Shown here one piece after another: positions 1-64,000 of a stretch of DNA of 64,000 nt. Every line of letters starts with the position of its first letter. The stretch's first letter is position 1. The position numbers and the translations under genes were made by a program. Source of the stretch: Ureibacillus sp. FSL W7-1570 (GTDB lineage: Bacteria; Bacillota; Bacilli; Bacillales_A; Planococcaceae); assembly GCF_038593265.1 (NCBI RefSeq), contig NZ_CP151979.1:992001-1056000 (forward strand). Reading direction: 5' to 3'. The notes under the pieces were generated by a model. The model worked only from the letters and a program-made list of their open reading frames with translations. It had not been told where the DNA came from and ran no database searches.

Positions 1-250
1 GTCTGATATAGAATTTCACAAGCTCTTCTAAAATTTCATCGCGTTCAAGTTTGCGGATCAAATTTCGTGCATCTTGATGGCGAGGAATATATGCCGGATC
101 ACCAGATAACAGGTACCCCACAATCTGATTCGTTGGATTATATCCTTTCTCTTCCAGTGCAGAGTACACTTTCAACATTACTTGCTTGACTTCTTCTTCC
201 ATCGATTCTTCTGGAAAACTAAATTTCATCGTTTGATCGAACGAATTCAA
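1..250 (-). CDS. ireB: IreB family regulatory phosphoprotein (YrzL), 3' end off window
   Basis: Small conserved Firmicutes protein of the IreB/UPF0297 family; in Enterococcus IreB is a substrate of the PASTA kinase IreK. The visible translation contains [43 protein letters not shown] and [12 protein letters not shown], all typical of the family, and runs off the left edge near EELVKFYIR. No ATG fits the usual N-terminus; a TTG at 250 gives [10 protein letters not shown] and has a GAGGTG Shine-Dalgarno about 7 nt upstream, so I chose it. It lies downstream of alaS on the same strand, as I recall for the Bacillus alaS-yrzL-yrrK region. Family assignment is strong; the TTG start is an inference. 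Confidence 0.9.
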
Positions 251-352
251 GACCAGCACCTCGCTTTCAGAAATCAGGAGTTGGAAATTCTTGCTCCATT
301 TTCTCTATTATAACTGATTCAACGGGTCAGCGAAATAGATTTGTTCCCCAGT

Positions 353-3013
353 TTACAGAGATTTAACGAAATCATAAACAGATTGAAGAGCTTCTTCAAG
401 TTTGGATGCCTCTTTAGCACCCGCCATGGCCATATCAGGACGGCCTCCGCCTTTTCCTCCGCATTTCTCGGCGACGGATTTTACAATGTTGCCGGCATGA
501 TATTCTTTGCCTGCGATATCTTTTGTCACCCCTGCACAAAGCATCACTTTTCCGTCACTTACGGCACCAAGCACGATGACCGCTTTATCCAGTTTCGCTT
601 TCAAGTCGTCCATCATTTGACGGAGTTGATTATTATCTTTTGCTTCCACCCGTGTGGATAATACCGTGATATCGCCGATTTTTTGCGCTGCGTCAAGAAC
701 ACTTGCCGCTTCAAGGTTTGCCAATTTTTGCGACAACGATTCATTTTCACGTTGCAATTCTTTATATTCTCCTTGGAGACCTTGTATTCTCATCACCAAA
801 TCTTTTGGATTCGCTTTGAATTGTGCTGCCGCCTCTTGCAAGATTCTTTCTTCCTCTTTCACTGCAAGATATGCGCCTTTGCCCGTCACAGCTTCAATAC
901 GTCTGACACCGGCACCAATTCCACCTTCAGAAACGATTTTAAAATATCCTATTTCAGATGTGCGGTTTACATGCAAACCACCGCAAAGTTCGATGGAATA
1001 ATCGCTGACTTGGACAACCCGCACAATATCGCCGTATTTTTCCCCGAACAGCGCCATCGCACCCATCGCTTTCGCTTCTTCAATCGGCATTTCTTCAATG
1101 GCCACTTCAATATCATCCCAAATTTTTTCGTTCACGATGCGCTCAATTTGTTCAAGTTCTTCTTTTGAAGCTTGGCCAAAGTGAGTAAAGTCGAAACGCA
1201 AACGGTCTGGTCCCACATAGGATCCCGCTTGGTTTACATGTTCGCCCAACACATCTTTCAATGCACGGTGCAACAGGTGAGTGGCTGTATGGTTTTTCAC
1301 GATCAGTTTACGTTCTTCTTTATTGACTGTCGCTTTTAATTGGTCGTTCAAGTGCATTTCACCGGATTCCACAATCACTGTATGAAGATGTTGCCCGTTT
1401 GGCGCAAGTTGAACGTCTTTGACCACCGCTTTGAATGTATCGCCTTCAAGGATTCCCGTATCGGCAATTTGACCACCCATTTCTGCATAGAATGGCGTTT
1501 CAGCCAAGATCACCAACACTTCTTCCCCTTCGGAAGCCATGTCCACTTCCTGTCCATTTGCCACCATGGCAACAACGGTTGTGTCACATTCCGCCACTTC
1601 ATATCCAACGAAGACGGAAGGTTGTTTCAAGTTCGTCAGCACTTCATTTTGAACTTGCATGGAGTCAACGTCAGCACGCGCGTTTCTTGCACGTTCCCGT
1701 TGTTTTTCCATCTCTCTTTCGAAGCCCTCATGATCCACAGTCATTCCATGTTCTTCCGCATATTCTTCCGTTAATTCGATTGGGAAACCGTACGTATCAT
1801 ATAAACGGAATACATCTTCGCCCGGAATTTCAGTGAGCCCCAATTTTTTCTCCCGTTCAACCACTTCATTCAAGATTTCAAGACCTGCATCCAACGTTTC
1901 CAAGAAGCGAATTTCTTCATTTTTTACTACCCGTTGGATAAATTCGCATTTTTCGCTCACTTCCGGATAGAAGTCTTTCATGATTTCCCCGACTGTTGGA
2001 ACAAGCTCAAACATGAACGGTTTTTCAATGCCGATTTGTTTTGCATAGCGGACAGCACGGCGTAACAAGCGGCGGATGACATAGCCCCGTCCTTCGTTGG
2101 ATGGAAGCGCGCCGTCACCAATGGCGAATGCCACTGTACGGATATGGTCTGCAATCACTTTGAATGGTGTATTGATATCTTCTTTATTATTAAAGATTTC
2201 TTTCAACTCGATTTCGCAAGGCCGTTTGTATCGGCGGTTTGCAAATTCTTCGATTTTTTCAATAATCGGCATGAACAGGTCCGTATCAAAGTTTGTCGGA
2301 ACATTTTGCACAACGGAAGCCATCCGTTCAAGACCCATACCTGTATCGATGTTTTTCTTTGGAAGTGGAGTATATGTTCCATCAGGATTATGGTTGAATT
2401 GGGAGAACACCAGGTTCCAAATTTCCAAGTAACGTTCATTCTCCCCGCCTGGGAACAGCTCTGGATCATTCGGGTCGTTGCCGTATTCCGGACCGCGGTC
2501 ATAGAAAATTTCCGAGTTTGGACCGGATGGACCTTCCCCGATATCCCAGAAGTTTCCTTCGATGCGGATAATGCGTTCTTCCGGCAAGCCGATTTCGTTT
2601 CTCCAAATTTGATAAGCTTCTTCATCTTCCGGATGGATTGTGACTGAGAGCAATTCCGGATCGAATCCCATCCATTTTGGATCTGTCAAAAATTCCCAAG
2701 CGAAGTGGATCGCTTCTCTTTTGAAGTAATCGCCGATGGAGAAGTTCCCCAACATTTCAAAGAATGTATGGTGGCGGGCTGTTTTACCCACGTTCTCGAT
2801 ATCGTTTGTCCGGATGGATTTTTGTGCATTTGTGATTCTTGGATTATCCGGAATTTCACGGCCATCAAAATATTTCTTTAATGTCGCCACCCCTGAGTTG
2901 ATCCATAAAAGGGATGGGTCGTTGATTGGAATCAACGAAGCTGACGGTTCAACTGAATGGCCTTTTTCTACAAAGAAATCTAAAAATTTGCGACGAATTT
3001 CTGCTGCTTTCAT
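353..3013 (-). CDS. alaS: Alanyl-tRNA synthetase
   Basis: Cytosolic class II aminoacyl-tRNA synthetase charging tRNA-Ala. 886 residues, near the usual bacterial length of about 875-880. The N-terminal catalytic core begins [13 protein letters not shown] and includes [15 protein letters not shown]. The editing domain has the zinc-type HxxxH motif (HTATHLLH) and the partner CGGLH. The C-terminal DHHA1 region ends with the glycine-rich stretch [16 protein letters not shown]. The ATG at 3013 has an AGGAGGT-like Shine-Dalgarno upstream. Expression is very probably controlled by the alanine T-box leader upstream and a consensus sigma-A promoter. Upstream lies a divergent terC-like gene; downstream is ireB. 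Confidence 0.98.
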
Positions 3014-3059
3014 TCGTACATTACCTCCTATTTGCGTCCTTTATAATTTTTTCCATAAA

Positions 3060-3356
3060 ATGAAAAAAGTCTTCATCCCGGTAAGGGACGAAGACGTGCT
3101 TTTCGCGGTACCACCCTCGTTACAGTTTCCGTTTCAACCATTACGAAACGCAATAACGTCCTTCATAATCGGAAACTGTCACTCAAGCCACTGTAACGTA
3201 AGTGAACGGCAGGGATTAGCTGCACTCTGGAGTAGCTTTCCGAAATTGCCATCGTGGAGATTCTTTCAGCCTCTGGAATCCCTCTCTATACACTTGGCAA
3301 AACGTACTCTCTCCATCACCGTGTTGACACCATCAGATCTTAATTGACATATTCTT
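3060..3356 (-). promoter_or_regulatory. T-box riboswitch leader of alaS (alanine, GCU specifier)
   Basis: The untranslated leader of alaS carries the hallmark T-box sequence AGGGTGGTACCGCG (minus strand, 3104-3117). It is followed by an intrinsic terminator, GTCTTCGTCCC/GGGATGAAGAC plus a T-run, at about 3063-3095. The Stem I region contains GGAAAGCTACTCC, so the likely specifier is GCU (Ala) at 3234-3236, matching the downstream enzyme. Known mechanism: uncharged tRNA-Ala pairs with the specifier and the T-box bulge, stabilises the antiterminator and lets alaS be transcribed. Boundaries are approximate. Confidence 0.93.
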
Positions 3357-3361
3357 TGTAA

Positions 3362-3390
3362 ATTATATGAAAACCGCTAAATCATGTCAA
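3362..3390 (-). promoter_or_regulatory. Sigma-A promoter of the alaS leader
   Basis: On the minus strand TTGACA (3385-3390) and TATAAT (3362-3367) are both perfect consensus, separated by exactly 17 nt. Transcription would start near 3355, just ahead of the T-box fold, giving a leader of about 340 nt before the alaS start. Confidence 0.88.
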
Positions 3391-3476
3391 TAAAAATAGC
3401 AACCACGCCATTTACTTCTTAACAAGGAGAATCATTCATATACTTTCCAAAAAAACAGATAGATTGGGGAGCATGA

Positions 3477-4160
3477 ATGGAAACAATGTCTTTGGAATTC
3501 ATCACTGCGCTTTTTTCCATCATTTTTATCGACCTTGTACTTGCCGGCGATAATGCATTATTAATCGGAATGGTTGCAAAAAATTTGCCTTCGAGGCAGC
3601 AAAAAAAAGTGATTGTCGTTGGGACGCTTGCCGCAATTATCATGCGTATCATCTTTACATTGCTTGCAGTAAAATTGCTGGAAATTGACGGCTTGTTGTT
3701 TGTTGGCGGTGTGGTGCTCGTATATATCGCGTTGAAATTGCTGGTAACAGAGGAGAACAACGAACTGCGTCCATCCGCGAAATCTTTTTTGGGAGCGGTT
3801 TGGACAATCATGCTGGCCGACTTTTTGATGGGCATTGACAATATCATTGCGGTGGCAGGTGCGGCCTACGGAAATATGTTGTTGGTCATTATCGGGCTCT
3901 TTATTTCCATTCCCATCATCGTTTGGGGAAGCACCATTGTGATACGCATCATCGATCGATTCCCGCTGTTCATCTATTTGGGTGCCGCCGTCCTGGCCTG
4001 GACCGCATCAAAAATGATCATCAAAGACGCTTATGTAAAGCCCTACTTGACGAATCCATTGCCCATTTTGCTGTTCCAAATATTATTGATTTTCATTGTT
4101 GTTTCGATCGGATTTGTATTACGCGGCAGAAACAAGTACAAATCTCATCAATTTGAATAA
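3477..4160 (+). CDS. TerC/YjbE family integral membrane protein
   Basis: 227-residue polytopic membrane protein of the TerC family; characterised members act in metal (Mn2+) export or metallation of secreted proteins. About seven hydrophobic segments are visible. The two family-typical acidic intramembrane motifs are LAGDNALLIG near residues 22-31 and MGIDNIIAVAGA in the second half. The ATG at 3477 is preceded by GGGGAG at 3467-3472. An overlapping ATG at 3473 is out of frame. A small protease-like gene follows 40 nt later and could be co-transcribed. No convincing yybP-ykoY riboswitch was found upstream. Family call is firm; the substrate is not known from sequence. Confidence 0.9.
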   Translation: METMSLEFITALFSIIFIDLVLAGDNALLIGMVAKNLPSRQQKKVIVVGTLAAIIMRIIFTLLAVKLLEIDGLLFVGGVVLVYIALKLLVTEENNELRPSAKSFLGAVWTIMLADFLMGIDNIIAVAGAAYGNMLLVIIGLFISIPIIVWGSTIVIRIIDRFPLFIYLGAAVLAWTASKMIIKDAYVKPYLTNPLPILLFQILLIFIVVSIGFVLRGRNKYKSHQFE

Positions 4161-4200
4161 TGGGACAATCCACAAATAAAATGGTGAATGGAGGCACGAT

Positions 4201-4599
4201 ATGCAGCTGATTTTTGAGGACGGTTTACTGCTTACAACCATCGAAATTGGCTATAAAGGGAAAAGAAAAGTATTGAACCGTGTTGCCATCGATTCCGGCG
4301 CCTCCCATTCCTTCATTGATATCGATGCTGTATATGAGTTGGGAATCGGTTATGAAAGTGGCGATCAGCTCATCCGCCATTATGGCATTGGCGGATCGGA
4401 ATTTAGTTTTTCAAAAAGAATCGATTATGTAAAAATTGGGGGAAAAACATTCCGGCAAGTTTCCCTTGATTTTGGAATATTAAAAGCGTTCAATATCCAG
4501 GGATTGATTGGGCTTGATATATTGAAATCGGGGGAGTTTGTTTTGGATATGAAACATCTGAAGTTATTGACCAATGATGAAAAGGCATTGGCGCAGTAA
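4201..4599 (+). CDS. Retropepsin-like aspartyl protease family protein
   Basis: 132-residue protein with one aspartyl protease motif, AIDSGASHSFID (Asp about residue 31, D-S-G-A). A hydrophobic C-terminal GLIGLDILKSGEFVLD strand matches the retropepsin-like fold (gag-pol/clan AA aspartic protease-like). One motif implies it would act as a homodimer. No signal peptide is seen, so it is probably cytosolic. A GGAGG Shine-Dalgarno precedes the ATG at 4201. It follows the TerC gene by 40 nt in the same direction. The natural substrate is unknown and proteolytic activity is only inferred from the family. Confidence 0.75.
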   Translation: MQLIFEDGLLLTTIEIGYKGKRKVLNRVAIDSGASHSFIDIDAVYELGIGYESGDQLIRHYGIGGSEFSFSKRIDYVKIGGKTFRQVSLDFGILKAFNIQGLIGLDILKSGEFVLDMKHLKLLTNDEKALAQ

Positions 4600-4691
4600 C
4601 CTCTGGCAGATTGGAAGATCCGCCAGGCCCTGATGGTTTTTCCTCTCTTCCCCGAAAATTTCCGCCAATCAAGGACAACCGTACAGTCAAT

Positions 4692-4983
4692 GAGGCTGGG
4701 ACAAAAGATAAAAAACACCATTTTCTCCCGGGAGAAAATGGTGTTTTTTTGATAATTGAAGAAAATTGATTTCCGTTCCGGGGACGCTTTCCGCGGGCCC
4801 GGCTCGAGCCTCCTCGGAGCTCAATCCTTCGCTCCTGCGGGGTCTCGAGAGGGCTCGTCGCAGGAAAGCTTTTGCTTTGCGACTAAGCGTGCGCGACAGG
4901 AGCACTCGCCCCGTCACTCCAATCAATTTTTTACAAAAATTCTTTTTGCAGCTCGTTCACTTTATTAGTTATGTCCCAGCCTC
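4692..4983 (+). repeat. Intergenic repeat, copy 1, with 12-bp terminal inverted repeats (MITE-like or structured)
   Basis: A 292-bp non-coding element bounded by GAGGCTGGGACA and its exact inverse TGTCCCAGCCTC. Inside are a strong hairpin just after the left end (CACCATTTTCTC CCGG GAGAAAATGGTG) and a GC-rich core with many short palindromes, beginning GGGGACGCTTTCCGCGGGC. A second, inverted copy lies at 35140-35446 with near-identical core sequence. Similar GC-rich intergenic blocks are familiar in Bacillaceae genomes. ORFs predicted inside it differ between copies and are not credible genes. No clear target duplication flanks this copy. Confidence 0.85.
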
Positions 4984-5044
4984 AAAATTTTATGCATGAT
5001 TTGAAATAACTTGTTATTGTAGATATCCTCCTCTTTCATGCATT

Positions 5045-5629
5045 TTATTGACTTTTTATAAATGAAATAATATCAACGTACATGGCGGTCATTTCTTCCG
5101 GCGTTCGATCCAAACCATTTTTGATCCATTCCTCAATCAATCCTAAAAAAGCCGCGGTAATAAAAGATAGAAAATAATTGATCGGCACATTCAAAGTGGC
5201 ATTGAAATGTTCGTTTTTTTCGATGTTGTTGCGCACTTTTTCAATAAAAGCGTCCCGCAAGCGGAAATGAAAACCCGCACTCCCATGATCGCTCAAAAAG
5301 ATTTTTAAGATTTTGGAATGGCTTTCAAAAAAGCTGAATAACATTGCAGCCAGTCTCTCCTGTTCCTTCTCAAAGGTGATGGTCGATGTATAGCGGGATT
5401 GCAACTCATCGATATAATCCCCCAATTTTCCAAACAACTCCTCCTCCATCCGCTCTTGCAAATCGTATTTGTCTTTATAATGCAAATAAAATGTGCCGCG
5501 GTTAATCTTCGCTTCTTTCGCGATTTCCCCGACCGTGATGGCTTCAAAAGATGTTCCCTCCAAAATTTTCAAGAAAGCATCCTGGATTTGCTTTTTTGTT
5601 CTTCGATTCTTTTCCACATAAATACTCAT
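5045..5629 (-). CDS. TetR/AcrR family transcriptional regulator
   Basis: 194-residue repressor. The N-terminal helix-turn-helix (ITVGEIAKEAKINRGTFYLHYKDKYDLQ, about residues 31-60) is typical TetR, preceded by a basic segment (KNRRTKKQIQDAFLKIL). The C-terminal ligand-binding half resembles TetR_C regulators of transport genes. It is divergent from the YhgE-type membrane protein at 5755, with a 125-bp shared intergenic region, the classic layout for a TetR protein controlling its neighbour and itself. The ligand cannot be read from the sequence. Confidence 0.88.
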   Translation of the reverse strand: MSIYVEKNRRTKKQIQDAFLKILEGTSFEAITVGEIAKEAKINRGTFYLHYKDKYDLQERMEEELFGKLGDYIDELQSRYTSTITFEKEQERLAAMLFSFFESHSKILKIFLSDHGSAGFHFRLRDAFIEKVRNNIEKNEHFNATLNVPINYFLSFITAAFLGLIEEWIKNGLDRTPEEMTAMYVDIISFIKSQ

Positions 5630-5754
5630 TCAAATTCCCCTTTTCAAAATTCAACACCGTGTTCAATTTTGTTCATTGCTTTAACCTTAATTAAATTATA
5701 AGATGAGAAAGCATCACTGAACAACATGTTGAAAATTGAGAAAGGAAGTAATGC

Positions 5755-6909
5755 ATGAAATTATTTAAAGAAAAACTCGCCTGGGCTGCTCCAATTGCAG
5801 TCATCCTGATTATCGCCCTATTTTCAATCAATCTGTTTGCGCAAGGTGATCCGAAAGGGAGAAATTTACCTGTGGCATTGATTGTCAATGATGAAGGGGC
5901 CCATGTGGAGGCAGTGGAAAAAGCACTTGAACAAATGAGCAAAGGTTCTGGCGAAGGTGAACCGATGTTTGCCTTTACAGAAGAGAAAGAAGAAGAAATC
6001 AAAGACTTATTTAAAGATAAACAATATTATGCCGCATTGGTCATTCCGGAAGGGTATAACGATCAGTTGGATCATGTGCTCATCAACAAATCACCGGCTA
6101 CACTCAAAATCTATATCAACCAAGGATATAACGTGACTGGCGCAAACATGGCCAAAAATGCATTAAATACCCTTATCAGCCAATTGAACCAACAATATTA
6201 TTCAAACTTCGCCACGCAATTAGCGGGACAAAAAATCGATTTAAACAGCGCTTCTGTGCTTGTAAACCCTATTGTCACAGAGGAAAAAGTGTTTAATGAA
6301 GTGACGGCGGCTACCGCCAATGGCAGTGCGCCAACACTGATGGCCGTACCTGCATGGGTGGGGGCATTAATCGGAGGATTCATTGTATTCCTTGCCTCTT
6401 CCAATGTGTTAAAAAGAGAGATGCTTACAAGAAAACAAACATTGCGTTTAATGGGGGAACAAATTTTATTCGGTGTTTTAATCGCCCTCTTCTCAGGGTT
6501 TACCGTTGCGACATTAGGATATATTGCCGGCATTAATATGCCAAGCTACTTATTGGTCGCATCCTTCGTATCCTTTGCAGCATTCTGTTTCTTCTTGATC
6601 ATTTCCGCCATTACAGCCTGGATCGGAAAACCAGCCATCACTTTGTTTATGGTGGTGATGCTTTTGGGAATGGGTGTATTGATGACGCCGAAAGAAATGC
6701 TTCCGGATTTCTTTGTATATTTCATCCGCCCATGGGTGCCAATCCGTTTTGCTTCTGAAGGATTGCGGGAAATATTCTACTTTGGCAGCGGCTTCTATAC
6801 AGGGGCATCCTTCAATACCATCATCGGCATCGGAGTTGCCGGATTGATCATTTATATTCTTTCCATCTTTAAGCCGGTCCGTGTTCCCAAAAAAGTGAAT
6901 GCGGAATAA
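5755..6909 (+). CDS. ABC-2/YhgE-Pip-like membrane protein
   Basis: 384-residue membrane protein. One N-terminal transmembrane segment (WAAPIAVILIIALFSINLFA) is followed by an extracytoplasmic region of about 180 residues. The C-terminal half has about five membrane segments (starting AWVGALIGGFIVFL). This plan matches the YhgE/Pip and ABC-2 permease-like families linked to efflux, phage infection protein and type VII-associated exporters. It is divergent from a TetR regulator, which suggests inducible efflux. The start has a GAAAGGAAG Shine-Dalgarno. No ATPase gene is adjacent. A terminator follows at 6981-7029. Substrate unknown. Confidence 0.75.
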   Translation: MKLFKEKLAWAAPIAVILIIALFSINLFAQGDPKGRNLPVALIVNDEGAHVEAVEKALEQMSKGSGEGEPMFAFTEEKEEEIKDLFKDKQYYAALVIPEGYNDQLDHVLINKSPATLKIYINQGYNVTGANMAKNALNTLISQLNQQYYSNFATQLAGQKIDLNSASVLVNPIVTEEKVFNEVTAATANGSAPTLMAVPAWVGALIGGFIVFLASSNVLKREMLTRKQTLRLMGEQILFGVLIALFSGFTVATLGYIAGINMPSYLLVASFVSFAAFCFFLIISAITAWIGKPAITLFMVVMLLGMGVLMTPKEMLPDFFVYFIRPWVPIRFASEGLREIFYFGSGFYTGASFNTIIGIGVAGLIIYILSIFKPVRVPKKVNAE

Positions 6910-6980
6910 TATCGCCCAATAAATTGTTTAATTGAAATAGATAGTGGACAATAGAGCATAAGACTTTTAAAAAATTATGA

Positions 6981-7029
6981 AAAGGATAGATCATCAGGAA
7001 TTTTACCTGTTTGTATCTATCCTTTTTTT
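6981..7029 (+). terminator. Rho-independent terminator after the YhgE-type gene
   Basis: The stem AAAGGATAGAT pairs with ATCTATCCTTT (about 11 bp), with an inner CAGG/CCTG hairpin, followed by a run of seven T. It also lies just after the convergent GNAT gene stop and may work in both directions. Confidence 0.8.
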
Positions 7030-7041
7030 GTACAACAATAA

Positions 7042-7602
7042 TTACTCCTCTGTGTTCTCCGAATACCATTCCAAAAACGCGCTTTTCTCAATTACATGCA
7101 ACATAAATGGCGCATTGATTTGCGGCTCCAATTTCTTGTATTCTTCCGGGAATTCTTCCTGGACATCCGTTCTAATATAAGGCAATTTTTCTAAAGCTTT
7201 TCGGGAACGGATATTTGACAATTTCACGGCAACAAACACATACTCCAAATCCAGTTCGGTAAAGGCCGTATGAAGGATCTGTGAATTCGCCGATTCGTTG
7301 TATCCTTTCCCCCAATACCGATGCCCTATCCAAGTGCCGATATTGCAAGTTTTTTCTTCCATATTTATATCTTTCAGTGTAATGATGCCAATCAAATCCC
7401 CATCTTCATTAAAAATGACTCTTGAATATTGTTTCCCCAATTGTTCTTGCTCTTGGACAAATTCGATGAACTCCAGGGTGCCTTCAATTGAAGTTTGGGA
7501 TTCCGTCAGGCTTAAAGCATTCCTGACCGGGGGTTCTGACGACAAGGATGAAATGGCTTCAGCGAACTTTTTATTATGCGGAACCAGTACTACCTTTTTC
7601 AT
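7042..7602 (-). CDS. GNAT family N-acetyltransferase (RimJ/RimL-like)
   Basis: Predicted 186-residue acetyl-CoA-dependent N-acetyltransferase. The central part (DGDLIGIITLKDI, NIGTWIGHRYWGKGYN) matches the GNAT strand-turn and the acetyl-CoA pyrophosphate loop region of the RimJ/RimL subgroup, followed by LEYVFVAVKLSNIRSRKALEKL. I place the start at the ATG at 7602 (MKKVVLVPHN) because GGAGG lies 7 nt upstream; the in-frame ATG at 7620 has no comparable site. The substrate cannot be assigned; members acetylate protein N-termini, antibiotics or metabolites. Confidence 0.82.
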   Translation of the reverse strand: MKKVVLVPHNKKFAEAISSLSSEPPVRNALSLTESQTSIEGTLEFIEFVQEQEQLGKQYSRVIFNEDGDLIGIITLKDINMEEKTCNIGTWIGHRYWGKGYNESANSQILHTAFTELDLEYVFVAVKLSNIRSRKALEKLPYIRTDVQEEFPEEYKKLEPQINAPFMLHVIEKSAFLEWYSENTEE

Positions 7603-7819
7603 GAAAATTCCTCCAAACACTTATTTCTATTGTTCACATAATAGTGTTCAAGCTTTCGAGTTGCAAAAAACGTTCCATTATATGCCGGCTGCTCCTTAGC
7701 TTAAACAACTCCGCAAACATCAATTTTGAAAATTCTTATAATTTTAGATAATAATGATACACTTTGATTCTGTAAAGCTAAAAACTTGAATTCAAATTTG
7801 AAATTCCAAAAAAAAAATA

Positions 7820-7850
7820 AAAAAGCAGCGGCATATTTCTCCCGCTGCAA
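7820..7850 (-). terminator. Terminator of the ligase-thiolase unit
   Basis: On the minus strand GCAGCGG-GAGAAATAT-GCCGCTGC forms a GC-rich stem followed by a long T-rich tail (TTTTTTATTTTTTTT), just past the thiolase stop at 7862. Confidence 0.85.
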
Positions 7851-7861
7851 ATACCATATGG

Positions 7862-9043
7862 TTATACCCTCTCAATGACCATCGCGATTCCTTGTCCGCC
7901 GCCAATACATAAGCTGACCAGTCCATATTTTCCGCCGCGGCGTTTCAGTTCGTATGCGCATGTCAACGCAAGCCGCGTACCGCTTGCCCCCACCGGATGG
8001 CCCAATGCAATCGCGCCACCATTGACATTCACAATTTCCCGATTTAATCCCAACTCTTTTTCAACAGCCAAATATTGGGCGGCAAAAGCCTCGTTGATTT
8101 CAATCAAATCGATGTCCTCCAACGTCAGATTCGCCCGTTCCAATGCCTGCTTGATGGCTGGCACCGGGCCGATTCCCATGATGGATGGATCCACCCCCTT
8201 GATGCCCCAGGAGACAATTCTTGCAAGCGGGGATAAACCGTTTTTCTCCACCGCTTTTTCACTTGCCACAATGACAGAAGCTGCACCATCATTGATGCCT
8301 GATGCATTTCCTGCCGTCACTGTACCATCTTTCTTGAACACAGGTTTTAATCTGCTTAAAGCATCAAGGGTTGTATTTTCTTTAATATGTTCATCCTCTT
8401 CAATCGCCAATTCTTCTTTTCTCGTTTGAATGTTCACAGGCACAATTTCTTCTTTGAAAATGCCGTTTTCACGGGCTCTGGCTGCACGCTGTTGGGAAAG
8501 CAGGGCAAATTGATCCTGTTCTTCCCTTGAAATCTGATATTGTTCCGCCAGATTTTCCGCCGTAATGCCCATTCCGGTACCCGTATATTCATCGAAAAGG
8601 GTTGCTTGCAACATATCCGCAAATTGCAAGTTTCCTGATTTCATCCCTTTAAAACGGACATCAAAGTTCGAGAAAGGGGATTGGGACATATTTTCCGCTC
8701 CGCCAGCCAAAATAAAATCCCCTTCACCGAGTAAAATATTCTGGGCCGCCGTAATGATGGATTGCAGTCCGGAACCGCAAAGACGGTTCAAAGTGATGGC
8801 CGGCACTTCCTTTGGCACACCTGCATGAAGTCCAATATGGCGCGCCAGGTACGCCGCGTTTGTACTTGTCGCAATGACATTGCCGTAAATGACATGGTCA
8901 ATCTGTTCAGGCGAAACTTTCGCCCGTTTCATGGCCTCTTTTGCAGTGACCGCTCCCAAAGTGACCGCCCCTGTATTCACAAATGAGCCGCCATAAGCAG
9001 TAAAAGCCGTTCTCGCACCATTCACCAAATAGACATTACTCAT
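7862..9043 (-). CDS. Acetyl-CoA acyltransferase (thiolase)
   Basis: 393-residue thiolase, the standard length for tetramer-forming bacterial acetyl-CoA acetyltransferases. The acylated nucleophile cysteine lies in NRLCGSGLQS (about residue 90). The C-terminal catalytic motifs are GGAIALGHPVGASGTR and SLCIGGGQGIA. It catalyses thiolytic cleavage of 3-ketoacyl-CoA or the reverse condensation of acetyl-CoA. It begins 14 nt after the upstream acyl-CoA ligase with its own AGAAGGGG Shine-Dalgarno, so the two are probably co-transcribed. Context favours a degradative role. Confidence 0.92.
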   Translation of the reverse strand: MSNVYLVNGARTAFTAYGGSFVNTGAVTLGAVTAKEAMKRAKVSPEQIDHVIYGNVIATSTNAAYLARHIGLHAGVPKEVPAITLNRLCGSGLQSIITAAQNILLGEGDFILAGGAENMSQSPFSNFDVRFKGMKSGNLQFADMLQATLFDEYTGTGMGITAENLAEQYQISREEQDQFALLSQQRAARARENGIFKEEIVPVNIQTRKEELAIEEDEHIKENTTLDALSRLKPVFKKDGTVTAGNASGINDGAASVIVASEKAVEKNGLSPLARIVSWGIKGVDPSIMGIGPVPAIKQALERANLTLEDIDLIEINEAFAAQYLAVEKELGLNREIVNVNGGAIALGHPVGASGTRLALTCAYELKRRGGKYGLVSLCIGGGQGIAMVIERV

Positions 9044-9057
9044 GTTTCCCCTTCTTT

Positions 9058-10548
9058 CTATACAATTTCTTTCTTTGGACGCAACGTATGCTTCAACACT
9101 TTTCCGGAGGCATTCCGTGGAAGTTGGGCCAGTTCTTCAATTTCTGCCGGCACTTTATATTTGGCGAGTTTGGTCAAACAGTAATTGATGATTTCTTCTG
9201 ATGTGAGAGATTTTCCTTCTTTAAATACCACGTACGCTTTAGGCACTTCACCGTACACTTCATGAGGAACGCCGACCACAGCCGCTTCCAATATTTCAGG
9301 AATTTGATACAACACTTCTTCCACTTCAACCGGGTAAATATTTTCACCACCGCGGATGATCATGTCTTTTTTCCGATCGACGATATATAAAAATCCTTCC
9401 TCATCGAATTTCCCCAAATCCCCCGAATACAGCCAGCCATCCTGGATTGTTTTGGCTGTTTCTTCAGGATTTTTCAAATAGCCTTTCATCACCTGCGGCC
9501 CCTTCACGCAAATTTCGCCCACTTCCCCTGTCGGCACTTCTTCGCCATTCGGATCAACAAGCTTGATTTGCGTTTTTTTCAACGGCTTTCCGACCGAACC
9601 GATTTTTTGCAGAGCATATTCATCTGTCAATGAAGACGCGGCAGGGGTATTTTCCGTTTGTCCGTACAGATTCTGCACTTTCACATTCGGGAAGGTGTCT
9701 TTCAATTTTTTTACGAGCTCATATGGCATCGGCGCGGCACCGTAACAGAACAAACGTAAATGTCCGAAATTGAATTCCCCGATTTCCGGTTTATTTAAGA
9801 TGATGGTGTACATTGCCGGCACACCGAAAAAGATGGTCGCTTCCGTTTCCACAAGATTTTTTAATGTCCGATCAGGTGAGAAGGCTTCTTCTATGACAAC
9901 GGTTCCACCCTTGTACAAAGTCGGCACGGCAAACACATGAAGGCCCGCACAATGGAAGAGCGGCGTACAAATATAAGTCCGATCCTTTTCCGTCATCTTC
10001 ATCGAATCGGACCAAATTTCCGCCGTTTCAATCACATTGTTGTGTGTGAGCATTACCCCTTTTGGTTTTCCCGTTGTTCCGGATGTATACATGACAACGG
10101 CTGTTTCTTCACCTTCATTTGGAACGCGAATAAAATCGGTATCGTTCCCTTTTAAAATTTCTTTTATTCCGGCAGTGGAAATGACGTGGTCAAAACGGTG
10201 GGCCGTTTGCCTGATGGTCTCTTCAATTTTTTCATCAAAAAATAAAGCTTTTGCTTCAGAATGCTGGAAAATGTAATCCACTTCCGGAGGTGCAAGTTTC
10301 GTATTCACCGGCATGATCGTCAAACCGGCCAATTTGGCACCTAAATAGACAGGTAAAAACAGATCTGAATTCAGCATAAATTGGGCGACAATATCCCCTT
10401 TTTGATAGCCCCTGTTTTGAAGATAGGCGGCTATCTTCTTCGCATTTTCAAATAATTCCCCATAAGTCATTGTTGTGTTTTCAAAAATAACCGCTTTTTT
10501 GGAAGGCTGTTTTATTGCATGTTCTTCCACAATATTTGTAATAAACAT
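9058..10548 (-). CDS. Acyl-CoA ligase (AMP-forming), copy 1
   Basis: ATP-dependent fatty-acyl or carboxylate-CoA ligase of the ANL superfamily, about 496 residues. The AMP-binding P-loop motif is YTSGTTGKPKGVMLTHNN. Further hallmarks are LYGQTENTPA, GWLYSGDLGKFDEEGF and DRKKDMIIRGGENIYP. The C-terminal lysine motif is LPRNASGKVLK. I chose the ATG at 10548 (MFITNIVEEHA) because GGGGATTGGGGAT precedes it and the protein then starts like its relatives; an upstream TTG at 10605 has no Shine-Dalgarno. It forms a transcription unit with the thiolase. Chain length of the substrate is not evident. Confidence 0.9.
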   Translation of the reverse strand: MFITNIVEEHAIKQPSKKAVIFENTTMTYGELFENAKKIAAYLQNRGYQKGDIVAQFMLNSDLFLPVYLGAKLAGLTIMPVNTKLAPPEVDYIFQHSEAKALFFDEKIEETIRQTAHRFDHVISTAGIKEILKGNDTDFIRVPNEGEETAVVMYTSGTTGKPKGVMLTHNNVIETAEIWSDSMKMTEKDRTYICTPLFHCAGLHVFAVPTLYKGGTVVIEEAFSPDRTLKNLVETEATIFFGVPAMYTIILNKPEIGEFNFGHLRLFCYGAAPMPYELVKKLKDTFPNVKVQNLYGQTENTPAASSLTDEYALQKIGSVGKPLKKTQIKLVDPNGEEVPTGEVGEICVKGPQVMKGYLKNPEETAKTIQDGWLYSGDLGKFDEEGFLYIVDRKKDMIIRGGENIYPVEVEEVLYQIPEILEAAVVGVPHEVYGEVPKAYVVFKEGKSLTSEEIINYCLTKLAKYKVPAEIEELAQLPRNASGKVLKHTLRPKKEIV

Positions 10549-10638
10549 ATCCCCAATCCCCCATTTCAGTGCTGGAACACTTTTATTTTTTGAATCTTCC
10601 AACAATTAGATTCAGGATTATTGTATCAATGAAATATA

Positions 10639-10654
10639 TTTGCGTAAACGAGAA
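10639..10654 (-). promoter_or_regulatory. Possible second LiuR-type operator upstream of the ligase-thiolase unit
   Basis: TTTGCGTAAACGAGAA (plus strand) matches the operator-like sequence ahead of the MerR gene (TTGACGTTAACGTAAA) at 11 of 16 positions, including the central CGT.AACG. It overlaps a plausible -35 region. This would place both acyl-CoA units under one regulator. The match is imperfect. Confidence 0.35.
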
Positions 10655-10786
10655 AATATGTGTTTATTAGAGAAATATTAAAATTAATAGAAAGAGGGTT
10701 TCATTCTCTTAACAACCTGAAATCATGTGCAGGGACTACAAGCTGCTTTTGAAAAAAATGAAATTCAGTGCCAATGATAATAGAGC

Positions 10787-10823
10787 GGAAGGGAAATTCA
10801 TCCAATTTCCCCTTCCGCTCATC
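10787..10823 (-). terminator. Stem-loop downstream of the acyl-CoA dehydrogenase gene
   Basis: GAGCGGAAGGGAAATT and AATTTCCCCTTCCGCTC form a stem of about 16 bp with a short loop. It lies just after the acyl-CoA dehydrogenase stop at 10836. The T-tract is weak, so it may end transcription inefficiently or protect the mRNA 3' end. Confidence 0.6.
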
Positions 10824-10835
10824 TTGAATTTGCAC

Positions 10836-12506
10836 TTATATCACATCATGAAAATACAAGACCGTCTTCATTGGATCTCCTAATTTGCGCAACTTCCAAG
10901 TATCTTCCAAATAGATGTCTGCCAGCTTTTCATATTTTCCACCGTAACGGCCGGCCCATTCGACAGCTACGACACTCTCATACAGCCATGCCAATCTTTG
11001 GGCGATGCCTTTGCCCTCATAAGTTTGTGTCTCTTCATCCAAGGACGCGAATGTTTCCAAATCCTCCGCGACATCTGAAAGCTTTTCCATCACGATTTGC
11101 TTCAGCTTCGAATCCTTCACTTTTTGCAAACGCCGGTTCATTTCATCGATGAACAATTTATGGGCATTGTATTTTTTAAATAGGCGGATCACTTCCAATG
11201 CCAGGATATTTGCCGTACCTTCCCAAACGGTGAGTACCTGGGCATCCCTCAATAGTCTAGGCGTTACAAAATCTTCAATGTACCCATTGCCGCCATGAAG
11301 TTCAATCGCTTCGTGGGCAAAATGGATGGCCTGCTCAGCCGTTTCTTTCTTCATGATCGCGATGTTCAGCCGGTTCAAAATCACATCCCGCTCAGTTCCT
11401 TCGCCAATTGTCACCCGATCATACAATTGGATCATGTCAAACAGCGTCGCCACTTCAACGTGGAGCTTGGACGCCATTTTTGCCAAAGTATCCTGTATCA
11501 TTGGGTAATTCGTCAATCGTTGGCCGAATGCCTCGCGATTGGAAACATAAAATTTGGATTCCAATAATGCTCTTCTCATGATTCCGACTGAGGCGACCGC
11601 ATTACAGATTCTCGATAAATTCAACGCCTCCAGCATGTAGTAGATGCCTTTTTTCGGATCGCCCACCACATAGGCGATGGATCCGTCAAATTCAACTTCA
11701 CCGGATGGCACGGCGCGGACGCCCAATTTATCTTTCAAGCGCCGAATGCGCAGATGATTGAGCGAACCGTCTTCCTTTTTCCATGGCACCGCAAACAAAG
11801 TGAGCCCTTTAGTGCCTTCCGGAGCCCCCGGCATGCGGGCCAACACCATGGCAACACCGCACATTCCCGCATTGGAGGCAAAATATTTCTCGCCATATAA
11901 CCGGTAATGGGTGCCGTCAAATCTTGCTTCAAGGATATTTGCCCCGACATCCGAACCCCCTTGCCGCTCGGTCAAGAAAGTGGCTCCTTCATACAGCTCC
12001 ACTTCACCGGTTGAACAAACATGCGGCAAAAATTTCGCCTTCAGTTCTTCATCCGCATAATGGTCCAGCAAGTATGCCGTGGCCATTGTCAATGTGACGG
12101 GGCAATAAAACCCCGGTTCCGCGTGGGACAACAAGTAACCTTGGGCAAAACTGTAAACATAATTCCCTTTTCTCCCCAGCTCCGGTATCTCTTTATGCAC
12201 GTATCCGACAATCCCGGTATTGTATGTTTGTTCAACCGTCTTTTTGTAGCCTTCATTCACCCAAATTTCCGATACTTCTTCCCCGTATCGATCATAGCGG
12301 ATGAGACGGGGCTCCCCTTCCCGGTCCGTATGCTTTGCCCGCGCATCAATCTCGCCGCATACCAAAGCCCCGAAGTCTGTCAGTTCTCTAAATGCAAATT
12401 CATAAAACTCTTGATCCAGCATTTGCTCCAATATTTTTTGCAATGTATCATCGCTTGAGAAAAAGTTTGTCTCTTTTTCTGCCACCACATTTTGCAGCAC
12501 TTTCAT
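10836..12506 (-). CDS. Acyl-CoA dehydrogenase family protein (long, AidB-like type)
   Basis: 556-residue flavoprotein, longer than the usual 380-residue acyl-CoA dehydrogenase. It fits the branch with an extra C-terminal helical domain (AidB/long FadE-like). The FAD/substrate motif is FLTERQGGSDVGAN and the C-terminal signature is HGGNGYIEDFVTPRLLRDAQVLTVWEGTANI (seen in parts), whose Glu in VWEGT is the likely base. It would introduce the alpha-beta double bond into an acyl-CoA with transfer to electron-transfer flavoprotein. The start overlaps the stop of the upstream ligase by 4 nt (ATGA), so they are translationally coupled. Substrate range is unknown. Confidence 0.88.
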   Translation of the reverse strand: MKVLQNVVAEKETNFFSSDDTLQKILEQMLDQEFYEFAFRELTDFGALVCGEIDARAKHTDREGEPRLIRYDRYGEEVSEIWVNEGYKKTVEQTYNTGIVGYVHKEIPELGRKGNYVYSFAQGYLLSHAEPGFYCPVTLTMATAYLLDHYADEELKAKFLPHVCSTGEVELYEGATFLTERQGGSDVGANILEARFDGTHYRLYGEKYFASNAGMCGVAMVLARMPGAPEGTKGLTLFAVPWKKEDGSLNHLRIRRLKDKLGVRAVPSGEVEFDGSIAYVVGDPKKGIYYMLEALNLSRICNAVASVGIMRRALLESKFYVSNREAFGQRLTNYPMIQDTLAKMASKLHVEVATLFDMIQLYDRVTIGEGTERDVILNRLNIAIMKKETAEQAIHFAHEAIELHGGNGYIEDFVTPRLLRDAQVLTVWEGTANILALEVIRLFKKYNAHKLFIDEMNRRLQKVKDSKLKQIVMEKLSDVAEDLETFASLDEETQTYEGKGIAQRLAWLYESVVAVEWAGRYGGKYEKLADIYLEDTWKLRKLGDPMKTVLYFHDVI

Positions 12507-14008
12507 TCCACAATCGCCTGCACTTTCAATTGTTGTTTTAAAATTTTTCCGGATGCATTTCTCGGAAGCGCTTCCACTTGTTCGTACAGCCGCGGCACTT
12601 TATATTTGGCAAGATGCTCGGATAAGTACGCCTTCAACGCTTCCACGTCAATTGGCGTTTTAGCGGCGAACACCGCCTTCACAGTTTCCCCCCACTCCGG
12701 ATGAGGTACCCCGATGACCGCCACTTCATGAATTCCTCCAAACTGTAAAATCCGGTCTTCGATTTCTTTCGGATAAATATTGACACCGCCAGAAATAATG
12801 ACGTCTTTTTTCCGATCAACCACCCAAATATAACCGTCTTCATCGAATCGGGCCAAATCGCCTGATTTCAGCCATTCGCCGAGAAACGCTTGTTTCGTTG
12901 CTTCTTCATCCCGATAGTAACCAACCATGTTCCCTTCGCCATAAAGCACAATCTCTCCAATCTCGCCGGTCTGGACATCTTCTCCGTTCTCATTCACAAT
13001 GCGGATTTCCGTTCCGAAGGCCGCCCGCTTTCCGATGCTGCCCGCTTTAATTTCATGTTCATAGCCGAATAGAAGTGTCCCGCTTGGCCCTGCTTCCGTT
13101 AAACCATATACGCAAGTTAAATTGTCCGTTTTGAAAGCCTGTTGGATATGGCGCACTTCTTTTTCGGATAACGGCGCCCCTCCATATACCCACCATTTCA
13201 TGGAAGACAGATCCGCTGTTTGCAATCGGGGATGGGATGCAGTAACCAAATAGGCAACCGGCGCCCCAAAGAAGTGGGTGGTTTTTTCCTTTTCCACCGT
13301 GTCAATAAGTAAATCTGGCGTGAAAGTAGGTGTAAGTACGTTGGTTGCCCCAACCAGCACAGCGGACATCAAGAATAAATGCAGTGGAGCCGAGTGTGTC
13401 AGCGGCATCATCAGCAACATCCGGCTTTCCGGCTTCACTTCCATTTCGATGGCAATCATATGGGCAACCGCCAAAATATTGCGATAGCTGAATAAAACGC
13501 CTTTTGGCTTCCCTGTTGTTCCGGAGGTGTAAAGAATCGTGGAATAATCGTCTTCTTTTAACAGACATCTGATTTCCGCGTTATCCGACTTTTCAATGAG
13601 CCCGTCATAGTCTAGCCACCCTTCCTTTTTTGGGCCGGTTTTGATTTTGATCCCGACATTTTGGAGATTTTCTACAGATGCAAAAATCGCTTCATGGGCA
13701 ATGATGGCTTTTGCCTGTGCATGATCCGCCACATATTCCACTTCCGATAGGGTGAATTTGGCGTTCACCGGCACGACAATGGCGCCAATACGTTGAATGG
13801 CAAAATAACTAACGACAAATTCCAATACATTCGGCATAAAGATGATGACTTTATCCCCTTGTTGAATGCCCAGTCCGAGCAAAGCATTGCCCAATCGGGT
13901 AACCTGTTCATCCAATTCTTTGTACGTCACCCGCCGTCCTTGGCAAATCACCGCCTCGTTTTTTGGATACTTGCGGGCATTTCTGGCTAATAGCATCGAA
14001 CTATTCAT
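12503..14008 (-). CDS. Acyl-CoA ligase (AMP-forming), copy 2
   Basis: 501-residue ANL-superfamily CoA ligase. Motifs: YTSGTTGKPKGVLFSYRN (P-loop), YGLTEAGPSG, GEWLKSGDLARFDEDGY, DRKKDVIISGGVNIYP and LPRNASGKILK. It activates a carboxylic acid through an acyl-AMP to acyl-CoA for the downstream dehydrogenase. Both ends overlap their neighbours by 4 nt: the start overlaps the MerR stop and the stop overlaps the dehydrogenase start. This gives a tightly coupled regulator-ligase-dehydrogenase operon. It is clearly a paralogue of the ligase at 9058-10548, so the two may differ in substrate. Confidence 0.9.
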   Translation of the reverse strand: MNSSMLLARNARKYPKNEAVICQGRRVTYKELDEQVTRLGNALLGLGIQQGDKVIIFMPNVLEFVVSYFAIQRIGAIVVPVNAKFTLSEVEYVADHAQAKAIIAHEAIFASVENLQNVGIKIKTGPKKEGWLDYDGLIEKSDNAEIRCLLKEDDYSTILYTSGTTGKPKGVLFSYRNILAVAHMIAIEMEVKPESRMLLMMPLTHSAPLHLFLMSAVLVGATNVLTPTFTPDLLIDTVEKEKTTHFFGAPVAYLVTASHPRLQTADLSSMKWWVYGGAPLSEKEVRHIQQAFKTDNLTCVYGLTEAGPSGTLLFGYEHEIKAGSIGKRAAFGTEIRIVNENGEDVQTGEIGEIVLYGEGNMVGYYRDEEATKQAFLGEWLKSGDLARFDEDGYIWVVDRKKDVIISGGVNIYPKEIEDRILQFGGIHEVAVIGVPHPEWGETVKAVFAAKTPIDVEALKAYLSEHLAKYKVPRLYEQVEALPRNASGKILKQQLKVQAIVE

Positions 14009-14391
14009 GTGACATCCTCCCCCTTAATTTTTGCCAGTTTTTCGCTGAATGACGAATGCAATTCCACCAATTCCCTTTTCAATTGGGTCAACTCCTCGAT
14101 TTTTTCTTCGATTTCTTTGATTTTCTGTTCCCCGTACTCCACGGTTCTTTCCAGTTGTTTAATCCCTGTACGGTCACGATCAAAGAGCAATATCATCTCC
14201 TTTATTTCGTCCAGTGAAAAGCCGTATCTTTTGCCGCGCATGATGAGTTTCAATTTGGCAATTTCTTTTTTTGAAAAGGTGCGTAAATTGGATTGGGTAC
14301 GATTCGGTGAAAGCAATCCAATTTCTTCATAATATCTCAGGGTTCTTGGTGTGATATTGAATTCTTTTGCCACTTCCTGAATCGTTTTCAT
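14005..14391 (-). CDS. MerR family regulator (LiuR-like)
   Basis: 128-residue MerR protein. The N-terminal winged helix is TIQEVAKEFNITPRTLRYYEEIGLLSPNRT and a C-terminal coiled coil runs through EQKIKEIEEKIEELTQLKREL. No cysteine metal-binding signature is seen. Family members of this size next to acyl-CoA genes (LiuR type) sense acyl-CoAs and control branched-chain amino acid or fatty acid breakdown; that role is inferred. I prefer the ATG at 14391 with GGGGGTG upstream over a GTG at 14400. Its own promoter carries a palindromic operator in a 19-nt spacer. Confidence 0.85.
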   Translation of the reverse strand: MKTIQEVAKEFNITPRTLRYYEEIGLLSPNRTQSNLRTFSKKEIAKLKLIMRGKRYGFSLDEIKEMILLFDRDRTGIKQLERTVEYGEQKIKEIEEKIEELTQLKRELVELHSSFSEKLAKIKGEDVT

Positions 14392-14416
14392 CCCTTTCAC
14401 CCCCGAATTTGGCTAT

Positions 14417-14447
14417 ATTTTATCATTGACGTTAACGTAAACTTCAA
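14417..14447 (-). promoter_or_regulatory. MerR-type promoter with LiuR-like operator
   Basis: On the minus strand TTGAAG (14442-14447) and TAAAAT (14417-14422) are separated by 19 nt, the long spacer characteristic of MerR-activated promoters. The spacer holds the near-palindrome TTTACGTTAACGTCAA (14426-14441), which agrees with the LiuR operator pattern as I recall it. It lies about 25-55 nt ahead of the regulator start, so autoregulation of the operon is likely. Confidence 0.75.
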
Positions 14448-14526
14448 GAGAGTTTGTGAAATTTTTTGAATATTTATAATCTTGCATTTCAATTAATATA
14501 TTACCTTTTTTTCAGTTTGATAGACA

Positions 14527-14557
14527 AAAAATAAGCGGCAGCAATGAGCCACCGCCT
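14527..14557 (-). terminator. Terminator of the arc operon
   Basis: On the minus strand AGGCGGTGGC-TCATT-GCTGCCGCTT gives a 10-bp stem with two or three G-U pairs, followed by ATTTTTT. It lies beyond the arcC stop. Confidence 0.75.
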
Positions 14558-14611
14558 CTATTTTTTTCCCGCATTTAGATTTCGATTCGCATGGAAGGGT
14601 TCAAATCATCA

Positions 14612-15553
14612 TCATTTTTCAACAATGGTTCCGGCTTGTCCCAACAGTGCATCGAGCGCTTTGTCCAAAGAGGTGATGATGGCCACCCGATCCGGTCTGG
14701 ATTCCACAAATTTGATGGCTGCTTCAACCTTTGGCAGCATGCTTCCTTTTTCGAAATGGCCTTCCTCAATATGCCTTTTCAACTCAGCGGTTGAAACCTT
14801 TTTCAAAGGCCGTTCATTTGGCTGATGGAAATGAAGATACACATGATCGACATCCGTCAATATGAGCAGGACATCGGCATTGATCAATTCAGCCAGTTTT
14901 TCGGAACCCAAATCTTTATCGATGACCGCATCCACCCCAATATACTTATGGTTTTCCTTATAAACCGGAATTCCCCCTCCACCGGCGCAAATGACGATAA
15001 AATCCAAACTCACAAGCTTTTCAATGACACTGTGTTCGATAATATTCATTGGTTGAGGAGACGGAACGACTTGACGCCATCCTCTTCCAGGAAACTCTGC
15101 ATATTTTGCGCCGGTCTGTTGCATGATTTGCGTTGCTTCTTCCCTTGAGTAATAGGGGCCGATCGGTTTTGTCGGATTCTCAAACGCCGGATCATTTAGA
15201 TCCACTTCCGTTCTTGTGATGATTGATGCCACGTTTTTTTCAATTCCTTGCTCCCTTAATGCATCATCCAGCTCCTTTTCAATCCAGTAGCCGATCATCC
15301 CTTGGCTCATGGCGCCGCACGTATCCAGTGACATCGGTGGAATCCCTTGTGTTCCTGCAATCTTTTGCTGCAATAAAATGTTGCCGACTTGTGGGCCATT
15401 GCCATGGGTGATCACAATCTGACAACCAAGTTTCACAATTTCAACCAACAGTGCAACCGTTTTTCTGATGGCGTTTTGTTGCGCTTCTTCCGAGCCATCC
15501 CCCGTTTGGATGGCATTGCCCCCCAAGGCGATGACAACTTTCTTTTTCTCCAT
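14612..15553 (-). CDS. arcC: Carbamate kinase
   Basis: Last enzyme of the arginine deiminase pathway: carbamoyl phosphate + ADP gives ATP + CO2 + NH3. About 313 residues, normal for the family. The amino acid kinase fold is marked by VVIALGGNAIQ at the N-terminus, ITHGNGPQVGNILLQ, VVPSPQP, CAGGGGIPV and DVLLILTDVDHVYLH. The ATG at 15553 (MEKKKVVIAL) has AGGGTG upstream; a GTG at 15562 is possible. It lies 16 nt after the transporter gene in the arcA-arcB-arcD-arcC operon. Confidence 0.95.
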   Translation of the reverse strand: MEKKKVVIALGGNAIQTGDGSEEAQQNAIRKTVALLVEIVKLGCQIVITHGNGPQVGNILLQQKIAGTQGIPPMSLDTCGAMSQGMIGYWIEKELDDALREQGIEKNVASIITRTEVDLNDPAFENPTKPIGPYYSREEATQIMQQTGAKYAEFPGRGWRQVVPSPQPMNIIEHSVIEKLVSLDFIVICAGGGGIPVYKENHKYIGVDAVIDKDLGSEKLAELINADVLLILTDVDHVYLHFHQPNERPLKKVSTAELKRHIEEGHFEKGSMLPKVEAAIKFVESRPDRVAIITSLDKALDALLGQAGTIVEK

Positions 15554-15578
15554 TATCTTCACACCCTATGTCCAAAGA

Positions 15579-16985
15579 TTAAAAATCAATTTTTCCTGTA
15601 ATGATGCCAACGAATGCAATGACAGCAAGGATAACGAAAATGCCCATTAATGCAATCTCAAATTTCGCATCTTTGCGGGTGATGCCATAATCCTTTTGGG
15701 TATACTTGTAAATGATGATCCCTGGGGCATACAACAGCATTGTCAACAGCAGATAGTCCAATCCGGCGGCATACACGAGCCAAACGGTATAAATGCTGGC
15801 GATAATCCCGATGATGAATTGCTTTTTATTTTCCCTGAAAGGTATCAGTTTCACTTGATAAAAGGCTGATAGCATGTAAGGAATGAGAATGGCGGATGAT
15901 GCCAAACTGAACATAAAATTGTAGGCTTTATCGGTAAATAATAAAGTGATTAAGAAAACTTGCACTAAACCGTTCGTCAACCATAGGGAATTCACTGGCG
16001 CTTTATTTTTATTCTCTTTGGCCAACCATTTCGGGAACACTTTATCCTTTGCCGCTTCGTATGGCAACTCTGCTGCAAAGAGCGTCCAACTCAACCAGGC
16101 TCCCATTATGGAAATGATTAATCCTATATTGATTAAGACGGCGCCCCATTTCCCGACAACCGCTTCAAATACATAGGCCATTGTCGGAGTCGGCAAAGCT
16201 GCCAGTTCCTCCCGGGTCATGACACCCATTGATAACACGGTGATCAACACATAGATCAAAAGAACGCTCACTAATCCAATGACAGTCGCCTTTCCGACAT
16301 CCGACTTACTTTTTGCCCGTCCAGACATGACGACGGCACCTTCAACGCCAATAAACACCCATAATGTCACAAGCATGGTGCTTTTCACTTGGGAAGCGAC
16401 TTCCGACCAGGAAAAGCCGCCGCTGCCCCAAAAATCGAAGGTGAATTTATCGATATTAAAGAAGAAAATAGTAATTAAAATAAATAGGAAAATCGGAATC
16501 ACTTTACAGATGGTTGTGATTGTATTGATGAATGCTGCTGAGTGAACTCCTCGAAGGACAAGGTAATGGACCAGCCACAATAATACGGATGCCCCGATGA
16601 TCGATGCCACATTTTGTCCGCCTTCAAAAGCCGGAATAAAATAACCGATGGAAGACATGACAAGCGTTGCATAAGCGATATTTCCGAGCCAGGCTGATAC
16701 CCAGTACCCCCAAGCGCTGCTAAATCCCAAAAACGGACCGAATCCTTCTTTTGCATAGCTATAAATACCGCTGTCCAAATCAGGCTTTTTAATGGATAGA
16801 TTTTGGAATACAAGCCCAAGGGCGATAATCCCAATCCCTGTGATAACCCAACCGATCAACATGGCACCTGCATTGGCACCGAGAGCCATGTCTCCTGCCA
16901 TGTTGAATGCGCCGCTGCCAATCATTGAACCTACAACCAGTGCGATCAATGCAAATAACCCTAATTGTTTTGTTTCCTTCATCAT
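15579..16985 (-). CDS. arcD: Arginine/ornithine antiporter, APC superfamily
   Basis: About 468 residues with 12-13 hydrophobic segments, matching basic amino acid/polyamine antiporters of the APC superfamily. The N-terminal glycine-rich helix (ALVVGSMIGSGAFNMAGDMA) is typical of ArcD/YdgI/AdiC-type exchangers. It sits between arcB and arcC, so electroneutral arginine-in/ornithine-out exchange is the expected role. The ATG at 16985 follows AAGGTGAGGTG; a GTG at 16991 is less likely. Specificity is inferred from the operon. Confidence 0.9.
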   Translation of the reverse strand: MMKETKQLGLFALIALVVGSMIGSGAFNMAGDMALGANAGAMLIGWVITGIGIIALGLVFQNLSIKKPDLDSGIYSYAKEGFGPFLGFSSAWGYWVSAWLGNIAYATLVMSSIGYFIPAFEGGQNVASIIGASVLLWLVHYLVLRGVHSAAFINTITTICKVIPIFLFILITIFFFNIDKFTFDFWGSGGFSWSEVASQVKSTMLVTLWVFIGVEGAVVMSGRAKSKSDVGKATVIGLVSVLLIYVLITVLSMGVMTREELAALPTPTMAYVFEAVVGKWGAVLINIGLIISIMGAWLSWTLFAAELPYEAAKDKVFPKWLAKENKNKAPVNSLWLTNGLVQVFLITLLFTDKAYNFMFSLASSAILIPYMLSAFYQVKLIPFRENKKQFIIGIIASIYTVWLVYAAGLDYLLLTMLLYAPGIIIYKYTQKDYGITRKDAKFEIALMGIFVILAVIAFVGIITGKIDF

Positions 16986-17038
16986 TAGCACCTCACCTTA
17001 ACAGCAAGGGAAGAACCTTCCGCTTACCGTCCATTTTT

Positions 17039-18064
17039 TTATTGCCGGTGATTCGTCGCTGCCATTACTGCTTTGATTGTGTGTAAACGGTTTTCCGCTT
17101 GGTCAAACACAAAGGAATGCTTGCTTTGGAAAACTTCATCGGTCACTTCCATTTCTTTGATGCCGTATTCTTCATACACTTTCCGCCCAATTTCCGTTTC
17201 CAAATCGTGAAAACTCGGGAGGCAATGCAGGAACATCACCTGTTCATTTCCCGTTTTTTCAATCATCTTCCTGTTCACCTGATAAGGCAGCAACAGTTCG
17301 ATTCTTTCTTTAAACTTGTCTTCTTCCCCCATTGAAACCCAGACATCCGTGTAAATGGCATCCGCGCCTTTTACCGTTTCATCAATATTATCTGAAATTA
17401 CAATGTCGCTTTTTGATTCTTCCGCCAGCTTTTGGGCATAAGCAACCATTTCCTCGGAAGGGAATAATTCTTTCGGGGAACAGATTCGGAAGTTCATGCC
17501 CACTTTTGCCGCTCCCACAAGGAGACTGGTTGCGACGTTGTTTCTTCCGTCTCCCACATACACCAAATTCACGCCTTTTAATCTGCCCTTTTGCTCTTTG
17601 ATCGTCAGAAAGTCAGCCAATACTTGTGTTGGATGGAACTCATCGGTCAATCCATTCCACACCGGGACTCCCGCATATTCTGCAAGGGTCTCCACAACCG
17701 ATTGTTTGAATCCCCTAAACCCGATTCCATCAAACATGCGGCCAAGAACGATGGCCGTATCACGGGTGGATTCTTTTTTACCAAACTGAACATCCTGCTT
17801 TCCCAAATATTCAGGGTGTGCCCCCAAATCCACACAAGCGACCGTAAAGGCGCATCTCGTTCTTGTGGAAGGTTTTTCAAATAAAAGGGCAATATTTTGT
17901 CCTTCCAAATAGCGGTGCGGAATTCTTTTCTTTTTCATTGCCTTTAACTCGGCCGCCAAATCAATCAAATAATGGATTTCTTCTTCTGAATGATTTTTTA
18001 AAGTGAGAAAACTTTTGCCAACTAAAAGATCGTTCAATAAATGGGGGTTGTCCACAATTACCAT
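17039..18064 (-). CDS. arcB: Ornithine carbamoyltransferase (catabolic, ADI pathway)
   Basis: 341-residue carbamoyltransferase. The carbamoyl-phosphate motif is [12 protein letters not shown]; the middle has [16 protein letters not shown]; the ornithine-side motif is [11 protein letters not shown]. In the operon it should run in the catabolic direction, turning citrulline + phosphate into ornithine + carbamoyl phosphate. It starts 10 nt after the arcA stop with an AAGGAGG Shine-Dalgarno. The sequence does not separate the catabolic from the anabolic form, so the direction is an inference from gene order. Confidence 0.95.
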
Positions 18065-18074
18065 CCTCCTTAAG

Positions 18075-19310
18075 TTAATCCAAAGCTTCCCGGACCAACG
18101 GCATGCTCATGCAGCGTGGGCCGCCCCGACCCCGTGATAATTCCGAACTCAACACTTCAATCACTTCAACGCCGTTTGTTCTTAACAGCTCGTTTGTCAC
18201 GTAGTTCCGATCATAGGTCACCACTTTCCCCGGGGCGATGGCCAATGTATTGGAACCGTCATTCCATTGCTCACGGGGGCCTGCTATCATGTCCCCTCCC
18301 CCGCATGGAATCAATAAAATTTCTTTTAATCCCAAAACTTCTTTCAACGTTTCCAACAAATTGGTTTTATGTGTAATGTTTAAAGTTTCGTTGTCCGGAC
18401 CTTTTTCAAGAACATAAATGTCCATTTTTCCGTCAGCGTCTTGTATCGCGGAATGAATCGTGAATTTGTCGTAATCGATCATGGTGAATACAGTATCCAG
18501 GTGCATAAACGCCCGGCTTTTCGGGATTTCAACGGCGAGGACCCGTTTGATGTCACTTTGGGAATGAAAAAGATTCAATGTAAAACGTTCAATGGATTTT
18601 GCGGCAGTGCGGGCACTGATTCCGATGGCGATGGTATCTTTGGACAGTACGAGCTCGTCGCCACCTTCCATCGGATATTCGAAATCACGATTGAACCAAA
18701 TGGGAATATCCTTGTTGGCAAAGCGGGGATGATATTTCACAATATATTGCATGAAAAGAGATTCACGCTGTCTGGCAGGTTCCCGCATTTTATTGATGGT
18801 CAAACCATTGCCGACGACAGCTGAGGGGTCTCTGGTGAAGTAAAGATTTGGCATTGGATCCAAATAGAAAGGATAGTGGCTTGTAAGGATTTCATACAGA
18901 TGTTTTTTCTTCATATGTTCAATTTCGTCTTTGCGCACACCGGCCATGATTTTCTCGACCATTTTTGATGTGTCGAAAGACAATAAATAGTCGGCTATGA
19001 CGTAAAATGAATCATCCACTGAGATTTTTGATTCCGTCAAAATATCATAGACAAACTGTTTTTTTATTTCTTCCGTATGTAAGGCTTCAGATAACAATGT
19101 CGATAAGTATAGCACTTCAATACCGTTGTCGCGCAAAGTTTGCGCAAAATAGTCGTGTTCTTTTTGGACGATGGGCAAATACGGAATATCATCAAAAAGC
19201 AGTTTTTGTAAATATTCCGGCGTCAAATTTTCCACCTCTTGACCAGGACGGTGAAGCAATACGGTTCGAAGTTTTCCGATTTCCGAAGTGACATTCAATA
19301 CATGATTCAT
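18075..19310 (-). CDS. arcA: Arginine deiminase
   Basis: Hydrolyses L-arginine to citrulline + NH3, the first step of fermentative arginine use. 411 residues, the usual size. Catalytic features are the MEGGDEL motif, [10 protein letters not shown] and the C-terminal nucleophile cysteine in [14 protein letters not shown]. The ATG at 19310 follows TAGGAGG. It is the first gene of arcA-arcB-arcD-arcC. A cre-like site and inverted repeats lie upstream, consistent with catabolite and oxygen or arginine control. Confidence 0.97.
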
Positions 19311-19354
19311 AGGGATAACCTCCTAACGTTTCAAAAAAATGATGGTAAACTTTA

Positions 19355-19470
19355 TTAAAGCGCTTACAAAGTGATGGAAAATAAAAGTTGTATAAAAAAT
19401 GATTTTTATTCTATAACTCTAGTATATAATGTAAATTATTCAAAAATAGTGAATTATTAGTGAAACTAAT
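19355..19470 (-). promoter_or_regulatory. arc operon control region with cre-like site and inverted repeats
   Basis: A catabolite-responsive element-like sequence, TTGTAAGCGCTTTAAT on the minus strand (19355-19370), keeps the central AAGCGCTT and differs from the consensus at about one position. Upstream are a TATACT -10-like hexamer (19421-19426), the inverted pair TTATTCA...TGAATTA, and a perfect 6-bp palindrome ATTAGT-GAA-ACTAAT (19456-19470). The last two could be binding sites for an ArgR or Crp/Fnr-type (ArcR) regulator, but neither consensus is fully met. Confidence 0.45.
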
Positions 19471-19546
19471 GTAATATTTTGTTATACAATTTCTATCAAT
19501 TTCATGACATTTTTTCAGAAAAACTTGCTTGAAATTCCAAAAAATT

Positions 19547-19583
19547 GAGCGGATTGGAGATTTTTCCTATCCGCTCTGATTAT
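19547..19583 (-). terminator. Terminator of the P-type ATPase gene
   Basis: On the minus strand GAGCGGATAGGA and the inverse TCCAATCCGCTC form a stem followed by AATTTTTT, directly after the ATPase stop at 19585. Confidence 0.85.
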
Positions 19584-19584
19584 G

Positions 19585-22278
19585 TTACCTATTTTTTTTG
19601 ATGAATGCGTCAATTCCGCCAAGCAGGAATGTAGGAATGGCGGCCATCAACATGATGAGGGCCCAGTCCGCGAATTGAATTGGAACTGTTTTGAATATCG
19701 GCTGTAATGGCGGAATGTAGATCACGATTAACATCAATGCGATGGAAGATAAAACCGCCCATACAAGAAATTGATTTTTAAAAGGATTTCTTGAGAAAAT
19801 GTTCTTTTCGCAACGGCAATCAAACACATGAATGAGCTGGGCCATTACAAGGGTTGTAAAAGCGACCGTTTGGGCATATTCCAGTTCGTTTGGATGATTA
19901 TGAAGGGTCACCATGAAAGCGGCGAGGGTGACGATACCAATCGCAAGCCCCCGTGAAATGATCTTCCAACCAAGTCCTCTTGCGAAAATCCCCTCTTTTG
20001 GATCCCGAGGCTTGCTTTTCATGACGTCGCCTTCCGGTTGGTCAACCCCTAACGCCATGGCAGGCAAACCATCCGTGATCAAGTTCACCCACAAAATATG
20101 GATCGGAACCAATGGCAATGGCAACGCAAGGATGATGGCAAAAATCATGACAAGCATTTCACCTACATTGGAAGCGAGCAAATAGCGGATGAATTTGCGG
20201 ATGTTCTCGTAAATATTCCGCCCTTCTTCAATGGCCGATTCAATCGTGGCAAAATTATCATCCAAAAGAATCAGGGATGAAGACTCTTTTGCCACATCGC
20301 TTCCTGTAATCCCCATTGAAATGCCGATATCCGCCGCTTTAATGGCTGGGGCGTCGTTGACTCCATCTCCCGTCATTGCCACAACATGTCCTTTCCCTTG
20401 CAGAGCCTGCACAATTTTCAGTTTATGTTCAGGAGAGACGCGGGCAAACACGGCCACTTCATCCACGATTTCTTCCAATTCCTTGACAGACATTTTTGCC
20501 AATGTTTTTCCGTCAATAATCTTGCTGTTTTCTTGATGGATGCCAAGCTGGGAAGCGATGGCTTTTGCCGTAATCAAATGGTCTCCGGTAATCATCACCG
20601 TTTTTATGCCGGCGTCCTTACATTTTTCCACCGCTGATTTCACTTCCGGTCTTGGCGGATCGATGATGCCTTGCAAACCGATCAATGTGAGTCCGTTTTC
20701 CACCTCATGCACATCTGTGACCGTTTTATTTGCCGGAATCTCTTTAAACGCAATGGCCATCGTTCTCAAAGCCTGGGAAGCCAATTCTTCGATGGCTGAA
20801 TGGAGAGCGTTTTTCAGCTTATCTGTCAGCGCTTCTTCCTTTCCGTCCCAAATCATTTTGCTGCTCACTTGTGTCAGAACATCCGGCGCCCCCTTGGCAA
20901 TGACAAATTGTTTTCCGGCGGAATCTTCGATGATCATTGACATCATTTTTCTCGTCGAATCAAACGGGTATTCTTTTACAATTTGATATTCTTTCAATAA
21001 TTCATTCCGATCAAAGCCGGCCTTCATTGCCGCAACGAGCAATGCTCCTTCTGTCGGACTGCCGACAAGCATGTATTCATTGTCTTTTTTCTTTATTTTG
21101 GCATGGTTGCAAATCATCCCATACGTTAGCATTTGAAGAAGCATTTTTTCTTTCCGCACTTCAACCGGTGACCCTTCATGATAAAAAGCGCCTTCAGGGG
21201 AATAACCTGTCCCGTCAACCGTCCACGTTTTTCCGCCAATCCATAAATGGGTCACCGTCATTTTATTTTGGGTCATCGTTCCGGTTTTATCTGAACAAAT
21301 GACCGTCGCTGTGCCAAGTGTCTCAACGGCTGGCAGTTTCCGTACAATGGCATTCTTTTTGATCATTCGGGTCACACCAAGGGAAAGTACGACCGTCACA
21401 ATGGCTGGAAGGCCTTCCGGAATGACCGCAACGGCCAATGAAACGCCAGTCAATAACATCGTATAGAAATCCCGGTCTTGAATAATGCCAATCAGCACTA
21501 CAAGGATTGTCAATGCGGCGGCCACAACAATCAAGATTTTCCCCAATTGCTGAAGGCGCCGTTGCAATGGGGTTTCAATTTTTTGGGTTCCTTGCATTAG
21601 TCCCGAAATTTTTCCCATCTCTGTTTTCATACCGGTTCCAACGACAATGCCCTTCCCGCTGCCTCTTGTAACGAGCGTTCCCATAAAGGCCATATTTTTC
21701 ATATCGCCAATTCCGGGTTCCGGTTCTTTGAGCGGTTCCGTCGTTTTCTCCACAGGAATGGACTCCCCGGTCAACGGGGATTCTTCTATTTCAAGGCTGA
21801 TCGATTCAAAAATCCGAACGTCAGCCCCAATCCGGTCGCCACTTGAAAAACGGATCACATCACCGGGTACGAGCTCCCTTGAATCGACCTTGATCCATTC
21901 CCCATCCCTTAAAACGTTCGCGTGGGGGGCCGATAATTTTTGCAATGCTTCCAAGGCTTTTTCAGCTTTTCTTTCTTGAAAAAATCCAAGAAACGCATTG
22001 AGTATCACAATCGCCAAAATCGTGATGGCATCCGCATATTCACCTAAAAGCAGCGATAAGATGACAGCCACCAGCAATACAATCACGAGGAAATCTTTGA
22101 ATTGACTGAGAAAAAGCAATAGATCCGATTGTTTTTTATGTTTTTCCAGTTCATTGTAGCCATATTGCTCCAGCCGCTTTTTCGCTTCGCTGTCCGTCAA
22201 TCCGTCCAGAATACTGGTGTTAAATTCTTTTTCAACTTCGCCCATGTTCATGGCATGGTATTTCATATGTATTTTCAC
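19585..22278 (-). CDS. Cation-translocating P-type ATPase (Ca2+-type, P2A)
   Basis: 897-residue P2-type ATPase. In order: an N-terminal cation ATPase domain (MGEVEKEF, GLTDSEAKKRLEQYG), the TGES actuator motif (SPLTGESIPVEK), intramembrane PEGL (VIPEGLPAIV), the phosphorylation motif SDKTGTMTQNKMTV, the nucleotide-binding KGAPDVL, and the hinge MTGDGVNDAPAIKAADIGISMG. The C-terminal membrane domain holds NLITDGLPAMALG. This is the SERCA-like layout of bacterial calcium pumps such as B. subtilis YloB, exporting Ca2+ (possibly Mn2+) at the cell membrane. It is monocistronic, with its own terminator and a TATAAT-like -10 at 22354-22359. Confidence 0.93.
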   Translation of the reverse strand: MKIHMKYHAMNMGEVEKEFNTSILDGLTDSEAKKRLEQYGYNELEKHKKQSDLLLFLSQFKDFLVIVLLVAVILSLLLGEYADAITILAIVILNAFLGFFQERKAEKALEALQKLSAPHANVLRDGEWIKVDSRELVPGDVIRFSSGDRIGADVRIFESISLEIEESPLTGESIPVEKTTEPLKEPEPGIGDMKNMAFMGTLVTRGSGKGIVVGTGMKTEMGKISGLMQGTQKIETPLQRRLQQLGKILIVVAAALTILVVLIGIIQDRDFYTMLLTGVSLAVAVIPEGLPAIVTVVLSLGVTRMIKKNAIVRKLPAVETLGTATVICSDKTGTMTQNKMTVTHLWIGGKTWTVDGTGYSPEGAFYHEGSPVEVRKEKMLLQMLTYGMICNHAKIKKKDNEYMLVGSPTEGALLVAAMKAGFDRNELLKEYQIVKEYPFDSTRKMMSMIIEDSAGKQFVIAKGAPDVLTQVSSKMIWDGKEEALTDKLKNALHSAIEELASQALRTMAIAFKEIPANKTVTDVHEVENGLTLIGLQGIIDPPRPEVKSAVEKCKDAGIKTVMITGDHLITAKAIASQLGIHQENSKIIDGKTLAKMSVKELEEIVDEVAVFARVSPEHKLKIVQALQGKGHVVAMTGDGVNDAPAIKAADIGISMGITGSDVAKESSSLILLDDNFATIESAIEEGRNIYENIRKFIRYLLASNVGEMLVMIFAIILALPLPLVPIHILWVNLITDGLPAMALGVDQPEGDVMKSKPRDPKEGIFARGLGWKIISRGLAIGIVTLAAFMVTLHNHPNELEYAQTVAFTTLVMAQLIHVFDCRCEKNIFSRNPFKNQFLVWAVLSSIALMLIVIYIPPLQPIFKTVPIQFADWALIMLMAAIPTFLLGGIDAFIKKNR

Positions 22279-22671
22279 TCCCTATTCCCAGCTGCAGTTA
22301 CGAAAAGGTAGCATTTCTAAAGTGTTGAGTGGAAAGGATCATCTCTTCCTTTTATTATAGCTTACCATTTAATTGACAAAGAGGATGTATTCATTTTGGA
22401 ATATTTCTTACGAATCGGCAAATTTTAATAGGATTGTCAAAAAGTTTCTTCATTGCCATGGGATTTGGGTTATAGGAGTTTTGGCTGTCCAATTGAAGTC
22501 GAAACAATCATTGGGCATAATCCTTTTTTTCTGTTCACTTGGGCTAAAATTCTGAAACATTTCCTTTTTATATTTCGTATAATAATTGCAAATTCTTATT
22601 TTATAACAAAGTTGGGAAATTTTTATAGTTTACATCATTTTTTAAAGACTGGTGGAAAAGGAAGTGGTCTG
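22279..22671. other. Intergenic region between divergent ATPase and DUF2500 genes
   Basis: This 393-bp AT-rich stretch must hold both promoters. A TATAAT on the minus strand at 22354-22359 is a plausible -10 for the ATPase gene, without a good -35. Short ORFs here lack ribosome binding sites and I do not regard them as genes. I see no repeat or RNA structure. Confidence 0.5.
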
Positions 22672-23034
22672 ATGTTTTTTGATTCGGTGCAATTTGATTC
22701 GATGTTTTATAATTTGATGTTTTCCCTTTTTCCTTTCATCTTTTTAGTTGTTTTTGCCATTATCATTTTCAGCATATTCTCAAATATTAAACAGGGCATA
22801 AAAAATAATCAATCTCCCCTGTTGACTGTCCCGGCAAAAGTGATTACAAAAAGAATCCAGGTACGGGGTGACCATTCCCATACCACCTATTACGTCACCT
22901 TCGAAGTGCAAAGCGGAGACCGGATGGAATTAAAAGTGAATGGCCAAGAGTATGGAATGCTGGTGGAAAATGATGTGGGGTTACTATCATTTCAAGGAAC
23001 GCGATATGTTTCTTTCGAACGGCAAAAATCATAA
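22672..23034 (+). CDS. DUF2500 family membrane-anchored protein
   Basis: 120-residue protein. One N-terminal transmembrane helix (MFSLFPFIFLVVFAIIIFSIFS) is followed by a soluble beta-rich domain with TVPAKVITKR, TYYVTFEVQSGDRMELKVNGQEYG and GTRYVSFERQ, which is the DUF2500 signature. Function is unknown in the family. The ATG at 22672 has GGAAG about 8 nt upstream and gives a protein starting just before the helix; a longer frame from 22453 lacks support. A terminator follows at 23054-23089. Confidence 0.85.
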   Translation: MFFDSVQFDSMFYNLMFSLFPFIFLVVFAIIIFSIFSNIKQGIKNNQSPLLTVPAKVITKRIQVRGDHSHTTYYVTFEVQSGDRMELKVNGQEYGMLVENDVGLLSFQGTRYVSFERQKS

Positions 23035-23053
23035 AAGATTTCTACATATTAAG

Positions 23054-23089
23054 AACACCTCAATGCAATCAAGCCAAGAGGTGTTTTTT
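23054..23089 (+). terminator. Terminator after the DUF2500 gene
   Basis: AACACCTC pairs with GAGGTGTT, followed by six T, just after the DUF2500 stop. The 3' arm also looks like a Shine-Dalgarno (AGAGGTG) for the degenerate ORF that begins at 23091. Confidence 0.75.
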
Positions 23090-23090
23090 A

Positions 23091-23236
23091 ATGGCGAACA
23101 GGGAATGGAAAAATATAAGCGGCAACTATGGCGGAAAACGAGAGGGCAGAAAAAATGGCCAAGGGAGTTTGACCAAGGTCTGGCAAACGAACCTTTGACG
23201 CCGGAAGAAAAATATAATAATGAAAGGTGGCAGTGG
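23091..23236 (+). pseudogene. Frameshifted sspO-like spore protein remnant
   Basis: Read from the ATG at 23091 the sequence gives MANREWKNISGNYGG and stops after 35 codons. In the next frame it continues as REFDQGLANEPLTPEEKYNN. Aligned to the intact gene at 34896-35051 (MSNREKKNLSGN ... EFDHELANEPLTPEERYNN), a single missing base near 23160 explains the break. The intact gene's TGA is TGG here, so the natural stop is also lost. The copy follows directly on the DUF2500 terminator and has no sigma-G-like promoter. It overlaps no coding need of the convergent lyase gene, which ends at 23255. Confidence 0.7.
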
Positions 23237-23254
23237 GCTCGGCAAAAAGCCTAT

Positions 23255-24775
23255 TTAACTTTCAATCGCTTTTTGAATATGTTTAAGCAGTCTTTTTGAC
23301 TTTACTAATTGGTAAGCCCACTCTATATCTATGGATAAGTTTCGGTCTTTGTCCAAAAATGGAATTTGCTCACGAATCATTTCATATACCGCACCCGTTC
23401 CGACACCCAATTTTGCACCTTTCCTTAAATCAACGGCTTGAGCAGCATGAATCGCCTCAATCCCAACGATGTAATAAAGGTTGTCGAGCATTTTTCTTAA
23501 CTTTTGAATGACTAAAGCCGAATTTGTGGCGTGATCTTCAATGTCGCCTGCCAATGGGAAATAATCCGAAACAACCGGATTTGATAAATGCCGGATTTCC
23601 GCATCCAACGCTGAAAAGGTTTTCTGAATCGTACTGAAAGCAATCACCTGCTCTTCATCTGGTGATAAAAATCTTGTTAAATTTGTAAACGCAGGGTTTG
23701 CCAACTTAATGGTTCTAAAACAGCTGTTTCTTGATACATGGGTTAATGCGAGTCCAACCATTTCCAAAGCGAATACAAGTGTGATGACCTCAAAATTTGC
23801 AGTATGTACAATACGTTCTTCTTCCACTATTAAACAAGGATTATCATCCGATGAATTTAACTGAATGGTCAATAATCCTTTCACATATTCCAAACTGTCC
23901 AATGCAGCACCATGCACGGTAAATCCGCCACGAAAACTGAGTGGATCTTGAATGGAAGTTTTTTCTTTCCGATTCCATAAATAACTGTTCCGCAAAAACT
24001 TTCGGACCCGATCGGCACTTTTCATTTGACCATTAAAAGGACGGAATTTTAATACGGATTCATCAAGGGGATCCAAATTTCCATCTAATCCTTCCAACGA
24101 TAAACTATAAATGGCGTCTGCCATTTCAATGAAATCATCTAAATCTTGCAAAAGAATCGCTGCCATCCCGGCCGAATATGCATTGGAGCTGACAATGGCC
24201 AAGCCATCTTTGGGTCCGAGAATCATTGGAGACAGTTTCTCTTCCTTAAACGCCTCCATCACAGGGACCCGATTCCCTTTATAATATACTTCACCTTCCC
24301 CAATCATTGCCAAGCCGATATGGGATAGGATTCCGATATCCGCTAACCCAACGGTTCCACGGCTGGGAATGACCGGGGTGATTCCGCAATTCAGAAAGGT
24401 TTCATACATTTGCGCTATTTCCGGCTGTATGCCCGTACAGCCAACAAGTAATGTATTTAATCGGGCAAGCATGGCTGCCCGTACATCTTCAATGGTTGTT
24501 TCCGGTCCAACTCCGATCGAATGGGACAACAATAAATTCCGGTTATATTGGGAAAATCTTTCTTTTTCCACCAATCGGTCTTTATTCAAACCGACCCCAC
24601 GGTTCAATCCATAAACCGGCGCATCATTATCGATCCATTGTTGAACCATTTTCCTGCCCTTTTTTAATTTTTCCAACGCTTCATCGCTGATGGCCACTTT
24701 CCTTTCATTCCGGGCAACTTGGACAATCTCTTCAATTGTCAATGATTTTCCATCCAGCACTAATGTTTTGTACAT
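23255..24775 (-). CDS. HAL/PAL-family lyase lacking the MIO motif; candidate ergothionase
   Basis: 506-residue member of the histidine/phenylalanine ammonia-lyase fold. Retained: the catalytic Tyr loop PVYGLNRGVG (Tyr55), YNRNLLLSHSIGVG (77-90) and the C-terminal IEDHATN segment equivalent to the family's QEDH. Missing: the Ala-Ser-Gly that cyclises to the MIO electrophile. Where HutH has GSVGASGDLAPLAH, this protein has GTVGLADIGILSH (140-152), one residue shorter. Ergothionase (ergothioneine to thiourocanate + trimethylamine) is a known MIO-less member, because the leaving amine is already quaternary. The upstream betaine-type transporter and the urocanase-like and hydantoin genes support that role. 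Other quaternary histidine betaines remain possible. Confidence 0.78.
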   Translation of the reverse strand: MYKTLVLDGKSLTIEEIVQVARNERKVAISDEALEKLKKGRKMVQQWIDNDAPVYGLNRGVGLNKDRLVEKERFSQYNRNLLLSHSIGVGPETTIEDVRAAMLARLNTLLVGCTGIQPEIAQMYETFLNCGITPVIPSRGTVGLADIGILSHIGLAMIGEGEVYYKGNRVPVMEAFKEEKLSPMILGPKDGLAIVSSNAYSAGMAAILLQDLDDFIEMADAIYSLSLEGLDGNLDPLDESVLKFRPFNGQMKSADRVRKFLRNSYLWNRKEKTSIQDPLSFRGGFTVHGAALDSLEYVKGLLTIQLNSSDDNPCLIVEEERIVHTANFEVITLVFALEMVGLALTHVSRNSCFRTIKLANPAFTNLTRFLSPDEEQVIAFSTIQKTFSALDAEIRHLSNPVVSDYFPLAGDIEDHATNSALVIQKLRKMLDNLYYIVGIEAIHAAQAVDLRKGAKLGVGTGAVYEMIREQIPFLDKDRNLSIDIEWAYQLVKSKRLLKHIQKAIES

Positions 24776-24802
24776 CTTGTCAATCTCCTATCAATGCCAA
24801 GG

Positions 24803-25438
24803 TTATGATTCCCCACGCGCTTTTAAAGCCGCTTTATTTTCAATTTTCAATAACAAATAGTTCATTGCTAATGCAAGTGCAGCCACTAAGACGGTCCCTA
24901 TAATAATTTTATGTGATGCATTTTGGTAAAGCCCTTCAAACAACAGTACACCTAAACCGCCAGCATTGATCCAGGCAGCGATTGTCGCAATCGCAATAGT
25001 GGAAATTGTGGCAATTCGGATTCCAGCGATAATCACCGGGAGGGCTAACGGAAGCTGGATTTTCCAAAAAAGTTGCATCGAATTAAGCCCCATTCCTTTA
25101 CCTGCTTCAACAATCGATGGATTGATGGACTGAAACCCGACCATCACATTTCGTACCAAAATGATTTGGTTATATGCGACCAAGGCGATGATGGCCGGCT
25201 TCATTCCAAGCCCTGCAATTGGAATTAACAAGGCAAACAGTGCCATGCTCGGTATTGCATAAATTATTCCTAAAACAGATAAAATCGGTACGGATAGCCA
25301 TTTGAATTTTGTTAGAAAAAATCCGACCGGCAAAGCGATGGCTAAAGCGATGCCTAACGAAATGACCATGATTGTGAAATGATCTAAAAATAGTGAAAAA
25401 ATATGATCGTAATATTTAGTAATATACTCTATTATCAT
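24803..25438 (-). CDS. OpuC-type ABC transporter permease, second subunit
   Basis: 211-residue inner membrane subunit with about five or six helices. It has the binding-protein-dependent transport motif near GKGMGLNSMQLFWKIQLPLALPVIIAGIR. It resembles OpuCD/OpuBD of glycine betaine/carnitine/choline importers. Its start overlaps the ATPase gene stop by 4 nt, indicating coupling, and it is followed by the lyase gene 27 nt downstream. It would pair with the permease at 27512-28156 to form the channel. Confidence 0.88.
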   Translation of the reverse strand: MIIEYITKYYDHIFSLFLDHFTIMVISLGIALAIALPVGFFLTKFKWLSVPILSVLGIIYAIPSMALFALLIPIAGLGMKPAIIALVAYNQIILVRNVMVGFQSINPSIVEAGKGMGLNSMQLFWKIQLPLALPVIIAGIRIATISTIAIATIAAWINAGGLGVLLFEGLYQNASHKIIIGTVLVAALALAMNYLLLKIENKAALKARGES

Positions 25439-26415
25439 GACGGAACCACCACTTGCTTTATAGATTTATTTAACTTTAATTGTTCAAAAGTAATCGCACC
25501 AACCGGCTGATGATTTTCATTCTCCACAATGATACCGTCAATATCGGAATTTAAAAATAACGTCAAGATTCCCTTCAAATCATCATGGCGCTTAACAACT
25601 TTGGGATTATTTAATTTCACTTTGTCCAGTGGAACCATGACATTTTCCGCTTGAAGCATGCTGAATAATTGAATAATATCTTCCGACTGAACCAAACGGC
25701 TGACAAATTCATTTGCAGGATTCAATAAAATATTTAAAGGTGTATCATACTGTTGAACACGCCCTTGATCCATTACAATGATTTTATCTCCAAGCTTTAA
25801 GGCTTCATTAATATCATGGGTAACGAAAAGAACGGTTTTCTTTAATTTTTTTTGGATTGAAATTAATTCATCTTGAAGCTTTGAACGAGTAATGGCATCA
25901 ATGGCGCCGAACGGTTCATCCATTAATAAGATTTCCGGGTCACTAGCCATTGCCCGTGCGATTCCCACCCGTTGTTGCTGGCCACCTGATAATTGCCGGG
26001 GATATCTTTTTCGGTACTCATTTGGCGGCAAGTGAACCAGTTCAAGAAGAAAATCAATCCGCTCACTGATTTTCTTAGGATCCCATTTTAAAATTTTTGG
26101 TACCGTCGCAATATTTTCTTCAATGGTCATATGCGGAAACAATCCGATCTGTTGAATGACATAACCGATTTTTCTTCTTAATTCTGTAACTGACACTTTT
26201 GATGTGTTTTCGCCTTGCACAAAAATATTCCCCGTTGAAGGTTCATGAATTCGATTTACCATTTTCAAAAGTGTTGTTTTCCCGGATCCGGAAGTTCCTA
26301 AAATCGTTACAAAAGTTCCTTCTTCTATCTTTAGATCTGTTTCATAAACAGCAGGTCTTTTTGCATTTGGAAAGGTTTTGCTGACTTGTTGAAATTCGAT
26401 AATTGAACCAGACAT
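25435..26415 (-). CDS. OpuC-type ABC transporter ATP-binding protein
   Basis: 326-residue ATPase. Walker A is GTSGSGKTTLLK, the signature is QLSGGQQQRVGIARA, and Walker B is ILLMDEPFGAIDA. A C-terminal extension of about 90 residues (DDLKGILTLFLNSDIDGIIV) looks like a single CBS-type module; OpuCA proteins usually carry two. The ATG at 26415 (MSGSIIEFQQ) has an AAAGGAG upstream. A longer frame from 26511 would run through the intergenic hairpin and is rejected. It would energise import of a quaternary ammonium compound. Confidence 0.9.
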   Translation of the reverse strand: MSGSIIEFQQVSKTFPNAKRPAVYETDLKIEEGTFVTILGTSGSGKTTLLKMVNRIHEPSTGNIFVQGENTSKVSVTELRRKIGYVIQQIGLFPHMTIEENIATVPKILKWDPKKISERIDFLLELVHLPPNEYRKRYPRQLSGGQQQRVGIARAMASDPEILLMDEPFGAIDAITRSKLQDELISIQKKLKKTVLFVTHDINEALKLGDKIIVMDQGRVQQYDTPLNILLNPANEFVSRLVQSEDIIQLFSMLQAENVMVPLDKVKLNNPKVVKRHDDLKGILTLFLNSDIDGIIVENENHQPVGAITFEQLKLNKSIKQVVVPS

Positions 26416-26444
26416 ATACGGAACAACTCCTTTAATAAAAAATA

Positions 26445-26528
26445 GGCTGTGTTTATCAAATAGCTGTCGGTGTATATTCACTCTATGTATTTTCCTGCTA
26501 GGACCAGACACTATGTATGAACACAGCC
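26445..26528 (-). promoter_or_regulatory. Long-loop hairpin with U-tract between binding-protein and ATPase genes
   Basis: On the minus strand GGCTGTGTT and AACACAGCC form a perfect 9-bp stem around a 66-nt loop, followed by TATTTTTTATT, just ahead of the ATPase Shine-Dalgarno. It could be a leaky terminator that keeps the binding protein in excess over the ATPase. It could also be a small inserted element, since its ends are inverted repeats. Confidence 0.5.
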
Positions 26529-26566
26529 CAAATGATATTTTTTGAGGGGCGATTTACGATATTTCC

Positions 26567-27493
26567 TTACTTTTTAATGATTCCTTGTTCAACCAGAAAA
26601 TCTTTGGCCACTTCAGCGTATTCCCGTTTGTCGATATCAACCTCTGCATTTAATTTTTGAACAACTTCATCATTTAAAAGTTTGGATACTTCATTTAATA
26701 CATCAGCAACTTTCGAATCTTTTTCCAAGATTTCATTGCGAATGACTGGTGCAACATAATATGGAGGCCAGAAGCTTTTGTCATCTTCGAGCAGAACCAA
26801 ATCCGGATTCGTTAAATCTCCATCTGTTGTGAAACCAACTGTTACATCCGCTTCATCATTCAAAATCACACGATATTTAATACCGTAATCATATAGTTCA
26901 AGGGATTTAAATTCCATGCCGCCATAATGTTTCTGTAAACCGATGAGCCCGTCTTCCCTTTCAGTAAACTCCGGAACAGCCGCCATTCTTAATTTAGGTG
27001 CCAATTCCGCAAGTTTGGAGATTGTATAAAGATCATATTTTTCTGCAACTTTCTTTGTTGTCACTAATCCTTGGGAGTCATTTGCATCTGTTGGTTCAAG
27101 CCATACCAAATTAAATTTATCTTTATATTCTTTGGAAACAATATCATATACTTCCTGCGGGTCTGATTTTGGTTCCTGTTCCAAAATGTTGATTAAACCC
27201 GTTCCTGTGTACTCAGGATACATATCGATATCTCCGTTTTTTAAACTTTCGTGGGCAACCATTGTTCCGCCGAGATTTAATTTTCTTTCCACTTTATATC
27301 CGGCATTTTCCAGAGCAAGTGAGTACATTTCACCTAAAATCAGCGATTCCGTAAAGTTTTTCGAGCCGACTTTGATCAAAGGTTTTTCCTCATCTGTCGA
27401 AGCATTTGAACCATCTGAAGATTCATCACCGCAAGCTGCCAACATCGCTATTACCAACACTAATAAGCCCAATAATTTTAAATATTTTTTCAT
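26567..27493 (-). CDS. OpuC-type quaternary amine-binding lipoprotein
   Basis: 308-residue substrate-binding protein. It has a lipoprotein signal peptide (basic start, hydrophobic LLGLLVLVIAML, lipobox LAAC with Cys about residue 21). The mature domain is OpuAC/ProX-like (KVGSKNFTESLILGEMYSLALENAG ... LGGTMVAHESLKNGDIDMYPEYTGTGL, quoted in parts). This family binds glycine betaine, carnitine, choline and, in EgtU-type proteins, ergothioneine. It lies between permease and ATPase genes in the same operon. The ligand cannot be proven from sequence; the neighbouring catabolic genes point to a histidine-derived betaine. Confidence 0.88.
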   Translation of the reverse strand: MKKYLKLLGLLVLVIAMLAACGDESSDGSNASTDEEKPLIKVGSKNFTESLILGEMYSLALENAGYKVERKLNLGGTMVAHESLKNGDIDMYPEYTGTGLINILEQEPKSDPQEVYDIVSKEYKDKFNLVWLEPTDANDSQGLVTTKKVAEKYDLYTISKLAELAPKLRMAAVPEFTEREDGLIGLQKHYGGMEFKSLELYDYGIKYRVILNDEADVTVGFTTDGDLTNPDLVLLEDDKSFWPPYYVAPVIRNEILEKDSKVADVLNEVSKLLNDEVVQKLNAEVDIDKREYAEVAKDFLVEQGIIKK

Positions 27494-27511
27494 TTTTTAA
27501 CATCCCTTCAT

Positions 27512-28156
27512 TTAATCTCTTAAATAACGTGTAAAGAATTTTTCTGTGGTTGCAAAGGATACTTCGGAAAGAATCGCCAATAATGCAACCGGAATAGCAC
27601 CTACTAACAGTAATGGGATATTATACATTCCAAGTCCATTGATGATAAATGTACCTAAACCACCTCCTCCAATAAAGGCTGCAAGGGTTGCACTTGCTAC
27701 TACTTCGACAGCGGCTGTTCTGCAACCGGCTATGATGATCGGCAATGCCAAAGGAAATTCAATTTTCCTTAAAATTTGCTTTTCATTCATCCCCATTCCA
27801 GATGCCGCTTCAATAACCGAACGATCAATCTCCCGAAATCCGGTAAAAGTATTGATGATGATCGGTGGACAAGCCAAAACGGTTAAAGCTACCAGCGCCG
27901 GATAAAAACCGGTTCCCATGATCGGTAATACAATAATTAAGATGGCCAGACTTGGAATCACCCGCAATGAGTTAAAAATCCCCATGATGATACTTGAGAT
28001 TTTTTCATTTTTTGCACAGATGATGCCGATTGTAATACCGATAATCATGGCAATCAACAATGCAATGATGCTTAAAATTAAATGCTCTTGAAAAGCTTCC
28101 ATAAATTTTTCCGGATTTTGTTGAATGTAGTTCCATGCTTTTTGGACTGTTTCCAT
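27512..28156 (-). CDS. OpuC-type ABC transporter permease, first subunit
   Basis: 214-residue membrane protein with about five or six helices. The transport signature is EAASGMGMNEKQILRKIEFPLALPIIIAGCR. It is paralogous to the permease at 24803-25438; together they resemble the OpuCB/OpuCD pair. It starts the transporter block of the operon, 170 nt after the amidohydrolase stop, the widest gap in the cluster. An internal promoter there is possible but I see no convincing one. Confidence 0.88.
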   Translation of the reverse strand: METVQKAWNYIQQNPEKFMEAFQEHLILSIIALLIAMIIGITIGIICAKNEKISSIIMGIFNSLRVIPSLAILIIVLPIMGTGFYPALVALTVLACPPIIINTFTGFREIDRSVIEAASGMGMNEKQILRKIEFPLALPIIIAGCRTAAVEVVASATLAAFIGGGGLGTFIINGLGMYNIPLLLVGAIPVALLAILSEVSFATTEKFFTRYLRD

Positions 28157-28326
28157 AAACTGTCACTCATTTCTTAAACTCAAATTAATTAATTTTTCTA
28201 ATTGGATTACTTATATTTAACATTAAAAAACATTCGCCATGACAAACCCATTATTCCTTTAGATACTCGTCCGTATGGTTCCAGAGAATCACGATAATTC
28301 CAAATCAAGAAGCATTTCAATCGTGG

Positions 28327-29577
28327 TTATAGCGATAAATCGAACTCAATCACTGATCGCAACAGCGCTTGTACGCCTAAAGCGATATCCTGAAAATCGG
28401 TCCATTCCTCCGGACAATGGCTTCTGCCATCACGGCTCGGAACAAAAATCATTCCAATGGGCGCAATTGTCGCCAACTGATTAGCATCATGTCCTGCACC
28501 ACTCGGCAATTTTATTGATGGACCCACCTCTTGGCACGACTCTTCAATGACTTTTTGGATAAAAGGTTCCACTCTTATCGGTTCTGATTTCGATAAACAA
28601 TCAAATGCAATGTTTACATTTCTTTCATTGGAAACAATATTGGAAAAACTAATTAATTCTGAGATTATTTGTTCTATTAATAGGGTTTCAATGGACCTTA
28701 CTTCGAATTCAAAAATCACTTTTCCAGGAATCACGTTTGCCGCATTAGGTAGAACGAATAACTTCCCAACTGTGCCTACTACCGCTTCATCGTATGGTTT
28801 CTTGCAAAGCTCTTCCAATTTCAATATCAATTCGGAAGAACTTGTGAGAGCATCTTGCCGCATATTCATAGGGGTAGTCCCCGCGTGATTCGGTTTTCCC
28901 TCCACCGTTATCCGATAACGATGAATGCCCACAATTCCTGTGACAATCCCGAGCTTATGATCCGTTTCTTCGAGAACGGGTCCCTGTTCAATATGCATTT
29001 CCAAATACAGGGCGACCTCACCCTTTTTTCTTGCTTTTTTATCGATTTCTTCTGGATTTCCACCCGCTTTTTCGATGGCTTCCGCTAAAGTACATCCATT
29101 TGGATCACGTCTTGCCAGCATTTCCTTTGTGAGATTGCCAACCATTCCCCGGCTTCCGATTGTTGAAATTCCAAATTCACTAGGTTCTTCCGCTGTAAAA
29201 TCAACAATCTCCAAAGTATGTTGGAGTTCTATCCCCTGTTCTTTCAACAGGCGAACAACTTCCAATCCTCCCAAGACGCCAATGATTCCATCAAATCGTC
29301 CGCCTCCAGATACAGTATCCAAATGGGATCCGATCATAATGGGTGGCAAGGATGGATTTTTTCCCTTTAACACTCCAATGACATTGGAAGCTGAGTCAAT
29401 GGAAACTTCCATGTTTAAGGAACGCATTTGTTCCATCAGCCATTCTCTTGCCTCAAAATACCAAGTCGTGAAAGGTCTTCTTGTCCAACCTGGTTGGGTT
29501 TTATCCACAAAAGTAGCGACTGTCAGAATGTCTTGTTCAATTCTTTGTATGCTTTGTTGCAAATCTGAATCTATCAA
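28327..29577 (-). CDS. N-carbamoyl-L-amino acid amidohydrolase (M20, hydantoinase/carbamoylase family)
   Basis: 416-residue metal-dependent amidase of the allantoate amidohydrolase/beta-ureidopropionase/L-carbamoylase family. Metal and substrate motifs in order: IGSHLDTVSGGGRFDG, TAEEPSEFG, LEMHIEQGPVLEE, KPNHAGTTPMNMR, LPSGAGHDAN and MIFVPSRDGRSHCPEE. In this cluster the predicted reaction is N-carbamoyl-L-glutamate to L-glutamate + CO2 + NH3. The start is TTG at 29577 with AGGGGTG upstream. It lies 30 nt after the hydantoinase-type gene. Allantoate would be the main alternative substrate. Confidence 0.87.
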   Translation of the reverse strand: MIDSDLQQSIQRIEQDILTVATFVDKTQPGWTRRPFTTWYFEAREWLMEQMRSLNMEVSIDSASNVIGVLKGKNPSLPPIMIGSHLDTVSGGGRFDGIIGVLGGLEVVRLLKEQGIELQHTLEIVDFTAEEPSEFGISTIGSRGMVGNLTKEMLARRDPNGCTLAEAIEKAGGNPEEIDKKARKKGEVALYLEMHIEQGPVLEETDHKLGIVTGIVGIHRYRITVEGKPNHAGTTPMNMRQDALTSSSELILKLEELCKKPYDEAVVGTVGKLFVLPNAANVIPGKVIFEFEVRSIETLLIEQIISELISFSNIVSNERNVNIAFDCLSKSEPIRVEPFIQKVIEESCQEVGPSIKLPSGAGHDANQLATIAPIGMIFVPSRDGRSHCPEEWTDFQDIALGVQALLRSVIEFDLSL

Positions 29578-29608
29578 ATTCTCACCCCTTCAGTTCAACA
29601 AAAATAGA

Positions 29609-30967
29609 TTAATGTTTTGCAAATATAAATTGCCCATCACCAGGTTTTCCAACTACATCCTCACCGTCATAGACCAAGTTTCCTCTGACAAACGTATGGG
29701 TAATTTTTCCTTGCATCCGTTTATGATGATATGGGCTCCATCCTGCACTTGAATGCTGTTTTGTCTCATCCAATATCCAAGATTGATTCGGGTCAAGAAC
29801 GACAATATCTGCATCCATTCCTTTTTCAAGTTTGCCTTTTTGTGAAGATAAACCAAAAATCTCGGCAGGTTTTTTGCTTAATAGATTCACCAAATCGATG
29901 ATTGAAATTTTGCCTTTGGCTACCCCTTCTCCATATAAAATGGGCAATAACACTTCCACTCCTGGAGCACCTGATGCATTTTCAAAAATATTCGAACGAT
30001 TCTTTTTATCAATTGTCCATGGAGCATGATCGGACGTGACAATGTCAATCATTCCGTTTTTAAGTTGCTTCCAGAGACCGTCTGCATCCTCTTTTGAACG
30101 GAGGGGCGGATTGATTTTCGCTTTTGCCTTTAAAGTAAGCATATCCTCTTCCGTTAAAGTCAAATAATGGGTGCAAGTTTCCGCCGTTATATTCGTTCCC
30201 ATACCCTTGAAGTATTCAACCAGTTCAAAAATGCGAGGAAATGTGCAGTGATAAATGTGCAAATGAACACCTGTCCAATACGCCAGTTCCATCGCTGTCA
30301 GTACGGCAATCGATTCCGCAAATTTTGGACGGCTCCAAGCATGGGATCGCGGATCTTTCTCTCCCAAAATTTCATATTTTTTTATAAAACCGCGAACAAT
30401 TTCATCATTTTCCGCATGGACCCCCACCGGTAATCCGGTTTTCGCAACTTCCGAAAATACATCATATAACAATGCATCATTGATTCTTGGAAATCTATTG
30501 GGGTCGGTATTGAACATAGACAATTTAAACCCGCAAGCGCCTTGTTTTGCCAAAAGCGGTATTTGATCCAACCCATTTTCCGGTTTTATGGTAGCCAAAA
30601 GTGCCATGTCCACAATGGATTGGGATTCGAGTTGTTCCTTTTTCTTTACGAAAAGTTCTTCTGTCCCAATTAAACCCGGTGCATCATAGGGCATTTCAAT
30701 GATGGTTGTAACCCCTCCTGCCGCCGCAGACTCACTCGCCGTCGTAAAACCTTCGTCAACTGAACTATAACAATGGACATGGGCATCTATTGCACCAGGT
30801 AAAACATAACAGTCATTTGCTTGAATCACTTCTTTTGCATTTAAATTCCCGATGCGGTCAAATATATCCACAATTTTTCCATCCCGGATTGCTACAACAC
30901 CGTTATGGACAACCGTGTCATCCTGAACGATATTCCCTTGTATAATAAGATCAAAATATTCACTCAT
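29609..30967 (-). CDS. Cyclic amidohydrolase (hydantoinase/allantoinase type)
   Basis: 452-residue binuclear metal amidohydrolase. Ligands visible: HxH in GAIDAHVHCYS, the carboxylated lysine in ACGFKLSMF, His in GVHAEND and HIYHCT, and Asp in VTSDHAPW. The C-terminal HHKRMQGKITHTFVRGNLVYD resembles allantoinases more than classical dihydropyrimidinases. In this setting the predicted step is ring opening of hydantoin-5-propionate to N-carbamoyl-L-glutamate. The ATG at 30967 (MSEYFDLIIQG) follows TAGGTTGATAAAT. Allantoin is an alternative substrate, but no other purine genes are present. Confidence 0.87.
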   Translation of the reverse strand: MSEYFDLIIQGNIVQDDTVVHNGVVAIRDGKIVDIFDRIGNLNAKEVIQANDCYVLPGAIDAHVHCYSSVDEGFTTASESAAAGGVTTIIEMPYDAPGLIGTEELFVKKKEQLESQSIVDMALLATIKPENGLDQIPLLAKQGACGFKLSMFNTDPNRFPRINDALLYDVFSEVAKTGLPVGVHAENDEIVRGFIKKYEILGEKDPRSHAWSRPKFAESIAVLTAMELAYWTGVHLHIYHCTFPRIFELVEYFKGMGTNITAETCTHYLTLTEEDMLTLKAKAKINPPLRSKEDADGLWKQLKNGMIDIVTSDHAPWTIDKKNRSNIFENASGAPGVEVLLPILYGEGVAKGKISIIDLVNLLSKKPAEIFGLSSQKGKLEKGMDADIVVLDPNQSWILDETKQHSSAGWSPYHHKRMQGKITHTFVRGNLVYDGEDVVGKPGDGQFIFAKH

Positions 30968-30996
30968 ATTTATCAACCTACTGACTTTATTAATTT

Positions 30997-31740
30997 TTAA
31001 ATCAAATCGATTAACAACTTTGTAATTTCATCTGCACTGTCTACAACCGCTTTAATCACACCGGTCTTTGAATGTTCTTCCCAACGGTCGATCGGTCCGG
31101 CAACGGTTAAACTGGCAATCACTTTTCCATTGTTATCGAAGATTGGTGCCCCAACGCCGAATATATCTTTATCTACCTCACTAAAAGTTGTACAATATCC
31201 ATCCATTCGGATCTTATTTAATTCCTCAAGCAGCGTTTTCCTATGATTTTCATCTTCTATGTTCTTCATGACTTCATTTATAATTTGTTCGCTTTCAAAA
31301 GCGAGGATGGCTTTGCCTGAGGCTCCTTGGTGGAGTGGCAATAATTTGCCATTCTCCACTACAAAACGAATCAACCGGGTACTTGAGCAACTCTCTATGC
31401 ATATCACTTCGAATCCGGAACGAATCGTTAATACCGTTGTTTCATTTGTCTCTTCCGTCAATTTTTTCATAATCGGTTTAGCGATTTCGTTTAAACGAAG
31501 ATCAATTTGCTTCGCTAAACTATTCGCCAAGTAAAGGATTTTCATTCCCAAACCGATCCGTCCTTTTTCTCTTCTTTCAACAACCCCAAGTTTTTCCAAT
31601 GTTTGTAATAGCCGATATGCTGTACTTTCCGGAATGTTCACTTTTTCAGCAATTTCACTAACAGATAATGTTGTCCCCGCCTCTGCGAGTACAAATAAAA
31701 TATCTAGTCCGCGTTTTAATGTTTGTGTACTATTACTCAT
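30997..31740 (-). CDS. IclR family transcriptional regulator
   Basis: 247-residue regulator. The N-terminal winged helix-turn-helix (TLKRGLDILFVLAEAGTTLSVSEIAEKVNIPESTAYRLLQTLE, quoted across its parts) is followed by an effector domain with VLTIRSGFEVICIE, LPLHQGASGKAILAFE and FGVGAPIFDNNGKVIASLTVAGP. It is encoded inside the operon, 22 nt after the DUF917 gene, so it probably controls the cluster including itself. I chose the ATG at 31740 because AGGGG is 6 nt upstream; the frame extends to 31785. A large palindrome ahead of the first gene (34549-34580) is a candidate operator. Confidence 0.9.
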   Translation of the reverse strand: MSNSTQTLKRGLDILFVLAEAGTTLSVSEIAEKVNIPESTAYRLLQTLEKLGVVERREKGRIGLGMKILYLANSLAKQIDLRLNEIAKPIMKKLTEETNETTVLTIRSGFEVICIESCSSTRLIRFVVENGKLLPLHQGASGKAILAFESEQIINEVMKNIEDENHRKTLLEELNKIRMDGYCTTFSEVDKDIFGVGAPIFDNNGKVIASLTVAGPIDRWEEHSKTGVIKAVVDSADEITKLLIDLI

Positions 31741-31762
31741 TTTCATCCCCTGTTGCCCATTT

Positions 31763-32863
31763 TTATTTGACTTTATCAAAAACATAATCTACTAAATTAA
31801 TTCCCAGCGCCTCTTCAACTTCAGGATATACGGTCGGATCTTTCACACTTGCACTTAGCGGGATAAATTGTTTATTGATGCTGAATACAGCTATTTCCAT
31901 TCCTTCGACTACATTTCCTACACTGATAGGCGCGCCGGTTTCTACAGATAAAGTGGTAATTACATCCGGGAATGTCGCTAAACGTTGACCTGATTTTGTA
32001 TCCACAGCCATATACTCATTCATTACATGAAGAATCAGTTCCCCATGTTCCTCGGATTCAACGGTGATTGTCCCTATATCAAATGCTCCCGAATATTGAA
32101 CCGTCTTCTTCAATACTTTTCCACTTCCTAAAATTGTGCCATTTGTTTTATTGCAAATCGCTTCAATGACCGCACCAGCGCCATTTGGTTCGGCTTCCAT
32201 TATTGCATAGCCCAATTCCAACGCTTTGCTGATACCGCCAATTGCTGCATTCTCCTTAATATACTTGGCTGGTAATGGATGTCTTGCAGCCGCAATAAAT
32301 CCTCCCGACATATCTGAAGCAGTTCTCAATATTTTGGAAGTCTTTGCAGGAGTGCCTTTCACAACGAGCTCAATATATGAACCAGTTTCCGCTTTGCCTC
32401 CAACCACCACTTGAATCGTTTCATAATCTGTTGAATTTCCCAATCCTAATGATCCCATTTTCCCTGTTGGATGTGCACGAATATCGCCCGTTGCATCCAC
32501 CACCACCATGTCTAATGCAGCAGCAGGCAGCCAACCATTGATGCTGCTTGACATCCCGTTTTGCGGTGTCATTAATCCATAGATTTTTTTCCCGAGTGTT
32601 TCTTGAAGAAGTTGGACAGCTTTAATGTAATCTTTTCCAAGCATTTGCCAATCCGTCGTCCCTGCCGGAGCGCCAATTGCTGTCGCCGTAACAATGATTG
32701 CGTCATCGGGAATTTCATCTACAGAGACTAATTTCGGTTTTCCAATGGTGATTGCAGCCCTTCCGATTTCTAATCCATGGTCCACCCAGCCCCCACCGCC
32801 GGAAGCATAGACCGAACCTCCTTTTACCGCTGCGATTACATCATCATAAGTTAATTCTCTCAC
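31763..32863 (-). CDS. DUF917 family protein; candidate thiohydantoin-propionate desulfhydrase
   Basis: 366-residue protein of the DUF917 family, often found beside hydantoinase-type genes. The N-terminus has the family glycine cluster SVYASGGGGWVDHG; later come VVDATGDIRAHPTGKMGSLGL and SGGFIAAARHPLP. No function can be read directly. Known ergothioneine degradation needs a desulfhydrase for 3-(5-oxo-2-thioxoimidazolidin-4-yl)propionate, and this is the only cluster enzyme left for that step, so I propose it by elimination. Start: GTG at 32863 with AAAGGAA 9-10 nt upstream; a GTG at 32872 is too close. It follows the hydratase gene by about 14 nt. Confidence 0.75.
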   Translation of the reverse strand: MRELTYDDVIAAVKGGSVYASGGGGWVDHGLEIGRAAITIGKPKLVSVDEIPDDAIIVTATAIGAPAGTTDWQMLGKDYIKAVQLLQETLGKKIYGLMTPQNGMSSSINGWLPAAALDMVVVDATGDIRAHPTGKMGSLGLGNSTDYETIQVVVGGKAETGSYIELVVKGTPAKTSKILRTASDMSGGFIAAARHPLPAKYIKENAAIGGISKALELGYAIMEAEPNGAGAVIEAICNKTNGTILGSGKVLKKTVQYSGAFDIGTITVESEEHGELILHVMNEYMAVDTKSGQRLATFPDVITTLSVETGAPISVGNVVEGMEIAVFSINKQFIPLSASVKDPTVYPEVEEALGINLVDYVFDKVK

Positions 32864-32877
32864 AGTATCCACTTCCT

Positions 32878-34530
32878 TTATTTTTTGTAATGTTCCAGAT
32901 TAATTCTTCTAATATTCTTTTTCTCCACTTCTTCCAACGCTTCCTCATAACCTGCATCCGCGTAGCGAAGCACTCCCAATCCTGTATCGTTATCCAATGT
33001 ATATTTCAATCTCATATCCGCCGCTTCCGTTCCATCGGCAACCAGTGTCACTCCGGCACTTGTCATATAGCCGGCATACCCTCCACCGCCGGAATGAATA
33101 ACGACTAAATCCGCCATAGATGAACAATTCAGCATTGCATTGATTAGGGGCCAATCTGAAATTGCGTCACTGCCGTCTTTCATCCGTTCCGTCATAATGT
33201 TCGGATGGGCCATTGCACCTGCATCCAGATGGTCTCTTGAAAATGCGATCGGTCCAGATAGTTTTCCTTCTCTCACCATCTTATTTACTGCCAATGCAAG
33301 TTCTGTGCGTTCACCATGGCCAAACCAACCGATTCTGGCGGGGAGCCCTTCAAATGGAACATATTGATTGGCAAGTTTAATCCAGTTTGAAGCGATCTGA
33401 TTATCTGCAAAATTCTCCAATATGTATTGATCGATTGTTCGAATATCTTCCGGATTTCCCGATAATGCAATCCAACGGAAAGGACCGATGGCTTTCGCGA
33501 ATAATGGCCGCAAAAACGCTTCTGTGAAAATATCAATCTCAAATGCTTCCTCCACTCCCGCTTTAAAAGCTTGTGAGCGAATGTTATTCCCATTATCAAA
33601 TACAATAGAACCGCGGTTTTTGAATTCCAGCATCGCGCGAACTTCCGTTGCAATGGATGCCAACGAATCTTCCGCCAATTGTTCAGGATTTGTTTTTCTT
33701 AACTGTTTAACTTCTTCAACTGTATATCCTTGTGGAATATATCCATAGACGAGGTCATGGGCGGCTGTTTGATCTGAAACAATATCCGGTACAATGCCAC
33801 GGCTCAAAATTTCAGGATAAATATCCGCTGCATTTCCAAGCAATCCCACGGATATGCTTTCTCCTGATGATTTCGCTTCGTCAATCCACTGTAATGCTTG
33901 ATCCAAATTATCCGTTTTCTTTTGAAGGTATCCGTGTTCGATTCGTTTATTGATCCGTTCTTCATCCACTTCGACAACTAATATCGCCGCATCAGCCATT
34001 ACTCCCGCCAGAGGTTGGGCACCTCCCATTCCCCCCAGACCGGCTGTTAAGATGAAACGGCCTTTCAAACTGCCATCAAAGTGTTTTCTGGCAATGGTTT
34101 GGAATATTTCGTATGTACCTTGAATCACACCCTGGGAACCGATATATTGCCAAGCCCCTGCCGTTAAACCTCCCCAGCAGATTAACCCTTTGTCTTGCAA
34201 ATCATAAAAATTCTCACTCGTTGCCCATTTGCCGACTATGTTGCAGTTGGCCATCACAACAATCGGGGCGTATGGATGAGTTTTAAATACACCAATCGGT
34301 TTACCGGATTGGATGACTAATGTCTCATCTTCCTCAAGATTTTGTAAGGTATCCACAATGGCATGATAAGATGGCCAATTTCTTGCTGCTTTTCCCAATG
34401 AAGCATATACGATCAATTCGTCTTGATTTTCACCATTTTCTAGAACATTTTCCAATAACCGCAGCAGAGCTTCCTGTCTCCAACTTTTACAGCGCAGCTC
34501 ACTGCCCCGTTTTGCAACTATTTTCCCCAA
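32878..34530 (-). CDS. Urocanase-like hydratase; candidate thiourocanate hydratase
   Basis: About 550 residues, the usual urocanase (HutU) length, with the NAD+-binding GLGGMGGAQP segment (about residue 170) and LTAGAWQYIGSQG. Two active-site stretches differ from the HutU motifs I remember: RDHLDCGSVASP is RDHLDAGAMAHP here (near residue 435), with Ala in the Cys position, and HHGGGVGMGYS is HSGGGGYAGYM. This fits a changed substrate such as thiourocanate. Canonical hutI and hutG are absent nearby. A TTG at 34530 has GGAGGTG well placed upstream; the ATG at 34545 would overlap that site. First gene of the ten-gene cluster. Confidence 0.85.
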   Translation of the reverse strand: MGKIVAKRGSELRCKSWRQEALLRLLENVLENGENQDELIVYASLGKAARNWPSYHAIVDTLQNLEEDETLVIQSGKPIGVFKTHPYAPIVVMANCNIVGKWATSENFYDLQDKGLICWGGLTAGAWQYIGSQGVIQGTYEIFQTIARKHFDGSLKGRFILTAGLGGMGGAQPLAGVMADAAILVVEVDEERINKRIEHGYLQKKTDNLDQALQWIDEAKSSGESISVGLLGNAADIYPEILSRGIVPDIVSDQTAAHDLVYGYIPQGYTVEEVKQLRKTNPEQLAEDSLASIATEVRAMLEFKNRGSIVFDNGNNIRSQAFKAGVEEAFEIDIFTEAFLRPLFAKAIGPFRWIALSGNPEDIRTIDQYILENFADNQIASNWIKLANQYVPFEGLPARIGWFGHGERTELALAVNKMVREGKLSGPIAFSRDHLDAGAMAHPNIMTERMKDGSDAISDWPLINAMLNCSSMADLVVIHSGGGGYAGYMTSAGVTLVADGTEAADMRLKYTLDNDTGLGVLRYADAGYEEALEEVEKKNIRRINLEHYKK

Positions 34531-34548
34531 TACATACACCTCCATTTA

Positions 34549-34580
34549 TCAAATAATGATAATAAATTATCACTATTTGA
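34549..34580 (-). promoter_or_regulatory. Large palindrome in the leader of the catabolic cluster (candidate IclR operator)
   Basis: TCAAATAATGATAA-TAAA-TTATCACTATTTGA has 14-bp arms matching at 13 of 14 positions. It lies immediately upstream of the first gene's Shine-Dalgarno and downstream of a TTGACA -35 (34617-34622, minus strand) with a GATAAT -10-like hexamer 15 nt away. It could be an operator that blocks elongation or initiation, or an mRNA hairpin that limits translation. Confidence 0.6.
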
Positions 34581-34702
34581 TTATTTGATTAATAGATTAT
34601 CAATTCCCACAAACGTTGTCAATATATTTTTAAAATTAAGAAAATAATAAAAAATGTATTATTTTAACTACCAATGATGGTTGAACGAACAAATCAAAAA
34701 CA

Positions 34703-34740
34703 GAGTGTATAAAAGAAAACCAAAGTTCCTTTATACACTC
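34703..34740. repeat. Inverted repeat in the hydratase-sspO intergenic region
   Basis: GAGTGTATAAA and TTTATACACTC form perfect 11-bp arms around a 16-nt centre. No T-run follows on either strand, so it is not a standard terminator. The rest of the stretch from 34581 to 34840 is AT-rich and holds no gene I can support. Confidence 0.5.
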
Positions 34741-34845
34741 AGTAATGGATTTTTAGAAGGCATTATCAACATCAAAAATCATATATAGGATTTTAACCAA
34801 GTAAATGTCGCTAAAAAAAACATCAAAACAAAGAACCGATAATGA

Positions 34846-34875
34846 TACATATTGAGGGCAACCCGAGGCAAACTA
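34846..34875 (+). promoter_or_regulatory. Sigma-G-like promoter of the sspO-like gene
   Basis: TACATA (34846-34851) and CAAACTA (34869-34875) are 17 nt apart. The second differs from the sigma-G -10 consensus CATACTA at one base; the first is a partial match to the -35. Forespore expression would fit a small acid-soluble spore protein. Confidence 0.45.
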
Positions 34876-34895
34876 ATTTCACGGAGGTGTAAAAA

Positions 34896-35051
34896 ATGAG
34901 CAACAGGGAAAAGAAAAATTTAAGCGGAAACTTTAGCGACGAACAAGCGGTAAGAAAAAATTTATCAAGGGAATTTGATCATGAATTGGCCAATGAACCT
35001 TTGACGCCGGAAGAAAGATATAACAATAAGAAAACGAAGAAGCGTCAGTGA
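34896..35051 (+). CDS. sspO: Small acid-soluble spore protein O-like
   Basis: 51-residue basic, polar protein, too short for many gene callers. Its C-terminus (ELANEPLTPEERYNNKKTKKRQ, in parts) closely resembles the tail of SspO from Bacillus as I remember it ([21 protein letters not shown], in parts). The N-terminus MSNREKKNLSGN is less typical. SspO-type minor SASPs are made in the forespore. A strong GGAGGTG lies 6 nt ahead of the ATG, with a sigma-G-like promoter upstream. A broken paralogue lies at 23091-23236. Confidence 0.68.
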   Translation: MSNREKKNLSGNFSDEQAVRKNLSREFDHELANEPLTPEERYNNKKTKKRQ

Positions 35052-35139
35052 GCCATAGACTATTGACATGATCCATAACTGAAATGAGCAGATAGGATTA
35101 TTTTCAATATTCTGCATGAATGACTTTCCCTAAATCAAA

Positions 35140-35446
35140 GAGGCTGGGACATAACTAATAAAATGAACGAGCTGCAAAAAGGTTTTTTTGTAAAAAATCG
35201 ATATCACAGAAAATTGATTGAAGTGACGGGGCGAGTTTCTGTCGCGCACGCTTAGTCGCAAAGCAAAAGCTTTCCTGCGACGAGCCCTCTCGAGACCCCG
35301 CAGGAGCGAAGGATTGAGCTCCGAGGAGGCTCGAGCCGGGCCCGCGGAAAGCGTCCCCGGAACGGAAATCAATTTTCTTCAATTATTAAAAAAACACCAT
35401 TTTCTCACGGGAGAAAATGGTGTTTTTTATCTTTTGTCCCAGCCTC
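35140..35446 (-). repeat. Intergenic repeat, copy 2 (inverted relative to copy 1)
   Basis: A 307-bp element with the same TGTCCCAGCCTC/GAGGCTGGGACA ends, hairpin and GC-rich core as the copy at 4692-4983, but in the opposite orientation. Here the terminal inverted repeat extends to 19 bp with AATCAAA/TTTGATT (35133-35453). The core is nearly identical to copy 1. The section around the GACGGGGCGAGT region and the A/T-rich end have diverged by small insertions. It lies between sspO and the ABC exporter gene and could also act as a terminator. Confidence 0.85.
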
Positions 35447-35520
35447 TTTGATTGCTATAACAATTTGGTTTTACTTCATTTTTTTCAGCCAAGTTCATTA
35501 AAATGGCTTGCGATTACAAA

Positions 35521-37257
35521 TCATAGTGAAAACATTTCTTCGACTTTCTTGAATTGCGCGTTGTGCAGGTTGGCAAAGACGCCGTTTAAAGCCAAGAGCT
35601 CCTCATACGTTCCCTGTTCTTCAATGCCGTTGTCCGTTACAACGAATATTTTATCCGCATTGCGAATCGTTGCGAGGCGATGGGCAATGACCAATGTGGT
35701 ACGGTTTTTGGACAGCTCGTTCAACGATTTTTGAATCATCATTTCCGTTTCCGTATCGAGCGCAGAAGTGGCCTCATCCAAAATCAGGATGGGCGGATTT
35801 TTCAAAAACATCCGCGCAATGGCAAGACGCTGCTTTTGTCCACCCGACAATTTCAAGCCGCGCTCGCCGATTTGCGTGTCATACCCGTCCGGAAGCGATT
35901 CAATGAATTCCTTCAAATGGGCCTTTTCTGCAGCCGCTTTGATCTCCTCAAAGCTTGCCCCCAATCGGCCATATTCGATATTTTCCCGGATTGTTCCGGT
36001 AAACAGAAACACATCCTGCTGCACAATGCCGATTTGTTCCCGCAATGATTTTTGCGTCATGTCCCGCACATCGATTCCGTCAATGGTAATCGCCCCTCCA
36101 TTTACGTCATAGAAGCGGGGAATCAGTGAACAAATCGTAGTCTTCCCTGCTCCCGATGGGCCGACAAAGGCAATGGTCTGCCCTGCCTTAATATCAAAGG
36201 AAACATTGCTCAATACGGGTTTTGTCTCATCATATTGGAAGGATACCTTCTTAAATGAAATATTCCCTTCCAAATGAGGGACGGCAATGGCATTTTCCCG
36301 GTCCCTGATTTCAGGTTCCTGCATGAGCAATTCCCGGAAACGTTTGAAGCCCGCCATTCCTTTTGGATAAAGTTCCAACAGCGCACTGATTTTATCCACC
36401 GGTTTGATTAATACGTTTGTGTATAAGACGAAACTTACCAATTCACCGTAGGATAATGTGCCGTTGTAGCTTAACCAGGCGCCGACCACCAAAATGACCA
36501 ATGTGAGCAGCCGCGTCATAAAGTAAATGCTGGAGTGGGTTCCGGCCATGACTTTATAGGCATAAAGTTTCGCTGAACGGAAAAAGCTGTTTTGCTTACG
36601 GAAGCGCTTCATTTCGAATTCTTCATTTGTAAATGCCTTCACCACACGGATGCCTGAAACGCTGTCTTCCACTCTGGCATTGACATCGGCAATTTTGCTG
36701 TACATTTCTTTCCATGCGTTGTTCATTTTCGTGTTGCAGTATGTAACGAGCCAAATCAAAAACGGCATGAAGATCAGCGCGATCAACGCCAACGTCGGAT
36801 TGATCTGGAACATGATCACAAAGGCGCCGATGAAAGTCATGATGGCAATGAAGAAATCTTCAGGCCCGTGGTGGGCAAATTCCCCGATGTCAAACAAATC
36901 GTTCGTGATGCGGCTCATGATGTGGCCGGTTTTTGTATTGTCAAAAAACTTGAAGCTTTGTTTTTGGATATGATTGAACAAATCCCGGCGCATGTCGGTT
37001 TCGATATTGATCCCCAGTTTATGCCCCAAATAGTTGACCACAAAGTTCATGAAGGTGCTCAAAAGATATACAAGGAGCAAAAGTGCGCTCACCTGCACGA
37101 TTTTTCCCCAGTCGCCTTCAGGCAATAAGGTATCGATGAACCACTGCACCGCAATCGGGAAAAACAAATCTAAAACGGCGACCAATACGGCACATGAAAA
37201 GTCGATGATAAACAATCGTTTATGGGGTTTATAATAGGAAAAAAATTGCTTTAACAT
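35521..37257 (-). CDS. ABC transporter, fused membrane and ATPase domains (multidrug/lipid exporter type)
   Basis: 578-residue half-transporter. Six N-terminal helices (from LFIIDFSCAVLVAVLDLFFPIA) precede an ATPase domain with Walker A GPSGAGKTT, signature LSGGQKQRLAIARM, Walker B ILILDEATSALD and the switch His in VIAHRLATI. This is the MsbA/LmrA/YfiB-like exporter plan, working as a homodimer or with a partner. It is monocistronic with an AAAGGAAAAG Shine-Dalgarno. The exported substrate is unknown. Confidence 0.92.
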   Translation of the reverse strand: MLKQFFSYYKPHKRLFIIDFSCAVLVAVLDLFFPIAVQWFIDTLLPEGDWGKIVQVSALLLLVYLLSTFMNFVVNYLGHKLGINIETDMRRDLFNHIQKQSFKFFDNTKTGHIMSRITNDLFDIGEFAHHGPEDFFIAIMTFIGAFVIMFQINPTLALIALIFMPFLIWLVTYCNTKMNNAWKEMYSKIADVNARVEDSVSGIRVVKAFTNEEFEMKRFRKQNSFFRSAKLYAYKVMAGTHSSIYFMTRLLTLVILVVGAWLSYNGTLSYGELVSFVLYTNVLIKPVDKISALLELYPKGMAGFKRFRELLMQEPEIRDRENAIAVPHLEGNISFKKVSFQYDETKPVLSNVSFDIKAGQTIAFVGPSGAGKTTICSLIPRFYDVNGGAITIDGIDVRDMTQKSLREQIGIVQQDVFLFTGTIRENIEYGRLGASFEEIKAAAEKAHLKEFIESLPDGYDTQIGERGLKLSGGQKQRLAIARMFLKNPPILILDEATSALDTETEMMIQKSLNELSKNRTTLVIAHRLATIRNADKIFVVTDNGIEEQGTYEELLALNGVFANLHNAQFKKVEEMFSL

Positions 37258-37451
37258 CCGCTTTTCCTTTCTATGTCATAGTCATACCTTGAATTATACA
37301 AAAAATCGCCACAAATTGATAATATTTTTCATTTGGAACAAAGATCTCAAATAAAAGCAGAAGAATTGAATCTCATGCCTACCATAAATTGTTCTAAAAA
37401 ATATGCATTGAATGGATTTCCCCTTTTATATTTGATTCACTTGAAACCGCA

Positions 37452-38645
37452 TCAACCATTTATATCCATTATATATTCACGAGCAATATAAGCGAACGCC
37501 TTTTGTATGATCGTCAACGCCCTTTCATCAATATCAAAGTTGCCGTGATGATGGGGAAATTGGGTTTCTTTTCGTTCATTTCTTGCCCCTACTTTAAAGT
37601 AAGTCCCCGGTCTTTCCAACAGGAAATAAGCAAAATCCTCGGCACCCATGGAAGCTTTCAGGTCCACAACGGCATCCATCCCAAGTCCGCTTATCAATGA
37701 ATGTTTCACCTTTTCAGTTTGCTTTTCGTCATTGTAAAGGGCCGGATAGCCATGCAAGTACTCGATTTCATATTGAATTTGATGGGCTAAAGAAATGCCC
37801 TTTGTAATTTGTTCAATCCGTTCCTCCACATAACTGCGCACGGTTGCATCATATGTTCGGACAGTGCCTTCCAAATATGCCCTTTCCGCAATCACATTGA
37901 AAGCTGTTCCTGAATGGAATCTGCCCACTGTTACCACGGCGGGTTGCAATGGATCGACATTGCGGCTCACTATTTTTTGCAGACTTCCCACCAATTCCGC
38001 ACCGGCCACCAATGCATCATTGGCTTCATTTGGACGTCCTCCATGGCCACCAAGACCTTTCAGATGGATTTTAAATTGATCCACGGCAGCCATTTTGTAT
38101 CCTGAGCCTATGGCAACCTTGCCGACATCCAATGAAGAATCCAAATGGGCGGCAAATACATAATCAACATCCTCCAATATATTTTGAGCAATCATGTCTT
38201 TCGCACCGCCTGGCGGTTTTTCCTCTGCATGTTGGAAAACAAAAAGAATGTTGCCTTTTAAAAGATGTTTGTACTTCAAAATGTTTTTGGCAAAGCCCAA
38301 AAGAGCCGCTGTATGGCCGTCATGTCCGCAAGCATGGGAGACCCCTTCAATTTTGGAAGCATAACTTACAGATTTTAAGTCTTGGATCGGCAATGCATCA
38401 AAATCTGCCCGGAAGGCAATGGTTTTTCCAGGCTCTGCCCCCTCGATTTTGGCGATTACCCCGGTACCCCCGACATTTCTATGAACGGTCAAACCGAATT
38501 CCTCCAACTTTTCCGCAATAAATTTGCTCGTCTCATATTCTTCAAATGACAACTCCGGATGTTGGTGCAAGTGGCGGCGCCATTCGACTGTTTCACTGTA
38601 GGATTCTTCTATATCATGAATTAATTGTTTAAAATCGCTTTTCAA
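37452..38645 (-). CDS. M20D family amidohydrolase/carboxypeptidase
   Basis: About 397 residues, related to HipO/IAA-amino acid hydrolase/N-acyl-L-amino acid amidohydrolases. Metal motifs include EGVSHACGHDGHTAALLG, HAEEKPPGGAKD, and AHLDSSLDVGKV in the mid region; a dimerisation domain follows. It probably removes an N-acyl group from an amino acid or peptide. I favour a TTG start at 38645 with AGGGG about 8 nt upstream; GTG or ATG codons at 38654 and 38651 sit on top of the Shine-Dalgarno. It is divergent from acetoacetyl-CoA synthetase. Substrate unresolved. Confidence 0.87.
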   Translation of the reverse strand: MKSDFKQLIHDIEESYSETVEWRRHLHQHPELSFEEYETSKFIAEKLEEFGLTVHRNVGGTGVIAKIEGAEPGKTIAFRADFDALPIQDLKSVSYASKIEGVSHACGHDGHTAALLGFAKNILKYKHLLKGNILFVFQHAEEKPPGGAKDMIAQNILEDVDYVFAAHLDSSLDVGKVAIGSGYKMAAVDQFKIHLKGLGGHGGRPNEANDALVAGAELVGSLQKIVSRNVDPLQPAVVTVGRFHSGTAFNVIAERAYLEGTVRTYDATVRSYVEERIEQITKGISLAHQIQYEIEYLHGYPALYNDEKQTEKVKHSLISGLGMDAVVDLKASMGAEDFAYFLLERPGTYFKVGARNERKETQFPHHHGNFDIDERALTIIQKAFAYIAREYIMDING

Positions 38646-38924
38646 TCCCATCACCCCTATTAAACTATTCCTATTAGAAAACTAAAATTTATATATGGAG
38701 TATATTCCCTAAATCCGGAAAATACAAACCCTTTTATAGAAATACTTTCTTAAGGATGATTTTCCTTCAAAACTGACTTGAAATCATGCATAAAAATCCT
38801 TCGCAAATGAGAATTATTCATTTTCACCTTTCATATTTACTTTAATATATTAAAATCTATCAGTTTGGCCCCATCATGTTTTTCTATAAAATAAATTTAT
38901 GAGTTTCTTGAAAGGATGGTACGT

Positions 38925-40904
38925 ATGGTCGCAATATTGGAAGGAACACTGCTTTACAAGGCGGATGAAAACACCGTTCAAAACAGTGAAATCAGCCGCT
39001 ACAAACGGTGGCTGAAAGAAAATTACGGTCTTCAATTTGATTCCCATCAAGCATTATGGGAATGGTCCACAACCGAAACAGAAGCTTTTTGGAAATCCAT
39101 TTGGGAATATGGGAACATTGTCTACAGCAAACCTTACGATTCCATTTTGACAGGCGATCAAATGCCTTATTACAAATGGTTTCGAAATGCCCATTTGAAT
39201 TATACGGAACAAGTTTTTCGACATAAGGGACTGCCGGGTCCGGCCATCATTTATAAATCCGAAAACCAACCAGCCCAATCCATCTCGTGGAATCAGCTTT
39301 ACGAAGATGTGGCGGCTCTGTCGGACTATATGAAAAAAATCGGAATTCAAAAAGGCGATCGGGTCGTTGCCTATTCTCCAAACATCCCTGAAACGGTTGT
39401 CAGCTTTTTGGCTTGTGCTAGCATCGGGGCCATCTGGTCGGTGGCATCGCCGGATTTTGGTCTAAACAGCGTCGTTGACCGTTTTAAACAAATTGAACCG
39501 AAGCTCCTCATCGCCGTGAATGGTTATCAATATAACGGAAAGGTATATGACAAGCTGGATACCATCCATCATTTATTGGATGAAATCCCATCCATCGAAC
39601 ATTCCATCATCATCCATCATGTCGGGGAACAACCTGAACTCAAGTCCCCAAAAACCGTTCATTGGATGGATGCAGTGAAAGAGAAATCTTCTGAACTGGA
39701 ATATGAACAAGTGGAATTCAACCATCCTCTTTGGATTTTATATTCTTCCGGGACGACAGGATTACCGAAACCGATCGTCCATTCCCATGGCGGCAATATT
39801 ATCGAGCATATCAAAACCCTGCAAATCGAAGCGGATTTAGGGAAAGAGGATCGTTTCTTCTGGTTTACGACAACCGGCTGGATGATGTGGAACATGCTCG
39901 TCAGCGGATTGATTGTGGGCAGCACCATTGTTTTATATGATGGCAGCCCAAGCTATCCGGATCTCTCCGCCTTGTGGGCGTTTGCGGAAGAAGCGGGAAT
40001 CACCGTATTTGGGACAAGCGCTCCATTTATCGATGTTTGCATCAAACATAACTTTAAACCAAACAGCCATTTTAAGTTCCCAAAATTGCGCGCCGTTTTA
40101 TCAACCGCTTCGCCTTTATCAGCCAACAGCTTCAAATGGGTTTATGAATCTGTTAAAGATGACATCTTGCTTGTTTCCATCAGCGGAGGAACCGACGTTT
40201 GCACCGGATTCGTCGGAGGAAATATCACGCTGCCGGTAAGGGCAGGCATCATTCCTTCCCGCTCATTGGGGGCCAAAGTGGAAAGCTACGATGAGGAAGG
40301 CAATCCGATCATCGGTTCTGTGGGGGAACTGGTTGTGACAAAGCCGATGCCATCCATGCCGATCTATTTTTGGGGGGATGAGGACTACAGCCGTTATTTG
40401 GACAGTTACTTCAGCACCTATCCAAAGGTTTGGAGACATGGGGACTGGATTCAAATCAATGAAGACGGAAGCTGCATCATTTTTGGCCGTTCGGATGCAA
40501 CTATCAACCGCTCCGGTGTACGGATGGGGACAAGCGAGATTTATAAAATTGTAGAATCCTTCCCGGAAATTTTGGACAGTTTGGTTGTGGATCTGGAGTA
40601 TAGAGATCGTCCTTCCTGCCTGGCCTTATTTATTGTTTTGCAAGATCCGGCTCAATTCAACGATGCATTTGCACAAAAAATCAAGGATGCCATTCGGCAA
40701 AACTTATCACCCCGGTTTGTTCCGGATCAAATCCATGTCGTCGAGGAAGTGCCAAAGACTTTGAATGGAAAGAAATTAGAAGTGCCAATCCGCAAAATTC
40801 TGCTTGGCATGCCGGTCGGAAAAGCCATTAATCCGGGTGCAATGGCCAACCCGAAATCGTTGGATTATTTCATTGAATTAAGCAAATCGTTTAACGCCAT
40901 TTAA
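38925..40904 (+). CDS. Acetoacetyl-CoA synthetase
   Basis: About 659-residue ANL-superfamily enzyme of the acetoacetate-CoA ligase type, longer than typical acyl-CoA ligases. The P-loop is LYSSGTTGLPKPIVHSHGG; the body has FFWFTTTGWMMWNMLVSGL and WRHGDWIQINEDGSCIIFGRSDATINRSGVRMGTSEIY (quoted in parts), and the C-terminal lysine is in TLNGKKLEVPIRKIL. It activates acetoacetate to acetoacetyl-CoA, which a thiolase can split to acetyl-CoA. The ATG at 38925 has AAAGG 9 nt upstream; one at 38916 is too close. Confidence 0.92.
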   Translation: MVAILEGTLLYKADENTVQNSEISRYKRWLKENYGLQFDSHQALWEWSTTETEAFWKSIWEYGNIVYSKPYDSILTGDQMPYYKWFRNAHLNYTEQVFRHKGLPGPAIIYKSENQPAQSISWNQLYEDVAALSDYMKKIGIQKGDRVVAYSPNIPETVVSFLACASIGAIWSVASPDFGLNSVVDRFKQIEPKLLIAVNGYQYNGKVYDKLDTIHHLLDEIPSIEHSIIIHHVGEQPELKSPKTVHWMDAVKEKSSELEYEQVEFNHPLWILYSSGTTGLPKPIVHSHGGNIIEHIKTLQIEADLGKEDRFFWFTTTGWMMWNMLVSGLIVGSTIVLYDGSPSYPDLSALWAFAEEAGITVFGTSAPFIDVCIKHNFKPNSHFKFPKLRAVLSTASPLSANSFKWVYESVKDDILLVSISGGTDVCTGFVGGNITLPVRAGIIPSRSLGAKVESYDEEGNPIIGSVGELVVTKPMPSMPIYFWGDEDYSRYLDSYFSTYPKVWRHGDWIQINEDGSCIIFGRSDATINRSGVRMGTSEIYKIVESFPEILDSLVVDLEYRDRPSCLALFIVLQDPAQFNDAFAQKIKDAIRQNLSPRFVPDQIHVVEEVPKTLNGKKLEVPIRKILLGMPVGKAINPGAMANPKSLDYFIELSKSFNAI

Positions 40905-40912
40905 GCAAATTC

Positions 40913-40947
40913 AGGCACTATCCATTGGTCCATTGGTGGTAGTGCCT
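40913..40947 (+). terminator. Stem-loop after acetoacetyl-CoA synthetase
   Basis: AGGCACTA and TAGTGCCT pair perfectly around a 19-nt loop just past the stop. The following AAATACTTTAT is a poor T-tract, so terminator strength is doubtful. Confidence 0.5.
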
Positions 40948-41064
40948 AAATACTTTATCTGCAAAACTTTACAAATGTAAAAAAACTTATTGCTGTATTC
41001 GACCATGTGATCGTTATTCAATCAAACTGTCTTGACATTTTCACCCCAAAAAACAAAATGATAT

Positions 41065-41072
41065 AAATTAAA
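41065..41072. repeat. Target site duplication, left copy
   Basis: AAATTAAA directly precedes the left inverted repeat of the IS1595-family element and is repeated exactly at 42841-42848. Confidence 0.9.
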
Positions 41073-41141
41073 GGCTCTGTTAGATTTTAATGTTGATAAA
41101 TAGGAAAATAAAGAGGGAACACCATTCTTTAGTGTTTCCTC

Positions 41142-41618
41142 CTATTTTTTGAAATCAAATCTTTTTTCTATTTCTTTGAATTCTTCACTATCAATCGTTG
41201 GTGGTTCTTCATCCGTCTCTCTTAATTTCCAACTAATTAATCCAGTAATTATTGAAAATATAACAGCACCTTGCCATTCTATCTTAATGTTCGCCATAAA
41301 GGTATCAAGTAAATTAATTAAGGCAAATGTCAATCCTGTATCCAATAAAAATGATAACAACCCTTTACTTGATTGAATTATACCAACAGATTTTAGTGCT
41401 TTCGGTATCGCATTTGATATTAATGAGAGAGGTATTTCAAGTAATAAATATAAAACAAAGAAGAACACTAAAGAACCAATTGAATTATATTGTAATCCAA
41501 GTAATCTCAAAACAATAAATTCAAAAAAGATAATACCGAGTAAAATAATTAGTACAATGGATAAACAAATAACTATTGTTTTTACTTTGTTGATATTAAA
41601 CACTTCCTTTCGATTCAA
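41142..41618 (-). CDS. Small integral membrane protein, IS passenger (YrvL-like?)
   Basis: 158-residue protein with about four hydrophobic segments (VIVICLSIVLIILLGIIFFEF, LVFFFVLYLLLEIPLSLI, LDTGLTFALINLL and AVIFSIITGLISW, the first approximately) and an acidic C-terminal tail (ETDEEPPTIDSEEFKEIEKRF). It weakly recalls the YrvL family of small Bacillus membrane regulators, but I cannot confirm this. It lies wholly inside the IS1595 element, downstream of the transposase. Codons are AT-rich like the transposase. A GGAAGTG Shine-Dalgarno is present. No known transposition role. Confidence 0.7.
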   Translation of the reverse strand: MNRKEVFNINKVKTIVICLSIVLIILLGIIFFEFIVLRLLGLQYNSIGSLVFFFVLYLLLEIPLSLISNAIPKALKSVGIIQSSKGLLSFLLDTGLTFALINLLDTFMANIKIEWQGAVIFSIITGLISWKLRETDEEPPTIDSEEFKEIEKRFDFKK

Positions 41619-41705
41619 ATATTTTGAACACTAAATTTGATAAGCATAACTTCTCTTTTCATTTGAGAACTACTTTATCTCGGCAGTGTTTGTATATACA
41701 AAGGT

Positions 41706-42746
41706 TCATAATAATTGATACGTTCTTAATGACTTATATGTTTCATTGATTGGTAATAAACAGCTATCTATAATCATTTTGCTTATTGATACATCGTCAC
41801 AACGATGCTTCACTATATCTAAGAATTGAAACCAACTCAAATAATGGTCGAGGTATTTTGTAGCCACACCATTAAATCTTTGTATCCATCCTTTTAATCG
41901 GCTGTGATAGTTATTTACGTTTTGAATATGATATAGACCTTTTACTCGTTCTTTCCCGTCTGACTTGAAGCGATAGTGTTCTAATCCCTTCGTTTTGGCA
42001 TACGCAGAGAATGTTCTCCAAGCATCTGTACATAGGGTGTTATTCGATGATAATTTTGAACCAATTGCTTTATCTAATTGGCTTTTGACAATACGACCTC
42101 TGCCAAGAACTCCTGAATAGGTAGATTTTTGACGGTCTCTTGCAATTAGAACACAAACTTGTTCGTGACTAATCCCTCGAAATTTCGAAGAACCTCCACG
42201 TTTTCGAGGTTTACGCCCTTCAATGTTTCTTTTACCTTTTTCAGAGTATAGAAAATAAGTTTCATCCATCTCTACAATCCCCGAAAAAGATTCAAATTCC
42301 ATTTGTTTTAATGCAGATAACACCTTATGTCTCCAATAAAACAAGGTAACGTAATGAATATCACCAATAAGTTCTGCCGATTTACGGAGTGAATAACCTT
42401 CTAACATACATTTAATAAAATCTAACCATTTTTCAGGTTTATGCGTTCTATGCAATGGTGTTGCAGTTACATCGGTGAATGTTTTTCCACAATCTTTACA
42501 ACGGTATCGCTGACGTTCAACTTCTTTCTGCCCAAATTTTACAGTATATTTACCAAAACGAGCCACTCGTTTTGAACCACAATGTACGCAAGTATAACCA
42601 TCTTTATTTTTCCGTTCAGTTACTTCTTGAAAAACAGGTTCACTTGCAGAAAATGACATAAGGGATTTGATAAAGAATTCTTTCAAGCGATGTTGTTCTG
42701 TCGAATTCAATTTTTTAATCTCAACTATCAATTCTCTTAATGTCAT
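41706..42746 (-). CDS. IS1595 family transposase (ISXO2-like)
   Basis: About 347-residue DDE transposase. A zinc ribbon comes first (CVHCGSKRVARFG ... YRCKDCGKTF), then LHRTHKPEKWLDFIKCMLEGYSLRKSAELI (in parts), and the ISXO2-like catalytic domain beginning VEMDETYF, with the conserved RKPRKRGG and CTDAWRTFSAYAK regions. The frame extends to 42770; I prefer the ATG near 42746 (MTMTLRELIVEI) since it has a GGGGGTCTTAC context upstream. It appears intact, so the element may be mobile. Confidence 0.92.
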   Translation of the reverse strand: MTLRELIVEIKKLNSTEQHRLKEFFIKSLMSFSASEPVFQEVTERKNKDGYTCVHCGSKRVARFGKYTVKFGQKEVERQRYRCKDCGKTFTDVTATPLHRTHKPEKWLDFIKCMLEGYSLRKSAELIGDIHYVTLFYWRHKVLSALKQMEFESFSGIVEMDETYFLYSEKGKRNIEGRKPRKRGGSSKFRGISHEQVCVLIARDRQKSTYSGVLGRGRIVKSQLDKAIGSKLSSNNTLCTDAWRTFSAYAKTKGLEHYRFKSDGKERVKGLYHIQNVNNYHSRLKGWIQRFNGVATKYLDHYLSWFQFLDIVKHRCDDVSISKMIIDSCLLPINETYKSLRTYQLL

Positions 42747-42840
42747 TGTCATTGTAAGACCCCCAAACAAAAGTTCCTACTTATATTATAGAACGTTTGT
42801 TTGTTTTTATCAAATATCAACAGATTAATCTAACAAAGCC

Positions 42841-42848
42841 AAATTAAA
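42841..42848. repeat. Target site duplication, right copy
   Basis: AAATTAAA follows the right inverted repeat and duplicates 41065-41072 exactly. It merges with the T-tract of the amt terminator on the opposite strand. Confidence 0.9.
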
Positions 42849-42892
42849 AAAACTTCCAATAAGATGGTTTTCCATCTTATTTGGAAGTTTTT
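42848..42892 (-). terminator. Terminator of the glt-dap-gln-amt block
   Basis: On the minus strand AACTTCCAAATAAGATGG-AAAA-CCATCTTATTGGAAGTT forms a long stem with one bulged base, followed by TTTTT. It ends transcription after amt. Confidence 0.9.
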
Positions 42893-42906
42893 TACTACAC
42901 TATTTC

Positions 42907-44292
42907 TTACGAAGTTTTACTTTTCACCGTTCCATTAGTTAAGTTGTTCAATCGATCAGCCAATCCTAAACCGTGTTCAGGTTTTTCTTCACTGCCATTG
43001 ATCACTCTTTCCAACAATGTTTGGCTCCATTCGTATGCATAAGAGCCGTGTTCGGAATAATCGAGACCTGCGATTTCATCTTGGCTTGATACACGGATTG
43101 GGAGAATGAAGTTGATTACGACCGTCACTACACTGACAATTAACATTGTATAGATAATGACTGCTAAAACACCAATTGCCTGAATGCCCAATTGAGAAGC
43201 GCCTGCTCCGTAGAAAAGTCCGCTGGAAGTCGAGAATAAACCGATTGCAAGTGTTCCCCAAATACCGCAAATACCATGGACCGCAATTGCACCTACCGGA
43301 TCATCCACTCGAACTTTTGTATCCAAGAAACGGACACCTTCTACCAATAAAATCCCTGAGACGAATCCGACAATAATGGATCCAAGTATGGAGATATCCG
43401 CCGCACCTGCCGTGATCCCAACCAAACCGCCCAAAACACCGTTTAATGAAATGGAAGGATCAATTTTTCCGAATCGGATTTTTGTATAAAGGGCAGATGT
43501 AACAAAAGCGGCTGAAGTCGAAAGTAATGTTGTTGCAATCACGTGTGGAACCAAAGTTGTATCTGCCGCAAGGGTGCTGGCACCGTTAAAACCGAACCAA
43601 CCTAACCAAAGTACGAATACACCCAGTGCTCCCAATGGAATGTTGTGGCCTGGAATCACATTGACTTTTTTGCCTGTATATTTTCCGATACGTGGTCCAA
43701 GGAAAATGACAACGGTCAATGCCGCAATCGCACCAGTCAAATGCACTACTGTTGAACCGGCGAAATCTGTAAAGCCAAGTTGAGCAAGCCATCCATCACC
43801 TGACCAGATCCAATGGCCGATGACCGGGTAAACGATGACGCTCATTGCAACAGCAATCAAGATATAGCTTGAGATTCTGATCCGTTCAGCAACCGCTCCC
43901 GAAATGATTGTGATGGAAGTTGCTGCAAACATTGCCTGGAAGACGAAAAAGTCGATATCTTCCCTTCCGGATAATAAAAATCCATTTGTTCCAATGATGC
44001 CGTTCGCCGAATCGCCAAACATGAAACCAAATCCGACAAAATAGTATAAAATGGAAACAATACTGATTGTTATGAAGTTTTTCATGATGATGTTCAATGA
44101 GTTTTTCGCTCTCGTAAAGCCGGTTTCAACCAACGTAAAACCTGCATGCATGAAGAATACCAACACTGCACCTAACATGACCCAAACGAGATTGATGGAC
44201 AATTCCAATGATTCGACAGTTGGCGCTTGCGCATAAGCTGGCAATGCAGCGAACAATAATAACGGCGAAATAGATAATACTTTTTTCTTCAT
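42907..44292 (-). CDS. amt: Ammonium transporter
   Basis: 461-residue Amt/MEP/Rh channel. An N-terminal signal-like segment ends PAYAQA. Eleven helices follow, with family residues in FTDFAGSTVVHLTGA (Asp and the first pore His) and AVHGICGIWGTLAIG (second pore His). The cytoplasmic C-terminal tail (DYSEHGSYAYEWSQ) is the part PII proteins contact in characterised systems. It lies 21 nt after glnK, the near-universal glnK-amtB pairing, and is the last gene of the nitrogen block. Confidence 0.96.
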   Translation of the reverse strand: MKKKVLSISPLLLFAALPAYAQAPTVESLELSINLVWVMLGAVLVFFMHAGFTLVETGFTRAKNSLNIIMKNFITISIVSILYYFVGFGFMFGDSANGIIGTNGFLLSGREDIDFFVFQAMFAATSITIISGAVAERIRISSYILIAVAMSVIVYPVIGHWIWSGDGWLAQLGFTDFAGSTVVHLTGAIAALTVVIFLGPRIGKYTGKKVNVIPGHNIPLGALGVFVLWLGWFGFNGASTLAADTTLVPHVIATTLLSTSAAFVTSALYTKIRFGKIDPSISLNGVLGGLVGITAGAADISILGSIIVGFVSGILLVEGVRFLDTKVRVDDPVGAIAVHGICGIWGTLAIGLFSTSSGLFYGAGASQLGIQAIGVLAVIIYTMLIVSVVTVVINFILPIRVSSQDEIAGLDYSEHGSYAYEWSQTLLERVINGSEEKPEHGLGLADRLNNLTNGTVKSKTS

Positions 44293-44313
44293 CTCAACTC
44301 GACTCCTCTCATC

Positions 44314-44667
<354 letters not shown>

Positions 44668-46005
44668 TTAATATAGAGTGATATAACGTTCACGTTCCCA
44701 TGGATGCACATTGATTCTGAATTCATCCCACTCGATCCGTTTTGCTTCAATGAAGTGGGTTGTAATATGTTCGCCAAGTGCCGCTTTGATGACTTCGTTT
44801 TGTTCCAATGCATTGATCGCTTCTTCCAAGTTGGATGGAAGGCTTTTGATGTTCAAGTCATCCAATTGTTGTTCATCCATTGTGTAAATGTTGGAGTTTA
44901 CCGGATCGCAAAGAGTCAATTTGTTTTTGATGCCATCCAAACCTGCTGCGAGCATTACAGCTAATGCAAGATATGGGTTTGCGGATGGATCCGGGTTTCT
45001 CAATTCAATACGGGTACTTAATCCACGGCTTGCCGGAACACGTACAAGAGGGCTTCGGTTTTTGCCGGACCATGCAATATAACATGGTGCTTCATAACCT
45101 GGAACTAGACGTTTGTATGAGTTTACTGTTGGATTCGTAATCGCTGCGAAACTGTAAGCATGTTTCAAAATTCCTGCCAAATATTGTTTCGCTGTTTCAC
45201 TTAAACCAAGTTCATCGTTTTCATCGTAGAAGGCATTTTCTTTTCCGCGGAATAGAGATTGGTGGCAGTGCATTCCTGAACCGTTTACTCCGTAGAGAGG
45301 TTTTGGCATGAATGTGGCATGTAATCCATGTTTTCTCGCGATGTTTTTCACGACTAATTTGAATGTTTGAATTTGGTCAGCCGCTTCTACTGCATTGGCA
45401 TATTTGAAATCAATTTCATGCTGACCAGGGGCAACTTCGTGATGGGAGGCTTCGATTTCAAATCCCATTTCTTCCAATGTTAGCACGATGTCGCGTCGGC
45501 AGTTTTCACCAAGATCCGTTGGCGCCAAATCGAAATAACCGCCTTGGTCGTTCAATTCCATTGTCGGATTGCCGTTCGCATCTGTTTTAAATAGGAAGAA
45601 TTCCGGTTCCGGACCTACGTTCATTGCTGTAAATCCAAGTTCGTTCGCTTCTTTTAGCACTTTTTTCAGAACGCTTCGAGGATCGCCAGGGAATGGATTG
45701 CCGTCCGGTAAATATACGTCACAAATCAAACGGGCAACTTTCCCATGTTCAGTTTCCCAAGGGAAGATGAGCCATGTGTTTAAATCAGGATACAGATACA
45801 TATCGGATTCTTCGATTCTTACAAATCCTTCGATGGAAGAACCGTCAAACATGATTTTGTTATCCAAAGCTTTTGGCAATTGGCTTAAAGGAACTTCAAC
45901 GTTTTTAATGATTCCGAATAAATCCGTGAATTGTAAACGGATATAGCGTACGTTTTCCTGTTCTGCCATTTTTAAAATGTCTTCTTTTGTATAATTTTTG
46001 CTCAT
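44668..46005 (-). CDS. glnA: Glutamine synthetase type I
   Basis: 445-residue enzyme (glutamate + NH3 + ATP to glutamine), the length of the Bacillus GSI-alpha type, without the adenylylation loop of GSI-beta. Motifs: [53 protein letters not shown] and NRSPLVRVP. The ATG at 46005 has GAGGAGG upstream; the frame extends to 46035. In many Bacillales glnA follows glnR; here it lies between dapF and glnK with no glnR, so this may be a second glutamine synthetase. Its feedback sensitivity cannot be judged. Confidence 0.95.
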
Positions 46006-46037
46006 GAATAATTCCTCCTCATATTTAAAATCCAAAT

Positions 46038-46925
46038 TTATTGACCAGACGCTTTTGGCATCTTTTCTTTGATGAAATCTTCCAATTTGATTTCACCATG
46101 GCAGATGTACTCTGCTCTTCCTCTCATCCAAACATGGTTATTTTCGTCCCAACGAATCTCTAAATCACCTCCCGGCAGGTGGACAGTAATAATTTGGTTC
46201 TTCTCAATTTTTTTATTTAATGTGGCTGCGACAACCGCTGCACAAGCACCTGTACCGCAAGCCATTGTGATGCCTGATCCTCTTTCCCAAACCCGATAGT
46301 CGAGTTCATTCGGTTTCTTCACTGTTACAATTCCTACATTCACCCTCTCCGGGAAGATGTCGGAATGTTCGATGATTGGACCTATTTTTTCAAGGGGCAC
46401 ATCATGGACATTATCCACAAACATGATGGCGTGGGGGTTGCCCATTGAAACGCAAGTCAGATGATAGAGTTCTCCGCCGATGGTGAACGGTTCATCGATG
46501 GTCACCGTCATGGGTTCACCAATCATTGGAACCATTCCTTTCAGCAATTTTGGTTCACCCATATCAACCGTGACAAATTCCACTTCTTTTTTCTTTTCGG
46601 ATATATGAACTTCTACAATTCCGCCGAGGGTTTCAATTGTAAAACTCTCGGAATCCACAAATTGATGATCATATAAATATTTCGCTACACATCTTAATCC
46701 GTTGCCGCAATTTTTCCCTTCCGATCCGTCCGCGTTGAAAATTCGCATCCGGAAGTCGGCCACTTTGGAATCGCAGATAAGGATCATTCCATCAGAACCA
46801 ATGCCAAATCTCACATTGGAAAGATTTCTTGCCAATGTTGGAAGGAATTCTTCTTGTAATGAGTGTTCCAAAAGATTGATAAAAATATAGTTGTTTCCTA
46901 ACCCATGCATTTTTGTAAATAGCAT
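46038..46925 (-). CDS. dapF: Diaminopimelate epimerase
   Basis: 295-residue PLP-independent racemase converting LL- to meso-diaminopimelate for peptidoglycan and lysine. Two catalytic cysteines are visible: [10 protein letters not shown] (about residue 75) and [10 protein letters not shown] (about 225). The start at 46925 has GAAGGTGATG upstream. It follows dapL directly (4-nt gap) and precedes glnA by 32 nt, linking the last two DAP steps with nitrogen assimilation. Confidence 0.95.
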
Positions 46926-46929
46926 TACA

Positions 46930-48180
46930 TCACCTTCTTTTAAAAATGAACTTTTCCCCTTTCAGGCGCCTTTCAATTTCCTTCATCACTTGCAACTCTT
47001 CTTCTTCTGAATCAGCTTCAAAGGTGACGGAAAATCTGATGAAACTTCCCGCATCATCCCACGGAACGGTTGAAATGAGATGTTCCCGGATAAGGTATTG
47101 TGAAAATTCCTCCGCTGTTTGGAATGTTGGCCCTCCTGCCACCCCGATTGGAGCTTCGGCATATAAGTAAAAGGAGCCTTTCGGTTTTTCCACTTCAAAA
47201 CCGCATCCTTGAAGGATTTGCACCAGCAATTCATGGCGGCGGGAATATTTTTTCGCCGTTTCCTCCGTTATTTCCGGATAGGATAACGCAAAACTTGCGG
47301 CCTTTTGAATAGGGATGAATTGACCGGAATCGCTGTTATCTTTTACCGTTTGGAATGCTTTGATCAATTTCGGATTTCCGGCAATAAACCCTATTCTCCA
47401 ACCGGTCATATTGAAAGACTTGGATAATGAATGAAGCTCTACGCCGACTTCTTTTGCTCCAGGTACGGATAAAAAGCTAAGCGGTTTTTCGCCGTCAAAC
47501 ATCAATGCGGCATAAGCTGCGTCGTGGACAACAATGATTTGATGGGTCCTGGCAAATTCGACAACTTCTTCGAAAAACTCTTTGGTTGCCACTGCGCCAG
47601 TAGGGTTGTTTGGATAATTTAAATAGAGCAGTTTGGCTTTTTTCAGCACTTCCGGATCGATTTGATCCAGTTGGGGTAAAAATCCATTTTCTTTTAATAG
47701 CGGAAGATGGACAACTTCTCCACCGAAATATTTCGTATAAGTGGCGAGCACCGGATAACAAGGTGATGGCATCAATGTAATATCTCCGGGATTGATGAAA
47801 GCAGCGGGCAGCAAGCTCAAGCCTGATTTTGAACCGATGACGTGGTTGATTTCCGTCTCCGGATCCAGGTCCGGAACACCAAACACTTCCTCCATATAGC
47901 GGGCAGCCGCTTCTTTAAATTCCTGGATTCCGTTATCTGAATAAAACCGGTTTTCAGGTTTTGCCGCCTCCTCATAAAGCTTGTCAACGACCCTCTTGTC
48001 TGCCATTGCATCCGGCTCGCCAACGCCCAAATCAATCAATGGCACGTCAGGCTTTTCTTTCACCGCCAATCTTTTGGCTCTTTTAATTTTTTCGAATTTG
48101 AATATTTCTTCCTTTAGACCGAAAGAGGGACCTCCAATTCGATCTGCAAATAACTGTTGGATATAATCAACTGCTTGCAC
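46930..48180 (-). CDS. dapL: LL-diaminopimelate aminotransferase
   Basis: 416-residue class I/II PLP aminotransferase of the DapL type. It has LGVGEPDAMAD near the N-terminus, YPNNPTGAVA, HDAAYAAL and the PLP lysine in SLSKSFNMTGWRIGF. DapL converts tetrahydrodipicolinate directly to LL-DAP using glutamate as amino donor, bypassing the acetylated route usual in Bacillus. The immediate dapF neighbour supports this reading over a generic aminotransferase. Start: GTG at 48180 with AGGAGGG upstream, 10 nt after gltD. Confidence 0.88.
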   Translation of the reverse strand: MQAVDYIQQLFADRIGGPSFGLKEEIFKFEKIKRAKRLAVKEKPDVPLIDLGVGEPDAMADKRVVDKLYEEAAKPENRFYSDNGIQEFKEAAARYMEEVFGVPDLDPETEINHVIGSKSGLSLLPAAFINPGDITLMPSPCYPVLATYTKYFGGEVVHLPLLKENGFLPQLDQIDPEVLKKAKLLYLNYPNNPTGAVATKEFFEEVVEFARTHQIIVVHDAAYAALMFDGEKPLSFLSVPGAKEVGVELHSLSKSFNMTGWRIGFIAGNPKLIKAFQTVKDNSDSGQFIPIQKAASFALSYPEITEETAKKYSRRHELLVQILQGCGFEVEKPKGSFYLYAEAPIGVAGGPTFQTAEEFSQYLIREHLISTVPWDDAGSFIRFSVTFEADSEEEELQVMKEIERRLKGEKFIFKRR

Positions 48181-48190
48181 CGTATCCCTC

Positions 48191-49666
48191 CTAAATTGAT
48201 AAGTTTACTTTACTTGTTACATATTCATGGCAGCTTTTTGCGGCTTCTTTGCCTTCCTGGATCGCCCAAACGATTAAACTTTGGCCGCGTCTTGCATCAC
48301 CCGCCACAAAGACGTTTTCCACTTTTGTCTGATAAGAACGGCTGTTTTTTATCTCTTTCCAATCGATGTTTAATTGATCAAAGAGTTCCCGTTCAGGCCC
48401 TTCAAATCCAATGGCCAGTAGAACCAGTTGGGCCGGAATGATTTTTTCGGTATTTGGGATCGGTTCCCGGATCTTTTCACCATTTTCATTGAATATGGTT
48501 CTGATCCCCACGCATTTGACTGCAGTGAGTTGACCTTCCTCATTCCCGATGAATTCCAAAGCGGTAGTGGCAAATAATCTTGGATCATCGCCAAATTTTG
48601 CTTTGGCTTCTTCCTGGCCGTAATCCAGCTTATAAACCATTGGATATTGCGGCCATGGATTATCTGCCTCTCTTTCCGTTGGACGTTTCGGATAAATATC
48701 GAATTGAATCACACTTTTGCAATTTTGTCTGAGTGATGTAGCGATACAATCGACTGCCGTGTCACCACCGCCGATGACCACTACATCTTTTCCTTCGGCA
48801 GAAATATATTGGCCATTTTTAAAATTGGAATCCAACATGCTTTTTGTATTGGCGTGCAGGAAATCCATCGCAAAATGGATACCGCCCAAGTTTCTTCCAT
48901 TTACTTGCAGATCCCGCGGTTTTGTGGCACCCGTGCAAAGAATCACTGCATCAAATTCTTTTTGCAGTTTTTCCAAGGAATAATCTTTTCCCACTTCCAC
49001 ATTCGTCAAGAAGGTGATGCCCGATTCTTCCATGACACGGATTCTGCGGTCTACGGCATGCTGTTCAATTTTCATTTTCGGAATCCCGTAAGTAAGGAGG
49101 CCTCCAATCCGGTCGCTTCTTTCAAAAACGGTTACCGAATGTCCGTAATTGTTCAATTCATGCGCGCAAGCCAGACCGGCTGGACCGGAGCCGACCACCG
49201 CAATTTTGACTCCTGTTCTCTCCTTAGGTATTTGCGGTTTTACCCATCCTTCTTCAAAAGCTTTTTCGATGATGGCCAATTCAATATTTTTAATGGTTAC
49301 CGAACTTTCATAGAGGGAAGCGACACATCCAGCCTCACAAGGAGCTGGACATGCCCTTCCTGTAAACTCTGGGAAAGGGTTCGTAATGCTCAATCGATCA
49401 TAAGCTTCTTTCCAATTCCCTCTATAAACAAGTTCATTCCATTCAGGGATCAAGTTGAATATTGGACATCCCGTTGACATGCCTCCAACAAGAGAGCCGT
49501 TTTGACAAAATGGAACACCGCAATCCATGCATCGAGCTGCCTGTTTGACCAAGTCGCTTTCCTGTGGAAGGTTTGAAATTTCCTTCCAGTCTTGAATTCT
49601 CTCCAACGGATCCCGATACTGGGCATTTTGCCGTTTATATTCTAAAAATCCAGTAGGTTTTCCCAT
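48191..49666 (-). CDS. gltD: Glutamate synthase (NADPH) small subunit
   Basis: About 491-residue flavoprotein that passes electrons from NADPH to the large subunit. The N-terminal Fe-S region has CMDCGVPFCQNG, TGCPIFNLIPEW and CPAPCEAGC. An FAD-binding GSGPAGLACAHELN and a second nucleotide site VVIGGGDTAVDC follow, ending in VFVAGDARRGQSLIVWAI. The ATG at 49666 has GGCGGTG upstream. It lies 16 nt downstream of the large subunit. Called gltB in B. subtilis naming. Confidence 0.95.
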   Translation of the reverse strand: MGKPTGFLEYKRQNAQYRDPLERIQDWKEISNLPQESDLVKQAARCMDCGVPFCQNGSLVGGMSTGCPIFNLIPEWNELVYRGNWKEAYDRLSITNPFPEFTGRACPAPCEAGCVASLYESSVTIKNIELAIIEKAFEEGWVKPQIPKERTGVKIAVVGSGPAGLACAHELNNYGHSVTVFERSDRIGGLLTYGIPKMKIEQHAVDRRIRVMEESGITFLTNVEVGKDYSLEKLQKEFDAVILCTGATKPRDLQVNGRNLGGIHFAMDFLHANTKSMLDSNFKNGQYISAEGKDVVVIGGGDTAVDCIATSLRQNCKSVIQFDIYPKRPTEREADNPWPQYPMVYKLDYGQEEAKAKFGDDPRLFATTALEFIGNEEGQLTAVKCVGIRTIFNENGEKIREPIPNTEKIIPAQLVLLAIGFEGPERELFDQLNIDWKEIKNSRSYQTKVENVFVAGDARRGQSLIVWAIQEGKEAAKSCHEYVTSKVNLSI

Positions 49667-49682
49667 TTTCTTCACCGCCCTC

Positions 49683-52600
49683 TTACGCTAAATAACTTTT
49701 TGCCAAGTACTGTTCTTCTTTTTCCAAAATTTCTTTGTATTTGTATGGAATGACGCGAATAAAATTCGCTGCTTCAAACTCCCAATTTTGAAGGATTCGT
49801 TTCGCCACAGTACTTTTTGTTTGTTGGTAATGTTCTTTGATCAGAGCATTGACAAAGCTCAATTCTTGTTGGTCATTAATCTCTTCCAGCATGACAAGTT
49901 CATCGTTATAAACTTCAGTGAAATGTTCATTGGCTGGAGAATAAATATATGCGATACCCCCGGACATGCCGGCTGCAAAGTTCTTTCCGACTTCTCCCAA
50001 AATCACTACCCGGCCGCCTGTCATGTATTCACAACCGTGATCTCCTGTTCCTTCCACTACAACATGCGCTCCGCTGTTTCTGACACAGAACCTTTCTCCC
50101 GCTTTGCCGCGGATAAATGCTTTACCGCTTGTTGCACCGTAGAAAGCGGCGTTGCCGATAATCACATTTTCTTCCGCCAACCGCTTTGTATCCGTTGGAG
50201 GAGCAACGATGATTTTTCCGCCGGATAATCCTTTTCCGACATAGTCGTTGGCTTCTCCTTCAAGCTTTAATGTGATGCCTTTTGGAATGAATGCACCAAA
50301 GCTTTGGCCGGCTGAACCTTGGAAATGGACTTGGATCGTATCTTCTTTTAACCCTTCGCTTCCGTACTTTTTCGAAACTTCATATCCGAGCATTGTACCG
50401 ACTGAACGGTTTGTATTCCGGATTGGAAGCGAAATTTGAACAGGCTGTTTGCTTGTTATAGCCCTTTGACTTAATGGAATCAATTTTTGATAATCCAACG
50501 TTTCTTCCAATTGATGATTTTGGCTTTCGGTTGCTGTTCGATCTCCTTCGTATCTGACGAGAAGAGGAGAAAAGTCCAGTTTCCGTTCTTTCCAATCCAC
50601 ATCATCTTTGACCTGAATGATGTCTGTTCTTCCAATCAACTCATCCAATGTTCTAAAGCCCAGCTCTGCCATTAATTCGCGAACTTCCTGTGCGATGAAG
50701 TGCATCAAATGCACCACGTGATCGGCAGTACCGGTCATTTTCTTTCTGAGTTCCGGATTTTGAGTCGCAACTCCTACAGGGCATGTATCCAAATGGCAAA
50801 CCCTCATCATTACACAACCAAGTGAGACAAGCGGCAACGTGGAGAAACCGAACTCTTCCGCACCCAATAATGCACCGATGATGACATCTTTTCCGTTCAT
50901 CAATTTTCCGTCTGTTTCAAGAACCACTTTGTTTCTCAATCCGTTCAGCATCAACGTTTGATGGGCTTCCGCCAGCCCCAATTCCCATGGAAGACCGGCA
51001 TGCTTGATGCTCGTTCTGGCTGCTGCGCCTGTTCCGCCGTCATAACCGCTGATGAGAATCACGTCTGCTTTCGCTTTCGCCACACCCGTTGCGATAGTTC
51101 CTACACCGCTTTCGGAAACGAGTTTGACGTTGATCCGTGCTTCCGGATTGGCATTTTTCAAGTCGTAAATCAATTGTTCCAAATCTTCAATCGAGTAAAT
51201 ATCGTGGTGAGGAGGTGGTGAAATCAGCTCGATTCCAGGAGTTGAACCTCTCGTTTTTGCAACTTCCACCGTCACCTTATGGCCGGCAAGCTGGCCACCT
51301 TCACCAGGCTTTGCCCCTTGTGCCATTTTGATTTGGATTTCGTCGCAGTTCACTAAATAATGACTTGTGACGCCAAATCGTCCGGAAGCCACTTGTTTAA
51401 TGCGGCTTAATTTTGAATCGCCGTTTGGCAGTGGAATATAGCGGTTTGGATCTTCCCCGCCCTCACCAGAGTTGCTTTTTGCGCCGATCCGGTTCATGGC
51501 AATGGCAATGGCTTCATGGGCTTCTTTGCTGATGGATCCGAAAGACATCGCACCCGTTTTGAATCGTTTAAAAATCGATTCGATTGGTTCCACTTCGTCA
51601 ATCGGGATCGGTGTCCGGTCGCTTTTCAATTCAAACAATGCCCTTAAAGTCGTATTGCTTTCTTTTGACAGCATCTCGCTGTATTTTTTATAAAGCTCAT
51701 ATTTTCCTGTGCGGCAGGCAAGCTGCAACGTATGAATTGTTTCCGGACGATAGAGGTGTTCTTCCCCGTTTTTGCGCCATTGGAAATCGGAGCCTTCTTC
51801 CAATAAAGGTTTTCCATCTTCCCAGGCCTTGTTGTGGCGGGCAACGGTTTCCTTGGCAATGTCCGCTATGTCAAGACCGCCGATTTGTGAAATCGTCCGC
51901 GGGAAATAACGATCTATGACTTCTTTGCTGATGCCGACCGCTTCGAATATTTGAGCGCCGATATAGCTTTGGACTGTAGAAATTCCCATTTTGGACATGA
52001 CTTTCAATATGCCTTTTGTAATCCCTTTTACGTATTTTCCAATGAAATCGTATTCCGCGCTTTCTTCCAATTGGGAAAGGGATGCGCATACCAGGTAAGG
52101 GTATATCGCATTTGCTCCATAGCCGAGCAGTGCCGCAAAATGATGAACTTCTCTCGGTTCTCCCGATTCAACAATAATGCTCACTTTGTTGCGGAGACCT
52201 TGCTTGATTAAATGATGATGGATGCTGGATACGGCGAGCAATGATGGAATGGCCGCATTTTCTTTGTTTGTGCCGCGATCGCTTACGACAAGCAACTGGT
52301 ATCCGTCCTTTGCCGCTTTTTCAGCTTTTTTAAGTAATTTCTCCAAATATTCTTCCATCAGTTCCGGCTGTTTTGCAGGGAATAAGGATGACAGTTTTTT
52401 TACTCTCCATCCGTTCAAATGCAAACCGATCAGTTTCACCCAATCGTTATTAGTTAAGATTGGCGTTTTCAGTTTAATTTTTTGATATTCTTCCCTTTTC
52501 GGATTTAATAGATTGCCTTCTCCCCCCAAATACACTTCCATGGATGTCACGTACTCTTCCCGGATGGCATCAATCGGAGGATTGGTTACTTGCGCAAACC

Positions 52601-54161
52601 GTTGTTTAAAGTAGTTGAACAACAATTGCGGTCTTTTTGATAAAACGGCAAGTGGACCATCGTAGCCCATGGAACCGACCGAATCGTCCCCGCGGGTTGC
52701 CAGGGGTTTGATATATTTCTCCCACTCTTCAAATGTATAACCAAACGCTTTTTGAAGGCGGACCAATTGTTTTTTATTAATCTTTCTCGATTTTTCCAGA
52801 TTCAGAGAAGGAATATTCTCCAAAGGAATGATCATTTCAGCTGCCCATTGATCATATGGGTGTTCGTTGATGAGTTGATGTTTCAATTCTTCATCGAACA
52901 ATAGCGCTTTTTTCTCAAAATCAACTAATAACATTTGGCCAGGTTTCAGGCGGCCTTTTTGGATGATTTTTTCCTCTGGAATATCGACAACGCCCACTTC
53001 CGAAGATAAATAGAAAAAGTCGTCGTCTGTCAAAACAAATCTCGCTGGCCGCAAACCGTTGCGGTCTAGGCAAGCACCCGCCTGTTTTCCGTTAGAGAAT
53101 CCCATTGCGGCAGGACCGTCCCAAGGCTCCATCAACAAGCTATGGTATTGGTAGAAAGCCTTTTGTTTCTTTGAAAGCAATGTATTATTTTGCCAAGGTT
53201 CCGGAATCATCATCATCATCGCCTGTGGCAAAGACCATCCGGACAACACCAAATGTTCCAGCACATTGTCAAACATTGCCGAGTCGCTGCCATCCAAGTT
53301 CACAATTGGATGAAGTTCTTTTTGATCCACACCGAATGCATCTGAATGCATGGATGCTTCCCTGGCGAAAATCCAATTCACATTGCCGTTGATTGTATTG
53401 ATTTCCCCATTATGCATGATCATACGGTTCGGCTGGGCTCTGCTCCAGCTTGGGAAAGTGTTCGTACTGAAACGGTTATGAACCATCGCCATTTTCGATT
53501 TGAAATTTTCATTGAGCAAATCCAAATAGAAACTTCTTAATTGTTTCGGTAATAGCAGCCCTTTATATACAATCGTTCTCGATGAGAAACTGGAGATATA
53601 ACATGCATCTTTATTCTTTTCAAACTCGCTGAATGTCTTTTCGATTCTGCGACGAGTTACATATAAACGTCTTTCAAAATCGTCTTGTTCAAGCTCAGTT
53701 GCAGGTAACACAAATAATTGGTGAATTGAAGGGGCTGACTCGATTGCTTCCTTTTGCAGAGCTTCTTCGTTCGTTGGCACCGTACGCCATCCAAACAGCT
53801 CCAAACTGTTCTTTTCAACGATTTCTTCGATTCTTGCTTTATATTCAAGCAATTTTGTTTCTTCATTAGGAAGAAAAATCATCATAACCCCGTAACGTCC
53901 GGATGGAGGAAGTTGTTTTCCTTGCTTTTCCCACTCTTTGGAAAATAACTCATGAGGGATATCCGTCAAAATGCCGGATCCATCACCCAACGTTTCCTTA
54001 TCATCCCGTCCCCCGCGATGCGTCAACCTCTCAAGGGCAATTAGCGCTTGGGATACAAGAGAATGTGATTTTTCTCCTTTTATATTTGCTAATAAGGCGA
54101 TTCCACACGAGTCATGTTCCAGTTGTGGATTGTATAAGCCTTGGTTGAGTAGTTCTTTCAT
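49683..54161 (-). CDS. gltB: Glutamate synthase large subunit
   Basis: About 1492 residues: an N-terminal Ntn glutaminase domain starting after a short propeptide at the Cys of HDSCGIALL, a central domain, an FMN-binding synthase domain (SGEGGEDPNRY, GAKPGEGGQLAGHKV, SGYDGGTGAAARTSIKHAG), a CHLDTCPVGVATQ cysteine cluster, and a C-terminal GXGXG beta-helix. It makes two glutamates from glutamine + 2-oxoglutarate. The ATG at 54161 has GGGGTG 6 nt upstream. First gene of the gltB-gltD-dapL-dapF-glnA-glnK-amt run. Called gltA in B. subtilis. Confidence 0.97.
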   Translation of the reverse strand: MKELLNQGLYNPQLEHDSCGIALLANIKGEKSHSLVSQALIALERLTHRGGRDDKETLGDGSGILTDIPHELFSKEWEKQGKQLPPSGRYGVMMIFLPNEETKLLEYKARIEEIVEKNSLELFGWRTVPTNEEALQKEAIESAPSIHQLFVLPATELEQDDFERRLYVTRRRIEKTFSEFEKNKDACYISSFSSRTIVYKGLLLPKQLRSFYLDLLNENFKSKMAMVHNRFSTNTFPSWSRAQPNRMIMHNGEINTINGNVNWIFAREASMHSDAFGVDQKELHPIVNLDGSDSAMFDNVLEHLVLSGWSLPQAMMMMIPEPWQNNTLLSKKQKAFYQYHSLLMEPWDGPAAMGFSNGKQAGACLDRNGLRPARFVLTDDDFFYLSSEVGVVDIPEEKIIQKGRLKPGQMLLVDFEKKALLFDEELKHQLINEHPYDQWAAEMIIPLENIPSLNLEKSRKINKKQLVRLQKAFGYTFEEWEKYIKPLATRGDDSVGSMGYDGPLAVLSKRPQLLFNYFKQRFAQVTNPPIDAIREEYVTSMEVYLGGEGNLLNPKREEYQKIKLKTPILTNNDWVKLIGLHLNGWRVKKLSSLFPAKQPELMEEYLEKLLKKAEKAAKDGYQLLVVSDRGTNKENAAIPSLLAVSSIHHHLIKQGLRNKVSIIVESGEPREVHHFAALLGYGANAIYPYLVCASLSQLEESAEYDFIGKYVKGITKGILKVMSKMGISTVQSYIGAQIFEAVGISKEVIDRYFPRTISQIGGLDIADIAKETVARHNKAWEDGKPLLEEGSDFQWRKNGEEHLYRPETIHTLQLACRTGKYELYKKYSEMLSKESNTTLRALFELKSDRTPIPIDEVEPIESIFKRFKTGAMSFGSISKEAHEAIAIAMNRIGAKSNSGEGGEDPNRYIPLPNGDSKLSRIKQVASGRFGVTSHYLVNCDEIQIKMAQGAKPGEGGQLAGHKVTVEVAKTRGSTPGIELISPPPHHDIYSIEDLEQLIYDLKNANPEARINVKLVSESGVGTIATGVAKAKADVILISGYDGGTGAAARTSIKHAGLPWELGLAEAHQTLMLNGLRNKVVLETDGKLMNGKDVIIGALLGAEEFGFSTLPLVSLGCVMMRVCHLDTCPVGVATQNPELRKKMTGTADHVVHLMHFIAQEVRELMAELGFRTLDELIGRTDIIQVKDDVDWKERKLDFSPLLVRYEGDRTATESQNHQLEETLDYQKLIPLSQRAITSKQPVQISLPIRNTNRSVGTMLGYEVSKKYGSEGLKEDTIQVHFQGSAGQSFGAFIPKGITLKLEGEANDYVGKGLSGGKIIVAPPTDTKRLAEENVIIGNAAFYGATSGKAFIRGKAGERFCVRNSGAHVVVEGTGDHGCEYMTGGRVVILGEVGKNFAAGMSGGIAYIYSPANEHFTEVYNDELVMLEEINDQQELSFVNALIKEHYQQTKSTVAKRILQNWEFEAANFIRVIPYKYKEILEKEEQYLAKSYLA

Positions 54162-54249
54162 TTTCTGCACCCCTTAATTCTTCCTGTTTTCTTATATATA
54201 CATCCTACCAAGAGGAGAAATAAAAATATTTAGACTATTGAGTCGAATA

Positions 54250-54268
54250 TTTGCACTATTTTGCACTA
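54250..54268 (-). promoter_or_regulatory. Tandem 9-mer in the gltB upstream region
   Basis: TTTGCACTA occurs twice with a 10-bp period (54250-54258 and 54260-54268), one DNA helical turn, about 90-110 bp upstream of gltB. Direct repeats in this spacing are common for activator sites. No TnrA/GlnR consensus was found. Confidence 0.4.
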
Positions 54269-54447
54269 CTTTTTGAAAGAAAAACCGAACATTGTCCATA
54301 AAAAGGACAAACATTATTCTTAAATTGGCATTTATCTCCCTTAAACCAATCCATGACAAACCGCCTATCTTCCTTTCCATCAGAAAAGGACCATCGTATT
54401 GCGCTGCCGGCAAAACCGGACGTTTTTAAGAATGCAGTAATAGACAT
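54256..54447 (-). CDS. Possible small cysteine-containing protein upstream of gltB
   Basis: A 63-codon ORF beginning MSITAFLKTSGFAG and containing GDKCQFKNNVCPFYGQC, i.e. three cysteines spaced C-x6-C-x5-C. GGGCGGTG lies 5 nt before the ATG. It falls between the AraC-gene terminator and gltB on the same strand. I do not recognise the family. Its codons look ordinary for this genome, but there is no homology evidence from memory and the tandem TTTGCACTA repeat overlaps its 3' end. Confidence 0.35.
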   Translation of the reverse strand: MSITAFLKTSGFAGSAIRWSFSDGKEDRRFVMDWFKGDKCQFKNNVCPFYGQCSVFLSKSSAK

Positions 54448-54579
54448 GTTTTCACCGCCCATTTTGAATCAGAATTTTCCCCGGCTTCCAAAGAACGACA
54501 GGCAGCCACGGAAGAAGGAATATCTCCGGAACAAAACCGGCCATTATGGCGGAAATCTTCAAATGTTTGAAAAGAAATA

Positions 54580-54620
54580 AAAAAAACCGACATTTTCATT
54601 TCGGAAAATGTCGGCTTTCC
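54580..54620 (-). terminator. Terminator of the AraC-family regulator gene
   Basis: CCGACATTTTC and GAAAATGTCGG form an 11-bp stem with a 6-nt loop; on the minus strand it is followed by eight T. It lies 25 nt beyond the regulator stop. Confidence 0.88.
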
Positions 54621-54644
54621 TATATAAAACCATTGGTGTTAAAC

Positions 54645-55505
54645 TTACGCATTTTTTTTCCTTTTTGATGGCATTTTCGTTATACTGGGTTTTCGGATCC
54701 CTGAAATCATACGAATTTCCGACGGGCTTTTACTCGTATAAGCTTTGAATTGGCGGCTGAAAAAGTGAATATTGTTATACCCCAGGGCATCGGCCACTTC
54801 CGTTACTGACATCCCTGTATAATGCAATAAATGCTCTGCTCTTTTGATGCGGGTTTCCACAATATACGATTGGATGGTTTGTCCCATGATTTCTTTGAAT
54901 TTTTTTGAGAAATAACGAGGTGAAAAGTTTGCGCGCGCAGCCAAACTTTCGACTGTATGATTTTCTCCGGGATGCTGCTGCACATAATTGGCCACTTCCC
55001 TGATCGTATAAAGAATTTGGCTTTGCAATTCTTCGCCTTCTTCTTTTTGTTGAGTCTCTTCCTGTTGGTCTGCCCGCAACAAATGAATCATCAATTGTTT
55101 TAGAATCAGTTTTCCTTCCATTTCGGCGCCATAAGTATCCACCAGGAATAATCGGACATATTGGCTCAATAATGATTCAAAATGGATACGGTCTTGCAAA
55201 ATGCGATGATGATTTGGAATGATCTCGGGTTCACCAGTGACATCAAAGTGAATATACGTAATCACCAGCGGATTAGCCGGATCTTGGGTAGCTGTCGTCC
55301 AATCGCCTGGTCTGAACAGAAAACAAGTGCCTCTTTGCAATGGATAATCTTTTCCGTTCAATCTTAAATTGCCTTTGCCGCTCCAAATATATAACAAATC
55401 AAAATTCGGTATTGGCGCTTTTCTTTTCCATTGCCAATTCGGTTCACAATTGATTGTCGCCAATGCCGGTTTAATGACGAATTGTTCAGGGCTTAAATTT
55501 AACAT
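54645..55505 (-). CDS. AraC family transcriptional regulator
   Basis: About 286 residues. The N-terminal half is a cupin-like sensor (LLYIWSGKGNLRLNGKDYPLQRGTCFLFRPGDW, in parts). The C-terminal double helix-turn-helix includes HTVESLAARANFSPRYFSKKFKEIMGQTIQSYI and MSVTEVADALGYNNIHFFSRQFKAYTSKSPSEIR (in parts). The ATG at 55505 has GGAAGG 8 nt upstream; the frame extends to 55526. Such regulators often respond to sugars or cell-envelope compounds. Its target is not evident; neighbours are asnB and gltB. Confidence 0.85.
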   Translation of the reverse strand: MLNLSPEQFVIKPALATINCEPNWQWKRKAPIPNFDLLYIWSGKGNLRLNGKDYPLQRGTCFLFRPGDWTTATQDPANPLVITYIHFDVTGEPEIIPNHHRILQDRIHFESLLSQYVRLFLVDTYGAEMEGKLILKQLMIHLLRADQQEETQQKEEGEELQSQILYTIREVANYVQQHPGENHTVESLAARANFSPRYFSKKFKEIMGQTIQSYIVETRIKRAEHLLHYTGMSVTEVADALGYNNIHFFSRQFKAYTSKSPSEIRMISGIRKPSITKMPSKRKKNA

Positions 55506-55545
55506 TTGAATCGCCTTCCTTTCCATGATTGGTCAAGCTTTTGGG

Positions 55546-55593
55546 ATTCTCCCGCCCCTTGCCAAAGGTCGGCACTTTGGTGACGGGAGAAAT
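55546..55593 (-). terminator. Stem-loop downstream of asnB
   Basis: TTCTCCCG pairs with CGGGAGAA, enclosing an inner CCAAAG/CTTTGG hairpin, just past the asnB stop. There is no strong T-tract, so it may be a weak terminator or 3' stabiliser. Confidence 0.4.
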
Positions 55594-55604
55594 TTAAAAC
55601 GGAA

Positions 55605-57452
55605 CTATGCGTCAACGAGATTTACATTGTATTTGTCAAACCACATATTCACTTGCACTAAATGTGCGAGAAGTTGAGGGCCTGTCATCAATTGCCCGAA
55701 CCACGGCAATTTCGTCGCCCCATCGAGAGCCAGTATTTCTTTTATTTTTTCCTTTGAAAGCAGCTGAAAAATTGGAGGATTTTTCTTATCAATGATTTGC
55801 TGCAACAACTCTTTTACCAGCTTTGTATATTTTGGATGATGTGTTTTTGGATAAGGGCTTTTTTTACGGTAAATGATTTCATTTGGAAGGATTCCCTCCA
55901 ATGCTTTCCGTAATAATCCTTTCTCCCTTCCGTCCAACATTTTCATTTCCCAAGGTATATTCCATGCATATTCAACGATCCGATGGTCTGCAAAAGGGAC
56001 ACGCACCTCAAGACTGGCTGCCATGCTCATTCGATCTTTCCGATCCAGCAGGGTCGACATAAACCATACCATGTTCATATAAAACATTTCCCTGCGTCTT
56101 GCTTCGACAGGATCTTCGCCTTCAAGCTTCGGCACTTCCTGAATGGTTTCCTTATGTCTTTGGTGAACGTAGTCCGTCAATTTCAATTTTTCCTTCCAAT
56201 AGGGCAATAAAAGATTTTGCCTTAACGTTTGCGATTGCATCCAAGGGAAGCTGTCGCCTTGTAACAATTCTTCTTTATAAAACCATGGATATCCGCCGAA
56301 AATTTCATCGGCACATTCACCGGAAAGCGCGACGGTAAACTGCTTTTTGATCTCCTTTGAAAATAAAAGCAAAGAAGAATCAATATCCGCCATGCCTGGC
56401 AAATCTTTGGCAATCACCGCCTCCTCCAATGTGTCAGCAAGCTGTTCGTGGGTCAGGATAATCGAGTGGTGTTTCACGCCCAAATGCTGAACGACTTTTT
56501 CAATCCATGGACGATCTTCATCCGGTTGAAACAAACTTTTTTGAAAGTAGGCACTGTTTTCTTCATAATCTATCGAATAGGTGCTAAGGGGTCCTCTGCC
56601 ATTCTTATTGAAGTAATTTGAAGCAATGGTTGTTATGGCGCTGGAATCCAACCCTCCTGACAAAAAGGTGCAAACAGGAACATCCGCAACCAGTTGTCTT
56701 TCCACTGCATCTTTGATGAGAAATCGGACATGTTCGATGGTTTCATCCAACGAATGTTCATGGGTTTCACTCTTTACATTCCAATATCGTTGAATGCGGA
56801 GACCGTGACGATCGAATGTCAAAAAGTGGGCGGGTCTTAATTCATTGATTCCTTTGAATATGCCGTGACCAGGAGTTCTGGATGGGCCTAAACCAAAGAT
56901 TTCCCGCAACCCTTCCCGGTCAATTTCCGCTTTTACTTGGGGATGGGCCAAAATCGCCTTCAACTCCGAACCAAAAAGCAACCTGTTTCCGTCATGTTTA
57001 TAAAATAAAGGTTTCACACCCAGCCTGTCGCGGGCCATGTACAGTTTTTCACAAGAAGCGTCCCAAACAGCGAAAGCATATATTCCATTGAGAAAGTTGA
57101 CACAATCCTCTTTCCATTCCATATATGCCGTTAACAACACTTCCGTATCCGAGTGGGACTGAAATTGGTATCCCCGTTTTATCAGTGCTTCCCGCAGTTC
57201 TTCAGTATTGTATAACTCACCATTATAAACGATGGTATAGGAATTCGCACCTTTTGTTTTGGTCATCGGCTGTACGCCTCCGACAGGATCTACTACGATT
57301 AGTCTTGTATGACCTAGAGCTGCATGTGTGTCACAAAAATTGCTTGATGTATCAGGCCCTCTTTTCGATAATGTTTGGGCCATTTTTTTGACCGTGACTT
57401 CGTGATGCTTCAAATCTTGATCCCATTGAATCCAGCCAGTTATTCCACACAT
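55605..57452 (-). CDS. asnB: Asparagine synthetase (glutamine-hydrolysing)
   Basis: About 615 residues. The N-terminal class II glutaminase begins MCGITGW, with Cys2 as nucleophile; the later ATP-pyrophosphatase motif is FLSGGLDSSAI. The start must be at 57452 so that the cysteine is exposed after Met removal. It converts aspartate + glutamine + ATP to asparagine + glutamate. The length and the C-terminal EVRVPFADHRIVEYAWN are like Bacillus AsnO/YisO-type enzymes. It stands alone on the minus strand. Confidence 0.94.
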   Translation of the reverse strand: MCGITGWIQWDQDLKHHEVTVKKMAQTLSKRGPDTSSNFCDTHAALGHTRLIVVDPVGGVQPMTKTKGANSYTIVYNGELYNTEELREALIKRGYQFQSHSDTEVLLTAYMEWKEDCVNFLNGIYAFAVWDASCEKLYMARDRLGVKPLFYKHDGNRLLFGSELKAILAHPQVKAEIDREGLREIFGLGPSRTPGHGIFKGINELRPAHFLTFDRHGLRIQRYWNVKSETHEHSLDETIEHVRFLIKDAVERQLVADVPVCTFLSGGLDSSAITTIASNYFNKNGRGPLSTYSIDYEENSAYFQKSLFQPDEDRPWIEKVVQHLGVKHHSIILTHEQLADTLEEAVIAKDLPGMADIDSSLLLFSKEIKKQFTVALSGECADEIFGGYPWFYKEELLQGDSFPWMQSQTLRQNLLLPYWKEKLKLTDYVHQRHKETIQEVPKLEGEDPVEARRREMFYMNMVWFMSTLLDRKDRMSMAASLEVRVPFADHRIVEYAWNIPWEMKMLDGREKGLLRKALEGILPNEIIYRKKSPYPKTHHPKYTKLVKELLQQIIDKKNPPIFQLLSKEKIKEILALDGATKLPWFGQLMTGPQLLAHLVQVNMWFDKYNVNLVDA

Positions 57453-57824
57453 CATCCATCACTCTTTCGTAGTATAATTTTTTCTTGTAATTCATTTTAT
57501 GATTTTTTGTATATAAAGAACAATTTCATTTTTATATAAAACCTATCTAATATCCAGATGAAAAACCTCGAAAAGCTATAAAAATCAGCATTTTATCCCC
57601 AATACATATCAAACAAAAACAAAAAATTTTCACAAAATCTATATTTTTATATCATTTAAACCCTTTTCCGTTCTCAAATCGCTAATAAATATTCTCGATT
57701 TGATATATAACATTGCACATAGGTGATGATCCGGCATAGATACATCGCAATTCAGATAATGGGAAAGAACAGCGGCCATTAAGTCGGAAAGGTGAAAAAT
57801 GGATGATTGGAATGGAACATTTTA
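57453..57824. other. AT-rich intergenic region between asnB and the MarR gene
   Basis: About 370 bp, strongly AT-rich (runs such as the stretch near 57600-57660), with no credible ORF. It should carry the asnB promoter; I could not pick a convincing pair of hexamers. The right end leads into the MarR promoter. Confidence 0.4.
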
Positions 57825-57866
57825 TTGACATATAATAGTTTAATGATATAGTTACCTAGGGTAACT
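57825..57866 (+). promoter_or_regulatory. Promoter and operator of the MarR-MFS operon
   Basis: TTGACA (57825-57830) and TATAGT (57847-57852) are 16 nt apart. An inverted repeat AGTTACC-TAG-GGTAACT (57850-57866) overlaps the -10 and start site. This is the expected place and shape for a MarR-type autorepressor site. Confidence 0.82.
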
Positions 57867-57888
57867 ATTTTATCGGAGGTGAAATCCT

Positions 57889-58317
57889 TTGGAAGGATTT
57901 TTTCAACATTATTTACGCTTGTATCGGCCACTGATCAATGCATTGAATGAACTTTTAGGCGAATACAATCTGTCCTATTCTTTATGGCAAGTCATCTATT
58001 TCATAAAGCATAACGGTCCGTCAACACTCGTGGAAATCGCCAAACGATACAATGTGGAGAAGCCGTCCATCACTCGCAGGGTGAACGCTTTGGAAGAACT
58101 TCGATTAATCGAAAAAAGGGAAAGCCGGGATCGGAGAGAAAAGGTGATTCATTTGACACCGTTGGGAGAAGAAATTTATGCATCCTGCCGTAAAAAAATA
58201 TCGGGCTTCGAAAGAAAAATGTTGGAACACCTTACAGATGATGAACTGCAAAACTTTTTCCATACACTTTCGAAAATTCAGCAGCAATTTGACAGAAAAG
58301 AAGGGAAACATCAATGA
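57889..58317 (+). CDS. MarR family transcriptional regulator
   Basis: 142-residue winged-helix repressor. The DNA-binding part is STLVEIAKRYNVEKPSITRRVNALEELRLIEKRESRDRREKVIHLTPLG (in parts), including the DRR wing typical of MarR. The start is TTG at 57889, set by GGAGGTG 8 nt upstream; there is no ATG near. Its stop overlaps the MFS start by 4 nt. It probably represses this operon until a toxic or metabolic ligand binds. Confidence 0.9.
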   Translation: MEGFFQHYLRLYRPLINALNELLGEYNLSYSLWQVIYFIKHNGPSTLVEIAKRYNVEKPSITRRVNALEELRLIEKRESRDRREKVIHLTPLGEEIYASCRKKISGFERKMLEHLTDDELQNFFHTLSKIQQQFDRKEGKHQ

Positions 58318-59492
58318 ATGAAACAAAACTATGGACGAAAGATTTTATTATCACGTCAACCATTAATTTTTTATTAACATCTGTCTTTTATCTATTAGTT
58401 GTCATAGTAGCCGTTTATGCTAAAACGGAATTTCACGCAACCACGAGTCAAGCTGGTCTTGCAACAGGCATTTTCATCATCGCCACATTAATCGGAAGAC
58501 TGTTTATTGGCCGGGGCATCAATTCGATCGGTTATAAAAGGACATTGCTGATTGGCACTTGCCTTTTTGCATTATCAAGCTTCTTATATTTTATTCAATT
58601 AAATATCTGGTTCTTTTTAGTTGTGCGATTTTTGCACGGTTTGACTCTCGGTATTGCGGGGACGGCAACCGGAACCATTGTCGCCCAAGTCATTCCCAAC
58701 AGCCGCAAAGGCGAAGGAATCGGGTATTACAGTATGAGTTCCACTTTGGCGACAGCCATCGGTCCATTTATCGGGTTGCTTTTGAGCCAGCATGTAAGCT
58801 TCTTGATCGTATTTGGATTATGTACTTTATTAGGAATCATCGCATTCATCACCTCATTCTTTATCCAAGTAACAGAGCCTGAAGAGGTGAAAAAGGCGGA
58901 AAAAGACGTTAAAGGATTCAAACTTTCGAATTTTATTGAACCGAAAGCCATCCCGATTTCTTTCATCATGCTCATTGCCGCATTATGCTATTCCGGGGTT
59001 TTATCTTTCATGAATTTTTATGCGCAGGAAATTGGCTTGGTGGAAGCCTCCAGTTTCTTCTTCTTTGTTTACTCCATCGCTATTTTGTGTTCACGTCCTT
59101 TCTCCGGGCGTCTGTTGGATGTGAAAGGCCCAAACTACGTGATGTATCCTGCGTTTATTCTTTTTTCCATCGGACTGATTGTTTTAAGTGCGGCACATAA
59201 CAGTTTTGTACTGCTGTTTTCAGGGGTTTTGATCGGTCTGGGTTATGGCAACATGCAATCCTGCATTCAAGCCGTTGCAGTGAAAGTGACGACCATCCAT
59301 CGAATGGGACTTGCCACATCCACATTCTTCATTTTCCTTGATGCGGGTCTGGGCTTTGGCCCATATCTGTTGGGATTTATTGAGCCGTATACGACTTACA
59401 GCCAATTGTATTTCAGTTTAAGTTTTGTCGTTTTGGCAACCGTGATCCTTTACTTTTTCCTTCATGGCCGTAAAGTGAAGAATTTTCAATAA
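58314..59492 (+). CDS. MFS transporter (drug-efflux type)
   Basis: 392-residue, 12-helix major facilitator. Motif A-like GLATGIFIIATLIGRLFIGRGINSIGYKRTLLIG (in parts) lies in the loop between helices 2 and 3. It also has FLHGLTLGIAGTATGTIVAQ in the region of helices 4-5, like drug:H+ antiporters. Coupled to the MarR gene by a 4-nt overlap, so inducible efflux is the likely job. The substrate is unknown. Confidence 0.88.
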   Translation: MNETKLWTKDFIITSTINFLLTSVFYLLVVIVAVYAKTEFHATTSQAGLATGIFIIATLIGRLFIGRGINSIGYKRTLLIGTCLFALSSFLYFIQLNIWFFLVVRFLHGLTLGIAGTATGTIVAQVIPNSRKGEGIGYYSMSSTLATAIGPFIGLLLSQHVSFLIVFGLCTLLGIIAFITSFFIQVTEPEEVKKAEKDVKGFKLSNFIEPKAIPISFIMLIAALCYSGVLSFMNFYAQEIGLVEASSFFFFVYSIAILCSRPFSGRLLDVKGPNYVMYPAFILFSIGLIVLSAAHNSFVLLFSGVLIGLGYGNMQSCIQAVAVKVTTIHRMGLATSTFFIFLDAGLGFGPYLLGFIEPYTTYSQLYFSLSFVVLATVILYFFLHGRKVKNFQ

Positions 59493-59537
59493 CAAACGGA
59501 AGCCGGAATTGGCCATTTAATATCGATATAAATAGAA

Positions 59538-59596
59538 AAACCGAACGTTGCTGACTCTCAAAATCAGAGATTCAAACAATCGTTCGGTTTTTTTAT
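59538..59596. terminator. Bidirectional terminator between MFS and recD2 genes
   Basis: AAAAACCGAACG and CGTTCGGTTTTTT flank an inner partially paired loop. T-runs on both strands let it serve both convergent genes. Confidence 0.82.
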
Positions 59597-59602
59597 CACC
59601 TT

Positions 59603-62089
59603 TTATTCATCCAAAAAATCATAAGGGGTGATACCATCCATCCCTATCATCGGATGGATTTTGGGCGCTGTTTCCGCATTCAGGACAGGAGGAAGGGAAG
59701 TAGTATCGCCTGCCGTCTGCTGTTCATTGCCATCATCCGGTGAAAGAGGCACGATTTGTTCATCCTGCTTCTCCCCTTCCATTTTCGTTACCTGATTTCG
59801 ATCATCATTCTTCTTTGCGGGATTCAATCGGGCCCTCAAAGTGGTAAAACGTTTCAAATCGTCCGTGCGCTGGATCCCTTTGACGAATTCTTCCGGCTCC
59901 CCGCATAAAATCAAAAAGTTTTTTGCTCGGGTGATTCCCGTATAAAGCAGGTTTCTTCGGAGCATTTTTGAATAGCTGCGGACAATCGGCATGATCACCG
60001 TCTGGAATTCGCTACCCTGCGCTTTATGAATGGAACAGCAATAGGCGAGGGTTATCTGATTCAAGTCGCCTCTGTCATACACCACTTCATTGCCGTCATA
60101 AGAAACAACGACCTTATCCTGTTTTTCCACCGTTTCTTTCGCTTGAAAAATCGACACGATTTCCCCAATATCGCCATTAAACACATTGCTCTCCGGCTGA
60201 TTCACCAGCTGCAACACTTTATCGCCGATGCGGAAAACCGTGTCGCCAAATTTCACTTCTTTTCGAGTACCATCCACGTTTGGATTCACCAGTTCCTGGA
60301 TTTCTTTATTCAATCGATCAATGCCTGCCGGGCCTTTATACATCGGCGCCAATACCTGAATATCACGGATGGATTGGCCCTTTGCAATGGCACTTCTCAC
60401 CACTTGTGTGACGACGCTTGCAATTTGATCGGCCGACGCTTTAATAAACGAGCGATCGCCAGTTTTTCCCGTGATATTATCGGGGATTTGCCCTTTTTTG
60501 ATTTGGTGGGCCATCTCGATAATCGTTGAGCCTTCCGCTTGCCGGTACACTTCCGTCAGCTCGATGGTCGGCACGATTTCTGACGCCAATAAATCCTTCA
60601 ACACTTGTCCAGGACCCACAGGTGGCAATTGATCCTGGTCCCCCACGAGCACCACTTGGGCATCAGGCGAAATGCTTTTTAATAATTGGTGGCTTAACCA
60701 TGTATCCACCATCGACATTTCATCAATGATGATGAGGCGGCCTTGGATTTCACGCTCCGACTCCTCTTCCTTCTCCTGGCCGTTAAACCCCAACAAACGG
60801 TGAATGGTCATGGCAGGCAGACCCGTCGATTCGGACAAGCGTTTTGCGGCTCTTCCGGTTGGTGCTGCCAACACAATCGGAAAAGGCTCTTCCTTCTTCG
60901 CATATTCCATTGGATTTAATGAAAGGCCATGAAGCTCCGCAAAGACTTCCACAATTCCCCGAATGACCGTCGTTTTCCCTGTTCCCGGCCCTCCAGTCAA
61001 AATCATGATGGAAGAATTTAATGCTTGTTCAATGGCCTTTGCCTGAGTTTCCGCATAAGTCACTTCCAAGCGATCCTCTGCTTCCCCGATCGCTTTCCGA
61101 ATCTCGTCCTTTGAAAACTTTTCAGCGTGATCATTGTTTTTGGCAAATTGGAGAATTTTTGTTGCAATGCCCACTTCACTGTAATAGAGGGAAGGCAAAT
61201 AAATCCGCGTTTCTTCCCCGCAAATTTTCCCTTCTTCCTCCAACTCAATAACCGCTTTCGATAAAGATTCATACGGAATTTCTTCCGGTTGGCTCTGTTC
61301 CAAAATCCCTTTGACTTCCGGCAACAGGAGTTCCGCCTCCAAATAAACGTGCCCTTCCGATAAAGCCGCTTGATTCAACACATGCAATACCGCCGCTTTC
61401 ATGCGGTCAGGGTGAGCCCCTGTAATGCCCAGTCTTCTTCCCAATTCATCGGCTTTCGCAAAACCGACCCCTTCCACTTCTTCAATCAGCCGATAAGGAT
61501 TTTGGGTTAACAGCTCAATCGTTTCTTCCCTATAGGTTTGATAGATTTTCATTCCCAATTGAGGCCCGAATCCCCATTCGTTCAATTGAATCATAATCCG
61601 GTCCAAACCCAAATTTTTCTCCAGGGTGCTTCGGATCGTCATTTTTTTATCTTCGGAAAGCCTTGGCACTTCATCCAGAACAAACGGATTTTCCATGATT
61701 TTTTTCAATGCATCGGTCCCCAATGTTTTTACAATGAGCTCAGCCGTTTTGGGGCCGACCCCAGGAAACAAATCGCTTGATAAATAGTGGATGATCCCTT
61801 GTTCTGTCTCAGGAACTTCCCTTTCAAAGGTTTCCACTTGAAATTGCAACCCGTATCTTGGATGATTCGTCAAATTGCCGATAAAACGATAGTGAAGCTC
61901 TTCATCCAAGGCCGGAAAATATCCGACTACAATAATCTCCTTTTCCTGATATTGCAAATTTGTTTCTTTAATTTTCACTTTCACAATGGAATACATGTTG
62001 GAGGCGTTATGAAAAATGGAAACGATGGGACGGCCTAAAACAAAGGTTTTCTCTGAATATTGATGAGCATGGTAATCCTCCATTTTCAT
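59603..62089 (-). CDS. recD2: RecD2-type DNA helicase
   Basis: About 828 residues, superfamily 1B 5'-3' helicase of the RecD2/YrrC type. An N-terminal OB-like region and helix-hairpin-helix segments (PGVGPKTAELIVKTLG, EVEGVGFAKADELGRRLG) precede Walker A GGPGTGKTTVIRG (about residue 367), DEMSMVD, GDQDQLPPVGPGQVL and the C-terminal YTGITRAKNFLIL. It acts in DNA repair and replication-fork stability without RecBC. The ATG at 62089 has GGAGAGGAG upstream; the frame reaches 62122. The C-terminal tail (KKNDDRNQVTKMEGEKQ onward) is low-complexity and acidic. Confidence 0.93.
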   Translation of the reverse strand: MKMEDYHAHQYSEKTFVLGRPIVSIFHNASNMYSIVKVKIKETNLQYQEKEIIVVGYFPALDEELHYRFIGNLTNHPRYGLQFQVETFEREVPETEQGIIHYLSSDLFPGVGPKTAELIVKTLGTDALKKIMENPFVLDEVPRLSEDKKMTIRSTLEKNLGLDRIMIQLNEWGFGPQLGMKIYQTYREETIELLTQNPYRLIEEVEGVGFAKADELGRRLGITGAHPDRMKAAVLHVLNQAALSEGHVYLEAELLLPEVKGILEQSQPEEIPYESLSKAVIELEEEGKICGEETRIYLPSLYYSEVGIATKILQFAKNNDHAEKFSKDEIRKAIGEAEDRLEVTYAETQAKAIEQALNSSIMILTGGPGTGKTTVIRGIVEVFAELHGLSLNPMEYAKKEEPFPIVLAAPTGRAAKRLSESTGLPAMTIHRLLGFNGQEKEEESEREIQGRLIIIDEMSMVDTWLSHQLLKSISPDAQVVLVGDQDQLPPVGPGQVLKDLLASEIVPTIELTEVYRQAEGSTIIEMAHQIKKGQIPDNITGKTGDRSFIKASADQIASVVTQVVRSAIAKGQSIRDIQVLAPMYKGPAGIDRLNKEIQELVNPNVDGTRKEVKFGDTVFRIGDKVLQLVNQPESNVFNGDIGEIVSIFQAKETVEKQDKVVVSYDGNEVVYDRGDLNQITLAYCCSIHKAQGSEFQTVIMPIVRSYSKMLRRNLLYTGITRAKNFLILCGEPEEFVKGIQRTDDLKRFTTLRARLNPAKKNDDRNQVTKMEGEKQDEQIVPLSPDDGNEQQTAGDTTSLPPVLNAETAPKIHPMIGMDGITPYDFLDE

Positions 62090-62222
62090 ACGCTCCTCTC
62101 CGGTAAAATCTCTTAATATCATATCATTTTTAAGGACTTTGATAAAATAGAAACTTCCCCTTCTCGATAAAATGAGAGACCAATGTTATCATTGTAATAA
62201 AAAAGAACAGTTGAAGGGATTC

Positions 62223-62978
62223 GTGAATGGAATGGAATTTAGACCTTGCATTGATTTACACGAAGGAAAAGTGAAGCAAATTGTCGGAAGCACTTTGGGT
62301 CAAAAGGACGTGGTTGAAAACTTCATTTCGGAAAAAGATGCTTCCTATTATGCCGAGCTTTTTAAACGAGATGGCTTGAAGGGCGGACATGTCATCATGT
62401 TGGGTCCTGGTAATGAAGAGCAGGCGAAACTTGCTTTAACTGCCTACCCTGGCGGCCTTCAAATCGGCGGGGGCATCCATGCGGACAATGCAAAGAAATG
62501 GATTGACATGGGGGCCAGCCATGTCATCGTGACCTCTTACATATTCCACGATGGAAAACTGGATATGGAACGATTGGAGCGTCTTGTTGAAGCGATTGGA
62601 AAGGAACATATCGTCCTTGACTTAAGCTGCCGGAAACGCGACGGGAAATGGTTTGTCGTGACAGATAAATGGACAAAATTCAGCGATTTTGAAGTGAATC
62701 AGGCAAACATCTCCTTCCTGGAACAATATTGCGATGAATTTTTGATCCACGCTGTCGATGTGGAAGGGAAAAAAAGCGGCATGCAGGAAGAATTGGTTCA
62801 AGATTTGGCGAAATGGACAAACATTCCGACCACTTATGCCGGAGGAGTCCGTTCCTTGGAGGATTTGGAACGATTTAAAGAATTATCCGGAGGGAAACTG
62901 CACGTTACGATCGGCAGTGCGTTGGATATTTTTGGAGGAAGCCTGCCATATCGGGATGTTGTGGAATATTGCAAATAA
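62223..62978 (+). CDS. hisA: HisA-type ProFAR isomerase, eukaryotic-like
   Basis: About 250-residue TIM barrel converting ProFAR to PRFAR in histidine synthesis. It resembles yeast His6 far more than ordinary bacterial HisA: FRPCIDLHEGKVKQIVG, LGPGNEEQAKLAL, LQIGGGI, VIVTSYIF, LDLSCRKRDGKWFVV, DEFLIHAVDVEG, YAGGVRSLEDL and IGSALDIFGG all align with the yeast protein from memory. The two catalytic Asp residues (CIDLH and AVDVEG) are kept. Start: GTG at 62223 with GAAGGG upstream, or ATG at 62232. It stands alone, with no other his gene near. Confidence 0.88.
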   Translation: MNGMEFRPCIDLHEGKVKQIVGSTLGQKDVVENFISEKDASYYAELFKRDGLKGGHVIMLGPGNEEQAKLALTAYPGGLQIGGGIHADNAKKWIDMGASHVIVTSYIFHDGKLDMERLERLVEAIGKEHIVLDLSCRKRDGKWFVVTDKWTKFSDFEVNQANISFLEQYCDEFLIHAVDVEGKKSGMQEELVQDLAKWTNIPTTYAGGVRSLEDLERFKELSGGKLHVTIGSALDIFGGSLPYRDVVEYCK

Positions 62979-62995
62979 ATGGGATTGCAAAAATG

Positions 62996-63032
62996 GCGAA
63001 TGGAAATGCGGGAAATTTCCATTCGCTTTTTT
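62996..63032 (+). terminator. Terminator of the HisA-type gene
   Basis: GCGAATGGAAAT and ATTTCCATTCGC form a 12-bp stem with a short GC-rich loop and TTTTTT. Confidence 0.9.
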
Positions 63033-63116
63033 ATATGTATCTTCCTTCCCATGCAAATGGAATAATCCATAATGGCCAAAGCGGACAATTTATTGGCCGA
63101 TCGTTATTTTTGCATG

Positions 63117-63166
63117 ATCAAAAAAGCCGTATAGAAAGTCCCCGCTTTCTATACAGCTTTTTTTCA
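63117..63166. terminator. Terminator between HisA-type and TPR genes
   Basis: AAAAAAGC-CGTATAGAAAG and CTTTCTATACAGCTTTTTT form a long stem around TCCCCG with T-runs on both strands. It mainly serves the minus-strand TPR gene. Confidence 0.85.
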
Positions 63167-63174
63167 TTCTCATC

Positions 63175-63843
63175 CTATTTTTCATTATTTAAACGCAGAC
63201 TTATCATATCATATATATACCTTGCCTGATCATGCTCCGGCTGGATGGTGAAGGCCTGCTCCAAATGATGGAGGGCCTTTTCCGCATCGTCTGTCGAAAG
63301 GGCGTAAAGCACCCCCAAATTATAATGGGCATCCGCGTTCTTTTCATCTTGCGCCAATACATATTCCAACTCTGTTTTTGCCAAATCAAACATTTCCAAC
63401 TTGCATAAAATAATGCCGTAGCTTAAACGGATTTGCAGATCGTCCGGCGCAAGTTCCGCCGCCCGCTGCATATATGGAAGGGCCAATTTCACCTGGTTTT
63501 CCTTCTCAAAACATTTTCCCAGCATGTAGTAGCTGTCGGCACCTTCAATTCCATACTCGATCGACTTCTGATAAAGTTTGGCCGCCTCCAAAAAGCGTTC
63601 CGAATTATAATACAAATTGGCGAGACCATAATAAGCCGTTGCCGCTTTTTCATCAAGGGTGATGGCTTTTTGGAAAAACCGTTCCGCCCGTTCAATCTCA
63701 TTCATGGCAGCCAATACATTTCCAAAGTTGATGTAGCCGACCGGATCTTCCGGATTTTGTTCGATGGCTTCTGTAAAGGCTTTTACGGCATCTTCATAGC
63801 GTTTTTCTTGCAGCGCTTTGATTCCTTCTTCATTATAGTTCAT
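63175..63843 (-). CDS. Tetratricopeptide repeat protein (YrrB-like)
   Basis: 222-residue protein made of about six TPR units: EGIKALQEKRYEDAVKAFTEAIEQNPEDPVGYINFGNVLAAM, then ERFFQKAITLDEKAATAYYGLANLYYNS, and so on (quoted in parts). TPR proteins mediate protein contacts; as I recall B. subtilis yrrB lies in the same place between mnmA and recD2. The ATG at 63843 has AGAGGTG upstream; a GTG at 63852 is less likely. Partner unknown. Confidence 0.9.
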   Translation of the reverse strand: MNYNEEGIKALQEKRYEDAVKAFTEAIEQNPEDPVGYINFGNVLAAMNEIERAERFFQKAITLDEKAATAYYGLANLYYNSERFLEAAKLYQKSIEYGIEGADSYYMLGKCFEKENQVKLALPYMQRAAELAPDDLQIRLSYGIILCKLEMFDLAKTELEYVLAQDEKNADAHYNLGVLYALSTDDAEKALHHLEQAFTIQPEHDQARYIYDMISLRLNNEK

Positions 63844-63863
63844 CGTCTTCACCTCTCATGAAA

Positions 63864-63887
63864 AGAGGCGACCAAATCAGTCGCCCG
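63864..63887 (-). terminator. Short hairpin after mnmA
   Basis: On the minus strand GGCGAC-TGATTTG-GTCGCC followed by TCTTTT lies just past the mnmA stop. It may partially terminate before the TPR gene. Confidence 0.5.

Positions 63888-64000
<113 letters not shown>

Follow-up and report, generated by a model that had tools for sequence, protein, structure and literature searches.

The locus considered here raises the question of what ten adjacent genes, two of them encoding proteins of the HutH and HutU superfamilies, contribute to Ureibacillus sp. FSL W7-1570. The window is the 64,000-nucleotide stretch of this genome that was analyzed. In the ORF list the ten co-directional genes (23255-34545, minus strand) constitute one operon in the order hydratase, desulfurase (DUF917), IclR, amidohydrolase, carbamoylase, permease, binding protein, ATPase, permease, and lyase (Table 1). 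The initial annotation had placed ten genes in one direction, and all were found on the minus strand, their families confirmed with Pfam and NCBIfam profiles; the hydratase ORF starts at 34545 and not at 34530. The junctions are mostly short or overlapping, except for a 170 bp gap that separates the carbamoylase from the first permease. An Rfam scan of positions 19000-42000 returned nothing at gathering scores, and a promoter and terminator scan (30 versus a shuffle mean of 36.4, and 8 versus a mean of 11.5) gave no excess over shuffles.

Table 1. Predicted features of the operon and its flanks (window coordinates)
Feature	Position	Strand	Evidence or remark
Thiourocanate hydratase, operon gene 1	32878..34545	-	NF058530; PDB 7ned
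Thiohydantoin desulfurase (DUF917 / S-Me-THD Pfam domains)	31763..32872	-	NF058529; PF06032 + PF20906
IclR-family regulator	30997..31785	-	PF01614, PF09339
ErtD-like cyclic amidohydrolase, presumed hydantoin-5-propionate step	29609..30976	-	NF058539/NF058538, both below cut-off
N-carbamoyl-L-glutamate amidohydrolase ErtE	28327..29577	-	NF058540
OpuC-type importer permease 1	27512..28156	-	PF00528
OpuC-type importer substrate-binding lipoprotein, pocket not EgtU-like	26567..27493	-	PF04069, 211 bits
OpuC-type importer ATPase	25435..26511	-	PF00005; TIGR01186
OpuC-type importer permease 2	24803..25438	-	PF00528
MIO-less ergothionase (trimethylamine lyase), last operon gene	23255..24775	-	PF00221, 470 bits; 6s7j
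Predicted operator TGATAATNNATTATCA	34557..34572	.	11 bases upstream of hydratase start
Small ORF flanking operon, 51 aa (hand count)	34896..35051	+	blastn to L173, L174; alignment
Diverged second copy of small ORF, other operon end	23090..23221	+	alignment; direct repeats D1, D2

The ten genes very probably form an ergothioneine utilization (ert) operon for import of this antioxidant and its breakdown to glutamate. A binding protein-dependent ABC importer would take up ergothioneine, a ligand assigned from the operon only. The MIO-less lyase would cleave ergothioneine to trimethylamine and thiourocanate, the urocanase-like hydratase would convert thiourocanate to thiohydantoin, and the DUF917-type desulfurase would strip the sulfur to leave hydantoin-5-propionate. 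Ring opening by the cyclic amidohydrolase, whose exact substrate is presumed, would give N-carbamoyl-glutamate, from which the carbamoylase would release L-glutamate. We infer these individual reactions in Ureibacillus sp. FSL W7-1570 from sequence, and the functional reading holds because three enzymes pass curated cut-offs, the MIO-less lyase is nearest to ergothionase, and the genome yielded neither a further hutH or hutU gene nor a HutI match above cut-off. The individual steps of the pathway of Beliaeva and coworkers are reportedly of this kind.

Specificity of the importer

The importer was initially annotated as OpuC-type, and its OpuC-like family stands; the ATPase scores 322.6 bits on the proV model TIGR01186, just under the cut-off of 326.6. 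Judged by eye, the true start of the ATPase is likely downstream of the listed GTG. In PMC9732360, EgtU is described as the protein that imports ergothioneine in Streptococcus pneumoniae and further Firmicutes. EgtU belongs to the same OpuAC superfamily and has its permease fused to the binding domain, whereas the window importer has the two as separate genes. EgtU numbering was transferred through stand-ins, the fused EgtU-like proteins L205 and L197, in which 12 of the 14 positions have the residue published for EgtU. The window binding protein keeps K242, T296, E375, R379, and Y443, but G244 is replaced by F, F293 by Y, N339 by D, Y341 by Q, and Y419 by F. The importer thus falls outside EgtU in both gene arrangement and pocket, and an assignment as EgtU was rejected on the pocket residues.

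The enzymes might degrade ergothioneine while the importer serves the uptake of osmoprotectants or other betaines and is merely co-transcribed, an alternative that we consider unlikely. In its favor are the OpuAC domain, the ProV-like ATPase, and the missing EgtU-specific residues, and in the PDB the binding protein best matches engineered sensors for acetylcholine and nicotine (five top matches at 212-222 bits), ahead of EgtUC at up to 163.5 bits. Three importer types occur among the ert loci that were fetched, so that presence in the operon does not settle what an importer carries. Against this alternative, 24 Bacillota loci have a binding protein and 16 of these proteins show glutamine at the EgtU Y341 position, and another strong OpuAC-domain protein elsewhere in the genome (L153, 248 bits) could cover osmoprotection. 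If the importer is dedicated to ergothioneine, as we prefer to read it, it may represent a second way of binding this compound.

Enzymes of the predicted route

Curated models bear out the initial assignments of the urocanase-like hydratase, of the DUF917 protein as the desulfurizing enzyme, and of the family of the carbamoylase proposed to yield L-glutamate. The hydratase scores 1038 bits on the thiourocanate hydratase model NF058530 (cut-off 930), the desulfurase 630 bits on the thiohydantoin desulfurase model NF058529 (cut-off 440), and the carbamoylase 562.6 bits on the ErtE model NF058540 (cut-off 520). The best PDB match of the hydratase is 7ned, which is titled urocanate hydratase (952 bits over residues 8-548; the next match scores 630) and differs from it by ordinary sequence divergence only. 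We take 7ned to be the Paenibacillus thiourocanate hydratase, reportedly the hydratase structure of the 2021 study.

The same two families include S-methyl variants, and S-methyl-ergothioneine could conceivably be degraded via S-methyl-thiourocanate instead. Both S-methyl models match strongly, but the hydratase reaches 800 bits on NF058531 (cut-off 880) and the desulfurase 305 bits on NF058532 (cut-off 450), whereas both proteins clear the thresholds of the non-methylated models; these curated cut-offs disfavor the S-methyl route, which we regard as very improbable.

For the cyclic amidohydrolase, the proposed action on hydantoin-5-propionate is plausible, but the protein fails both curated ErtD cut-offs (536 bits against 650 on NF058539 and 488.5 against 600 on NF058538). 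Ten relatives were scanned, seven of which also fail (L003, L004, L007, L010, L014, L017, and L020) and three of which pass (L008, L030, and L042). The window enzyme appears to be ErtD-like only and to represent a lineage apart from the curated ErtD, one that looks new.

The lyase was described initially as a MIO-less member of the HAL family, and the alignment agrees. It has no Ala-Ser-Gly at the MIO position and has QDPL where HutH rows show QDxY, whereas MIO-bearing HutH rows retain GASGDL and QDxY. Its best solved relative in the PDB search is the ergothionase 6s7j (509 bits; the next match scores 248), which together with 6s7q we take to be the Treponema denticola enzyme. The 6s7j enzyme also lacks the MIO triad, and QDPLSFR is present in both enzymes in their alignment. 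Ergothioneine breakdown in T. denticola is not known to go beyond thiourocanate; the window lyase, unlike its T. denticola counterpart, adjoins a predicted full route to glutamate. The T. denticola ergothionase is the subject of Maurer et al. (2019). Among NCBIfam models the lyase matches those for histidine, tyrosine, and phenylalanine ammonia-lyases and aminomutases, all below cut-off, and it matches no model named ergothionase. As a member of the aromatic amino acid lyase family that has no MIO triad and is nearest to a solved ergothionase, the window lyase is placed with the ergothionases rather than with HutH, and it presumably releases trimethylamine from ergothioneine.

The MIO triad is absent at the aligned position from all 74 lyases extracted from 80 operon loci. 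The sole ASGD string among these lyases, in L025, lies at a different position. Of the 74 operon lyases, 29 entered the lyase tree together with the window lyase, and 10 of the 30 loci L093-L122 were represented; L126 and L127, in which the longest open frame is not the lyase, and 12 duplicates were dropped beforehand. The window lyase lies in a clade of 16 rows, all operon lyases (support 97/87), and so does not group with HutH; grouping with HutH would have contradicted the initial annotation. An AU test used a quick tree and a group named after the tree had been seen, with the long-branched L037, L143, and L014 removed first. Three separate MIO-less lyase lineages occupy otherwise equivalent operons, and on this ground the tree hints that cofactor-free trimethylamine lyases evolved repeatedly.

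A histidine utilization (hut) operon in which HutH and HutU have diverged is a scarcely credible reading of the genes: the hydratase does exceed the hutU cut-off of TIGR01228 (736 bits against 375, though 1038 on the thiourocanate model), but the lyase falls under both histidine ammonia-lyase cut-offs (387 against 524 and 375 against 539) and lacks both the MIO triad and the tyrosine of QDxY, the single PF00221 and single PF01175 matches in the 3.28 Mb genome both lie inside the operon and leave no second HutH or HutU gene, and the HutI model TIGR01224 has no genome-wide match above cut-off (six weak matches, best 28 bits), in line with the absence of a canonical hutI noted initially. Desulfurase and carbamoylase have no place in the hut route, which to our knowledge uses neither.

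Known pathway and conservation

The pathway itself is known. Five-step ergothioneine catabolism has been reconstituted in vitro (Beliaeva, Leisinger, and Seebeck 2021, doi 10.1021/acschembio.0c00968, as cited in PMC9732360). As far as that cited account goes, the same five kinds of enzyme by family are involved; the window differs in its amidohydrolase and in having an ABC importer and an IclR regulator inside the operon. In the gut bacterial pathway, according to a passage in PMC13405746 that cites Feng et al. (2025), sulfur is likewise removed downstream of ergothionase but by a thiourocanate desulfhydrase acting on thiourocanate itself, unlike the hydratase and thiohydantoin desulfurase of the window. 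None of the papers listed by the literature searches dealt with this operon layout or its regulation, and the 2021 pathway paper was not among them.

The initial annotation knew of no description of such an operon in Bacillales and proposed a gene-neighborhood survey; the published pathway, the existing NCBIfam models, and the survey itself speak against novelty. With the hydratase as the only query, 184 stretches matched, and the survey covered 80 of them. Bacillota, as judged by record title, with at least the hydratase and the desulfurase account for 25 loci, 16 of which have all five enzymes, as do 47 of the 55 other loci; ErtD or ErtE was not found within the stretch examined in nine of the Bacillota loci. 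The identical ten-gene order occurs in Calidifontibacillus erzurumensis (L003, 70-90% protein identity) and Aeribacillus composti (L007, 57-80%), and thus the gene set is not due to chance. What looks new is in the details: the importer, the amidohydrolase, the likely control site, and the mode of arrival. The operon adds a complete predicted transporter-to-glutamate example, and bacteria that destroy ergothioneine help set the amounts reaching soil, plants, and diets.

Predicted regulation and acquisition

The assignment of the regulator to the IclR family was sustained by both of its Pfam domains. The protein is 262 aa as listed and eight relatives are 244-251 aa, so its start is probably an internal ATG. 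It probably controls the operon at the palindrome TGATAATNNATTATCA just upstream of the first gene, a putative site for a regulator whose ligand is likewise presumed. The palindrome occurs once in the genome at up to one mismatch and recurs upstream of the relatives' operons (operator count 11 of 26); a genome-wide palindrome control gave 3 against 1, no enrichment. This likely control site is open to immediate testing.

A wider proposal combines a distinct ert regulon in Bacillota, with an IclR-family regulator acting at TGATAATNNATTATCA sites that are often arranged in tandem at a spacing of 21 bp, a dedicated ergothioneine importer with a non-EgtU pocket, a separate lineage of hydantoin-5-propionate amidohydrolases, and repeated origins of ergothionase from histidine ammonia-lyases that carry MIO. 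We advance it tentatively, as falling somewhat short of an even chance, because the palindrome is not enriched and several claims are joined.

This lineage probably gained the operon through lateral transfer. The insertion site is empty in one close relative, and the small ORF beside the hydratase has a blastn match at the corresponding site in G020 and G019 (L173/L174). The two flanking copies of this ORF are 79% identical over 126 columns with a one-base gap, and direct repeats D1 and D2 were found for them.

Gene content and assignment of the enzymes

The ORF list places the candidate ergothioneine-to-glutamate (ert) operon within 15 bases of the coordinates in the initial annotation (see table). 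NCBIfam holds curated models for enzymes of the ergothioneine pathway. The hydratase passes the thiourocanate hydratase model (1038 bits, cut-off 930) and misses its S-methyl version (800 bits, cut-off 880); its nearest PDB chain is 7ned (952 bits; next 630). The desulfurizing role proposed for the DUF917 protein is borne out by 630 bits on the thiohydantoin desulfurase model (cut-off 440), with the S-methyl version missed (305 bits, cut-off 450), and the carbamoylase passes the ErtE model (562.6 bits, cut-off 520).

The amidohydrolase reaches neither of two ErtD models (536 and 488.5 bits; cut-offs 650 and 600). On NF058539, seven of ten relatives scanned (loci L003, L004, L007, L010, L014, L017, L020) score 490-534, below cut-off as in the window, and locus L008 scores 738 bits; the L030 and L042 proteins score 777 and 785 bits on NF058538. 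The window protein shares 58-78% identity with counterparts in 14 Bacillota loci (among the best 80 of 184 relatives) and 44-48% with those of L008 and L021, and appears to be a member of a separate ErtD-like lineage. The cyclic amidohydrolase step attributed to it stands as an assignment by operon context, without membership of a curated family.

The genome is a single contig of 3,280,775 bases. Its sole PF00221 and PF01175 matches lie within the ert operon and a genome-wide search found no HutI above cut-off, so canonical histidine degradation looks absent; the lack of hutI first noticed near the operon holds genome-wide at that cut-off.

Features of the operon and its flanks (window positions)
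Feature	Position	Strand	Basis	Setting
Ten genes, in transcription order: hydratase, DUF917, IclR, amidohydrolase, carbamoylase, permease, binding protein, ATPase, permease, lyase	23255-34545	-	ORF list	
Palindrome TGATAATNNATTATCA, candidate operator	34557-34572			11 bases upstream of hydratase start
DUF2500 protein	22453-23034		PF10694, 109 bits	beside operon 3' end
Element of ~320 bp around GAGGCTGGGACA	35133-35453		31-nt inverted ends, 84% complementary	between small ORF and ABC exporter gene

The MIO-less lyase and its origins

In HutH, the MIO cofactor (formed from an Ala-Ser-Gly triad) and the tyrosine of the QDxY motif have functional roles. GASGDL and QDxY are kept in MIO-bearing HutH of relatives and of the same genomes, and the window lyase aligns GLADI and QDPL at these positions. 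Ala-Ser-Gly occupies the MIO position in none of the 74 lyases extracted from 80 operon loci (best 80 of 184 relatives), and the sole ASGD string among them, in L025, lies away from it; the lyase is MIO-less, as first proposed. It matches the NCBIfam histidine, tyrosine and phenylalanine ammonia-lyase and aminomutase models, every one below cut-off, and its nearest PDB chain is 6s7j, named ergothionase (509 bits; next 248). A grouping with HutH, which the initial annotation named as a refuting outcome, was not recovered in a 56-row tree. There the lyase pairs with that of L003 (support 100/99), and the two belong to a clade of 16 rows, all operon lyases (97/87), that stands apart from HutH. 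Further lyases in these genomes (L138, L139, L141, L142, L145) are MIO-less in another way, with GSVAY, GSVGY or GSAGY and a gap at the triad.

The operon lyases form three separate lineages in the tree, and a single clade was rejected (p-AU 0.002; 29 against 24 rows) for a group named only after tree inspection. Otherwise equivalent operons in L004, L006, L010, L013, L015, L016 and L019 encode another kind of MIO-less lyase, with 28-30% identity to that of the window. The Brevibacillus/Lederbergia type clusters with the MIO-bearing, long-branched L130 (100/99), and the best PDB match of the L010 protein is histidine ammonia-lyase (299 bits), ahead of ergothionase (186). For the Rhizobiales type ergothionase is the top match, weakly (L042: 161 vs 142.5 bits). 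The separate lineages and differing nearest PDB relatives suggest that MIO was lost more than once, with the caveat that the test group was chosen post hoc.

Distribution, importer and predicted control site

One hydratase scan found 184 relatives, and the best 80 were kept. Among their 25 Bacillota loci, classed as such from record titles, the desulfurase is present in all, the lyase in 24, IclR in 20 and all five enzymes in 16; the 55 others, most of them Rhizobiales, include 47 with the full set of five and show no IclR match. Gene set and order are identical in L003 (Calidifontibacillus erzurumensis) and L007 (Aeribacillus composti). Because relatives carry equivalent sets, two in identical order, the operon is of a widespread, known kind, and the earlier view of it as undescribed in Bacillales is not supported. 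The five-step catabolism was reportedly reconstituted in vitro by Beliaeva and coworkers in 2021, a study that PMC9732360 cites.

The importer was compared with EgtU at pocket residues taken from one section of the published account (PMC9732360, section 8), with the fused EgtU-like proteins L205 and L197, which have the published residue at 12 of 14 compared positions, as stand-ins. The window binding protein keeps K242, T274, T296, E375, R379 and Y443. It has N for I243, F for G244, M for T275, Y for F293, A for Y337, D for N339, Q for Y341 and F for Y419; I243 and T275 are the two positions where the stand-ins, too, depart from the published residue. Its nearest PDB entries are engineered acetylcholine/nicotine sensors (best five, 212-222 bits), with EgtUC at or below 163.5. 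Identity with EgtU is rejected on these pocket residues and the higher sensor scores. At Y341, the 24 Bacillota loci with a binding protein (best 80 of 184) have glutamine, the window's residue, in 16 and tyrosine in 8, and 10 Devosia loci have tryptophan. Since pocket residues vary and the sensors are closer than EgtUC, more than one importer has been recruited to ert operons.

In all eight tyrosine-bearing Bacillota loci (L008, L009, L011, L012, L021, L024, L025, L061) an NtaA/DmoA-type FMN monooxygenase gene adjoins the importer (TIGR03860, 555 bits in L011 and 546 in L009; in the remaining six, tblastn matches of at least 69% identity). ErtD and ErtE are missing from the examined stretch in six of the eight, which possibly represent a variant route. 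L007 and L036 carry a related monooxygenase gene elsewhere in the stretch. A ribonucleoside-hydrolase-like gene lies near the importer in L005 (9051-10010) and L018 (18817-19761), below the RihC cut-off of 382 (267 and 259 bits); neither locus has ErtD or ErtE matches, and conjugated ergothioneine is perhaps a substrate there.

The case for TGATAATNNATTATCA as a putative control site rests on position and conservation. With at most one mismatch it has a single genomic site; a reversed-letter control has three, and therefore the genome count by itself gives no enrichment. At up to two mismatches the window has 2 matches where 0.75 are expected, a number that 16 of 100 shuffles also reach. When the 150 bases upstream in the window were shuffled 300 times, no equally good match arose. 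In the 150 bases that precede the hydratase, a copy with at most one mismatch is present in 11 of 26 Bacillota rows including the window (best 80 of 184), and one with at most two in 14; in the 53 readable of 55 non-Bacillota loci from the same set, the best match there has five. In the 12 siteless rows the hydratase comes after importer or other genes, except in L017, where it leads the operon. Copies with at most two mismatches are also present away from the regions just upstream of ert genes (L008, L009, L016, L021, L022, L025, L026, L061). Tandem copies exactly 21 bases apart occur in L003, in L010, L013, L015 and L019, apparently close relatives of one another judging from title and score, and before the permease in L023. 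The IclR protein is predicted to bind this candidate operator; L020, L022 and L023 have sites and no IclR match in the examined stretch.

Probable arrival of the operon, and flanking DNA

Among 25 genomes of the genus, no other passes the cut-off for thiourocanate hydratase; 12 of them have a match below it, the top one in each scoring 708-723 bits. In an order sample of 150 genomes, again no other passes the cut-off for the desulfurase, and the weaker matches in 34 of them reach at most 293 bits. At the operon site of close relatives, DUF2500, a small ORF and the ABC exporter are contiguous in G020, ~4.8 kb of other DNA separates small ORF from exporter in G019, and G021 matches on the exporter side only; the fetched stretches of all three hold no ert operon, only ATPase domains (~30%) within the exporter gene matching. 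The small ORF is single in those of G020 and G019 and stands at both ends of the window operon in copies 79% identical to each other. DNA similarity to L003, whose examined stretch reaches only ~450 bases beyond the lyase, is confined to 23265-34494. Lateral gain of the operon is the simplest reading, ahead of its repeated loss in relatives. With a DNA identity to L003 of 74-76%, such a transfer is not recent.

The DUF2500 gene adjoins the ABC exporter in G020. The element on the other side of the operon looks like a MITE, and another copy of its end lies at 4689 with one mismatch.
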